DNA of 45,348 nucleotides from Bacteroidales bacterium Bact_22 (lineage in GTDB: Bacteria > Bacteroidota > Bacteroidia > Bacteroidales > F082): the NCBI GenBank assembly GCA_001603665.1, contig LUZN01000015.1, positions 1 to 45,348 on the forward strand, in the 5' to 3' direction. Positions within the stretch are counted from its first letter, which is position 1, and each line of letters opens with the position of its first letter. Positions 1 through 45,348 of the stretch are shown piece by piece. Below the pieces are notes generated by a model. The model ran no database searches. It had not been told where the DNA came from and was given only the letters and a program-made list of their open reading frames with translations. A program made the translations under genes and the position numbers.

Positions 1-16
1 GTATCGAAAAAGTGCG

Positions 17-24
17 TATATTTG
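17..24 (+). promoter_or_regulatory. -7 promoter element of the first giant adhesin gene
   Basis: TATATTTG matches the Bacteroidota -7 consensus TAnnTTTG. Transcription would begin near base 29, giving a leader of about 80 nt, unusually long for this window. The -33 element would fall at or beyond the left edge, so it cannot be judged. Confidence 0.65.
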
Positions 25-78
25 CGAGTTAAAATGATAAAAAATAGGTTTAAAAACTGAAAAAAATTAGAAATTCAA

Positions 79-100
79 TTAACAAATTTATTAACAAAAT
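79..100 (+). promoter_or_regulatory. Conserved AT-rich leader block shared by both giant adhesin genes
   Basis: Two TTAAC direct repeats 12 bases apart lie in a 22-base block that matches 19 of 22 positions at 6700-6721. In both genes the block starts exactly 31 bases before the ATG. No purine-rich Shine-Dalgarno is visible in either leader, so this block may take part in ribosome recruitment. That role is inference. Confidence 0.45.
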
Positions 101-109
101 CATTCAATT

Positions 110-3100
110 ATGAGTAAAAAACTTATTCTCTTTTTGATGGTGCTCTTGTTAGGAAGCACAAGCTTCTTAAGAGCAGAAGTACTCACAGTTCACGACGGAA
201 CAGCTACCAATAGCTACGTTCCGGTGTACGGCTTTTATGCCGACGCATATCTGAAATGTGAGATGGTGTTTCCAGCTGCAGAATTGGCAGACATGGAAAA
301 CGGCACAATCACCGGAATGACGTTCTATGCTGCAACGGCAAGTGCAAGCTGGGGCTCAGCAAACTTCCAGGTGTTCGTATCTGAGGTTTCAGCAGCTACA
401 ATCAGCGATTTTGCCGGTCCTGGCACAGTCGTTTATGAAGGCCCATTGAGCATTGCTGACAATGTGATGAACGTTGTGTTTGCTACACCATACGAGTATC
501 AGGGTGGTAACCTGCTCGTTGGTTTCTACAACACAGTTACAGGTTCATACGTGTCATGCTCATGGAATGGTGAAGCAGTTGATGGTTCAAGTGTTCAGGG
601 CTACAGCTACAGCTCACTGTCGTCAGTGTCAGCCACACAGCGTAACTTCCTGCCAAAGACCACCTTCACCTACACTCCAGGTTCAGGTCCAACTCCTCCG
701 ACACCTCCAACACCAACAGTAGGCCTCACAGTTACTCCTAACCCATTCGAACTTGGTGACAGACCGAATAACGGATGGATGGAGCCATACACAGTGAGAA
801 TCACCAACGGCATGGAAACAGCTACAACAATCGAAGGCTCAATGAGTAACACATCAGGCGATGCTCCATTCGCAGTGAATCCAGCAGTCGGCCAGACTCT
901 CGAACCAGGCGAAAGCCTCGATTTCGTCATTGAGACCAGCACCACAGCTGACGGCGACTACACAGAGGAATTCACATTGTTCTACACAGGTGGTGAAAAG
1001 AGCATTGTTACAATACCAACAAGTGCTTTGATTTACCAGGCACAAGAAGCTGATATCGTTGAGACAGCAAAGACATTATCATTGTCATACACAGGTGGTG
1101 TTGCTGAATTCTCACATACACCAGCTGAACTTCACGCCAACTACCTCCTCCAGGGTATGACAGAAAAGGTCAACGACGCTGTTTATAAAGTGACTATTGC
1201 TAAAGACTCAAAAGTTACTGTTAACTACGACGTTAAGTTCTACACATATGCTACAGGCTTCCAGCCAACAGCAGTTATTGATCCAGCTTTCTCAGCCGGA
1301 GCAGATCAAGAGATTACAGTTCTCGCAGGTACATACTACATGATCGCAACTGGCGATATCGCAACAGTTGAAGGCACAATTGAGCAGATTCCTGCTCCAA
1401 CAGCACTTGAAGCAGTTGCTCCAGAAGATGGCGAAACAGACGTCGAAAGCCCAGTGACACTCACATGGACAGGTGGCGAGAATGCTACACAGTATCAGGT
1501 TCTCTTCGGAACATCACCAGTCAACATGCCAGCAGTTTTGGATTGGACAATGGTTGACGACAACTATGGTTCATACACAATTGCCAGCTTAGACGCTAAC
1601 ACACAGTACTTCTGGCAGATCAAAGCCAAGAACTCAAACGGCACAGTCCAGACAGTTCGTCGTGGTTTCACCACAACTTTGACCGCTCCTAACACAGTGA
1701 CAGCTACTCCAGACGAGATCTTCACTGACGGCAGCACTTTGATTAAGTGGAAACACAACGCCGGCGGCGGTGGAGTCCTCCCAGAGACACAGATTGGTGA
1801 AGGTACAACAACAAATGCATACCTCCCGACATACAACCTCTATAACTACTCAATCTCTGAGCAGATTTACACAGGTGACGAAATCGGTGCTGCTGGTACA
1901 ATCAACAGCATTTCATTCTACTCAGCTGGTACAATCACACGTAACCTCAAGATTTACATGGCCAACACCGACAAGACCAGCTTCACAAGCGGTTCAGACT
2001 GGGTTGCTATGTCAGCCGACGACCTCGTTTACGAAGGTAATGTCGCTATGACTACAGACGCATGGATTACAATTCAGCTTACAGAGCCATTTGCCTTCGA
2101 CGGCAGCAACTTGCTCCTCGCTGTGACAGACCACACAGGCACATGGACATCATCAATCCAGTACAGAGTATTCAATGCCACATCTCAGGCTATCAACGCT
2201 TATCAGGATTCAGCTCCTTATAACGCAACAGCTCCATCAGCCTCAGGTACAGTGAGAGCATTCAAGAACCAGATCATCATCAACAAGGATGGTGCTAAGG
2301 CTCCTGAGATGAACCGTGGATTCCTCGGATTCAACGTTTACTATGGCGGCACAAAGGCTAACGACGAGCTCATCACTGAAAAACAGTACACTCTCAGCAA
2401 TCTCCCATACAACATGGCAGGTCACGACATCAACGTCACAGCTGTCTTTGACGAAGGCGAATCAGGTCATTCAACTCCTGAGGTCCTCGTTAAGGTTTCA
2501 GGTTATGGAACATTGACAGGTCACGTCAACGAACTCATCAGCGGCGCTCCAGTAGCCGGTGCCACAGTTACATTCTATGGTAAAGATGAATTCCAGAACG
2601 ATGTTATGTTTGAGGGTACAACCAACTCATCAGGTAAATACACCATTACCGTCAAAGCCGGTAATTATAATAGAGGTGTAGCAACACTCGACGGCATGGA
2701 GCCATCTAACATGGCAGATCCTGTCACAGTTGCTTACACAGCTACAGAAACAGTCGACTTCATCATCCATGAAGAATACAAGCCAGTTATGAGCGTTTAC
2801 GCTGAAGAAATCGATCCTTCAATGTCAAAGGTTCAGTGGTCACTCAACACAGCTATCAGCGGTGGTGGTGTTGGCGGCAATGGCGACACATTCTCAGTGA
2901 ACTTCGATAACAGCCAGATCCCAGCCGGTTGGACAATGATCGACGCTAACAACGACGGTTACAACTGGGTGCTTGGTTCAGCTATCGGTGGTATTTATCT
3001 CGCATCAGGCGCAAGCCTCTCAGGCACAGGTCACAACTCATCAGAAGATATGATCTGCTCGGGTTCATACAGCAACGCAACCAGCCAGGCTATCACACCT

Positions 3101-6100
3101 GATAACTACCTCGTCACACCTCAGGTGATGCTCGTCCCAGGTTCAACATTCAGCTTCTATGCATGCGCACAGGATGCTTCATACGCAGCTGAACACTACG
3201 GCGTGTTCGTTGGTGACAACGCAACAGGTCCTTGGACAATGGTTCAGGAGTGGACAATGACATCAAAGGGCGAAGGTGCTATGAGCATCGGCCGCAACGG
3301 TCAGACAAGAGCACAGGGTAACTGGTATCAGAAGTCAGTCGACCTCAGCGCATATGCAGGTCAGAAGTACATCGCTATCCGTCACTTCAACTGCAACGAC
3401 CAGTTCATCCTCAATGTTGATGATATTGAACTCAGCGTAAGCAGCAAGGGTCGTAGCGTACAAGACTACACCTTAGTAAGAAAAGCTATCCTCAAGGAAA
3501 ATGCTATCGTTCCGGCTGACTCAGTGACACTCGCTGAGGGTTACACCGACACACTCTATGCTGACTTCACATGGAACAACATGGAGCCAGGTCTCTACCA
3601 GTATGGTGTTTCAGCAGTTTACCCATCACCTGCAAAGGGCGGTAACCGCGACCAGATCGTTATCGGTGAAGGTACAAGCACAACATATGTAACTCCATTC
3701 AACTCATTGTGGGGCTACTCATTCGTTGAACAGATCTTCACAGCCGACGAAATCGGAACACCTGGTACAATCAACAGCATCGCATTCAACTTGTCAAGCG
3801 GTACATCGACAAACGATATCGAAATCTTCATGGTGAACACTGAACAAGAAATATTCCCAGCAACAACAGACTTTGTTCCTGTTACACCTGCTGACAAAGT
3901 GTTCCAAGGCAATGTTACATTCAATGAAGGTTGGACAACAATCACACTTGACACTCCATTCCAATATGACGGTACAAGCAACCTTATGATTGGTATGCAC
4001 GAGTATACATCAGGTTACACAACAAAATACTTCTACTACACAAGCAAAGCTACTTCTGTAGTTACATTCCACAGCGACAGCGCCAACCCAGATCCATACA
4101 ACATCGGATCGTACACAGGCAACAAGTACACCTCAGCTAATCGTGCTAACATCACTATCGACATCACTCCTGGTGGCGGTGGCGGCGGCAACGACAACCC
4201 TGTGACACCTCTCACATGGTCAAATGTCCTTCCAAAGGATATGGAGACAACAGTTACAGTTAACGTGACTCTGCCAATCGGTTCAGTTGAAGGAACAACA
4301 GTCGCATTCGTCAACCAGTTTGAGACAGGCACAGACTTCACAGCTGAACTCGATGAAACAGGTACAGTTGTATTCAACAACTTCCGTAAAGGTAGCTACC
4401 TCCTGACAGTTGACCTCGAAGGTTACGTCTCAGGTTATGGTGACACACCAGTAACCATCTGGGACGAGACAACATATGACATCGCTTTGAGCGAAATCTT
4501 GAAGCCAGTCGACGATATCGCAGTTTCAGGTACAGGTTATGCAAGATGGACTCCAGTTATCCCGGTTGACAGATTACCTGAAAAGTACTTCTTGACATTG
4601 AATGGCGCTCTCGTAACAGAGACAACCGACAACTACTATCAGTTTGAGGATCTCGTTGAGGGTACAACTTACACAGCCGGTGTCGCTGTTGTTTACTCAA
4701 CAGGTATGAGTGCATACAAGACAACCAACTTCACATTCACAGGCTGCGAAGGTGTTGCACAGCAGGTCGAAGACCTCCACGTTGACGAAGAGGCCAGCGC
4801 AGACATGAACGTCGTCCTCGTGTGGAACGGTGGCACACCAACCCCAACACCTCCAACACCTCCAACAGGTAACACATTCGACTTCGACGATGGTACATTC
4901 CAGGGCTGGACAACAATCGACGGCAATAACGACGGTTATGACTGGGTCCTTGGTTCACAGATCGGTGGTATCTACCTCGTTTCAGGTGCAAGCCTTGCAG
5001 GTACAGGCCACAACTCATCAGCTGATATGGTTTGCTCAGGTTCATACAGCAACGCAACAGGTGCTGCTATCACACCTAACAACTTCCTCGTATCACCAGC
5101 TAAGGCTGAATACACAGGCATCTCATTCTGGGCATGCGCACAGGATGCAAGCTATGCAGCTGAACACTTCGGTGTTGCAGTTTCAACAGCCGGTAACACA
5201 AGTGCATCAGACTTCACAATTGTTCAGGAATGGACAATGACAGCTAAGGGCGAAGGTGCTATGGGCATCGGCCGCGACGGTCAGACCAGAGCACAGGGCA
5301 GCTGGTACGAGAAGACAGTTGACCTCAGCGCATACGCAGGCCAGCAGATCTGGGTTGCTATCCGCCACTTCAACTGCAACGACCAGTTCATCCTCAATGT
5401 TGACGATATCACATTAGGTGAACCTGAGAAGGCAACAATGGATTCAGATCCTAACGCATTAGCAACTTCAACTCCTTCAAGAGCAATGTGGGATGTTCTC
5501 AAGACATTCAATGCCGCTGAAGGTGGTCAGTATGGTGTTGTCACCGATGGTGAGTACATCTACACCAGTAACTGGGGTTACAGCAGTGCAGCTCATAACT
5601 TCTATAAGTATGATATGGACGGCAACATGATTGAGGGCTTCGAAATTTCAGGTTGCGGTACACTCCGTGGTATGACATTCGATGGCGATTACATCTATGG
5701 TGTTGCTAACTCAAGCACTATCTACTGCGTTGACCTCAACAACCATGCTTTGATCAGCACAACAACATCACCTTACGGTGCAATGCGTGGTATCACCTAC
5801 GATGCACAGCGTGACGGCTTCTGGGTAATCGGTAACTGGTCAGGCAACTTGACACTTGTCGACCGTTCAGGCGCTATCGTCCAGGTTGGTCCAACTCCAC
5901 AAAGCGCATCAGACCTTGCTTACTACAAGGATGCTGACGGTGTTGAGCACGTTTACTGCTTCAACAATGGTGACAACGGTGTTTACGATTACAACATCAC
6001 AACCAACACAATGGCTGGTCAGGTGTTCAACTTCTCATCAGTCTCTGGTGTTTCAAGTGATGCAAGTTCAGGTGGTTGCCATATCGCCAACTACGGTGAT

Positions 6101-6616
6101 AAGCTCGCATTCTACGGCGACATGCAGCAGAGCCCGAACTACATCGTCATCTGCGAACTCGGTGAAGCTCAAGGTGGTGGCGGAACAGCTGGTGCTTGGA
6201 CTCCTAACAAGTACAACATCTTGGTCGACGGTGAAATCGTTGGTGCAACATCTAACTGCTACTACACATACGAGTGCCCAGACTATGAGAACCACGTTTA
6301 CACAGTGGTGTTTGTCGACGCCAACTACAACATCTCATGCGAAGCAAGCGTTGAGTACCAGATCGGTCTCGGTGTCAACGAGTACGAACTCGTGAACGCA
6401 ATCTATCCTAACCCAACAAGCGGAGACCTCCACATCAACGCTCAGGCTATGACACGCATCAGCATCGTCAATGCAATGGGTCAGGTGGTTTACGAACAGA
6501 ATGTCAACGCCGACGAGGTTGTCCTCGACATGGCCAAGTATGAGGCCGGTGTTTACATGGTCAATATCTTTACTGAAAACGGTTCAAGCGTCAAACGCGT
6601 GACAGTTGTCAAGTAA
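110..6616 (+). CDS. Giant T9SS-secreted multidomain adhesin (cleaved-adhesin / Fn3 / propeller), 2168 aa
   Basis: This is a cell-surface or released adhesin-like protein exported by Sec and then T9SS. Residues 1-22 are a signal peptide. A beta module (about 23-195) leads to a proline-threonine linker. An Ig-like domain (205-312), a pre-peptidase-C-like domain and Fn3-like domains follow. An IGEG-type module spans about 550-737. A carboxypeptidase-regulatory-like domain is at about 800-890. Gingipain-type cleaved-adhesin modules are at about 931-1111 and 1590-1769, each with W.TIDxNNDGY and RHFNCNDQFILNVDDI motifs. A second IGEG module is near 1180-1360. A six-repeat propeller-like region covers about 1793-2023. 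The last 70 residues form a type A sorting domain starting YPNPTSGD. No protease triad is visible, so adhesion is inferred from family resemblance. Several modules sit inside Fn3 carriers. Codon use favours TCA and ACA, unlike most neighbours. Confidence 0.85.
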   Translation: MSKKLILFLMVLLLGSTSFLRAEVLTVHDGTATNSYVPVYGFYADAYLKCEMVFPAAELADMENGTITGMTFYAATASASWGSANFQVFVSEVSAATISDFAGPGTVVYEGPLSIADNVMNVVFATPYEYQGGNLLVGFYNTVTGSYVSCSWNGEAVDGSSVQGYSYSSLSSVSATQRNFLPKTTFTYTPGSGPTPPTPPTPTVGLTVTPNPFELGDRPNNGWMEPYTVRITNGMETATTIEGSMSNTSGDAPFAVNPAVGQTLEPGESLDFVIETSTTADGDYTEEFTLFYTGGEKSIVTIPTSALIYQAQEADIVETAKTLSLSYTGGVAEFSHTPAELHANYLLQGMTEKVNDAVYKVTIAKDSKVTVNYDVKFYTYATGFQPTAVIDPAFSAGADQEITVLAGTYYMIATGDIATVEGTIEQIPAPTALEAVAPEDGETDVESPVTLTWTGGENATQYQVLFGTSPVNMPAVLDWTMVDDNYGSYTIASLDANTQYFWQIKAKNSNGTVQTVRRGFTTTLTAPNTVTATPDEIFTDGSTLIKWKHNAGGGGVLPETQIGEGTTTNAYLPTYNLYNYSISEQIYTGDEIGAAGTINSISFYSAGTITRNLKIYMANTDKTSFTSGSDWVAMSADDLVYEGNVAMTTDAWITIQLTEPFAFDGSNLLLAVTDHTGTWTSSIQYRVFNATSQAINAYQDSAPYNATAPSASGTVRAFKNQIIINKDGAKAPEMNRGFLGFNVYYGGTKANDELITEKQYTLSNLPYNMAGHDINVTAVFDEGESGHSTPEVLVKVSGYGTLTGHVNELISGAPVAGATVTFYGKDEFQNDVMFEGTTNSSGKYTITVKAGNYNRGVATLDGMEPSNMADPVTVAYTATETVDFIIHEEYKPVMSVYAEEIDPSMSKVQWSLNTAISGGGVGGNGDTFSVNFDNSQIPAGWTMIDANNDGYNWVLGSAIGGIYLASGASLSGTGHNSSEDMICSGSYSNATSQAITPDNYLVTPQVMLVPGSTFSFYACAQDASYAAEHYGVFVGDNATGPWTMVQEWTMTSKGEGAMSIGRNGQTRAQGNWYQKSVDLSAYAGQKYIAIRHFNCNDQFILNVDDIELSVSSKGRSVQDYTLVRKAILKENAIVPADSVTLAEGYTDTLYADFTWNNMEPGLYQYGVSAVYPSPAKGGNRDQIVIGEGTSTTYVTPFNSLWGYSFVEQIFTADEIGTPGTINSIAFNLSSGTSTNDIEIFMVNTEQEIFPATTDFVPVTPADKVFQGNVTFNEGWTTITLDTPFQYDGTSNLMIGMHEYTSGYTTKYFYYTSKATSVVTFHSDSANPDPYNIGSYTGNKYTSANRANITIDITPGGGGGGNDNPVTPLTWSNVLPKDMETTVTVNVTLPIGSVEGTTVAFVNQFETGTDFTAELDETGTVVFNNFRKGSYLLTVDLEGYVSGYGDTPVTIWDETTYDIALSEILKPVDDIAVSGTGYARWTPVIPVDRLPEKYFLTLNGALVTETTDNYYQFEDLVEGTTYTAGVAVVYSTGMSAYKTTNFTFTGCEGVAQQVEDLHVDEEASADMNVVLVWNGGTPTPTPPTPPTGNTFDFDDGTFQGWTTIDGNNDGYDWVLGSQIGGIYLVSGASLAGTGHNSSADMVCSGSYSNATGAAITPNNFLVSPAKAEYTGISFWACAQDASYAAEHFGVAVSTAGNTSASDFTIVQEWTMTAKGEGAMGIGRDGQTRAQGSWYEKTVDLSAYAGQQIWVAIRHFNCNDQFILNVDDITLGEPEKATMDSDPNALATSTPSRAMWDVLKTFNAAEGGQYGVVTDGEYIYTSNWGYSSAAHNFYKYDMDGNMIEGFEISGCGTLRGMTFDGDYIYGVANSSTIYCVDLNNHALISTTTSPYGAMRGITYDAQRDGFWVIGNWSGNLTLVDRSGAIVQVGPTPQSASDLAYYKDADGVEHVYCFNNGDNGVYDYNITTNTMAGQVFNFSSVSGVSSDASSGGCHIANYGDKLAFYGDMQQSPNYIVICELGEAQGGGGTAGAWTPNKYNILVDGEIVGATSNCYYTYECPDYENHVYTVVFVDANYNISCEASVEYQIGLGVNEYELVNAIYPNPTSGDLHINAQAMTRISIVNAMGQVVYEQNVNADEVVLDMAKYEAGVYMVNIFTENGSSVKRVTVVK
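2900..3440 (+). repeat. Cleaved-adhesin module, DNA copy 1
   Basis: One of several similar modules within the giant genes; the others are near 4875-5415, 10276-10850 and 12902-13460. An identical 20-base stretch, cacttcaactgcaacgacca, occurs at 3383, 5366, 10781 and 13406. Such stretches point to recent duplication or gene conversion between modules. Confidence 0.75.
4875..5415 (+). repeat. Cleaved-adhesin module, DNA copy 2
   Basis: Encodes W.TIDGNNDGYDWVLGS and RHFNCNDQF motifs. It is very close to the copy at 10276-10850 in the other giant gene. By eye it resembles that copy more than the module at 2900-3440 of its own gene, which suggests exchange between the genes. Confidence 0.7.
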
Positions 6617-6635
6617 TAGAACACCTATTAATAAT

Positions 6636-6673
6636 AATAAGGAACGTCACCCTAAAAAGTGACGCTCCTTATT
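6636..6673 (+). terminator. Hairpin between the two giant genes
   Basis: A 15-bp stem with one mismatch (6636-6650 with 6659-6673) encloses an 8-base loop. No T-run follows, so it may be a weak terminator, an attenuator or an mRNA-stabilising structure rather than a full intrinsic terminator. No TAnnTTTG element was found between it and the second giant gene, which suggests some read-through. Confidence 0.5.
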
Positions 6674-6699
6674 GGAGTTAAAAATGAAAAATTGAGAAA

Positions 6700-6721
6700 T
6701 TAACATAATTATTAACTAAAT
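6700..6721 (+). promoter_or_regulatory. Second copy of the AT-rich leader block
   Basis: This matches 79-100 at 19 of 22 bases, with both TTAAC repeats and the same 31-base distance to the ATG. It shows that the two paralogues share their translation-initiation region as well as coding modules. Confidence 0.45.
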
Positions 6722-6730
6722 TTTTCTATT

Positions 6731-9700
6731 ATGAAAAAAGTTTTTCTATTCTTAACGATGCTTTTGTTTGCCTTTGTAGGCACAATGAGAGCTGACGAAG
6801 TAATTATTGGTGATCCTACTGCGACAACAACCAATGCTTATCTTCCGGGTTACTCATTGTATGAAAAAGCAATCTCACAGCAGATGTACACAGCCGACGA
6901 AATCGGTATGGCTGGTACAATCAACACTCTTTCGATGTGGCTGAAGAACACTTCTTCATACGCACGTAACATTAATGTTTACATGAAGGAAGTTGACGAA
7001 ACAGAATTCGCAAGTACTTCAGCTTGGGTGAGCATGTCAGATGCTGACCTTGTCGGCTCATTCTCTTTGGCAAATGGTATTAGCGATCCTGTCGAGACAG
7101 CTGTTGCACTCACTACTCCTTTTGAGTACACAGGTGCTGGCACTCTGGTGATTTGCCTCAATGATGTTACCGGTTCATGGAGCAGTGGCGCAGGTAGTGT
7201 CGTCATGACAACTACTGGATACCAAGCCATGTATGCTTATCGTGACGGTACATCCTATGACCCATCAAATCCAGGTGTTAACGGTACTCGTCTTACAGTA
7301 AAGAGCGTTATTAAGCTCGACATCACTCCAGCTGGTCCTGGTGGAGCGCTCACAACAACTCCAGACGTCCTCGACCTCGGTTATCGTCCAAACGGCGCTT
7401 GGATGGCTCCATACGTGTTCACAATCAATGGCTCAGGTACAACAGTCAATGCATTGGATTTCAGCGGAAACTACTTCACATACAATGCTGAACTTCCTGC
7501 AACACTCACTGCAGCACATCCACTTGAGGTTACTTTGACAACAGGTGAAGCTGAAGAAGGTCCAGTCAACAGCACAATGACAGTTCTCTTTGGCGGCAAC
7601 AGAGACGCACAGCAGTTCGATGTTACAGCTTACGCTTACGACCCGGTTGAGGGTGATGTTTGGGAAAATGCAATAAATGTTACAAATCTCCCATATTCAG
7701 ACAACGCTCCGGCAGGTATCTACAAGAACTACGATCTTCCAGTAGCTACAGAAGGTGCCGATGCTATGTACAAACTGGCATTCAACGATGACGTTCTTTT
7801 GAGCGCTGGTACAAACGGTGCAAACCGTGTTTCAGCTCTTTATCCGGAAGGCTTTAACGGTGAAGGCGGCCCGATGGCTGACAACAACTACACATACGCT
7901 GGTCCGACAATCAACCCAGGCCCAATGAGCATGTGGTTCAGCTACAGCTACACAGGCAGCAACACATTCTTCGGCTCATCAGCAGGTGGCGGAATGATTT
8001 TCGGTTACAGAATCACTCCTGCTATGCTTCAGGAACTCGGTCTTGGCAACTGCGCTATCACAACAGTTGAGGCAGCAGCCCGCGAAGGTTCATACTATGA
8101 CCTCGTGATTTTGAAGGGCGGTGACACACCAGACCTCAACAACATGGTTTACTATCAGTCATTTGAAGATTATACACCATTATATTTCTTCGATCTCAAC
8201 CTTGATGAACCACAGTTCTTAGGTGATGACGAAAACATCTGGGTGATGTTCTATTCAGACTCACCATATGCAGCATACTGCGGTAAACAGCCAGTTGATG
8301 CAGCTAACAGCCAGATTTGGTACACAACAAACCTCACCAACTGGTACAGCAACACAACTTACACTCCTGTGATCTACACTCGTTTCTTAGAGTTACCTAC
8401 AGGTCGTGAAGTTACAGTTAACCTCGCTGACATGAAGATTAGAGAGAGCAAACCAGCAGCTGGTCAGATTGCAGAAGCTAACGGTAATGTAATGGGTGTT
8501 GCAAAAGCACAGATTGCAAAAGCTAACCGTGGCAACCGCGCCAATGTTGATGTTACATTCAACATGGAAGATTCATGGGGTGATGGTTGGAACGGCAGTG
8601 CTGGTATCCAGGTTAATGTCAACGGTATGGATTCTGACTTCGTTACATTGGCAAGTGGTTCAGAAGGTACAGAAGTTATCAGTGTTCCAGAAGGTGCACA
8701 TGTCACTTTGACATGGGTTGCAGGTTCATATGACAGCGAATGCTGGTTTGAAGTTGTAATGGGCGGTGAAACACTCTATACATCAGGTACATTGTCAGCA
8801 GGTTTACTGTTCGAATTTGACGTTCCTGCAACAGGCGCAGTTTATCAGATTTCAGAGATGTTTGTCCCAGCAGGTACATACTATCTCGCAGTGGCTTCAA
8901 CAACAGACAACTTCCCAGTTGACATTATGGTTGAAGACGTTCCTGCTCCAGAACAGGCAGTTATTTACTATCCATATGATGGTGAGACCAACGTTGAGGC
9001 TCCATACCTCGCAGAGTGGGGTCTTGGTGACTACACAGTTGAGATGCAGGTTTTGGTTGGTACACAGTATCCTCCACAAACAGCATTGATCGACTGGACA
9101 GACTATCTCGTTGAGTCAGCATTCATTACCAACCTTGAGCCTAACCAGAGCTACTTCATGCAGGTCAATGCACGTAACGGCGCAGGTACAACCTACGGTG
9201 AAATCATTGCTTTCACAACACCTATCGATCCTGTTGAGGGCTTTGCAGTTGCAGACGATGAACTCTATCCAGGTGATGCAGCAGTGTTCACATGGACAGC
9301 TAACAACCGTACACTCAAAGGTTACAACCTCTATAAGGACGGTGTTAAGGTCAACCCAACTCTCATCACCGAGACAACTTACACAGTTGAAGGTCTTGAG
9401 TACAACATGGACGGTTATGACTTCCAGGTTACAGCTGTTTACGATGCTGGTGAATCAGCATTATCAGATGTCGTTACTGTTTACATGACAGGTTTCGGTT
9501 CAGTTAGCGGTCATGTTTATGACATTGACGTTGAGCATCCAATCGCTGGCGCCACCATCGTGGCTCTCGGTGTTGATGAGCACGGCAACGCACAGACATT
9601 TGAATACACAACAGATGAGACCGGTTTGTATGAAGGCGAAATCCTCGCTGGTATCTATGTAATCGGTATCGTCACAGAAGGTTATCAGAACGAAGGTGTC

Positions 9701-12700
9701 GCTATCACTGTTAACTATGATATGTTGACAGAAGTTGCAGACATCATCACACACGAATTCTACTATCCTCTCCAGCAGATCACAGCTACTGAGGAAGAAG
9801 AAGATGTTTTGGTTGAATGGTCATGGACACCTGCACAGTTGGATGTCGACTTTGAGACAGGCGACTTCTCACAGGCCGACTTCGTTTTGCCAACAATATA
9901 TCCATGGGCAATCACAACAACAAATCCACATGCCGGAACATACTGCATGAAGTCAACATGCGAAGCTCAGGCAAGTGCTTCATCAACAATCGAAATCGTG
10001 GTCGACGTACCATACGACGGTTTGATGGGCTTCTGGGTAAAGGTCTCTTCAGAGGCTAGCTACGATAAGTTCCACTTCTATATCGACGGTGTCGAGAAGG
10101 GTGCAGCTTTGAGCGGCAATCTTGACTATCAGTACAAAGAGTTCCCAGTAGAAGAGGGTACACACACCTACAAGTTCGAATATGCTAAGGATTCATCAGT
10201 GAACAGCAATGATGACTGCGTCTATGTTGACGACGTCACATTGTACAAGCAGGCTGGTCCAGCACCAAGCGGCAACTTCTATGACTTTGATAACAGCACA
10301 ATGCAGGGCTGGACAACAATCGACGGCAATAACGACGGTTACGATTGGGTGCTCGGTTCAGAAATCGGTGGTATCTATCTGGTTTCAGGTGCAAGCCTTG
10401 CCGGTACAGGTCACAACGATTCACAGGATATGGTTTGCTCAGGTTCATACAGCAACGCAACAAGTACTGCTATCACACCTAACAACTTCCTCGTTTCACC
10501 TATGAAGCTTTCAGCTCAGGCTGGTGCATTCATCAACTTCTGGGCATGCGCTCAGGATGCAAGCTATGCAGCAGAGCACTTCGGCGTTGCAGTTTCAACA
10601 GGCAGCAACACCAATGCTGACGACTTCACAATTGTTCAGGAATGGACAATGACATCAAAAAATGCTCCTGAGGCAGAATCTTACAACAAGGTTCGTGGCA
10701 CAAGAGCTCAAGGTAACTGGTATGAGAAGACAGTTGACCTCAGCGCATATGCAGGTCAGGAAATCTGGGTTGCTATCCGCCACTTCAACTGCAACGACCA
10801 GTTCATCTTGAACGTTGATGATATCATGTTGGGTGATGGTTCAGAAGCTGTTGCTCCACGCAACGACCGCTCATTACAGAGCTACATCCTCTATCGTCGC
10901 AACAATGTTGTGAACGAAGAACCGGAAGTTATTGCTGAAGGCATCAACATTGACGTGTTAGAATACACAGACACAGACTGGACAACACTCCCATACGGTG
11001 AGTATCAGTGGGGTATCGCAGCCACATACGAAGGCTATGCTCCAACAGAACGCAGCCGTGAGACAGCTACATTCGGTTTCGAAAACGGTAGCTTGGAAGG
11101 CTGGACAAATCTTATCGTTAACACAGACGGTGGCGAGTGGATCAACAGTGATGACAACCTCGGTGGTTATGACTACACAGAGCTCGCACACACTGGCACA
11201 GGCTTCGCAATGTGCTACTCATATGTTGACTATGTTGGTGCATATGATACAGATGCATACTTCGTATCACCTCAGAAGTACGCAGTTGATGCCAACTCAT
11301 CAATCGCATTCTGGGCAGACAATGCTAACGACGACTATCCTGAGAACTTCTCAGTTTGCGTTTCAACAGCTGAAACCCCAACAGCAGCAAGCTTCACACA
11401 GGTTTGGAGCGGTGGTGCTAAGGGCACAGGCAACGGTGGCGCAGCAGTCCGTCGTTCAGACAACCGTTATGAGAACTGGCGTTCACACGAGATCAGCTTG
11501 GCAGCATACGCAGGCCAGGAGATCTGGATTGCATTCCACGATGTGAACTACGACGAATATGAGATTTGGATTGACGACGTAACAATCACTTACGCTGGTT
11601 CAGCTCCAACTCCTCCAACACCTCCAGCGCCAACAGGCTCAGGTATCTCAGAAATTCTCTGGTCAAATATGATCGAGAAGGATATGGATGCTACAATCAC
11701 TGTCAACGTTGCTTTGAGCAATGGTCAGTTCCCAGAGGGTGCTGAAGTAACAGTCGTTGGTGGCGATGAGACACTCACAGCTACTATCGAGGAAGCTGCA
11801 ACAGTTGAGTTCGATGTCCGCAAGGGTGCCGAATACACAGTATCAGCTACATTAGACGGTTACACAAGTGACAGCGAAGTTGTCTTCGTTGACGAAAACA
11901 AGACAGTTTCTCTCACTCTCGTTGAGCAGGTTATCCCAGTTGAGGGATTGTATGTATCACCAACAGGTTTTGCTAAGTGGGAAGGCCAGATCCCTGGTCC
12001 AACACCAACACCTCCAACACCACCTACACCTCCAACACCAGGTGAGGGTCAGTGGTATCAGTATGGTGATGAAACAATCGCAACAGCTATTGGCGATGAA
12101 GGTCCATTCTGGTGGGCAGTCATGTTCCCAGCCGGTTCATATGAAGGTGAGATGGTGACAAAGGTTGCAACTTATGCAACAGGCTATGAGGAGTTCACTG
12201 GCAATGTCACTATCTACAATGATGGTACATCAGCTCCAGCAACAGCAGTCGGTACAATGGACATCACCGTTCCTAACACAACAGGTATGGTTGAATTTGA
12301 GTTCCCAACACCAGTTGCTATTGATGCTACAAAGAACCTCTGGATTGTTATGTACAATGCAACAAGTACTAACTATGTAGCAGGTGCCAACTCATATTCA
12401 GGCTCGAATGCAGCTTGGGTATCAGAAGACAATACCACATGGTTCACTCTCGGTGAAGCCGGTTTGTCAGGCTATGGTTGGATCCTCAAGGCATACGTTG
12501 CACAGGGTGCTAAGGGTGAAGTCCACGAGATTACAGCTCCTACAGGCACACCTAACATGGCTGGTAAGCTCGCAATGGCTCCAGCAGGCAACCGCGCTCC
12601 TGTTAGCTACAAGGTCATGCTCGATGGTCAGTACCTCGGCGAGACAACATATCCATTCTATCAGTTCGATGTTGCTGACATGGAAGAAGGTTCAGAGCAC

Positions 12701-14656
12701 GTAGCACAGGTTGCTCCTCTCTACGTATCTGGTATGGGTGAATGGATGAGCTACACATGGACATACACTCCATGCGTTGAGTTCGAAGGCACAGAAGAAT
12801 TCGGTGCTGAAGTTGTCACAGTTGAAGACCAGCAGCAGAACATCGTTGTTTCATGGACATTGCCAGAGGGTACTAACCCGCCAGGTCCAAATCCTCCAAC
12901 AGGTGGCTGGACAGAAGGCTTCGAGAGCGGTATGCCAGACGGCTGGACAGTTATCGACGCTAACAACGATGGTTGGACATGGTGCTTGACAAGCGCAATT
13001 CCTTCAACATGGACATACTATGCAAGCATGACACTTGACTGGTATCGTACAGGTTCGAATGCTATCTGCAGCGGTTCATACATCAACGGTGTTGGTGCTC
13101 TTACACCAAACGAGTACCTCGTGACATCACAGGTGACACCAACCAATGGTTCAACATTCTCATTCTATGCAGCAGCAACTGATGCCAGCTATCCAGCTGA
13201 TCACTTCGGAGTTGCAGTTTCAACAACTGGCACGAACGCATCAGACTTCACAATGCTCAACGAATGGACATTGACAGCTAAGGAAGGTGCAGTAGCAGGC
13301 GGTCGCGAATCACGCGATGGCGACGGTGCTAAACTCGGCACATGGTACCAGTATTCAGTTGACCTCAGCAGCTATGCAGGTCAGAATATCTACCTTGCAA
13401 TCCGTCACTTCAACTGCAACGACCAGTACATCATGTGCGTTGACGACCTTGAGTTCACAGCAGCTACTAAGGGCGACAGAGCAATGTGGGATCTTGTTTA
13501 CTCATTCCAGGGCACATCAGGCTACCAGTATGGTGTTGCAACAGATGGTACAAACATCTACACAAGCTCATGGAGCGCAAGCTCAACCTCAATGTTCTAC
13601 AAGTACGACATGACTGGTAACTTCGTTGAAGAGTTCAATATCAGCGGTTGCGGTCAGCTCCGTGGTATGACATACGACGGTGACTACTTCTATGGTGTTG
13701 CCAACTCATCAACAGTTTACTGTGTTGACCTTGCCAACAAGTCACTGGTTTCAACATTCACCACAACCTACGGTGCAATGCGTTGCATCACTTACGATCC
13801 AGTAAGAGACGGTTTCTGGGTAGTTGGTAACTGGTCAGGCAACTTGACACTTATCGATCGTACAGGTGCTATTGTCCAAACAGCTTCAGCTCCGACAAGC
13901 GCATCAGACATTGCATACTTCAAGGATGACAATGATATCGAACATATCATCTATCTCAAGAACGAATCTGGCAACGGTGAAGTTTACGAGTACAATATCA
14001 CAACCAACACAATGGGCACATCACCTGTGTACAACTGCTTGAATACAACAGGTGGTGCAGCAGCATGGACTGGTAGTTCAGGCGGATGCTTCGTTGGCAC
14101 ATACGATGGCAAGACTTGCTTGTTTGCTGACGCACAGCAGTCACCACAGCTCATCAACATCTATGAGTTGAGTGCAAGCGCTCCGGTGCCTCCAACACCT
14201 CCAACACCAAGTGACATTTATGGTGCAATTCTCTATCGTGGAGAAGACTTCATCGGTATCTTCGATGCCAACACAACTTCATACACAGATGAGAACATGG
14301 CTCCAGGCACGTATTCTTACACAATCAGAGTTATCCACGATGGTGACCCAGATGTAACATACTTCGCAATGTCATGCCCAGAGACAATCGATGTGACAGT
14401 ACATCATCTCGCAATTGCTGAGAACGAGGTTGTCAATTCAATCTATCCTAACCCAACAAGCGGCGATCTCAACATCAATGCTGAAGCAATGACACACGTA
14501 ACAGTGTTCAACGCAATGGGTCAGATGGTTTACGACCAGGATGTCAACGCCGATTCAATGGTCCTCAACATGGGTCAGTATGAATCAGGTGTCTACATGG
14601 TCAGAATCGACACTGAGAACGGCAGCAGCGTGAAGAGAATCACAGTTGTCAAGTAA
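6731..14656 (+). CDS. Giant T9SS-secreted multidomain adhesin, paralogue of the upstream gene, 2641 aa
   Basis: Same family and domain order as the upstream giant, but longer. Residues 1-21 are a signal peptide, followed by an IGDP-type beta module and an Ig-like domain. A pre-peptidase-C-like domain is split by about 315 extra residues that include a DSWGDGWNG motif. Fn3-like domains follow, then a carboxypeptidase-regulatory-like domain (about 921-1010). Cleaved-adhesin modules lie at about 1183-1374, 1448-1627 (divergent) and 2058-2244. A proline-threonine linker at about 1757-1770 opens a WYQYGDE module. A propeller-like region spans about 2251-2484. A type A sorting domain is at about 2566-2641. 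The protein should be displayed or released by T9SS. Ligand and any processing are unknown. The hairpin-only spacer upstream allows co-transcription with the first giant. Confidence 0.85.
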   Translation: MKKVFLFLTMLLFAFVGTMRADEVIIGDPTATTTNAYLPGYSLYEKAISQQMYTADEIGMAGTINTLSMWLKNTSSYARNINVYMKEVDETEFASTSAWVSMSDADLVGSFSLANGISDPVETAVALTTPFEYTGAGTLVICLNDVTGSWSSGAGSVVMTTTGYQAMYAYRDGTSYDPSNPGVNGTRLTVKSVIKLDITPAGPGGALTTTPDVLDLGYRPNGAWMAPYVFTINGSGTTVNALDFSGNYFTYNAELPATLTAAHPLEVTLTTGEAEEGPVNSTMTVLFGGNRDAQQFDVTAYAYDPVEGDVWENAINVTNLPYSDNAPAGIYKNYDLPVATEGADAMYKLAFNDDVLLSAGTNGANRVSALYPEGFNGEGGPMADNNYTYAGPTINPGPMSMWFSYSYTGSNTFFGSSAGGGMIFGYRITPAMLQELGLGNCAITTVEAAAREGSYYDLVILKGGDTPDLNNMVYYQSFEDYTPLYFFDLNLDEPQFLGDDENIWVMFYSDSPYAAYCGKQPVDAANSQIWYTTNLTNWYSNTTYTPVIYTRFLELPTGREVTVNLADMKIRESKPAAGQIAEANGNVMGVAKAQIAKANRGNRANVDVTFNMEDSWGDGWNGSAGIQVNVNGMDSDFVTLASGSEGTEVISVPEGAHVTLTWVAGSYDSECWFEVVMGGETLYTSGTLSAGLLFEFDVPATGAVYQISEMFVPAGTYYLAVASTTDNFPVDIMVEDVPAPEQAVIYYPYDGETNVEAPYLAEWGLGDYTVEMQVLVGTQYPPQTALIDWTDYLVESAFITNLEPNQSYFMQVNARNGAGTTYGEIIAFTTPIDPVEGFAVADDELYPGDAAVFTWTANNRTLKGYNLYKDGVKVNPTLITETTYTVEGLEYNMDGYDFQVTAVYDAGESALSDVVTVYMTGFGSVSGHVYDIDVEHPIAGATIVALGVDEHGNAQTFEYTTDETGLYEGEILAGIYVIGIVTEGYQNEGVAITVNYDMLTEVADIITHEFYYPLQQITATEEEEDVLVEWSWTPAQLDVDFETGDFSQADFVLPTIYPWAITTTNPHAGTYCMKSTCEAQASASSTIEIVVDVPYDGLMGFWVKVSSEASYDKFHFYIDGVEKGAALSGNLDYQYKEFPVEEGTHTYKFEYAKDSSVNSNDDCVYVDDVTLYKQAGPAPSGNFYDFDNSTMQGWTTIDGNNDGYDWVLGSEIGGIYLVSGASLAGTGHNDSQDMVCSGSYSNATSTAITPNNFLVSPMKLSAQAGAFINFWACAQDASYAAEHFGVAVSTGSNTNADDFTIVQEWTMTSKNAPEAESYNKVRGTRAQGNWYEKTVDLSAYAGQEIWVAIRHFNCNDQFILNVDDIMLGDGSEAVAPRNDRSLQSYILYRRNNVVNEEPEVIAEGINIDVLEYTDTDWTTLPYGEYQWGIAATYEGYAPTERSRETATFGFENGSLEGWTNLIVNTDGGEWINSDDNLGGYDYTELAHTGTGFAMCYSYVDYVGAYDTDAYFVSPQKYAVDANSSIAFWADNANDDYPENFSVCVSTAETPTAASFTQVWSGGAKGTGNGGAAVRRSDNRYENWRSHEISLAAYAGQEIWIAFHDVNYDEYEIWIDDVTITYAGSAPTPPTPPAPTGSGISEILWSNMIEKDMDATITVNVALSNGQFPEGAEVTVVGGDETLTATIEEAATVEFDVRKGAEYTVSATLDGYTSDSEVVFVDENKTVSLTLVEQVIPVEGLYVSPTGFAKWEGQIPGPTPTPPTPPTPPTPGEGQWYQYGDETIATAIGDEGPFWWAVMFPAGSYEGEMVTKVATYATGYEEFTGNVTIYNDGTSAPATAVGTMDITVPNTTGMVEFEFPTPVAIDATKNLWIVMYNATSTNYVAGANSYSGSNAAWVSEDNTTWFTLGEAGLSGYGWILKAYVAQGAKGEVHEITAPTGTPNMAGKLAMAPAGNRAPVSYKVMLDGQYLGETTYPFYQFDVADMEEGSEHVAQVAPLYVSGMGEWMSYTWTYTPCVEFEGTEEFGAEVVTVEDQQQNIVVSWTLPEGTNPPGPNPPTGGWTEGFESGMPDGWTVIDANNDGWTWCLTSAIPSTWTYYASMTLDWYRTGSNAICSGSYINGVGALTPNEYLVTSQVTPTNGSTFSFYAAATDASYPADHFGVAVSTTGTNASDFTMLNEWTLTAKEGAVAGGRESRDGDGAKLGTWYQYSVDLSSYAGQNIYLAIRHFNCNDQYIMCVDDLEFTAATKGDRAMWDLVYSFQGTSGYQYGVATDGTNIYTSSWSASSTSMFYKYDMTGNFVEEFNISGCGQLRGMTYDGDYFYGVANSSTVYCVDLANKSLVSTFTTTYGAMRCITYDPVRDGFWVVGNWSGNLTLIDRTGAIVQTASAPTSASDIAYFKDDNDIEHIIYLKNESGNGEVYEYNITTNTMGTSPVYNCLNTTGGAAAWTGSSGGCFVGTYDGKTCLFADAQQSPQLINIYELSASAPVPPTPPTPSDIYGAILYRGEDFIGIFDANTTSYTDENMAPGTYSYTIRVIHDGDPDVTYFAMSCPETIDVTVHHLAIAENEVVNSIYPNPTSGDLNINAEAMTHVTVFNAMGQMVYDQDVNADSMVLNMGQYESGVYMVRIDTENGSSVKRITVVK
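10276..10850 (+). repeat. Cleaved-adhesin module, DNA copy 3
   Basis: Nearly the same sequence as the module at 4875-5415, with a short insertion where the sister copy has GEGAMGIGRDG. It is inserted after another beta module inside the third Fn3-like carrier of the longer giant protein. Confidence 0.7.
12902..13460 (+). repeat. Cleaved-adhesin module, DNA copy 4
   Basis: A more diverged member with W.VIDANNDGWTW and RHFNCNDQYIMCVDD motifs. As in the first giant gene, it is directly followed by the propeller-like region, so module plus propeller behave as one cassette in both genes. Confidence 0.65.
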
Positions 14657-14674
14657 TTAACCATTAAGGTTAAA

Positions 14675-14715
14675 GAAAAAATAAGGGTTTCCCGCAAGGG
14701 AGCCCTTATTTTTTT
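14675..14715 (+). terminator. Intrinsic terminator after the second giant adhesin gene
   Basis: An A-rich 5' side and an AATAAGGG / CCCTTATT stem with a GCAA tip are followed by a run of seven T. This is the classical form of a factor-independent terminator and should end the giant-adhesin transcript. Confidence 0.85.
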
Positions 14716-14773
14716 GGTTATAGGTTATTGAATGGCATGGTTTATTGTCGTTTGGTTTTTAATTGTTTTTTTG

Positions 14774-14781
14774 TAATTTTG
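14774..14781 (+). promoter_or_regulatory. -7 element of the phosphopantetheinyl transferase gene (leaderless start predicted)
   Basis: TAATTTTG matches TAnnTTTG, with a TTTG at 14751-14754 as a plausible -33 element (19-base spacer). The box ends only four bases before the ATG at 14786, so the predicted transcript begins at or next to the start codon. Confidence 0.6.
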
Positions 14782-14785
14782 CAGT

Positions 14786-15328
14786 ATGAAAATATTGGTT
14801 TGCGATAATATTGAGGAGTTGGGTGAGGATTTTGTGTCGTGGGCTGAGACTGTTCTACCTGACTGGCGGAAGGAGCAGATGCTGGCGATTAAGCATTTGC
14901 GGGGACAGGTGCAGTGTGCGGTGGCATGGTTGATGGTTGGTGGTGACAAATGGTTATACAACGATCATGGGAAACCGTATTTTGCAGATAGAAAAGATTT
15001 GTTTTTCAGTATCAGTCATTGCAAAGGTGCTGTAGCTGTGGCGATTGATGATGAGGAGGTGGGAATTGATATTGAAGAGATTTCGAGATACAAGGAGAGT
15101 CTTGAAAAGCTTGTCCTAAATGAGGAAGAGAGTCCTCGCTGCGCCCGGAATGACAGGGCTGAGGCTTTTATTGAGATTTGGACGCAGAAAGAGGCGGTGT
15201 TTAAGCTGTTGGGAACGGGCATCACGCATGAAATCAAGGATGTGTTAAGGAACAATCCTGATGTCAACGTTTATTCGGAAAGAATTGGAGATAAGATTTT
15301 GTCGGTGGCGACAAGGAAGAATATCTAG
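14786..15328 (+). CDS. 4'-phosphopantetheinyl transferase superfamily protein, 180 aa
   Basis: Transfers the phosphopantetheine arm of CoA to a serine of acyl or peptidyl carrier proteins in the cytoplasm. The family signature is clear: FSISHC, then VGIDIEEI with the acidic Mg-binding residues, then WTQKEAVFKLLG. The length suits a short Sfp/HetI-like member. The linker between those motifs reads SPRCARNDR and is encoded by a DNA segment resembling a widespread dispersed palindromic repeat (15133-15156). The reading frame and spacing are intact, so the enzyme is probably functional. It stands alone between a terminator and a convergent gene. No carrier protein or synthase gene is nearby, so its target is unknown. 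Confidence 0.88.
   Translation: MKILVCDNIEELGEDFVSWAETVLPDWRKEQMLAIKHLRGQVQCAVAWLMVGGDKWLYNDHGKPYFADRKDLFFSISHCKGAVAVAIDDEEVGIDIEEISRYKESLEKLVLNEEESPRCARNDRAEAFIEIWTQKEAVFKLLGTGITHEIKDVLRNNPDVNVYSERIGDKILSVATRKNI
15133..15156 (+). repeat. Dispersed palindrome-type repeat embedded in a coding region
   Basis: The segment around ctcgctgcgcccggaatgac resembles, from memory, a repeat (core GCTGCGCTCGGAATGACA) scattered in many bacterial genomes and usually intergenic. Here it is in frame and encodes SPRCARNDR inside the phosphopantetheinyl transferase. I did not see another copy in this window. Confidence 0.55.
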
Positions 15329-15348
15329 TCGTGTGTTGAACGTTCCTC

Positions 15349-16263
15349 TCAAAGAACGAACTTTTCAACGTTTTTCACGACAATTTCCAGTCTAAAAAGA
15401 AATGCTTCTTTTGTTGCAAATCCTATATGTGGCAGCAACATCGTGTTTGGCGCTGTCAGAATCGGGTTGTCGTTACTCAATGGCGGCTCACCATCGTAGA
15501 CATCCAATGCGGCGCCTGCGATAACGCCGTTTTTCAACGCTTCGGCAAGGTCAGCAGTGTTAACCACCGGACCTCGTGCTGCGTTAACGATGATTGCCGA
15601 TGGCTTCATCAATGCAAAGTCTTTGGCAGTCAAGAAGTTACGCGTTTCGTTGTTTAATGCGATATGCAATGCCACGATATCTGATTCCTTGAGCAGCGTC
15701 GCCTTGTCGACAAATGTCACTCCAGATACTTGTTTCGGTGTGCGGTTCCAAGCAATCACCTTGCATCCGAAGGCTTGTGCCAAGGCAGCTGTTCTCTGTC
15801 CGATGGCTCCCATGCCGATGATGCCGACAGTCTTGCCCGCAATCTCGCGTCCAGGCGCTATCGAAGGACCTTTACAGCTACGCGTAATCTTATCGTTTTC
15901 AATGACATGACGATACAATCCTATCATCATGCAGATAGTCTCTTCTGCCACAGCCTCGGTAGAATAGCCGGCAGCATTCATCACCGTGATGCCACGACGC
16001 TTGCACTCGTCCATGTCGATATGGTCGAGACCCGTAAATGCTATCGAAAGCATCTTAAGGTTTGGACATGCATCAAAGAAATCCTTGCGCAACGGCATAT
16101 TACTTTCAAGAACGATGTCGGCTCCTGCCGCACGTTCAATGTTCTCCTCCGGCTTGCGGTCAGGATAAACCACAACCTCATGTCCATGTTTCTTTAAATT
16201 GTCACAAGCCTTCTCAATGGCTTCCACAGTGAGTCCTAACGGCTCCAAAAAGACTATCTTCAT
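15349..16263 (-). CDS. D-2-hydroxyacid dehydrogenase, NAD(P)-dependent, 304 aa
   Basis: A cytoplasmic oxidoreductase interconverting 2-keto acids and D-2-hydroxy acids. The Rossmann motif is GIIGMGAIGQ. Catalytic positions are the Arg in NAARGPVV, the Glu in DVYDGEPPL and the His in LLPHIGFAT. The exact substrate (glycerate, lactate, phosphoglycerate or other) cannot be read from the sequence. There is no C-terminal ACT domain, so it is not a full-length SerA. I chose the ATG at 16263 because a TATCTTTG promoter at 16291-16298 lies inside the longer frame that could begin at 16332, and family similarity starts at MKIVFLEPLG. It converges on the phosphopantetheinyl transferase gene with a 20-base gap. 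Confidence 0.85.
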   Translation of the reverse strand: MKIVFLEPLGLTVEAIEKACDNLKKHGHEVVVYPDRKPEENIERAAGADIVLESNMPLRKDFFDACPNLKMLSIAFTGLDHIDMDECKRRGITVMNAAGYSTEAVAEETICMMIGLYRHVIENDKITRSCKGPSIAPGREIAGKTVGIIGMGAIGQRTAALAQAFGCKVIAWNRTPKQVSGVTFVDKATLLKESDIVALHIALNNETRNFLTAKDFALMKPSAIIVNAARGPVVNTADLAEALKNGVIAGAALDVYDGEPPLSNDNPILTAPNTMLLPHIGFATKEAFLFRLEIVVKNVEKFVL

Positions 16264-16290
16264 CGTTTTCAGTGTGTTTGTTTCAAACAA

Positions 16291-16298
16291 CAAAGATA
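16291..16298 (-). promoter_or_regulatory. -7 element of the hydroxyacid dehydrogenase gene
   Basis: Minus-strand TATCTTTG fits TAnnTTTG and lies about 28 bases before the chosen ATG at 16263. Its position rules against the upstream start at 16332. Confidence 0.65.
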
Positions 16299-16325
16299 GT
16301 CTTTTTTTCAACACAGCGCATTTTT

Positions 16326-16459
16326 TATTCATGAAGGGACCTTTCCGACATGATCATATTAAAATCTGAGCATCGTAAAACAAAATAAGCAATGTAGTAG
16401 TCAAAACAGTAGAAGTGGAGACTTGGGAGCTCCACAGCGGCAGGCCCCTACCATGAATA
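16326..16459 (-). ncRNA. Candidate structured RNA or 3' UTR element directly downstream of ssb
   Basis: The element starts at the base after the ssb stop codon. A closing stem pairs TATTCATG (16452-16459) with CATGAATA (16326-16333). A second 8-bp stem pairs 16442-16449 with 16335-16342. One pair of that second stem is G-U if transcribed from the minus strand but A-C on the plus strand, which favours a minus-strand RNA. Inside, GTGGAG and CTCCAC form a further hairpin. No protein frame explains it. It could be an ssb 3' UTR structure, a processed small RNA or an independent RNA. I could not match it to 6S, SRP, tmRNA or RNase P RNA. Confidence 0.4.
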
Positions 16460-16828
16460 CTACTCGGCAGAATCCTTCGACTCGTCTTCGTTACTCATTT
16501 TGTCGATGAGCATAAACTCGTCCATCACAACCTCTGTAACGCGACGTTTGTTCTTGTCCTTGTCATCATACTCCCGAGTCTGTAACTTGCCTTCCAGGGC
16601 CATTAAACGGCCTTTCCTAACGATTTTTTCCACAATCTCGGCTGTCCTTCCCCATGCGATGATGTTGTGCCACTCCGTTTCCTGCACGAGCTCCATATTA
16701 TCATTGTAATGTTTCTCGTTGGTGGCCAATGTAAATTTGGCAAGCTTTCTGTTCTCACCGAATTTCTTAATCTCCGGATCCATGCCCGGACGACCAATCA
16801 AATGAACTGAATTTCTCAAGGTTCCCAT
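16460..16828 (-). CDS. ssb: Single-stranded DNA-binding protein, 122 aa, short form
   Basis: Binds and protects single-stranded DNA during replication, repair and recombination. The N-terminal region has the usual SSB OB-fold signature: NSVHLIGRPGMDPEIK, then KFTLATNE, then TEWHNIIAWGRTAEI. It is shorter than a typical SSB, and its acidic tail (SNEDESKDSAE) lacks the IPF/LPF tip that normally recruits partner proteins. It may therefore be a secondary SSB or one with altered partner binding. It has its own promoter, separate from dnaG upstream on the same strand, and is followed at once by a candidate structured RNA. Confidence 0.9.
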   Translation of the reverse strand: MGTLRNSVHLIGRPGMDPEIKKFGENRKLAKFTLATNEKHYNDNMELVQETEWHNIIAWGRTAEIVEKIVRKGRLMALEGKLQTREYDDKDKNKRRVTEVVMDEFMLIDKMSNEDESKDSAE

Positions 16829-16866
16829 AGTAAAATGTTTTTTTGTTTATAAAAATGATTACGACG

Positions 16867-16874
16867 CAAAGTTA
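16867..16874 (-). promoter_or_regulatory. -7 element of ssb
   Basis: Minus-strand TAACTTTG fits TAnnTTTG, about 38 bases before the ssb ATG and just after the dnaG-side terminator. This makes ssb an independent transcription unit. Confidence 0.65.
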
Positions 16875-16882
16875 AAATGCAC

Positions 16883-16913
16883 AAAAAAAATTAGTCGTAC
16901 GAAAAACGACTAA
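16883..16913 (-). terminator. Intrinsic terminator downstream of the dnaG operon
   Basis: On the minus strand an 8-bp perfect stem (TTAGTCGT / ACGACTAA, 16891-16898 with 16906-16913) with a 7-base loop is followed by eight T. It ends the rluB-to-dnaG transcript before the ssb promoter. Confidence 0.85.
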
Positions 16914-17095
16914 TCTTATTACATTTTTATAAAACATTGATTATCAGATGTTTAAAACTTTTAAAACCTCCAATTTTGCCTATTTACAATGTTAAAAAAT
17001 CTTTACAATTCTTTATAACAAATTGATTATCAATGATGTATTCGCAAAATTTTCTAATTATTCATAACATATTCATCATCAATATGTTATAAAAC
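16914..17095. other. AT-rich dnaG-ssb spacer with a perfect inverted repeat
   Basis: No gene is seen here. ATAACATATT (17064-17073) and AATATGTTAT (17081-17090) form a perfect 10-bp inverted repeat around CATCATC. Two near-palindromes based on TTGATTATCA occur near 16937 and 17024. They could be binding sites or 3' UTR structures of the dnaG message. No T-run follows the inverted repeat on the minus strand. Confidence 0.35.
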
Positions 17096-17123
17096 TTCAC
17101 ACTTCAAACTCCAAACTTCAAAC
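17096..17123 (-). repeat. 28-base element of four GTTTGRA heptads abutting the dnaG stop codon
   Basis: On the minus strand four 7-base units (GTTTGAA, GTTTGGA, GTTTGAA, GTGTGAA) run without gaps. The first base of the first unit is the G of the dnaG TAG stop codon. The same 28-base pattern occurs in the opposite orientation at 22980-23007. Confidence 0.7.
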
Positions 17124-19087
17124 TATTTTGTGATTACAATTCCGAGGTCGCGGTTGATTCGGGTGCGGATTTCATCGAGTTTTTTCTTCTTTTGAAGAAG
17201 GATGAGTTGTTCGTCGGGATCGGTGCACGACTGCAACTCTTTGACGAGGGCGGTTCGGCGGTCTTCGATAACCATGTCTTTGAAGCGCAAAATCGAGGTG
17301 AGGACGGTCTTTTTAAGGACATCGTCTTCGGTGCGTACCACAATGCGGTGGCGTTGCCAGTCGTCGAGCTTATACTGGGTGCTTAAGAGGTTGGCGGCAA
17401 GCACGGCTACATCTTCGTCTTCACTTGAGATGAACTCCTGTGCTGTAGGAAGACTGTCGGTGTCGAGTCCGTGGTCGAAAGCGTCGAAAATCTTCTTGTG
17501 AGTGGGGTCACGGAACAGTAATCCGTCGTTTTTGAGGTCGTCGACTATGGCTGAGGCTATGGTTGTAGTGTAAACCACCTCGTTGCCGTTTTCGTCTTGA
17601 TCTTTAATATCTATTGTTTCACTGCCGTGGGCGAGAAGAAGCTTTACCAGTTCCTGTTCCTGGAAGAAGCCGACCGGTGTGGTGTCTTTCGGCTCAGCCT
17701 GTTGCTGCTGAGGCTGATAGGTTTGATATTCCTGATATGACAGCTGTTGGTCGAGTTTCGGGTCGAGGCCGAGCTGTTTGCGATATTTTGCGCGCAGAAT
17801 CTTGTTCACCTCGTTGGTGAGCGTTTGCTCGGGCATCTCGAGGGTGCGGCTACATTCCTTGATATATGTCGCGCGATAGATCGGATCGGGGATGACGGCG
17901 ATGGTCTCGACGATGTCTTTGATGACTGTGGCACGCTTGATAGGGTCGTTTTTAGCGTCCTTCAGAAGGAGGTTGGTCTTGAAACCGATGAAGTCGCGGG
18001 CGTTTTCTTCGAGATATTTGGTGACAACCTCGATAGGGTTGTTCTGTACGAAGCTGTCAGGGTCGTCTTCGGGCGGCAGCACCACTATGCGCACGTTCAT
18101 GCCTTCTTCGAGTATCATGTTGGTACCACGCAGAGCGGCGTGTATGCCGGCAGCGTCGCCGTCGTATAGCATGGTGACGTTCTTCGTGTAACGGCTTATC
18201 ATGCGGATCTGCTCGGTTGTTAAGGAAGTTCCCGAGCTTGCCACCACGTTTTCTATGCCCGCCTGGTGCATTGAGAGCACGTCGGCGTAGCCTTCGACGA
18301 GGATGCAGTTGTCGAGGCGCGATATCTCGTTACGGGCGAAGAATATGCCGTAGAGTGTCTGACTCTTGTTGTAAATCTCTGATTCAGGCGAGTTTACGTA
18401 TTTCGCCTTAGTCTTTTCGGAGGTGAGGATACGTCCGCCGAAGCCGATGACTTTTCCCGTTAGGTTATGGATAGGGAAGATGACGCGGCCTTGGTAGCGG
18501 TCGTAGAGGCGGTTTTCGTAGCTTCCGGTGAGGCCGACTTTTATCAAGAGGTCTTTGTCGTAGCCATGTTTCATTGCATATTCCGTGAAGGCCGAGCCGC
18601 TGTTAGGGCAGTAGCCGAGCTGGAATTTGTTGATGATGGCGTCGCGGAAGCCGCGTTCGTGGAAGTAGGCGAGGCCGACCGATTGACCTTCGTCGGAGGT
18701 CATCATGGTGTTGGAGAAGTAGTCTTGCGCGAAGCTGTTGATGTTGAACATACGTTCGCGTTCGTTCTGCGCAGCCAGTTCTTCGGGTGTCTGCTCGCGT
18801 TCCTCGATTTTGATTCCGTATTTCTTGGCGAGATAGCGGAGCGCCTCTTGGAACGAGTAATGTTCGTGTTCCATGATGAATCGCACCGAGTCGCCGGCTT
18901 TTCCGCATCCGAAGCATTTGAAGATGTTTCGGGCAGGGTTGACGTTGAACGACGGCGTCTTCTCCTTATGGAACGGGCACACTCCGATGAGGTTGGAGCC
19001 GCGTTTGCGCAGCGTCACGAATTCGCTCACCACGTCTTCGATGCGTGCTGTCTCGATGATTTGATTTATGGTCTCGCGTGGAATCAT
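17123..19087 (-). CDS. dnaG: DNA primase DnaG, 654 aa
   Basis: Synthesises RNA primers for the lagging strand together with the replicative helicase. The N-terminal CHC2 zinc finger is complete (C37, H40, C58, C61). It is followed by the primase core with a TOPRIM fold: ILVEGYADV carries the catalytic Glu and MLYDGDAAG the Asp pair. A helicase-binding-like C-terminal region follows. Length is normal for the family. The ATG overlaps the stop codon of the upstream fatty acid transporter gene by four bases (ATGA), so translation is probably coupled. This differs from the classical rpsU-dnaG-rpoD operon. An intrinsic terminator lies at 16883-16913. Confidence 0.96.
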   Translation of the reverse strand: MIPRETINQIIETARIEDVVSEFVTLRKRGSNLIGVCPFHKEKTPSFNVNPARNIFKCFGCGKAGDSVRFIMEHEHYSFQEALRYLAKKYGIKIEEREQTPEELAAQNERERMFNINSFAQDYFSNTMMTSDEGQSVGLAYFHERGFRDAIINKFQLGYCPNSGSAFTEYAMKHGYDKDLLIKVGLTGSYENRLYDRYQGRVIFPIHNLTGKVIGFGGRILTSEKTKAKYVNSPESEIYNKSQTLYGIFFARNEISRLDNCILVEGYADVLSMHQAGIENVVASSGTSLTTEQIRMISRYTKNVTMLYDGDAAGIHAALRGTNMILEEGMNVRIVVLPPEDDPDSFVQNNPIEVVTKYLEENARDFIGFKTNLLLKDAKNDPIKRATVIKDIVETIAVIPDPIYRATYIKECSRTLEMPEQTLTNEVNKILRAKYRKQLGLDPKLDQQLSYQEYQTYQPQQQQAEPKDTTPVGFFQEQELVKLLLAHGSETIDIKDQDENGNEVVYTTTIASAIVDDLKNDGLLFRDPTHKKIFDAFDHGLDTDSLPTAQEFISSEDEDVAVLAANLLSTQYKLDDWQRHRIVVRTEDDVLKKTVLTSILRFKDMVIEDRRTALVKELQSCTDPDEQLILLQKKKKLDEIRTRINRDLGIVITK

Positions 19088-20451
19088 ATTGCCCAGATTA
19101 GAAGTCCGCCGATGATTATTATTCCAGAAACTACAAGGTCGATGAGACAGAATCCCATGATATCCTTGGCGTTAAGCTTCGCTATCGCGAGAGCCGGGAG
19201 TGCCCAGAAGGGCTGTATGAGGTTGGTCCACGCGTCGCCCCATGCTATTGCCATTCCTGTTAGGCCGTGGTCGACGTTGAGTGCCTCGCCGGCAGCGAAC
19301 ATGATAGGAGCCTGGATGGCCCAGTGACCGCCGCCTGATGGCACAAACATATTCAAGATGGCCGCACAAAGGAAGGTGTATAATGGATAAGTCGTTGACG
19401 TTGAGATGTTTATGAATGCCTGACTCACTACTGTGCCGAGACAGATGCCCGACTCGCCGACGCCTGTGATGATGCCCATGATACCGGCATAGAACGGGAA
19501 CTGCAGGAGGATGCCGGCCGCGCCGGAGACAGACTTGGCGAAGGCGCGGACATACGCGATCGGTGTCTTATGCAGGACTATTCCGAGGAAAAGGAAGAGC
19601 AATATCACCGAGCCGAGGTCGAAGGCTTTTCCTTTTATAAACAGGCTGATTACCAGAAAGGCAAAGCCCAAGAGTGATAAGATTCCGCTGAGGATTCGGC
19701 TGTTTTCGAGTTTTGCAGCGGGTGTCGAAGCGGGCGAATTTTGATTTGCCTCTACAACATCGTCTTCTTTAAGCAATGCAGGGTCGATGGCTACGATATT
19801 TTCGCCTTTGGGGTGCATCGCCGAATTTATTGCCACGAGGGCGATGGTGACGAGCACCACCATGACGATGTTATGCCAGTCGAGGATGGTATTTCCGATA
19901 GGAATCACTGATGTTATGACGCCGTTGGTGTCTTTCACCAGCTCGTCGACGTCGGAGGCCATCTTCAGCGGGATGGAGCCAGAGATGCCGGCGTGCCATA
20001 CCACGAAGCCGCTGTAGGCCGAGGCGATGAGCAGTCGGTAGTCGACGCCTTTGAGTTTTTTAGCTATCTCTTTGGCGAAGATGGCGCCCACGATGAGTCC
20101 GAAGCCCCAGTTGAGCCAGCATGCCACGGCCGAGATGCCGGTGACGAGAGCGATAGCTCCTGCTGGTGTTTTCGGCAATGATGCGAGCTTGTTGATGCTT
20201 TTTTTGATGGTAGGAGCTGCTGCCAACGTGGCACCTGTCACGAGGACGAGGGCCATCTGCATTGAGAATCCGAGGAGGTTCCACACGCCGCCGCCCCAGT
20301 TGCTTACCACTTCGGCTATGCTCTGGTGGCAGACGGGGATGGCTACCGCGATGGCGACAAAGGTGAGGATTATTGCAAAAATGAACGGCTCAGGCAGATA
20401 TTTCTGCATGAAACCTACACAACCATTTATTATTTTATGGAAGAATTTCAT
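19084..20451 (-). CDS. Short-chain fatty acid transporter, AtoE family, 455 aa
   Basis: A polytopic inner-membrane protein likely moving short-chain fatty acids such as butyrate or acetoacetate. Family-like features are the N-terminal YLPEPFIFAIILT segment, ATLAAAPTIKK, the NWGFGLIVGAIFA segment and the C-terminal GGGHWAIQAPIMF stretch. About ten to twelve hydrophobic segments are visible. The gene overlaps the nuclease gene upstream and dnaG downstream by four bases each. No CoA-transferase or other atoDAB-type gene is nearby. Direction of transport (uptake or export of fermentation acids) cannot be told from the sequence. Confidence 0.85.
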   Translation of the reverse strand: MKFFHKIINGCVGFMQKYLPEPFIFAIILTFVAIAVAIPVCHQSIAEVVSNWGGGVWNLLGFSMQMALVLVTGATLAAAPTIKKSINKLASLPKTPAGAIALVTGISAVACWLNWGFGLIVGAIFAKEIAKKLKGVDYRLLIASAYSGFVVWHAGISGSIPLKMASDVDELVKDTNGVITSVIPIGNTILDWHNIVMVVLVTIALVAINSAMHPKGENIVAIDPALLKEDDVVEANQNSPASTPAAKLENSRILSGILSLLGFAFLVISLFIKGKAFDLGSVILLFLFLGIVLHKTPIAYVRAFAKSVSGAAGILLQFPFYAGIMGIITGVGESGICLGTVVSQAFINISTSTTYPLYTFLCAAILNMFVPSGGGHWAIQAPIMFAAGEALNVDHGLTGMAIAWGDAWTNLIQPFWALPALAIAKLNAKDIMGFCLIDLVVSGIIIIGGLLIWAI

Positions 20452-21737
20452 TCTACAATAACTTTACTTGTATTTGTCAGTCCGTCGGCGTTTGTTATCT
20501 TCAGGAAATAAAGGCCTTTCGGAAGATTATCGACATTGATGACATGCTCAGTGAGGCAGTCGTCGATGAAGATGTCACTGGAATAGACCATTTGTCCTAA
20601 AGTGTTGAATAACAATATTTTAGCTTTACCTAAATTATCTTGAAAGAATCGGATGTTGATGTTATCCGAGGCCGGGTTAGGGAAGATGTCGAAGTTCAGT
20701 ACGTTTTCGGGGTATTCGTTGACGCCGATGTTGTACTGGACAAGGAGTTCCATGGTTACCGGGATGTGGTCGGAGTTGTGGAACAGAGCGTCGGCCACCT
20801 CTTGCGAGACGGCGAAGTTCATCGGGTTGTTGATGCTTTTGTTGAAATGGTATCCGTCGTTGCCGAGGGCGTTGTAGCTGTTGCCGATATAACGTATGCC
20901 TTCGCGGCCGCCGTAGACGTTTTCCGACATCAGGATGAAGTCGAAGCGGTCGTCCATGCCGCCCGATGAGTGGCAGTCGCTGTCGCTGTCTTTATGTGTC
21001 GACTGTGTGTGATAATCCTCGTAGTAGCCGTTGTTGTTCCATTCACCCACGCCGTAGGGGTAGAGCGGGTCGATGAAATATGAATTAGGGTAGGACGACT
21101 GGTTGGTGAATGCCTGATAGGCGCCTTCCGTCGAGGTATAGAGGTTGAAATCGCCCATGATGAGGACGTTTTTCTCACGATAGTTGGCCTCGAGGTAGTT
21201 CATGGTGTTTTCGGCCATGATCTTACGTTTGTTGACGTTGTCGGAGCCTGTTCCGGCTTTGAGGTGGGCGATGACGCATGTCAGAGCCAGTTTACCCGAG
21301 TCGTCGTTTTTGAATTTGAAGTCGTAGACGTCGATGTCGCGGGTGTAGGTCTGGGCTGTATGGTGTCCGGCGAGCGTCAGTTTGGTGGAGTTGTAGAAGA
21401 TGCAGTTGGTGAGCGACGAATTGTTGCCGGTGTTTGAGCCGGCGCTTGTCATCCAGTAGTTTAACCCATTGATATTCAATACATTATTAAGTAATTCATT
21501 GGGTAATGTTGCATTTCTTCCCATCTCGCAGACGGTAAAGATGTCGGGGTAATAGGCTGTCAGGATAGTACGGAGATATCCGTTTTTGTCGTTAGTATTG
21601 TTATTTGTTGTTGTGCAATAGCTGGTATAATTTCCGTAGTTAAGGAGATTATACTGCATCACTCTCAGCGTGTCGTTTTGGGCGTAAGCTACTGATAATG
21701 TGACAATTAACAATAATATTAAAGACAGCTTTTTCAT
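20448..21737 (-). CDS. T9SS-secreted endonuclease/exonuclease/phosphatase-family protein, 429 aa
   Basis: A secreted metal-dependent phosphodiesterase, most likely a nuclease. A signal peptide (cleaved near VAYAQ) is followed by an EEP fold: MQYNLLNYG at the N terminus, a Glu in DIFTVCEMGRN, HLKAG, the MGDFN motif, DRFDFIL and the terminal NSDHIPV catalytic pair. The last 75 residues (IFPNPASDNINIRF through GLYFLKI) are a type A T9SS sorting domain, so it should reach the surface or medium. Extracellular DNA use for nutrients or escape from DNA traps is a plausible role, by inference. It starts two bases after the pseudouridine synthase stop codon. Confidence 0.85.
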   Translation of the reverse strand: MKKLSLILLLIVTLSVAYAQNDTLRVMQYNLLNYGNYTSYCTTTNNNTNDKNGYLRTILTAYYPDIFTVCEMGRNATLPNELLNNVLNINGLNYWMTSAGSNTGNNSSLTNCIFYNSTKLTLAGHHTAQTYTRDIDVYDFKFKNDDSGKLALTCVIAHLKAGTGSDNVNKRKIMAENTMNYLEANYREKNVLIMGDFNLYTSTEGAYQAFTNQSSYPNSYFIDPLYPYGVGEWNNNGYYEDYHTQSTHKDSDSDCHSSGGMDDRFDFILMSENVYGGREGIRYIGNSYNALGNDGYHFNKSINNPMNFAVSQEVADALFHNSDHIPVTMELLVQYNIGVNEYPENVLNFDIFPNPASDNINIRFFQDNLGKAKILLFNTLGQMVYSSDIFIDDCLTEHVINVDNLPKGLYFLKITNADGLTNTSKVIVE

Positions 21738-21739
21738 GA

Positions 21740-22933
21740 CTATTCTATTCTTTTGAGCATGCTTATCTCGGCGCTGGTGAGGAAACGCCAGTGTCCGCGC
21801 GGCAGGTTCTGTTTGGTGAGTCCTGCGAGCATCACGCGGTCGAGTTTCATCACTTCGTAGCCGAGGCTTTCGAAGATACGGCGGACGATGTGGTTACGGC
21901 CGGAGTGGATCTCCACGCCGACTTCGCGCATTGTCGGGTCGTCGGCGACGTAGTCGATCTTATCGACGGTGATTGGTCCGTCTTCGAGCATGAGACCTTT
22001 CTCGATTTGCGCGAAGTCGGCGGCTGTCAGAGGCTTGTTGAGCGTGACATGGTATAGTTTCTTCACCTCGTGGCTCGGGTGTGTGAGCGTCTTGGCCAGT
22101 TCGCCGTCGTTGGTGAGCAGCAGCAGTCCGATGGTGTTACGGTCGAGGCGGCCGACGGGGTAGATACGCTCCTGGCATGCGCCTTCGACGAGGTCCATCA
22201 CGGTGTGGCGCTCATACGGGTCGTCGCTGGTGGTGATGACGCCTTTAGGCTTGTTTAAAAGGACATAACGAAGCTTTTCGCGGTTGAGGGTCTGTCCACC
22301 GTACACTACTTTATCGGTGGTTTTCACCTTGGTGCCGAGTTCTGTCACCACTTCGCCGTTGACTGTCACAGCGCCGGCGAGGATGAGGTCGTCGGCTTCG
22401 CGGCGTGAGCAGATGCCTGAGTCGGCGAGGTATTTGTTGAGACGGATCTCGCCAGTGGCGCGCGGACGGTCGAACTCAGGGTCTTTCTCTCTGCGGTAAC
22501 CCCGGCGGCCGCCTCTCGGACGCTCGTCGTCATGGTCGAAACGCTTTCCGAACGGCTTTTTGTCGCCAAAAGACTTTCTGGCGCCGCGGCCAAAAGGCTT
22601 CTTTTCGTCTCTTTCGTCATCGTTTCTTCTCGAAAAACCGCGTCTTGCCGGTTTCTCATCATCTTCAAATCTTCTTCCAAAAGATTTTCTTGCGGCACCT
22701 CTTGTACCACGTTCTTCACGACCGAATGATCTTTTTTCACTTCTCTCGTCATCACGACGACCGAAGCTTCTCTTTTCGCCGAAAGGTTTTCTCTCACGGC
22801 GTTCTCCATCGCCCTCACGGCGAGCTTTTTCTCTCTCAAACTGCTCTAATCTCTCGTCACTGAATCTCCTGACTTCGGCAGTTTTTCTTCTGGCAACGTG
22901 CTGACGCTTGCCACTTCTTTCTTCGTTATTCAT
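21740..22933 (-). CDS. 23S rRNA pseudouridine synthase, RluB/RsuA family, with arginine-rich N-terminal tail, 397 aa
   Basis: Isomerises uridine to pseudouridine in ribosomal RNA. The C-terminal two thirds hold an S4 RNA-binding domain (RLNKYLADSGICSRREAD) and the catalytic domain with GRLDRNTIGLLLLTNDG containing the catalytic Asp. The RluB-like end includes HIVRRIFESLGYEVMKLDR. The first roughly 155 residues are low-complexity and highly charged, with recurrent (K/R)SFG and KPFG blocks separated by Arg/Asp/Glu runs. This tail probably binds RNA or ribosomes nonspecifically. It is first in the four-gene operon ending with dnaG and has a promoter at 22965-22972. The RluB versus RluE/F assignment is uncertain. 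Confidence 0.88.
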   Translation of the reverse strand: MNNEERSGKRQHVARRKTAEVRRFSDERLEQFEREKARREGDGERRERKPFGEKRSFGRRDDERSEKRSFGREERGTRGAARKSFGRRFEDDEKPARRGFSRRNDDERDEKKPFGRGARKSFGDKKPFGKRFDHDDERPRGGRRGYRREKDPEFDRPRATGEIRLNKYLADSGICSRREADDLILAGAVTVNGEVVTELGTKVKTTDKVVYGGQTLNREKLRYVLLNKPKGVITTSDDPYERHTVMDLVEGACQERIYPVGRLDRNTIGLLLLTNDGELAKTLTHPSHEVKKLYHVTLNKPLTAADFAQIEKGLMLEDGPITVDKIDYVADDPTMREVGVEIHSGRNHIVRRIFESLGYEVMKLDRVMLAGLTKQNLPRGHWRFLTSAEISMLKRIE

Positions 22934-22964
22934 CTTTCAAAAAAATAATTAATTATTGGGACTG

Positions 22965-22972
22965 CAAAATTA
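22965..22972 (-). promoter_or_regulatory. -7 element of the rluB-like / dnaG operon
   Basis: Minus-strand TAATTTTG fits TAnnTTTG, 32 bases before the ATG at 22933. It lies back to back with the subtilase promoter, with the heptad repeat between them. Confidence 0.65.
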
Positions 22973-22979
22973 CAAAAAA

Positions 22980-23007
22980 GTTTGGAGTTTGAAGTTTGGA
23001 GTTTGAA
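22980..23007 (+). repeat. 28-base element of four GTTTGGA/GTTTGAA heptads in a divergent promoter region
   Basis: Four gapless 7-base units alternate GTTTGGA and GTTTGAA. Each carries TTTG, so a -33-like TTTG recurs every seven bases. The copy at 22995-22998 sits 16 bases before the TATATTTG of the subtilase gene. The reverse copy is at 17096-17123. Confidence 0.7.
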
Positions 23008-23014
23008 GTTTTTT

Positions 23015-23022
23015 TATATTTG
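23015..23022 (+). promoter_or_regulatory. -7 element of the secreted subtilase gene
   Basis: TATATTTG fits TAnnTTTG, 18 bases before the ATG at 23041. It lies inside a longer open frame that begins at 22996, so the downstream ATG is the real start. Confidence 0.7.
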
Positions 23023-23040
23023 CAAAAAATTTCGATTACT

Positions 23041-24684
23041 ATGAGAAAATTATCATTCTTAGTTTCTTTACTAATTTGCACTGTTATCGCTCAGGCGCAA
23101 ATTGCTTCAAACATCTACTGGGTACAGTTTACCGACAAGGCCAATTCGCCTTATTCTATTGATAATCCGGAGGCATTTTTAAGTCAGAGAGCTTTGGAAC
23201 GTCGTGCTCGCCTGAACATCGCTATCGACGAGTATGACATCCCTGTCAATCCCCAGTATTTGCAGGCTGTTGAGGCTTGTGGAGCTCAGCTTTTGAATCC
23301 TTCGAAATGGTTGAACGGCGTATCGGTTTACACCAACAGTCAGGCTGTGGTCGATGCCATCAATGCTTTAGAGTTTGTCGAAGTGGTGCGTAACTGCCCC
23401 GATTTTCCTGAAGCTCAGCGTGACAAGGACATCTGGCTTGCCAACGAGATGAAGGGAACTGCTAAATCGGAGGTTTCGAGAGGCTACTACGGTGGTGCTG
23501 AAACACAGGTTTATCAGTTGAGAATCAATGAGTTGCATGATATGGGCTATAACGGAACAGGTGTTCACATCGCTGTGTTGGACGGCGGTTTTGTTGGTAC
23601 TGACATCCATCACGCTTTTGATAATATGCGTGATGAAGGCCGTCTGCTTGGCGTTAAGGATTTCGTTTATGGTTCAACATCTGTATATTCGCAGAGCACA
23701 CACGGCACTTCGTGTCTTAGCACCATGGGAGCTTACGACCCGAACAATATGGTTGGAACAGCTCCAAAGGCTTCGTATTATCTGTTCCATACTGAAGATG
23801 GAAATGGTGAGAATATCGTTGAGGAATACAACTGGGTGTCGGGCGCGGAACTTGCCGATTCGCTTGGCGTTGACGTGTGCTCGACATCGTTGGGATATAT
23901 CGATTTCGACATGCCTCAGTGGGATCATCCTGTTGAGCATTTCGACGGTCACACTGCTCCAATGACGATAGGTGCTGAGATTGCTGCAAGTCGTGGTATC
24001 ATTTGCACAAACTCTGCTGGTAACGAATATGCGGGATACTGCACCTTGGGCATTCCGGCAGACGCTGAGCATATCATCACTGTGGGTGCTGTCGACGATC
24101 AAGGCGATCGTGCTGATTTCAGCTCGACGGGACCGACTTACGACGGACGTATCAAACCCGACGTGATGGCTATGGGTGAGGGCACTTATGTGGCTTCGGG
24201 CTATCCTGGCGGCTGGTATGGCGACTACTACAACGGCAATGGCACATCGTTCTCCAACCCAGTGTTGGCAGGCGCTGTGGCATGTCTGCGTCAGGCAAGA
24301 CCAGAGGCATCGGTACAGGAGATCTGCGATGCTTTGAGAGCGGCAGGCAACAACGGAAACAGTCCTGACAACTATAACGGCTATGGTATTCCTGATTTCG
24401 TTCTAGCCTTGCAAATCCTTGATATTGAAGAAATTACAATTGGCGAAAACGAGATTTTCAGCGTTTATCCTAATCCGAGTTCCGACAAGGTGCAGATTTC
24501 TGTTAAAGAAAATGTAAATATCACCGACGCGACAGTTTATGACATTACAGGTCGAGTGATGTTTAGCTCAATGAATATCAATGAGTTGGAAAATTATTTA
24601 AACAACCTTGACTCGGGTATTTATCAAGTTAAGATGGATACTGAAAATGGCAGTCAGACGCTGAAAGTGGTTTTGACGAAGTAA
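23041..24684 (+). CDS. T9SS-secreted S8 family serine peptidase (subtilase), 547 aa
   Basis: A secreted endopeptidase. The signal peptide ends near IAQAQ. The N-terminal region resembles subtilase propeptides (WVQFTDK.....L..RALERR). The catalytic triad is complete: D181 in IAVLDGGF, H221 in HGTSCLSTMGA and S403 in GTSFSNPVLAGAVACL. The oxyanion Asn lies in the TNSAGNEYAG segment. The C-terminal 75 residues form a type A T9SS sorting domain (VYPNPSSDKVQIS to GIYQVKMDTENG). The start was chosen from the promoter at 23015-23022 and the signal peptide. It stands alone, divergent from the dnaG operon. It could supply peptides or process surface proteins; the substrate is unknown. Confidence 0.92.
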   Translation: MRKLSFLVSLLICTVIAQAQIASNIYWVQFTDKANSPYSIDNPEAFLSQRALERRARLNIAIDEYDIPVNPQYLQAVEACGAQLLNPSKWLNGVSVYTNSQAVVDAINALEFVEVVRNCPDFPEAQRDKDIWLANEMKGTAKSEVSRGYYGGAETQVYQLRINELHDMGYNGTGVHIAVLDGGFVGTDIHHAFDNMRDEGRLLGVKDFVYGSTSVYSQSTHGTSCLSTMGAYDPNNMVGTAPKASYYLFHTEDGNGENIVEEYNWVSGAELADSLGVDVCSTSLGYIDFDMPQWDHPVEHFDGHTAPMTIGAEIAASRGIICTNSAGNEYAGYCTLGIPADAEHIITVGAVDDQGDRADFSSTGPTYDGRIKPDVMAMGEGTYVASGYPGGWYGDYYNGNGTSFSNPVLAGAVACLRQARPEASVQEICDALRAAGNNGNSPDNYNGYGIPDFVLALQILDIEEITIGENEIFSVYPNPSSDKVQISVKENVNITDATVYDITGRVMFSSMNINELENYLNNLDSGIYQVKMDTENGSQTLKVVLTK

Positions 24685-24722
24685 AAATTTTTAAAAAAGA
24701 CTTGAAATTATTAAATAATTCA

Positions 24723-24730
24723 TATCTTTG
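24723..24730 (+). promoter_or_regulatory. -7 element of the oxygen-defence cluster
   Basis: TATCTTTG fits TAnnTTTG, 20 bases before the ATG at 24751. It is the only clear promoter seen before the five-gene run, though later spacers could hold weaker ones. Confidence 0.65.
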
Positions 24731-24750
24731 TAGATTGAAAATTTAAAATT

Positions 24751-25731
24751 ATGAATTTAGCTACATCATACCTTGGATTGAAACTGAAAAATCCTATCAT
24801 TGTTGGAAGTTCGACTTTTACGGGAACCGTTGATGGTATTGTGAAATGCGCAAAGGCAGGTGCCGGCGCGGTGGTGTTGAAATCGCTCTTCGAGGAGCAG
24901 ATTTTGTCGGATATCAAGAAAGAGGAAGGCTTAACCGATATTTATACTTCGAATGTCGATGCCGACCTTTACATGAAGACGTTTCTGCGCGGCAATGAGA
25001 TTGCGATTTACACCAACCTCATCCGTGAAGCCAAGAAAAACGTGGACATCCCGATTATCGCGAGCATCAACTGTGCCGATAAAGGCGAGTGGACTAGCTT
25101 TGCAAAGGAGCTTCAGGAGGCAGGTGCCGACGCATTGGAGCTGAACATAGCGGTGTCGCCTTTCGACAAGGATGTGGTTTCGAAAGATATTGAGGATGAA
25201 GTGGTTAACATCTTTAAAGAAGTGAAAAAGACGGTGACCATTCCTGTCTCGGTGAAGCTTGGCGACCATTTTACAAATATCGGCAACCTGGCATTCCGTC
25301 TCAGCATGGCGGGCGCGGCCGGGCTGGTGCTTTTCAACCGTTTTTACAACCCGACTATCGACATCGAGAACATGAAAGTCGTTCCTGGATCGGCACTTTC
25401 GGTGGAAGAAGAGAACGGCAGCACCCTGAGATGGATCTCGTTACTTGCGGCACAGGGCATTCCTTGCAGCTTATCGGCTTCGACAGGTGTCCATTCGGCG
25501 GAAGATGTTGTGCGTCAGATACTTGCAGGCGCCACTTCGGTGCAGGTGTGCAGCGTTTTGTATCGCAAAGGCATCGATTTCATTGCAAATATGCTTGAAG
25601 GCATGGAGAAATGGATGCAGAAGCATAACTTCAACAGTATCAACGACTTCAAAGGCAAATGCAGTGCCTCAGCCGATGTGAAAGTGTTCGAGAGATTGCA
25701 GTATTTGAGAAGAAATAACGATTTGAATTAA
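24751..25731 (+). CDS. Dihydroorotate dehydrogenase-like flavoprotein, 326 aa
   Basis: An FMN-type beta/alpha-barrel oxidoreductase of the PyrD superfamily. The N terminus ([22 protein letters not shown]) and the FMN-phosphate region ([30 protein letters not shown]) are well conserved. The segment where PyrD has its N.SCPN substrate loop reads [10 protein letters not shown], so true dihydroorotate oxidation is doubtful. Such paralogues are common in Bacteroidota and of unknown substrate. It begins the cluster with rubredoxin, flavodiiron protein and superoxide dismutase, suggesting a redox role. That is inference from context. Confidence 0.8.
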
Positions 25732-25747
25732 CATAAAAATTAAAACT

Positions 25748-25906
25748 ATGGCAAAATACGTTTGTGACGTCTGCGGTTATGAATATGACCCGGCGGTTGG
25801 CGATCCTGACAATGGCATCGCTCCAGGTACTCCTTTCGACAAATTACCGGAAAGCTGGTCATGCCCACTTTGCGGCGTCGGAAAAGAACATTTTGAAATG
25901 AAATAG
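25748..25906 (+). CDS. Rubredoxin, 52 aa
   Basis: A small iron electron carrier. The sequence has two CxxC pairs (C6/C9 in YVCDVCGY and C39/C42 in CPLCGVGK) and the typical [15 protein letters not shown] middle. The 52-residue length is exactly that of classical rubredoxins. It starts 16 bases after the DHOD-like gene and is followed by a flavin reductase-rubredoxin fusion and a flavodiiron protein, its likely electron acceptor for reducing oxygen. Its TAG stop directly touches a 28-base heptad repeat. Confidence 0.95.
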
Positions 25907-25934
25907 TTGACAATTGACAATTGATAATTGACAA
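25907..25934 (+). repeat. 28-base element of four TTGAYAA heptads directly after the rubredoxin stop codon
   Basis: Four gapless 7-base units: TTGACAA twice, TTGATAA, then TTGACAA. It begins at the base following TAG and ends nine bases before the next ATG. A reverse-oriented relative lies at the right window edge (45322-45348). Confidence 0.7.
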
Positions 25935-25943
25935 TTTGAAATT

Positions 25944-26552
25944 ATGGACACAAAATCGTTATCAAAGATAGGATACGGTCTTTATGTCCTGACGACGAAT
26001 TACGACAACATCGACAACGGCTGCATCATCAACACGGTGCAACAGGTGACGGGCGATCCGTTGCGTCTGTCGATTGTCGTGAACAAGAAAAACTACACGC
26101 ACGACCTGATTTTGGACTCGTGCGTGTTCAATATCAATGTGTTGACAACGGAGACGCCGTTTAAGGTGTTCGAACATTTTGGTTTTCAGTCGGGAAGGGA
26201 CGTAAACAAATTCGCGGATTGCGAGCAGGAGCTGCGTGCCGTGAACCATGTGCTGTATCTGCCGAAGCATATCAACGCCTATTTTGCCTGCCGTGTGATG
26301 AAGTCGATCGACCTCGGAACGCACACCATGTTTATTGCCGACGTGCTCGATGCTGTGCAGGTAAACGATTTAGACTCAGTGACTTACGATTATTATCAGA
26401 AAAATATTAAGCCGAAGAAAAAAGTGTCGAAAGGCTGCTGGGTTTGCAAAGTTTGCGGATGGGTGTACGAAGGCGACCCGTTGCCCGATGATATCGTTTG
26501 TCCGATCTGCAAGCACGGAAAGGACGATTTTGAGTATGTGGAGCCGACATGA
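25944..26552 (+). CDS. Flavin reductase-like protein with C-terminal rubredoxin domain, 202 aa
   Basis: Residues 1 to about 160 form a flavin reductase-like (FMN-binding split-barrel) domain, with GYGLYVLTTNYDNIDNGCI at the start. The last 38 residues are a short rubredoxin domain with two CxxC pairs (CKVCGWVYEG and CPICKHGK) and a shortened loop like that of rubrerythrin. Proteins of this build, called high-molecular-weight rubredoxin in some anaerobes, pass electrons from NAD(P)H to flavodiiron proteins. That fits the next gene, which is a flavodiiron protein. The exact electron donor is inferred. Confidence 0.88.
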   Translation: MDTKSLSKIGYGLYVLTTNYDNIDNGCIINTVQQVTGDPLRLSIVVNKKNYTHDLILDSCVFNINVLTTETPFKVFEHFGFQSGRDVNKFADCEQELRAVNHVLYLPKHINAYFACRVMKSIDLGTHTMFIADVLDAVQVNDLDSVTYDYYQKNIKPKKKVSKGCWVCKVCGWVYEGDPLPDDIVCPICKHGKDDFEYVEPT

Positions 26553-26627
26553 AAGGAAGAGGAGTTAAAAGATAAAAGTGAAAAATTAAAAAATAATAAA
26601 GTTGAGATTATTGATAATCAAGAAATT

Positions 26628-27815
26628 ATGAAAACACAATTAGCTGAAAATATTTATTACGTCGGGGTGAATGACCGAAAGACGGAGATGTTTGAGAACC
26701 ATATGGAGCTGCCGAATGGTGTTTCATACAACTCGTATCTCATTGTGGATGAACATGTTGCGTTGATCGACCCGGTTGAGCCGGAGTTTATGGCGCAGTA
26801 TATGTTCCAGATTAAGCATATCCTTGGCGACAGAAAAGTCGATTATCTCATTGTGAACCACGATGAGCCTGACCATAGCGGCTCGGTGGGGGCTGTTTTG
26901 AGAGAATGGCCGGATGTGACAGTTGTCGGCAATGCCAAGACCTTCGCGCCTTTGGAGAATTTCTACGGTGAGATAAAAAATAAAAAGATCGTGGCTGAAG
27001 GCGAGACTTTGAGTCTTGGAAAGCACACGTTGCAGTTTTTCATGGCCCCGATGTGCCACTGGCCGGAGTCGATGGTTTCGTACGAGCAGACATCGAAGAT
27101 CATCTTCTCGAACGACGCTTTCGGAGGCTTCGGCGCCTTGAACGGCGGCATCTTCGACGACGAGGTGAACCTCGATTTTTATGAAGACGACATGCGCCGT
27201 TACTATTCGAACATCATCGGAAAGGTGGCGATGATGGCGACGAAGGCTATCCAGAAGGTGCAGACTTTAGACATCAAGATGATTGCTCCTTCTCATGGTT
27301 TGATTTGGAGAAGCAACCTGCAGTGGGTCATCGACAGATACACTGCCTGGAGCGCTCAGCAGAGCAAGGAAGGCGTGGTGATCGTCTACGGCTCGATGTA
27401 CGGAAACACCGGCAGGATGGCCGACATCGTGGCTCGCGGCGTGGCAGAGGCCGGAGTGAAGGAGATTAAGGTTTACGACGTGTCGAAGACGGAATTGTCG
27501 TTCATTTTCAGCGATATCTGGAAATACAAAGGCGTGATTTTGGGCGCCTGCTCGCATTACGGCAGCATATTCCCGAATATGGTTGGTTTGCTTCATGAGA
27601 TTGGCGAATACAAGCCACAAAACAAGGTCTTCGGACTGTTTGGTGGTGCTTCATGGAGCGGCGGCGGACTCAAGACGTTGAAAGAGAACGCTGAGGACTG
27701 CAAGTGGAACATCGTGGGTGAGCCGGTCGAGGTGAAGGGAGCACCGATTAGAGAAGAGGATATTGGGAAGTTGTATAATCTCGGGCTTGAAATTGGCAAG
27801 GCAGTTAAAAGTTAA
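26628..27815 (+). CDS. Flavodiiron protein (FprA/ROO type), 395 aa
   Basis: Reduces O2 to water (or NO to N2O) in the cytoplasm. The N-terminal metallo-beta-lactamase-like domain keeps all diiron ligand positions: H78, E80, D82 (with H83), H144, D163 and H223. The flavodoxin domain starts near residue 250 with VIVYGSMYGNTGRMAD, the FMN-phosphate loop. Length is normal for the two-domain class A. It lacks its own rubredoxin domain, but two rubredoxin genes precede it. O2 versus NO preference cannot be read from the sequence. Confidence 0.95.
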   Translation: MKTQLAENIYYVGVNDRKTEMFENHMELPNGVSYNSYLIVDEHVALIDPVEPEFMAQYMFQIKHILGDRKVDYLIVNHDEPDHSGSVGAVLREWPDVTVVGNAKTFAPLENFYGEIKNKKIVAEGETLSLGKHTLQFFMAPMCHWPESMVSYEQTSKIIFSNDAFGGFGALNGGIFDDEVNLDFYEDDMRRYYSNIIGKVAMMATKAIQKVQTLDIKMIAPSHGLIWRSNLQWVIDRYTAWSAQQSKEGVVIVYGSMYGNTGRMADIVARGVAEAGVKEIKVYDVSKTELSFIFSDIWKYKGVILGACSHYGSIFPNMVGLLHEIGEYKPQNKVFGLFGGASWSGGGLKTLKENAEDCKWNIVGEPVEVKGAPIREEDIGKLYNLGLEIGKAVKS

Positions 27816-27818
27816 TCT

Positions 27819-27854
27819 GTTTACAGTTTACAGTAGAGACGGTCGGTCGACCGT
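27819..27854 (+). repeat. GTTTACA heptad pair plus GAGACG-type inverted repeat
   Basis: Two GTTTACA units (27819-27832) run into GTAGAGA. Then ACGGTCG and CGACCGT form a 7-bp inverted repeat with a 2-base centre (27839-27854). It lies just after the flavodiiron stop codon and looks like a partial copy of a palindromic dispersed element. Confidence 0.45.
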
Positions 27855-27901
27855 ATAAAATCAAATAATAAAAATTATATAACAATTAAAAAATTAAGAT
27901 T

Positions 27902-28474
27902 ATGATTGAATTACCAAAATTACCGTATGAGATGAATGCGCTGGAGCCGCACATCTCGCAGAAGACGTTGGAGTTTCACTATGGCAAGCATCACAATGGC
28001 TATGTGAACAACCTCAACAAGCTCATTGCCGGCACTCCGTTTGAAGGCAAAACCCTGGAAGAGATCGTCATGACATCGCAGGGTGGCATCTTCAACAACG
28101 CCGCGCAGATATGGAACCACACTTTCTACTGGAACTGCATGACTCCAAACCCGAAATCCGCGCCCGCTGGCAAGCTGATGGACGCTATAACACGCGACTT
28201 CGGCAGCTTTGACGCTTTCAAAGAGAAGTTTGTCAACGCCTGCGTGACTTTGTTCGGCTCGGGATGGGCTTGGCTCGTCGCTGACAAGGCCGGCAAGCTG
28301 TCGATAGTGCAGACTGGCAATGCGCAGACGCCTCTGACAGAAGGTCTGAAGCCGCTGCTGGTGTGCGATGTGTGGGAACACGCATATTACCTCGATTACC
28401 AGAACCTTCGCGCAAACTACGTCAACGAGTTCTGGGCGATTATTAATTGGAATTTTGTAGAGAAAAATTATTAA
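27902..28474 (+). CDS. sodB: Superoxide dismutase [Fe], 190 aa
   Basis: Converts superoxide to oxygen and hydrogen peroxide in the cytoplasm. Metal ligands are H26 (FHYGKHH), H73 (WNHTFYW), D156 and H160 (DVWEHAYY). Q69 in the AAQIWNHTFYW segment is the residue typical of iron enzymes, although cambialistic metal use in Bacteroidales is known. It closes the oxygen-defence run, 86 bases after the flavodiiron gene. It converges with the DUF4340 gene, only five bases separating the two stop codons. Confidence 0.96.
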   Translation: MIELPKLPYEMNALEPHISQKTLEFHYGKHHNGYVNNLNKLIAGTPFEGKTLEEIVMTSQGGIFNNAAQIWNHTFYWNCMTPNPKSAPAGKLMDAITRDFGSFDAFKEKFVNACVTLFGSGWAWLVADKAGKLSIVQTGNAQTPLTEGLKPLLVCDVWEHAYYLDYQNLRANYVNEFWAIINWNFVEKNY

Positions 28475-28479
28475 TTTTT

Positions 28480-29604
28480 TTATCTCGATTCCACAGTTTC
28501 CAACTCCTGGTAGTAGATCTGCGGTATCTCGTCTTTGTAGTCCTTGCTGTAGTAATCGGCAGGTTTTAACAGTTTTCCGAACACAAAATCCTGAATGAGC
28601 ACGAATTCGTTGCCCTCGCTGAGGAGTGCGTATTGGTGGTCAGGGTCTTTTATCATCTCCTCGAATTCCTCGAGGTCTTCCTGACTGTATTCGTAGATGT
28701 CGGCGTTGGCCATGAGTTTGAAAGTGGTGACGCTGATGGTGCGGCCGTCTTTCGTCGTGAGTGTCAGTCTTTGCTGGAAGGGCGAGTTGATGATGGAGTC
28801 GCGGCGAGCCGGTTCAACATCATTGAGGAAAGCCTCGAAACGCACGTCTTTGAACGCCATCATCAGGGTGAGGACCTTGTTGTCGCTGAAGTCAACCGGC
28901 TCGCCGTCGAGACGGGTCATGGTGAACTGTGCACGACTTATAGTGTTGATGATAAAGCTGTTATGCAGGTCGCCGTTGATCTCGAACATCACCGATGCGA
29001 TATCGTCCATCTTCTCGGAAAAGACGTGATGGTCGCGCCAGTCGATAGGGTCGGCCGTGAAGCGTGGGCTGAGGGTGCCTCTCAGTCCCGGGAGATGCGC
29101 GATATACACCTTGTCGCCGCCTTCTTTAAGGACGTAGGTGCCCTGGTTGTCCTGGGTCACGCCGCCGATGTAAAACACCTTGCTGCGGGTCTCGTGGTTG
29201 AACATTTTCAGCTTGTTGAAGAAGTTGATTCTCGGCAGAATCTGGTACACTTCGACCTTGGTGTTGCTGCTCGACAGTTGTGCAATGATATTATCGCTTT
29301 TCTTAACAGACACTGGCATCTTGATGCGTATGCGGTTGAGCGTGTAGAGCATCTCGTTGACCATACCTTGGTTGGCGGCGTATTCGTTGTCGACGATCCA
29401 TCCGTTGGCGTCGCGTTGCAGCAGCACCTGGTGACCGCTCTTGTCAGCGAAGAACAGCTTGGTGATGGAGGCGGTGTCGTAGACGGTGAAGTCGTAGGCC
29501 TCGCTACGCAGCGAGCTGAGGTAACGGTTGTTGCCAATGAGGATGCCGGCGATTATTACTAAAACCGCGATTATGACTATTAAGATGTAGTTTTTCTTTT
29601 TCAT
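28480..29604 (-). CDS. DUF4340-domain membrane-anchored protein, 374 aa
   Basis: An N-terminal membrane segment (YILIVIIAVLVIIAGILIG) anchors a large extracytoplasmic region. It has DUF4340-type features, such as ITKLFFADKSGHQVLLQRD followed by WIVDNEY. Molecular function is unknown. It is last in an apt-gldF-gldG-DUF4340 run. Such proteins recur downstream of GldG-type genes in Bacteroidota, so it probably belongs to the same ABC-type envelope system. The spacer before it carries a two-hairpin element. Confidence 0.75.
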   Translation of the reverse strand: MKKKNYILIVIIAVLVIIAGILIGNNRYLSSLRSEAYDFTVYDTASITKLFFADKSGHQVLLQRDANGWIVDNEYAANQGMVNEMLYTLNRIRIKMPVSVKKSDNIIAQLSSSNTKVEVYQILPRINFFNKLKMFNHETRSKVFYIGGVTQDNQGTYVLKEGGDKVYIAHLPGLRGTLSPRFTADPIDWRDHHVFSEKMDDIASVMFEINGDLHNSFIINTISRAQFTMTRLDGEPVDFSDNKVLTLMMAFKDVRFEAFLNDVEPARRDSIINSPFQQRLTLTTKDGRTISVTTFKLMANADIYEYSQEDLEEFEEMIKDPDHQYALLSEGNEFVLIQDFVFGKLLKPADYYSKDYKDEIPQIYYQELETVESR

Positions 29605-29618
29605 GATGTTTTTGTTTA

Positions 29619-29667
29619 AACGGGTTGAAATCCGTTATTATTGTCTTTCACCGCTACGCGGTTTTTT
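29619..29667 (+). repeat. Two-hairpin element overlapping the 3' end of gldG
   Basis: Hairpin 1 pairs AACGG (29619-29623) with CCGTT (29632-29636). Hairpin 2 pairs ACCGC with GCGGT (29650-29662) and is followed by a T-run on the plus strand. The second hairpin supplies the last codons and stop of gldG. From memory it resembles a dispersed two-hairpin repeat of Bacteroidota intergenic DNA; this is unverified. Confidence 0.4.
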
Positions 29668-31423
29668 GGTATTTCTTTTTGCGTAAAACAGCTAACACTA
29701 TTCCTAAAATTATCATCAGTGCCGATGGCAACACCACGTTGATGATTTGCCAAAGTATCGGGTTGCTGTTGATTTTATTCATGTCGAGGAGACGGAGTTT
29801 CAATTCGCGCGAGCGGATGTTGATAATACCTTCACCTTCAATGAGATACGATACGGCGTTTTCGATAAACTGTTTGTTGCCGTAGGTGATGTTGGTGTAT
29901 TGGTCGTAGCCCAGCGGCAGAGGCGAGCCTATACGTTTGTTGTTTTTCTTAGCGTAGTCGAGCTGAGCGAGCTGGTTGCGTACGATGTCGCCGTCGCCGA
30001 TGACGATCATCGAGGTCTTGACGCTGCTGGCTTTGAATCCCATCTCGGCCGACTCGGTGATGGCCTCAGGCAGACGGTATTCGTAGAGCGAGGTGAACTT
30101 TCCGTTGAGGAGATATGCCGTCGTCATGCCTTTTTGCGGGAACATACTCGCGTTTGGACGTTCGTTGAGGATGTCGAGTGAGATGAACACCGGCGCGCTT
30201 GCCACCTTGGTGTAGTCGGATGTCTTGAGAAGCGGAATCTTTGTTATCTCAGGCGCGGAAGTCGTTGGTTCTAAAGAACTTACGAAGTCGGCCTTCACTG
30301 CCTCGAGGTTTCTCACTATTGGATGTTCCGACGCAGGGCTCAGCAGCGGGAAGTAATACCATGGCAGCAGCACGCTCTGCAGGTTGTTGCCTTGTCCGGT
30401 GACGAGTCCGATCTGCGCGCAAGGATAGGCGAGGAGCAGGTTTTTGTTGAGACGCAGACCGTAGTTGAACAGCATGTCGTCGAGGTTGAGGTTCTGCGCC
30501 AGTCCCATCGTCGACTCGGCGCTTTGCAGGCTGTCCATCGACGCGTTGACGGGGTCGAGTAGCCACATCACCTTGCCGCCGTACATGATGTACTGGTCGA
30601 TGATGAACTTATCTTTTTCGGAGAACGGCTGTGTAGGCTTTGCTATGATGAGGGCGTCGTAGGCCGGCTTGATGACGATGCTGCTGTCGCGGTCGAAGTC
30701 TCTCTTCAGCAGGGCATTGAGCTGTCCGTTAAGTGTAGCGCGCTTGATGTTGTATTTCTTAGCTAAGGTGTTGGCGATATCGTAAACGTCAATGTCTTCC
30801 AGTTCGCCATGACCATCGCTGAAGGCGATGGTGCGACGGTTTACCGTCGAGACCTCCTTTATCGCGCTGATGAGCTTATATTCAAGGTCTTGAGCCGAGT
30901 TGTTGAGAACAGTTTCCTGGCTCTGTCCCGACTGTCCGGAAAGGAGGTCTATGGCGACCTCGTTCTCGCGGTAGCTCATGATGACTCCAGGCCAAACCAT
31001 GATCTGCTGCACGCCGTTGTTGGTCTGCACTGTCTCGGTGTAATAGTTCAAGCCACTCTGCCAGAGAATCTTATACGTCTCGTTGCGTTCAGTCTGATCG
31101 GAGCTCTCCGAAGGGTTAATAAATTCATAATCAATGAATTTGGAGTAGGCGCGGAACTCGTCGAGCATCTCTTTCGTCTCCTTGCGGAGCTTCTTGAATC
31201 CGGCAGGGAAGTCGCCTTCGAGGTAAACGCGGAAGTATACGTAGTCGTCGAGGCCTTTTAGAATCTCTTTCGAGGTATCCGAAAGGGTATAACGTTTTTC
31301 GGAGGTAAGATCGAAACGGGTGTAGACGAACGACCCGATGATATTAACTAACACGATGATTATCAATATGATAATCAAAGAAGTGATCTCGTTGCGTTTG
31401 ATGTTTTTTCTCTTGTTTTCCAT
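29654..31423 (-). CDS. gldG: GldG-like gliding motility-associated ABC transporter component, 589 aa
   Basis: An auxiliary component of the GldAFG ABC system, needed for gliding in Flavobacterium and retained in many non-gliding Bacteroidota. A membrane segment follows the basic N terminus. The large central ABC-2-type accessory region includes RYTLSDTSKEILKGLDDYV and FSDGHGELEDIDVYDIA. A C-terminal membrane segment (VVLPSALMIILGIVLAVL) ends the protein. The ATG at 31423 was chosen over 31438 because GGAGGG lies just before it and the longer start would overlap gldF. No gldA ATPase gene is in the window. Confidence 0.87.
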   Translation of the reverse strand: MENKRKNIKRNEITSLIIILIIIVLVNIIGSFVYTRFDLTSEKRYTLSDTSKEILKGLDDYVYFRVYLEGDFPAGFKKLRKETKEMLDEFRAYSKFIDYEFINPSESSDQTERNETYKILWQSGLNYYTETVQTNNGVQQIMVWPGVIMSYRENEVAIDLLSGQSGQSQETVLNNSAQDLEYKLISAIKEVSTVNRRTIAFSDGHGELEDIDVYDIANTLAKKYNIKRATLNGQLNALLKRDFDRDSSIVIKPAYDALIIAKPTQPFSEKDKFIIDQYIMYGGKVMWLLDPVNASMDSLQSAESTMGLAQNLNLDDMLFNYGLRLNKNLLLAYPCAQIGLVTGQGNNLQSVLLPWYYFPLLSPASEHPIVRNLEAVKADFVSSLEPTTSAPEITKIPLLKTSDYTKVASAPVFISLDILNERPNASMFPQKGMTTAYLLNGKFTSLYEYRLPEAITESAEMGFKASSVKTSMIVIGDGDIVRNQLAQLDYAKKNNKRIGSPLPLGYDQYTNITYGNKQFIENAVSYLIEGEGIINIRSRELKLRLLDMNKINSNPILWQIINVVLPSALMIILGIVLAVLRKKKYQKTA

Positions 31424-31431
31424 AAGCCCTC

Positions 31432-32163
31432 CTACCATTTTCTGCTCGACAAAGTGAGTTTTGTCAGGCTTAAGAATAATACAATAACGCTAAGAAAATA
31501 TATCAGGTCGCGGGTGTCGATGACTCCACGGCTCATCGAGCTGTAGTGTGCTGCCATGCCGAGCTGTTGGATGAACAGGTCGACTTTTCCGAACAGCGAC
31601 ATCGAGTAAATCAGTTCGAAGCCGATGTAAAGGAACCCGCAGAGGAACACTGCGAGGATGAATGCCAGAATCTGGTTGTTGGTCACGGAGCTGCAGAACA
31701 CGCCTATCGAGACGAAGGCTGCGCTGAGGAAGAAGAGTCCTATGTACGAGCCCCAGATCCCGCCGGCGTCGACGTTACCTACAGGCACGGCGAGGCGCGA
31801 GACCGAGATGTAATAAATCAATGTCGGGATGAGCGCGAGTAACACCAAGGCGACGCCGGCGAGGTATTTCGCGCCCACAATCTGCCAGTCGGACAGCGGC
31901 TTGGTGAGCAGCATCTCGATGGTGCCGGTACGTTTTTCTTCGGCGAAGAAACGCATCGTCACGGCAGGCACAAGAAACAAAAACACCCACGGAGCGATGA
32001 TAAACAGGCTGTCGAGGTTGGCATAGCCGTACGTCGTGATGTTGAAATCGCTTTGAAACACCCAAAGGAACAATCCGGTGATGAGCAGAAACACCACCAC
32101 CACCATAATGCCGATGAGCGAGCTTAAAAAGTTGTTTATTTCTTTCTTAAAAAGAGCGTACAT
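31432..32163 (-). CDS. gldF: GldF-like ABC-2 transporter permease, 243 aa
   Basis: The integral membrane partner of GldG, with about six hydrophobic segments. The first is FLSSLIGIMVVVVFLLITGL. Typical family stretches are PAVTMRFFAEEKRTGTIEMLLTKPLSDWQIVGAKYLA and the tail SRGVIDTRDLIYFLSVI. The start is the ATG at 32163; a TTG two codons upstream is less likely. It lies 12 bases after apt and eight bases before the gldG ATG. The transported substrate is unknown. Confidence 0.88.
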   Translation of the reverse strand: MYALFKKEINNFLSSLIGIMVVVVFLLITGLFLWVFQSDFNITTYGYANLDSLFIIAPWVFLFLVPAVTMRFFAEEKRTGTIEMLLTKPLSDWQIVGAKYLAGVALVLLALIPTLIYYISVSRLAVPVGNVDAGGIWGSYIGLFFLSAAFVSIGVFCSSVTNNQILAFILAVFLCGFLYIGFELIYSMSLFGKVDLFIQQLGMAAHYSSMSRGVIDTRDLIYFLSVIVLFLSLTKLTLSSRKW

Positions 32164-32175
32164 AGTCAATATTCA

Positions 32176-32700
32176 TTATTCGCCTTCAAACGACACCGCG
32201 CTGAACACCGGATAACCCTTGAGTCGGTCGCGTCCCTTGAGGTCGGGCAGCTCGATGAACACACATGCTCCAACGACGATGCCGCCTTGTTTCTCAACCA
32301 GCTTAATCATGGCTTCAAGAGTGCCGCCGGTAGCCAACAGGTCGTCGACCACGAGCACCTTTGTGCCTGGTTTGAAGCTGTCGACGTGCATCTCGATAGT
32401 GGCACTGCCATATTCAAGGTCGAAGTCTTGCGAGACGACTTTTCCCGGCAACTTGCCTTTCTTGCGGATGAGCACGAGCGACTTATTCTGGTTGTAAGCC
32501 ATTGGCGCGCTGAACACGAAGCCGCGCGACTCGGCACCGATGATCACATCATAGTCGAGATGCTTCACCATGTCGCACATCTTATCGATGGCAAGATGAA
32601 AGCCTTCGGCGTTCTGAATCAGGGTTGTGATGTCGCGAAACTGTATTCCTTTTATTGGAAAATCGGGTATTGTGCGGATATAGTCTTTTAAATCTTTCAT
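32176..32700 (-). CDS. apt: Adenine phosphoribosyltransferase, 174 aa
   Basis: Salvages adenine with PRPP to AMP in the cytoplasm. The PRPP-binding loop is VLVVDDLLATGGTL. The N-terminal region IRTIPDFPIKGIQFRDITTL and GAESRGFVFSAPMAY are characteristic of Apt. Length is typical. It has its own promoter (32719-32726) and leads the operon with gldF, gldG and the DUF4340 gene. Confidence 0.95.
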   Translation of the reverse strand: MKDLKDYIRTIPDFPIKGIQFRDITTLIQNAEGFHLAIDKMCDMVKHLDYDVIIGAESRGFVFSAPMAYNQNKSLVLIRKKGKLPGKVVSQDFDLEYGSATIEMHVDSFKPGTKVLVVDDLLATGGTLEAMIKLVEKQGGIVVGACVFIELPDLKGRDRLKGYPVFSAVSFEGE

Positions 32701-32718
32701 AACTTAATTTTTAAAAAG

Positions 32719-32726
32719 CAAAAATA
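32719..32726 (-). promoter_or_regulatory. -7 element of the apt-gldFG operon
   Basis: Minus-strand TATTTTTG fits TAnnTTTG, 18 bases before the apt ATG. It faces the divergent promoter at 32764-32771. Confidence 0.65.
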
Positions 32727-32763
32727 CTAAAAAATTTAATGTGAAATAAGGAAGTTTTTTTTA

Positions 32764-32771
32764 TAAATTTG
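32764..32771 (+). promoter_or_regulatory. -7 element of the 32798-36612 operon
   Basis: TAAATTTG fits TAnnTTTG, 26 bases before the ATG at 32798. Confidence 0.65.
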
Positions 32772-32797
32772 CGATGATAATAATTGATTGACAAAAA

Positions 32798-33520
32798 ATG
32801 TCCGGAAAACGCCATATTTTTCTGCTTATTTGTCTGCTTCCGACCCTCTTTTTGAACGCTCAGGAGGTCAAGAAACACGATATCTCGGCAGATTTCATGG
32901 CTCAGGGTGTTGCAGGCTATAACCACACTTACCGATGGTATGGCGGCACCGACCTGAAAGGCGTGCTGCATGTCGATAACACCGACGTTACACTTAATCT
33001 CGAAGGACTTAGCGTGCAGACTTACGCGATGGGGCTGAGTGTCAGTCCGTCGTTCCAGGTTTGTAAGACTGGCTTTGTCTTTGCTGAAGGAACGTTGAGT
33101 TCGCGAATCTTTGAAAAATATAAGATTTTTGAGTTTGTCTACGCCGGCAGCGTAGGTTATAAGATGCGCCATTTTTCGGCACAAGTTGGATTATTCTCCC
33201 GCACAATTGATGATTTGAATCGCGACTGGCACTCGACCGACAGTCCGGTTACCGAGCCGTTTAACCTGCTTTATAAGGTGAAAGTGAGCATCATGGGCTT
33301 CGACCATCCTTGGGATATCTATCTCGTGGGCGGCAACTTCAACGATTACGAATATGAGCGTATGTGGGAGCCTATTTTTGCCCTTGGCGGAAGATGGGAT
33401 TACAAGTCGCGGTGGAGCGCCTTGGCTGAAGTCACGATGCAGTCGGCTGGACTGTTTCACGGCACAGTGAAGTTTTATGAAATGACGGTGAGGGCAGGAG
33501 TAATGTTTAAGTTGAAATGA
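32798..33520 (+). CDS. Secreted or outer-membrane hypothetical protein, 240 aa
   Basis: I do not recognise the family. A clear signal peptide (about residues 1-21, ending LFLNAQ) precedes a chain with alternating hydrophobic and polar residues and many aromatic and glycine residues. Examples are FMAQGVAGYNHTYRWYGG, AGSVGYKMRHFSAQVGLF and SALAEVTMQSAGLFHG, as in small outer-membrane beta-barrels. No sorting domain is present. Its stop overlaps the start of the metallophosphoesterase lipoprotein by four bases, so the two are probably translated together and may work at the same envelope site. Confidence 0.6.
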   Translation: MSGKRHIFLLICLLPTLFLNAQEVKKHDISADFMAQGVAGYNHTYRWYGGTDLKGVLHVDNTDVTLNLEGLSVQTYAMGLSVSPSFQVCKTGFVFAEGTLSSRIFEKYKIFEFVYAGSVGYKMRHFSAQVGLFSRTIDDLNRDWHSTDSPVTEPFNLLYKVKVSIMGFDHPWDIYLVGGNFNDYEYERMWEPIFALGGRWDYKSRWSALAEVTMQSAGLFHGTVKFYEMTVRAGVMFKLK

Positions 33521-34386
33521 AAGCGGTTTATACATATTGTGTTTTAGCGTTGCTTTTCCTAGCTTCTTGCGGGAAAAACATCGATTATGCCGGCTTGTTT
33601 TATACCATAAATGAGTCGCCTGATGAGCGTTTTGCCCAGTCGATGTCGTACAATGCCGAGCATGGTTACGATAAGATTACTGGCGTTCCCGACGATTATG
33701 AGGTTTATGTGATGAGCGACATCCACGTCGACTTCTCGACCGATAACCTCGACCGTTTTGTATCGGATTATCTCGCCGATTCGGTAGCTGCCCCGTTTGC
33801 CATTTGCCTCGGCGACCTTATCAATGCTACCGACCATTGGGATTATTTTGACGAGCACGTGAAGCCCGTCGGCGATGCGGGACGAAAGATTTATTACACC
33901 GTGGGCAACCATGACCTCTATTTCGACCAATGGCCAGAGTTTAGGTCGAGATATCACACTTCGACGTATTGGTTTGAAGTTCAGACAGTTAGCAATTTTA
34001 AAGATTTGTATATTTCAATCGATTCGGGCAACGGAACACTTGGCGTCGACCAAAGAGATTGGCTTGAAGATGTCTTAAGAGAAAAGAAAAGTCAGGGATA
34101 TCGGCATACCATAGTATATACTCATACTCATTTCTTTAAAAAAGACACTTCGCAAGGCCATACGAGTAATTTCAACCTTGAGGAAACCTACGATTTGCTT
34201 GATTTATTTGACAGATACGACGTTTCGCTGGTGCTTCAAGGACATTCGCATTCGCGCGACCTGACGACGTTTAAGGATGTGGTTTATCTGCGTGTCGATT
34301 CGCTTGAAGACCATTATCCTGATGCATATTACACGATTTTAAATGTCGGAAATCATATAAATTTTGAATTTATTAAGGTTAATTAA
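33517..34386 (+). CDS. Metallophosphoesterase lipoprotein, 289 aa
   Basis: A calcineurin-like phosphoesterase anchored by a lipobox (LLFLASC). The metal-binding motifs are all present in order: SDIHVDF, CLGDLINATDHW, VGNHDLYF, YTHTHFF and QGHSHSRD. It probably hydrolyses a phosphomonoester or phosphodiester outside the cytoplasm; the substrate is unknown. It overlaps the beta-barrel-like protein gene upstream (ATGA) and precedes the EF-hand-like membrane protein by 12 bases, forming a three-gene operon. Confidence 0.88.
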   Translation: MKAVYTYCVLALLFLASCGKNIDYAGLFYTINESPDERFAQSMSYNAEHGYDKITGVPDDYEVYVMSDIHVDFSTDNLDRFVSDYLADSVAAPFAICLGDLINATDHWDYFDEHVKPVGDAGRKIYYTVGNHDLYFDQWPEFRSRYHTSTYWFEVQTVSNFKDLYISIDSGNGTLGVDQRDWLEDVLREKKSQGYRHTIVYTHTHFFKKDTSQGHTSNFNLEETYDLLDLFDRYDVSLVLQGHSHSRDLTTFKDVVYLRVDSLEDHYPDAYYTILNVGNHINFEFIKVN

Positions 34387-34398
34387 AACTATACTATT

Positions 34399-36612
34399 AT
34401 GAAATCAAATGGCAATTACGATTGGAAGTTTTCGACTGTCGGTGGTGTCACTCGCGTGAACATCGAGTCGGGACAGGACATCCTGCATTTGGATGAGCTT
34501 GACAGAAAGCTCTGGACGACTTTGAGCTGCCCGCTGAAAGGTCTGGAAATCGACGAAAAGACCATGACGATGCTCGACACCAACGGTGACGGCAAGATCC
34601 ACATCGAAGAGATCGTGGCTGCATCGAAATGGCTCACCTCGATCATCAACGACCCTGAATTATTATTGAAACGCTCGAGTGTGCTGCCGTTCTCGGCATT
34701 CAACACCGCCAACGAGGAAGGCGCTCATCTGCTTGAGACATCGAAGCAAATCCTTGAGAATCTTGGACTTGAGAAAAACGAGATCTCTGTTGCCGACGTG
34801 TCGGACAGCATCGCTATCTTCGCCAAGACACGCTTCAACGGCGACGGCATCATCACCGAGAACTCAGCCGACGACGAGGCCATCAAGGCGCTCATCAAGA
34901 ACATCTTAGACTGCATGGGCAACGTCACCGACCGTAGCGGCGACCCGGGCATCAACACCGACCACATCGAGGCATTCTATCAGGCTCTGGCCGACTACAC
35001 AGCATGGAAAGAGGCTGGCGACGCCGACAAAGACAACGTGTTCCCTTACGGCGACGATACCGCCAACGCCCTCGCAGCCGTGATGGCAGTGAAAGACAAG
35101 GTCGACGACTTCTTCATGCGCTGCAAACTCGCATCATTCAACGCCGACAGCGCAGCAGTGTTGGACGTCTCATCAGCAAAGATAGGTGAAATCAGCGGCA
35201 ACAACCTCGCTGCAAGCACCGACGAGATTGCCACATACCCGTTGGCACGCGTCAACGCCGAACATCAGTTGCCATTAGGCAAAGAAGTCAACCCGGCATG
35301 GGCTGGCGCCATGGCAACATTGAAGGCATTGGTCATCGACAAAGAATTTAAGAAAGCTGAATATATCACTGAAGATCAATGGTTTGGCATCTTGGCCAAG
35401 TTCAATGCTTACAACGCTTGGATGGGTGCCAAGGCAGGTGCCGCCGTCGAACCTCTTGGCTACGACGCAGCAAAGGCAATCCTCGCCGAGAACAAGAAAG
35501 ACGTGCTTCTCGACCTCGTGGCACAAGACCAGGCCCTCGAGAGCAAGTCGAACGCCATCGACCAGGTCGACAAGCTGTTGCATTACTACAGAGACTTCTA
35601 CACCTTACTCACTAACTTCGTGACATTCAGTGACTTCTATTCACCCGAGAAGAGAGCTATCTTCCAGGCCGGTACGCTCTACATCGATGAGCGCGCCTGT
35701 GACCTCTGCGTGAAGGTGAATGACATGGGTGCACAAGGCGCGATGGCACCGCTCAGCAACATGTACATCCTCTATTGCGACTGCACATGCAAGAGCAAGC
35801 CAGGCACCTTGAACATTGCCGCTGTGGTTACCGATGGTGACGTGGGCGATATCATGGTGGGCAAACACGCTGTGTTCTACGACAATGAAGGTATTGGCTG
35901 GAATGCCGTAGTGACAAAGATCATTGATAATCCTATCAGCATCCGTCAGGCCTTCTGGTCGCCTTACCGCAAGATGGCAAAGTCGGTTGAAGACATGATC
36001 AACAAACGCGCTGCCGAGAAAGACGCCAAGGTGATGGCCGACGCCAACTCGAAAATCAACAACGCTGAGATTCCTGCCGACGGCAAGAAACCTGAGGTGA
36101 AACCTCCGTTCGACATCGCCAAGTTCGCAGGTATCTTCGCAGCAATAGGCTTGGCATTAGGCTTGGTAGCTTCCGCTCTCGGCGGATTGTTCAGCTGGCT
36201 TGGACTCCACTGGTACAATATCGTTATATTCTTCCTGATTATCATCGCGATTATCTCTGGTCCGAGCATGATTATGGCATGGCTGAAGTTGCGCAAACGT
36301 AACCTCGCGCCTATCTTGAACGCCAATGGCTGGGCATTGAACCAGAGAATCCTGGTCAACACCAAGTTCGGCGCCACATTAACAGGCATCGCCAAGTACC
36401 CGGTGGTCAAGACTAAAGACCCGTTCACAACGAGAGCTCCATGGTGGAAGAGAATGCTGAGATGGCTCTGCTTACTCATCTGCATCTGCGTAGCGGTTTA
36501 CTTCATCCTTCCGAAAGACATGCGTCCATGGTGGCCAAAGGCACAGGAAGAGCAGGTTGAAGTGGTTGTTGAAGAAACAGTCGAAACACCGGCTGAGGCT
36601 CCGGCGGAATAG
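34399..36612 (+). CDS. Unrecognised membrane protein with EF-hand-like loops, 737 aa
   Basis: I do not recognise a named function. The N terminus lacks a signal peptide. Residues 60-71 form a canonical EF-hand loop, DTNGDGKIHIEE. A degenerate copy follows (RFNGDGIITENS), and a third loop-like stretch is DADKDNVFPYGD. Two hydrophobic segments lie at about 575-600 and 606-629, then a conserved-looking stretch (LNANGWALNQRILVNTKFG), a third membrane segment at about 685-704 and an acidic tail. The long first part is therefore likely cytoplasmic, with the end in the membrane. It is last in the operon with the metallophosphoesterase. Calcium sensing is a possibility only. Confidence 0.6.
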   Translation: MKSNGNYDWKFSTVGGVTRVNIESGQDILHLDELDRKLWTTLSCPLKGLEIDEKTMTMLDTNGDGKIHIEEIVAASKWLTSIINDPELLLKRSSVLPFSAFNTANEEGAHLLETSKQILENLGLEKNEISVADVSDSIAIFAKTRFNGDGIITENSADDEAIKALIKNILDCMGNVTDRSGDPGINTDHIEAFYQALADYTAWKEAGDADKDNVFPYGDDTANALAAVMAVKDKVDDFFMRCKLASFNADSAAVLDVSSAKIGEISGNNLAASTDEIATYPLARVNAEHQLPLGKEVNPAWAGAMATLKALVIDKEFKKAEYITEDQWFGILAKFNAYNAWMGAKAGAAVEPLGYDAAKAILAENKKDVLLDLVAQDQALESKSNAIDQVDKLLHYYRDFYTLLTNFVTFSDFYSPEKRAIFQAGTLYIDERACDLCVKVNDMGAQGAMAPLSNMYILYCDCTCKSKPGTLNIAAVVTDGDVGDIMVGKHAVFYDNEGIGWNAVVTKIIDNPISIRQAFWSPYRKMAKSVEDMINKRAAEKDAKVMADANSKINNAEIPADGKKPEVKPPFDIAKFAGIFAAIGLALGLVASALGGLFSWLGLHWYNIVIFFLIIIAIISGPSMIMAWLKLRKRNLAPILNANGWALNQRILVNTKFGATLTGIAKYPVVKTKDPFTTRAPWWKRMLRWLCLLICICVAVYFILPKDMRPWWPKAQEEQVEVVVEETVETPAEAPAE

Positions 36613-36643
36613 CTTAGAAGCTAATAAGCTTAGGAGATTAGAG

Positions 36644-36673
36644 AAAAATGCCGTGGAATTCCGCGGCATTTTT
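36644..36673. terminator. Bidirectional terminator between convergent genes
   Basis: An A-rich 5' side, a 12-bp stem (ATGCCGTGG / CCGCGGCAT core with one wobble), an AATT loop and a T-run form a strong intrinsic terminator. The flanking A- and T-runs let it serve the operon ending at 36612 and msrA arriving from the other side. Confidence 0.88.
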
Positions 36674-37186
36674 TTACATTTTTTGAGCCTTCACCCATTC
36701 GAAAAGTTCCAGTGGCAGATGGCAATATCCGTCGGGATTTTTTTCCAAATAATCCTGATGATAATCTTCGGCGGTGTAGAAATTCTGCAGAGGCATAACC
36801 TCGACGGCGATTTTGCCTTCGATTTTGGCCTGTTGCTCCGTCATGACTTTGTTAATGGTCTGTAAATCAGCGACATCGGTGTAATAAATGCCAGTGCGAT
36901 ACTGCAAACCCACATCGTGACCCTGCTGGTTGATGCTCGTCGGGTCGATGGCATGGAAATACATATTTAGAAGGAACTCGAGGCTGACTTTCGACGGGTC
37001 GAATTCCACCTTGACAGTCTCGGCAGCCTTGGTTTCGCCGCTGCAGACCTCTTTGTATGTCGGGTTTTCCTTGATGCTGTTGGCATAGCCGACTTTCGTC
37101 TCCACCACACCTTTTATCATCTTAAAATAATGCTCGGTGCCCCAGAAGCAGCCGCCGGCAAGAAATATTTGTTTTGTCATAGTCAT
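36674..37186 (-). CDS. msrA: Peptide methionine sulfoxide reductase MsrA, 170 aa
   Basis: Repairs oxidised methionine (S-sulfoxide) using thioredoxin-type reductants. GGCFWGTEHYF holds the catalytic Cys; VGYANSIKENPTYKEVCSG and PTSINQQGHDVGLQYRTGIYY are family blocks. Length is standard. The start is ATG at 37186 or 37180. A TACATTTG promoter ends at 37196, so the 5' leader is only about 5-11 bases. No fused MsrB domain is present and the gene is monocistronic. It complements the oxygen-defence genes elsewhere in the window. Confidence 0.94.
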   Translation of the reverse strand: MTMTKQIFLAGGCFWGTEHYFKMIKGVVETKVGYANSIKENPTYKEVCSGETKAAETVKVEFDPSKVSLEFLLNMYFHAIDPTSINQQGHDVGLQYRTGIYYTDVADLQTINKVMTEQQAKIEGKIAVEVMPLQNFYTAEDYHQDYLEKNPDGYCHLPLELFEWVKAQKM

Positions 37187-37195
37187 ATTTTTTCG

Positions 37196-37203
37196 CAAAT
37201 GTA
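37196..37203 (-). promoter_or_regulatory. -7 element of msrA
   Basis: Minus-strand TACATTTG fits TAnnTTTG and lies 10-16 bases before the two candidate ATGs, predicting a very short leader. Confidence 0.6.
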
Positions 37204-37216
37204 CGTCTTTTTTCTT

Positions 37217-37224
37217 TACTTTTG
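37217..37224 (+). promoter_or_regulatory. -7 element of the GH92-transporter operon
   Basis: TACTTTTG fits TAnnTTTG, 22 bases before the ATG at 37246, divergent from msrA. Confidence 0.6.
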
Positions 37225-37245
37225 TGAATCGAAATTTTAATCGCT

Positions 37246-39492
37246 ATGAAAAAGATTTTTCCAATAATTATTTTGGCTATTTTATTGAGTTCGTGCAACT
37301 CTGATGTGAAGCAAAATGTTAATCCTGAAAATGATTACACACAATTTGTCAACCCATTCATCGGAACTCAGACCGACGAGACAGGAGCGTTGAGCGGAAG
37401 CACTTTCCCCGGCGCCACTATGCCACAAGGCATGGTTCAGCTGAGTCCTGAGACCGAGTTGATGGTCACCTGGGATCCTTGCTCGGGCTATGATTACAAC
37501 AAAGACGTGATCTACGGATTCTGTCATACCCACCTCAGCGGAACGGGTTGCACCGACCTCATCGACGTGAGTTTTATGCCTGTCAGCGACGAAGTGACGC
37601 CCGACCAGCTGAAGGCAGCCGACTTCGGACAGCATTACAGTCATGAAAATGAGGCGGCTTGTCCGGGTTATTATCAGGTTTTGCTGGAAGAAAGCGATGT
37701 TAACGCGGAGTTCACGACTACCGTCAGGACGGGCATACATCGTTATACTTTCCCTGAAGGGAAGCCGCAGACCATCGTCCTTGACATGGACCGTGGCGTC
37801 TACCGTAAGGACGCGTACTACTCAGGCCGCCGTTTTTACGATATCATACAAGGCCAGATCCGCATTGTTGACGACCACACCGTGGAAGGCTACCGCGTCG
37901 TGTGCGGATGGGCCAAGCTGCGTAAGATTTATTTCCGTGCTGAGTTCTCGAAGCCTATCGTCGGCCACCTCTTGATGAACGGCGGCCTGAATGTAGGCAA
38001 CAGCGACGTGGTGAACGGACGTACGCCTCGCGCTGCCCTGAGCTTCGATCCAAATGATAATCAAGAGCTTATAGTGAAAGTCGCCATCTCGCCTGTCGAC
38101 AATGACGGTGCACGTAAAAACATGCTTGCCGAGGCTCAGGGTTGGGACTTCGACCGCTATGCACAGACTGCCCACGATGTTTGGCAGCGCGAACTCGGCC
38201 GCATCGACGTGGAAGGCACCGACGAGCAGAAAACTATATTCTACACAGGTTTATATCACGTCCTGATGCAGCCTAACACCATGAGTGATGTCGACGGACG
38301 TTATATGGACACCAACTATGAGATCAAGCAGATGCCGGAAGGCCAGACCTATCACAGCACATTCAGTCTGTGGGACACCTTCCGCGCAGCGCATCCGCTC
38401 TACACCCTCCTCGACCCGAAAAGCGCCGCACAGTTTGTCAATGATATGATAATCCACCATAAGACCTACGGCTACCTGCCGATTTGGGACCTCTGGGGAC
38501 AAGACAACTACTGCATGATAGGCAACCACGCTATTCCGGTGCTGGCCGACGCCATAATGTGCGAGATTCCTGGCATCGATGTGGAAGAGGCATACCAGGC
38601 GATGGTCGAGAGCAGCACGCGCAGTCACTATAACTCGCCTTTTGAGATCTGGGAGAAATATGAATATCTGCCGCAAACTCTGCAAGACGAGAGCGTGAGT
38701 ATCACCATGGAACAGGCCTTCGACGACGCCTGCGTGGCTTTGGTGGCGAAAAAGCTTGGAAAGACTGACGATTACGAGCGTTTCTATCGTCGCAGCATGT
38801 TCTATAAGAACCTCTTCGACCCTGAGACGGGTTTCTTCCGTCCGAAGGACGAAAACGGCAACTGGATCGAGGGTTTCGACCCGCTCAGCTACGAGCAGCC
38901 ATGCTTCGTTGAGGGCAACGCCTGGCAGTATATGTGGTTTGTGCCACAGGATCCGCAAGGTTTGATAGACCTGTTCGGAAGTAAAGAGGCGTTTTTACAA
39001 AAACTTGACGAAAACTTCAGTCTGACCGCCACTTCGGGTGAGGTTGACGGCAACGCCAGCGGCTTCATCGGACAGTATGCCCACGGCAACGAGCCGAGTC
39101 ATCACACCGTTTATCTTTACAATTTCGCAGGGAAACCTGAACGTACCCAAGAGTTGGTGGAGCAGGTGAGGAGCGAGTTTTACCGTGCCACGCCATGCGG
39201 ATATGCTGGCAACGACGACTGCGGACAGATGTCGGCATGGTACATCTTCTCGAGCTTAGGATTCTATCCGTTCCACGCGGGCTCAGCGGAATATGTCATC
39301 GGCACTCCTTTGTTTAAAAAGGCGGTTTTACATCTCGAAAACGGCAAGGATTTCACCATCTTGGCGCCGAACAAGACACCTGATAAGATTCATGTCGAGA
39401 GTGTGAGACTCAACGGCAACCCGATAAAAGACTGGAAGATCACCAACCAGCAGATTATGGAAGGTGGCACTTTGGAATTTGAGATGAAATAA
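37246..39492 (+). CDS. GH92 family alpha-mannosidase, lipoprotein, 748 aa
   Basis: A calcium-dependent exo-alpha-mannosidase type enzyme acting on N-glycan or mannan side chains. The lipobox is ILLSSC near residue 17. The GH92 start is VNPFIGTQ...GSTFPGATMPQGMVQLSPET. The centre has SLWDTFRAAHPLYTLLDP. Near residue 556 EGNAWQYMWFVPQD contains the likely general acid Glu, and near 657 GNDDCGQMSAWYI holds the acidic base region. Linkage preference cannot be read from sequence. It is six bases upstream of a DASS transporter. No SusC/SusD pair or other glycan-locus gene adjoins it. Confidence 0.93.
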   Translation: MKKIFPIIILAILLSSCNSDVKQNVNPENDYTQFVNPFIGTQTDETGALSGSTFPGATMPQGMVQLSPETELMVTWDPCSGYDYNKDVIYGFCHTHLSGTGCTDLIDVSFMPVSDEVTPDQLKAADFGQHYSHENEAACPGYYQVLLEESDVNAEFTTTVRTGIHRYTFPEGKPQTIVLDMDRGVYRKDAYYSGRRFYDIIQGQIRIVDDHTVEGYRVVCGWAKLRKIYFRAEFSKPIVGHLLMNGGLNVGNSDVVNGRTPRAALSFDPNDNQELIVKVAISPVDNDGARKNMLAEAQGWDFDRYAQTAHDVWQRELGRIDVEGTDEQKTIFYTGLYHVLMQPNTMSDVDGRYMDTNYEIKQMPEGQTYHSTFSLWDTFRAAHPLYTLLDPKSAAQFVNDMIIHHKTYGYLPIWDLWGQDNYCMIGNHAIPVLADAIMCEIPGIDVEEAYQAMVESSTRSHYNSPFEIWEKYEYLPQTLQDESVSITMEQAFDDACVALVAKKLGKTDDYERFYRRSMFYKNLFDPETGFFRPKDENGNWIEGFDPLSYEQPCFVEGNAWQYMWFVPQDPQGLIDLFGSKEAFLQKLDENFSLTATSGEVDGNASGFIGQYAHGNEPSHHTVYLYNFAGKPERTQELVEQVRSEFYRATPCGYAGNDDCGQMSAWYIFSSLGFYPFHAGSAEYVIGTPLFKKAVLHLENGKDFTILAPNKTPDKIHVESVRLNGNPIKDWKITNQQIMEGGTLEFEMK

Positions 39493-39498
39493 AATATC

Positions 39499-40902
39499 AT
39501 GGAAAAATTTAACACCAAAAAACTTATTATTGCAGCAGTTATCTTATTGATAACCACAATGTTATGGGTTTTGCCGACAGCCGATTTGGGTATCGACGGG
39601 ATGAATGTGATGCAGCAGCGCACGCTGGCAATCTTCGTCTTCGCCGCCCTGATGTGGCTCTTTGAAGTCATCCCGGCTTGGGCGACCTCGGTGACGACCA
39701 TAGTGGCGCTTTTATTTGCCGTCTCCGACAAAGGTTTCGTGCTCGAGGAACATGGCGCAGCCGTGAGTTATCGTGAGATTATGGCATCTTTTGCCGACCC
39801 TGTCATCATGCTGTTTTTGGGCGGCTTCGTGCTGGCGATAGCGGCAAATAAAGTCGGTTTGGACGCCTATCTTGCAAGGACTCTGCTCCGCGTCTTCGGC
39901 AGCAAGCCGAAGTTTGTGCTTCTCGGACTGTTGCTGGTGCCGGGAACGTTCTCTATGTTCATGTCGAACACCGCCACCGCCGCCATGATGCTGGCGTTTA
40001 TGGCTCCGGTTTTGAAGAACTTGCCGAAAGACAGCGCCGCTCCTGCTGCTTTGACACTCGCCATCCCTATTGCGGCTAACTTCGGAGGCTTGGGAACGCC
40101 TATCGGCACGCCGCCTAACGCCATCGCACTCGGTGCTTTGACGAAGGTTGGCATCGACATCAGCTTCGGCTCGTGGGTGGTGCACATGGTGCCCTATGTG
40201 CTGGTTTTACTGCTGATAGCATGGGTTGTGCTGATGCTTTTCTTCCCGATGAAAATGGAAAAACTGGAGATTGAGATAGAATCGACAAGCAAGTTCGACC
40301 GCGATTTCTGGATTGTGGCAATCACCATGCCTGTCACGATATTGCTGTGGGTGACCGAAGGCTGGACACATTTCGACGCTAACATCGTGGCTTTGGTGCC
40401 GTTTGCGGTGTTCTCGATAACGGGAGTCTTCAAGGCCGACGATTTCTCAAAAATCGAATGGCATATCCTGTGGATGGTAGCCGGCGGCTTCGCTTTGGGT
40501 ACCTGCCTGAATGGAACCGGCTTGGCGACTGTTCTTATCAACGCCATCCCATTCACTACATGGCCGGCAGTGCTGGTGATCATAGGCGCGGGCTTTGTCA
40601 TGTACCTGCTCTCGACCTTCATCTCCAACTCGTCGGCAGCGAGCCTGCTTATGCCGGTCCTTGCTGTCGTCTCCACCGCCATCAAGGGAGAGCTTACAGC
40701 TCTCGGAGGCGCCGCCTCACTGATAGTCTACGTCGCCATCTGCTGTTCTCTCGCCATGACCTTGCCGATCTCCACCCCACCTAACGCCATCGCCGCCTCT
40801 ACCGGCATGATTAAAACATCACAGATGGTTAAAGTCGGCCTGATATTAGGAATCGTTGGCGGAATTTTGGGGTATTTGTTGTTAAGGATATTCCCATTCT
40901 AA
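39499..40902 (+). CDS. DASS/SLC13 family sodium:anion symporter, 467 aa
   Basis: An inner-membrane transporter of the divalent anion:Na+ symporter family, likely for C4-dicarboxylates or related anions. Two SNT-type sodium/substrate motifs are visible (MSNTATAAMM and SNSSAASLL), each followed by a GTPIGTPPNA-like or PISTPPNAIAAS block. About eleven hydrophobic segments are present. The substrate is unknown and could also be sulfate. It is co-transcribed with the GH92 mannosidase (6-base gap) and ends before a strong palindrome at 40921-40955. Confidence 0.88.
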   Translation: MEKFNTKKLIIAAVILLITTMLWVLPTADLGIDGMNVMQQRTLAIFVFAALMWLFEVIPAWATSVTTIVALLFAVSDKGFVLEEHGAAVSYREIMASFADPVIMLFLGGFVLAIAANKVGLDAYLARTLLRVFGSKPKFVLLGLLLVPGTFSMFMSNTATAAMMLAFMAPVLKNLPKDSAAPAALTLAIPIAANFGGLGTPIGTPPNAIALGALTKVGIDISFGSWVVHMVPYVLVLLLIAWVVLMLFFPMKMEKLEIEIESTSKFDRDFWIVAITMPVTILLWVTEGWTHFDANIVALVPFAVFSITGVFKADDFSKIEWHILWMVAGGFALGTCLNGTGLATVLINAIPFTTWPAVLVIIGAGFVMYLLSTFISNSSAASLLMPVLAVVSTAIKGELTALGGAASLIVYVAICCSLAMTLPISTPPNAIAASTGMIKTSQMVKVGLILGIVGGILGYLLLRIFPF

Positions 40903-40920
40903 TTGGAATATGATATTACA

Positions 40921-40955
40921 ATTGTTGAGACGTCATATTATGGCGTCTCAACAAT
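40921..40955. terminator. 35-base near-perfect palindrome between convergent genes
   Basis: ATTGTTGAGACG (40921-40932) and CGTCTCAACAAT (40944-40955) pair perfectly; the centre extends the stem around CATATTATG. A six-T run follows on the plus strand. It should terminate the GH92-transporter message, and its GAGACG/CGTCTC arms resemble the partial element at 27833-27854. Confidence 0.7.
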
Positions 40956-40961
40956 CATTTT

Positions 40962-43268
<2,307 letters not shown>

Positions 43269-43276
43269 TTATCATG

Positions 43277-43284
43277 CAAATATA
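43277..43284 (-). promoter_or_regulatory. -7 element of the GH97 gene
   Basis: Minus-strand TATATTTG fits TAnnTTTG, 20 bases before the ATG at 43256 and within the 57-base spacer after the serine hydrolase stop codon. Confidence 0.65.
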
Positions 43285-43313
43285 AAACATTTTTGAATAA
43301 TATCATTCTTTAA

Positions 43314-44474
43314 TCAATACTGCATACTCAGCTGCTCAAATAGTACCGGAAGAAATGCGCAGCCGTTGTTTGATCGGCCCATTCTCACTATTACAAGGTT
43401 TTTATACGGGTTGACGTAAATTGTTTGGGCACAGATACCATATGCGTAATAGCCGGAATTTTCTGGTCTGGTATAACCCTCATAGCTTATGTTATACCAG
43501 TTGTAATTATAGCCGTGACTATTCTCGTCAAAGGTTATAGTCTGACGAATCCATTCTTCGCTTACTATGCGTTTGCCCTCCCATAAGCCATAGTTGAGAT
43601 ACAGTTGTCCGATCTTGGCCAAGTCTCTCAATGTCATCGTGATACCGCCAAAGGCGTGCGCCATGTCGTGTTTACGGCTGTCGATGTTAATCAACGCGTA
43701 ATGCTCCATTCCGAGCGGCTGCCACACTTTCTCGCTGAGATAGTCGGCGAAACGTTTGCCCGAGGCATTCTCTATGACAACACCAAGAATCGCCGATGTC
43801 ATGCTCTCGTAACGTAGTTGGGTACCTGGCTCACAACGGAATTTCAGACCTTTTATTTGTTTTCTGATGTCGTGTCCGTAATTCAGTTTTGACATCGCAT
43901 TAAGCATTTTTATGTCTTTCCACGAGGTGAACTCATACGTGTCTTCGAAATCCAGACCGCTCTTCATGTCAAGCAGATGACGGATGGTGAGCTTCTGCCA
44001 CATCGGGTCTTTTTTCTTCAGCTCCGGCAGATAGTCGGTGACAGGGTCGTCGATGCTGTGGATGTAGCCGTCGTCAACAGCGATGCCGCACATCAGCGAT
44101 GTTATTGATTTTGAAACGGAGAAGATTGTTGCGTAAGTGTCGGCGTTGAAATCGCCCCAATATCTTTCATAAACGATGCTGTCGTCGTGGATAATGAGCA
44201 AGCCTTGTGTGTTGCTTTTCCGATTCATTGCCTCAAGGAAAGTCATACTATCGCAGCCATGTGCCTTGTGGTAGAAATAAAAGCTGTCGATCCAATCGGC
44301 ACGCTGGCCGACGGGAAACACAAACACCTCCTCGCCGTTGGCGATGGTGTCAACCTCACGTTTCTGGTAACTGAAGACATTCGGACCGTCTTTGCCATCA
44401 GTCCGCAATGCCCTGATTATCGAGCACGACGTAAACGCTAAGCCGCAAAGGGCAAATAATAAAAGTTTTTTCAT
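43314..44474 (-). CDS. Beta-lactamase-family serine hydrolase, lipoprotein, 386 aa
   Basis: A class C beta-lactamase/DD-peptidase-like esterase. The lipobox is LAFTSC at residue 17. The catalytic SxxK motif is S119-V-S-K in ATIFSVSKSITSLM, followed by the GYIHSIDDPVTDYLPEL stretch and a tyrosine motif in QLRYESMTSAILG. The fold is widespread for esterases and peptidases, so antibiotic resistance should not be assumed. Its ATG overlaps the stop codon of the DUF4369-like lipoprotein upstream by four bases, so the two are coupled. Confidence 0.85.
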   Translation of the reverse strand: MKKLLLFALCGLAFTSCSIIRALRTDGKDGPNVFSYQKREVDTIANGEEVFVFPVGQRADWIDSFYFYHKAHGCDSMTFLEAMNRKSNTQGLLIIHDDSIVYERYWGDFNADTYATIFSVSKSITSLMCGIAVDDGYIHSIDDPVTDYLPELKKKDPMWQKLTIRHLLDMKSGLDFEDTYEFTSWKDIKMLNAMSKLNYGHDIRKQIKGLKFRCEPGTQLRYESMTSAILGVVIENASGKRFADYLSEKVWQPLGMEHYALINIDSRKHDMAHAFGGITMTLRDLAKIGQLYLNYGLWEGKRIVSEEWIRQTITFDENSHGYNYNWYNISYEGYTRPENSGYYAYGICAQTIYVNPYKNLVIVRMGRSNNGCAFLPVLFEQLSMQY

Positions 44475-45175
44475 TCAACTATCTGCATTGGCATGTCGTA
44501 ATCTTCAATCTCTTCGAGGTATTTCTCGATTTCTTTTTTATAAACCGACTCGACGGTCATGGTTTCGACAACTTCTTTTAAAACCATCGGATCGAAATCC
44601 TTTTTCTTTCTGCTCAGATCATATTGGCAAATGATATCATTTGAATGCTGCTTGTAATATTCAAACAATATGGCGTTGTACTCTTCCATACTTGCCTCAG
44701 CTTTCCTGTATAGCTCATTACCTCTGACGGTGTCGTTTTCATCGTATGCTGCATACATATCATAAACGATGGCCATTGTGGCGTTTTCCAAAGGTAAAAT
44801 TTCACGGCTGAATGCGAAGTAAGCATCCATCGCAGGTGTGCCTGTAGCTTCCCAATGATAGATTTCATTGTAGTCGCCGGTAATCGTCACGTCGTGATTT
44901 TCCGGGAAGAAAGGAAATACATTGCATAACTCATTTTTGTCGAATTTGACTATGTATTTGGTCTGCGGGTCGTCGCAAATAACTGTCATAACGGCCTTGT
45001 TACCTTCAAAAACGGCTGAGTCGATGCACATCTCCACCAGTCCGAAGTCTTTGTGCAGATAGACGGTCTGTCCGTCGGCATTGTCGATGTTAAGAGTTAC
45101 AATAAATTGCTTTGATTTGTTGCAGCCGCATAAAATAAGCAATGCCGCCACAATTGGTAATAATAGTTTTTTCAT
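44471..45175 (-). CDS. DUF4369-like lipoprotein, 234 aa
   Basis: A probable periplasm-facing lipoprotein (ILCGC lipobox). The first half (VTLNIDNADGQTVYLHKD, FPENHDVTITGDYNEI) resembles the DUF4369 N-terminal domain often fused to thioredoxin-like proteins of Bacteroidota. Here the thioredoxin part is missing; the second half is helical and charged. The ATG at 45175 was chosen because a TATTTTTG promoter (45215-45222) overlaps the longer frame that would begin at 45217. It heads a two-gene operon with the serine hydrolase. Function unknown. Confidence 0.7.
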   Translation of the reverse strand: MKKLLLPIVAALLILCGCNKSKQFIVTLNIDNADGQTVYLHKDFGLVEMCIDSAVFEGNKAVMTVICDDPQTKYIVKFDKNELCNVFPFFPENHDVTITGDYNEIYHWEATGTPAMDAYFAFSREILPLENATMAIVYDMYAAYDENDTVRGNELYRKAEASMEEYNAILFEYYKQHSNDIICQYDLSRKKKDFDPMVLKEVVETMTVESVYKKEIEKYLEEIEDYDMPMQIVE

Positions 45176-45214
45176 AGGTTTTACAATAATAATTAAATGG
45201 TATATTTTGAACGG

Positions 45215-45222
45215 CAAAAATA
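45215..45222 (-). promoter_or_regulatory. -7 element of the lipoprotein-serine hydrolase operon
   Basis: Minus-strand TATTTTTG fits TAnnTTTG, about 40 bases before the ATG at 45175. Confidence 0.6.
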
Positions 45223-45285
45223 AGAATTATTTTAGAATAACAAAGTGAAATTTATAATATTTTATCTCCTAAAATACTATTTTAA

Positions 45286-45319
45286 AACAAAAAAAGGATG
45301 CCGTTTTTCGACATCCTTT
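45286..45319 (-). terminator. Intrinsic terminator for a minus-strand gene beyond the right edge
   Basis: On the minus strand an 11-bp stem (AAAGGATG / CATCCTTT plus three pairs, one wobble) with a five-base loop is followed by a long T-run. It implies a minus-strand transcript arriving from outside the window. Confidence 0.8.
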
Positions 45320-45321
45320 AA

Positions 45322-45348
45322 TTATCAATTGTCAACTATCAATTGTCA
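45322..45348 (-). repeat. TTGAYAR heptad element cut by the window edge
   Basis: On the minus strand the units TTGATAG, TTGACAA and TTGATAA, plus six bases of another unit at the edge, form a 7-base-period array. It is the reverse-oriented relative of 25907-25934 and fits a 28-base, four-unit length. Confidence 0.6.

Follow-up and report, generated by a model that had tools for sequence, protein, structure and literature searches.

What is the 134-nt structured element that begins where ssb ends in this genome, and what would it do at that place? The window, by which we mean the whole 45,348-nt stretch of DNA that was analysed, carries the ssb gene (TIGR00621) at positions 16460-16828 of the minus strand, with its stop codon at 16462-16460, and the element follows on the same strand with zero spacing (16326-16459). 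Next on the minus strand lies a D-2-hydroxyacid dehydrogenase gene (15349-16263, beginning MKIVFLEPLG), taken here from the likely start codon at 16263-16261 in place of the more upstream start given in the ORF listing. Elsewhere in the window, positions 6731-14656 of the plus strand hold a 2641-aa ORF with repeated segments and a C-terminus that, by eye, resembles a type IX secretion sorting domain.

A conserved fold on the ssb strand

The initial annotation had placed a structured element right at the ssb stop codon and had described two stacked stems with a hairpin inside them, and this description was borne out. The outer closing stem joins its 5' arm CATGAATA (16452-16459) to its 3' arm TATTCATG (16326-16333) with all eight positions paired; the second stem joins AGGCCCCT (16442-16449) to AGGGACCT (16335-16342) with seven of eight positions paired and the eighth a G-U, and this lone non-Watson-Crick pair is G-U on the minus strand only. 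Both stems rest on a check of the letters and on covariation. Within them, GTGGAG (16415-16420) pairs with CTCCAC (16430-16435) in an inner hairpin (16415-16435, minus strand) that is likewise marked by covariation. The element also lies upstream of the dehydrogenase promoter, as had been stated: the -7 box of that gene, TATCTTTG, is at 16298-16291 of the minus strand and was recognized from the pattern TAnnTTTG, which we take to be the Bacteroidetes -7 consensus here and in the leaders described below. The earlier view that the element is not simply a terminator was correct, since its stem is followed by AAAAA and not by a terminal T-run; an intrinsic terminator, that is, a G+C-rich stem with a T-run, was rejected for this reason, and a separate terminator-like stem is found further downstream.

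Folding of the single sequence gave -38.5 kcal/mol for the minus strand (z -2.72) and -30.9 kcal/mol for the plus strand (z -1.93), with 3 of 200 shuffles equally good in either case. Fold energy from one sequence is only suggestive, and the reality of the fold is decided by the relatives. Records similar to the congeneric genomes belong to uncultured Bacteroidales, several of which come from ruminants. An ssb-like protein is present in 96 of 99 congeneric genomes; the region that follows ssb was inspected in 30 loci, our own included, and with less care in 12 more, and the remaining congeneric genomes were covered by a search with the covariance model R1 alone under strict filters. Seventeen of the 30 loci (L004-L014 and L017-L022) have a fold of this kind in the interval from the ssb stop codon to the dehydrogenase promoter. 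Sixteen sequences were aligned (alignment A1, from which L007 was omitted as identical to L006 and in which L114, the second copy of genome G030, is absent), and 95.1% of the cells of the 27-pair consensus structure are paired, compared with 34-55% in slid control structures. Both-sided changes occur at 13 of the 27 pairs, and none of 500 shuffles did as well on any of five measures; this was the covariation check proposed beforehand, and the fold passed it. Six of the seven consensus pairs of the inner hairpin are changed on both sides among relatives. Furthermore, many of the aligned sequences have G-U at several pairs (12 of the 16 at column pair 17/191), where the opposite strand would have A-C, so the RNA strand is that of ssb, the direction that had been suggested from the single G-U pair. 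Taken together, these data demonstrate that the fold behind ssb is real.

The covariance model detected the element in 17 of the 99 congeneric genomes with E 2.2e-21 or better, always behind ssb. The strong matches come to 18 places, two of them in G030, each behind an ssb copy, and 16 of the 18 are model-building sequences or identical to one. The one weak match in an eighteenth genome, G018, is a leader and not the RNA. At the ssb loci of G018 and G032 (L015 and L016) the dehydrogenase promoter comes immediately after ssb and the element is absent. Among 295 genomes of the order R1 matched five, three of them from the same genus, and outside the genus nothing convincing was found, the two other matches being weak and unlike the RNA. 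Rfam searches of the window and of five leader loci gave no match above the curated cut-off; five weak matches, up to E 5 and far below the cut-off, were to snoRNA or miRNA families. A MITE or other mobile repeat with inverted ends was rejected, as the own genome has one full copy and the element occurs elsewhere behind ssb only.

An antisense core and the leaders that carry its complement

The main finding, which goes beyond what the initial annotation had proposed, is an antisense core in the element together with its targets. The large loop presented by the stems contains the invariant core TTTTGTTTTACGATGCTC (16368-16385, minus strand). Its pairwise identity is 94%, whereas 41 other columns of the loop reach 52% and the stem regions 77%, and its orientation within the fold is the same at every one of the 17 loci. 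In some species GTTTTACGA and ATGCTC of the core are separated by short insertions. In computed folds the core is only partly unpaired, with values for GTTTTAC ranging from 0.20 to 0.83 by species and for the whole RNA from 0.33 to 0.44. A peptide starting at the ATG inside the core was considered and discarded, the reading frames varying among relatives when compared by eye.

Five weak matches of the model in congeners (L113 and L115-L118) are leaders read on the other strand; they shared only the core with the RNA, on the strand opposite to that of the following gene, and this was the clue to the target leaders. The core is antisense to a site S, AGCATCGTAAAAC, and in gene direction the leaders consist of a TAnnTTTG box, then S, then the start codon. 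The own-genome leader (G000:C21:3672-3714, minus strand) precedes a 315-aa ORF6N gene. A 14-mer, AGCATCGTAAAACA, was found at 39 places in the 99 genomes, compared with 3 for its reversed control, and in context these places were nine copies of the ssb-linked RNA, 27 leaders and three sites that were neither (in G001, G003 and G082). The TAnnTTTG box stands 18-28 nt before S in all 27 leaders and at none of the three remaining places. Twenty-two of these leaders belong to RNA-bearing genomes and five to G018, G032 and G067, genomes in which the RNA was not found at ssb loci or by model search. Under a looser box-plus-site pattern, 14 of the 17 RNA-bearing genomes and 3 of the 82 RNA-less ones have leaders (Fisher p 1e-11, uncorrected for kinship). 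The RNA-less genomes were judged by reading loci or, where a match had no locus, by the string alone, and the same pattern found no leader in the RNA-bearing genomes G030, G062 and G081. It should be noted that many leaders were found by BLAST or via S itself, so that the conservation of S among them is partly circular, and that with related genomes and paralogous leaders many of these counts are not independent. In viral contigs, 37 stretches match TTTGN{12,30}AGCATCGTAAAACA, one of them with a TAnnTTTG box, and the longer RNA core has no match there. Near position 1500 of L204 (G096:C1:200736) a box is followed by AAGCATAGTAAAACAAAA, with two mismatches to the site pattern, ahead of a long stretch with no obvious start codon that is possibly another RNA.

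Duplex energies were computed for 41 same-genome pairs of RNA and leader, in which some leaders count with two boxes and the leaders were hand-chosen from BLAST or site finds. No equally low energy occurred among 100 shuffles in 25 of the pairs, 12 were matched by 1-4 of 100 shuffles and four by 25-82, three of these from G098 (which has four pairs, three of them no better than shuffles) and one from G078. The longest perfect matches are 13 nt in the own genome, with the ORF6N leader, and up to 19 nt in G076 and G094. A second antisense stretch in G034 is collinear with the core; G039 also has a second match, of 14 nt, whose order would not allow a single uninterrupted duplex. Across 14 genomes and 39 leaders the RNAs fit the leaders of their own genome no better than foreign ones (p 0.47); by this measure co-evolution of RNA and leader was not seen inside clade A.

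The genes behind the leaders are diverse. Representatives score above the Pfam cut-off for ORF6N, DUF1016_N, HicA_toxin, HSDR_N_2, SLFN_AlbA_2, PBECR1 and LPD3; a four-helix-bundle protein passes the cut-off in NCBIfam only, and one protein with an EFYE N-terminus has an LPD3 match just below the Pfam cut-off. PADLOC recognized the ORF6N protein as PDC-S05, the DUF1016 protein as PDC-S02 and the HSDR protein as a type IIG restriction-methyltransferase; its match to the Schlafen protein was weak (E 0.0096), and HicA, PBECR1, LPD3, the EFYE protein and the four-helix protein had no PADLOC match. In a rough control, two of ten other proteins were matched (WYL and PDC-S26), both near a leader gene in L152. 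The matched families are mutually unrelated, and their common feature is the leader, reduced mostly to S when different leader classes are compared. PBECR and LPD domains are known from conflict proteins of phages and conjugative elements, as set out in part of PMC5512222. In five genomes (L148-L152) two leader genes face outward from the ends of a 10-13.5 kb stretch, and the stretches of L152 and, by eye, L149 contain other defence-type genes. Different proteins at twelve loci (L149-L152, L154, L156-L158, L219, L226, L238 and L242) share the same leader and the first codons M-x-K-K-E-F-Y-E; the codons GAG TTT TAC GA among them complement S, and these first codons may belong to the regulatory cassette. 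Altogether, the sequences point most probably to a new antisense RNA linked to ssb, which would target dispersed candidate defence or conflict genes with a shared leader.

In a second clade of six genomes (clade B; L023-L028) the element behind ssb is longer and includes a 19-nt block, ACATTTCATCCTTGTTTTT, that is invariant. RhuM/ORF6N-type genes of this clade (PF13310; PADLOC PDC-S05) carry another leader, ..CGGATGAAATGGTTA.., directly after the box, which occurs 19 times in five of the six genomes and is missing from G044, an assembly that is 62% complete. This leader was not found in the other 93 genomes as judged from matched strings, of which two outside clade B were read in context and the rest by string. 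Inside the 19-nt block, CATTTCATCC is a 10-nt antisense to the leader, a length that mononucleotide shuffles reach in 1-10 of 200 per pair; the leaders of this clade are paralogous and therefore count as one case, and the pair of RNA and leader is a suggestive parallel to clade A. Nine further genomes (clade C; L029, L030, L032, L033, L369, L371, L372, L373 and L375) have folded elements of different sequence behind ssb, which are possibly a third type of the same RNA. Several of them have, by eye, a CATAAATTTT..GTTTTTGG-like stretch in common. A target predicted for clade C from three genomes gave ten matches in nine genomes, none of them a clade C genome.

Probable transcript origin and possible consequences of pairing

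No TAnnTTTG box is present in the last 250 nt of ssb in any of 17 loci, so the RNA is probably the tail of the ssb transcript or cut from it, and it is most likely part of the ssb 3' UTR. Downstream, an A-run, a 14-bp stem and a T-run form a terminator-like structure (16247-16306, minus strand) whose 5' arm AAAAAGACTATCTT (16293-16306) overlaps the dehydrogenase promoter box and whose 3' arm AAGATAGTCTTTTT (16247-16260) comprises codons 2-6 of that gene. All 14 pairs of the stem are intact at 19 of the 30 loci, and broken pairs are seen at others; paired changes occur at two positions (in L023-L026 and L031), and the stem is also present in L015 and L016, both without the RNA. It is possible that this stem marks the end of the ssb transcript, and a terminator built into the promoter and coding start of the next gene would be unusual. 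The dehydrogenase gene is probably a neighbour outside the regulatory system.

S also complements the start region of the mRNA that carries it, and does so in several unrelated genes. In 14 leaders with the N-terminus xxEFYE the complement of S is GTTTTACGA in codons 5-8, and in an ORF6N class and in PBECR1 genes it is ACGATGCT at -11 and GATGCT at -12, respectively; the RNA core includes both GTTTTACGA and ACGATGCT. In the own-genome leader S forms an interrupted stem over the start codon, with a longest match of 5 nt that is not significant. Over 16 gene classes the combined p value for complementarity between S and start region is 4e-4, carried by three classes at or below 0.05. When S was blocked in computed folds, there was no significant general opening of the start region (p 0.90 and 0.33; the leader of the second gene of L150 was not placed in the first computation), and strong opening was seen in the own-genome leader (0.15 to 0.51) and in PBECR1 leaders.

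These observations make it likely, in our view, that the element gives rise to a small 3'-UTR RNA of ssb which base-pairs in trans with portable leaders of candidate anti-phage genes. The RNA would either be the ssb 3' UTR itself or be processed out of it, and would act as a separate molecule; its conserved closing stem and inner hairpin would present the large loop with the invariant core, which in cells would pair with S near the 5' end of the leaders of dispersed, unrelated accessory genes. Pairing would set the translation or stability of these mRNAs together, many of them encoding candidate anti-phage proteins, and the position behind ssb would tie the target genes to ssb transcription. 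Evidence against this reading comes from the missing genome-specific fit, the poor pairs of G098, the three genomes with leaders in which no RNA was found and the three with the RNA in which no leader was found, the incomplete unpairing of the core, the absence of a general opening when S is blocked and the clade C target that was not found.

As for the sign of the effect, which we infer from the leaders, the chances that the RNA takes S off the start region, and so derepresses the target, seem to us about even. S is complementary to the start region and the core resembles the start region, and derepression is for this reason favoured over repression. An extended form, tentative and on the whole unlikely, is that of an ssb-coupled RNA switch over a defence regulon, in which leaders shut themselves through S, the RNA as a copy of the start strand opens them jointly when ssb is transcribed, e.g., during DNA stress or phage attack, and seed and leader are exchanged as a pair between clades. 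The same RNA and the same pairing could also repress, with a duplex of 13-19 nt or longer that keeps ribosomes from entering or is cleaved by RNase III; we regard this as quite possible while leaning against it. The predicted duplexes are long, the target genes (HicA, nucleases) are plausible burdens, and S sits at the extreme 5' end of the mRNA, a long way before the start codon, like the IstR-1 site described in PMC4147584, but repression leaves the complementarity between S and the start region in several unrelated genes unexplained.

Other readings place the function elsewhere. The direction might be reversed, with the element a cis element of the ssb mRNA whose decay or translation is altered in trans by leader transcripts. 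Complementarity itself carries no direction, and the element lies in the ssb transcript by position, without a promoter box of its own in those 250 nt; however, one ssb faces one to four or more leaders per genome, and S is kept across leader classes that otherwise differ, both of which fit a shared regulator better and make the reversed direction rather improbable. The core could instead be a DNA site, for protein binding or recombination, at ssb and in the leaders, with the fold a separate matter, as the core is common DNA and the leaders resemble portable cassettes before different genes; the fixed orientation of S and its distance from the promoter box in 27 of 27 leaders, and the single orientation of the core inside the fold at all 17 loci, render this improbable. 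A similarly low probability applies to an ordinary structure that stabilises or processes the 3' end of the ssb mRNA, with the match inherited from an old leader insertion. Stems at mRNA ends are common, and folded elements of other sequence do stand behind ssb in further genomes, but the core exceeds the stem regions in conservation, the opposite of what a relic would show. Very improbable, finally, is a riboswitch-like or other cis element of the dehydrogenase gene: each of the 17 loci does have the element between ssb and the dehydrogenase gene, and the hairpin over the dehydrogenase start comes next, yet the -7 box is downstream of the element, so that the gene's own transcript would exclude it, L015 and L016 retain gene and promoter without the element, and the antisense leaders would go unexplained.

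Comparison with known systems

How bacteria control many separately acquired defence or conflict genes as one is, to our knowledge, largely open. The sequences point to an RNA answer, in which one RNA tied to a core replication gene would serve a short leader that acquired genes can carry. A literature search, preprints being outside its scope, found no description of the ssb-linked RNA or of the leader. In its proposed action the RNA is reminiscent of DsrA on rpoS, where a small RNA opens a leader that is shut upon itself; we suggest that the ssb-linked RNA would similarly act by removing the leader stretch that covers the start region. In contrast to DsrA and rpoS, the computed opening was not significant overall, and the leader is common to unrelated genes.

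The PBECR1 and LPD3 domains of target genes share their origin with the polyvalent or conflict proteins of PMC5512222; the parts of that source used here describe the proteins and no shared leader or RNA. A type I antitoxin offers another comparison, as IstR-1 of E. coli has 21 nt of complementarity to the long 5' UTR of tisB, far upstream of the start codon, in the account given in part of PMC4147584. IstR-1 is encoded beside a single target (same part of PMC4147584), whereas the proposed targets of the ssb-linked RNA are unrelated genes at scattered places, several to a genome, and the RNA itself probably lies in the ssb 3' UTR. A type I antitoxin RNA was rejected on these grounds: the leaders are on other contigs or far away, the neighbours of the RNA are ssb and the dehydrogenase gene, and the targets are ORF6N, DUF1016, PBECR1, LPD3, HicA and other genes and not a small membrane peptide.

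FopS of Bacteroides thetaiotaomicron, as described in part of PMC11697453, is a group of 14 RNA paralogs in which the 5' seed is single-stranded and a terminator hairpin follows; it binds near the start codons of SusC-type transporters and is deposited in Rfam. Membership of the FopS family was rejected for the ssb-linked RNA, which has a single own-genome copy and a closed loop around its seed, and for which the window gave no Rfam match. The ssb-linked RNA differs from FopS in being present once per genome (twice in G030), in holding its seed within a closed loop and in having its site near the 5' end of accessory-gene leaders. It resembles FopS and GibS, which are base-pairing small RNAs of Bacteroidales, in its conserved seed and in the proposed set of several mRNAs that it would target, and, according to the same part of PMC11697453, one FopS member is derived from a 3' UTR, as is proposed here for the ssb-linked RNA.
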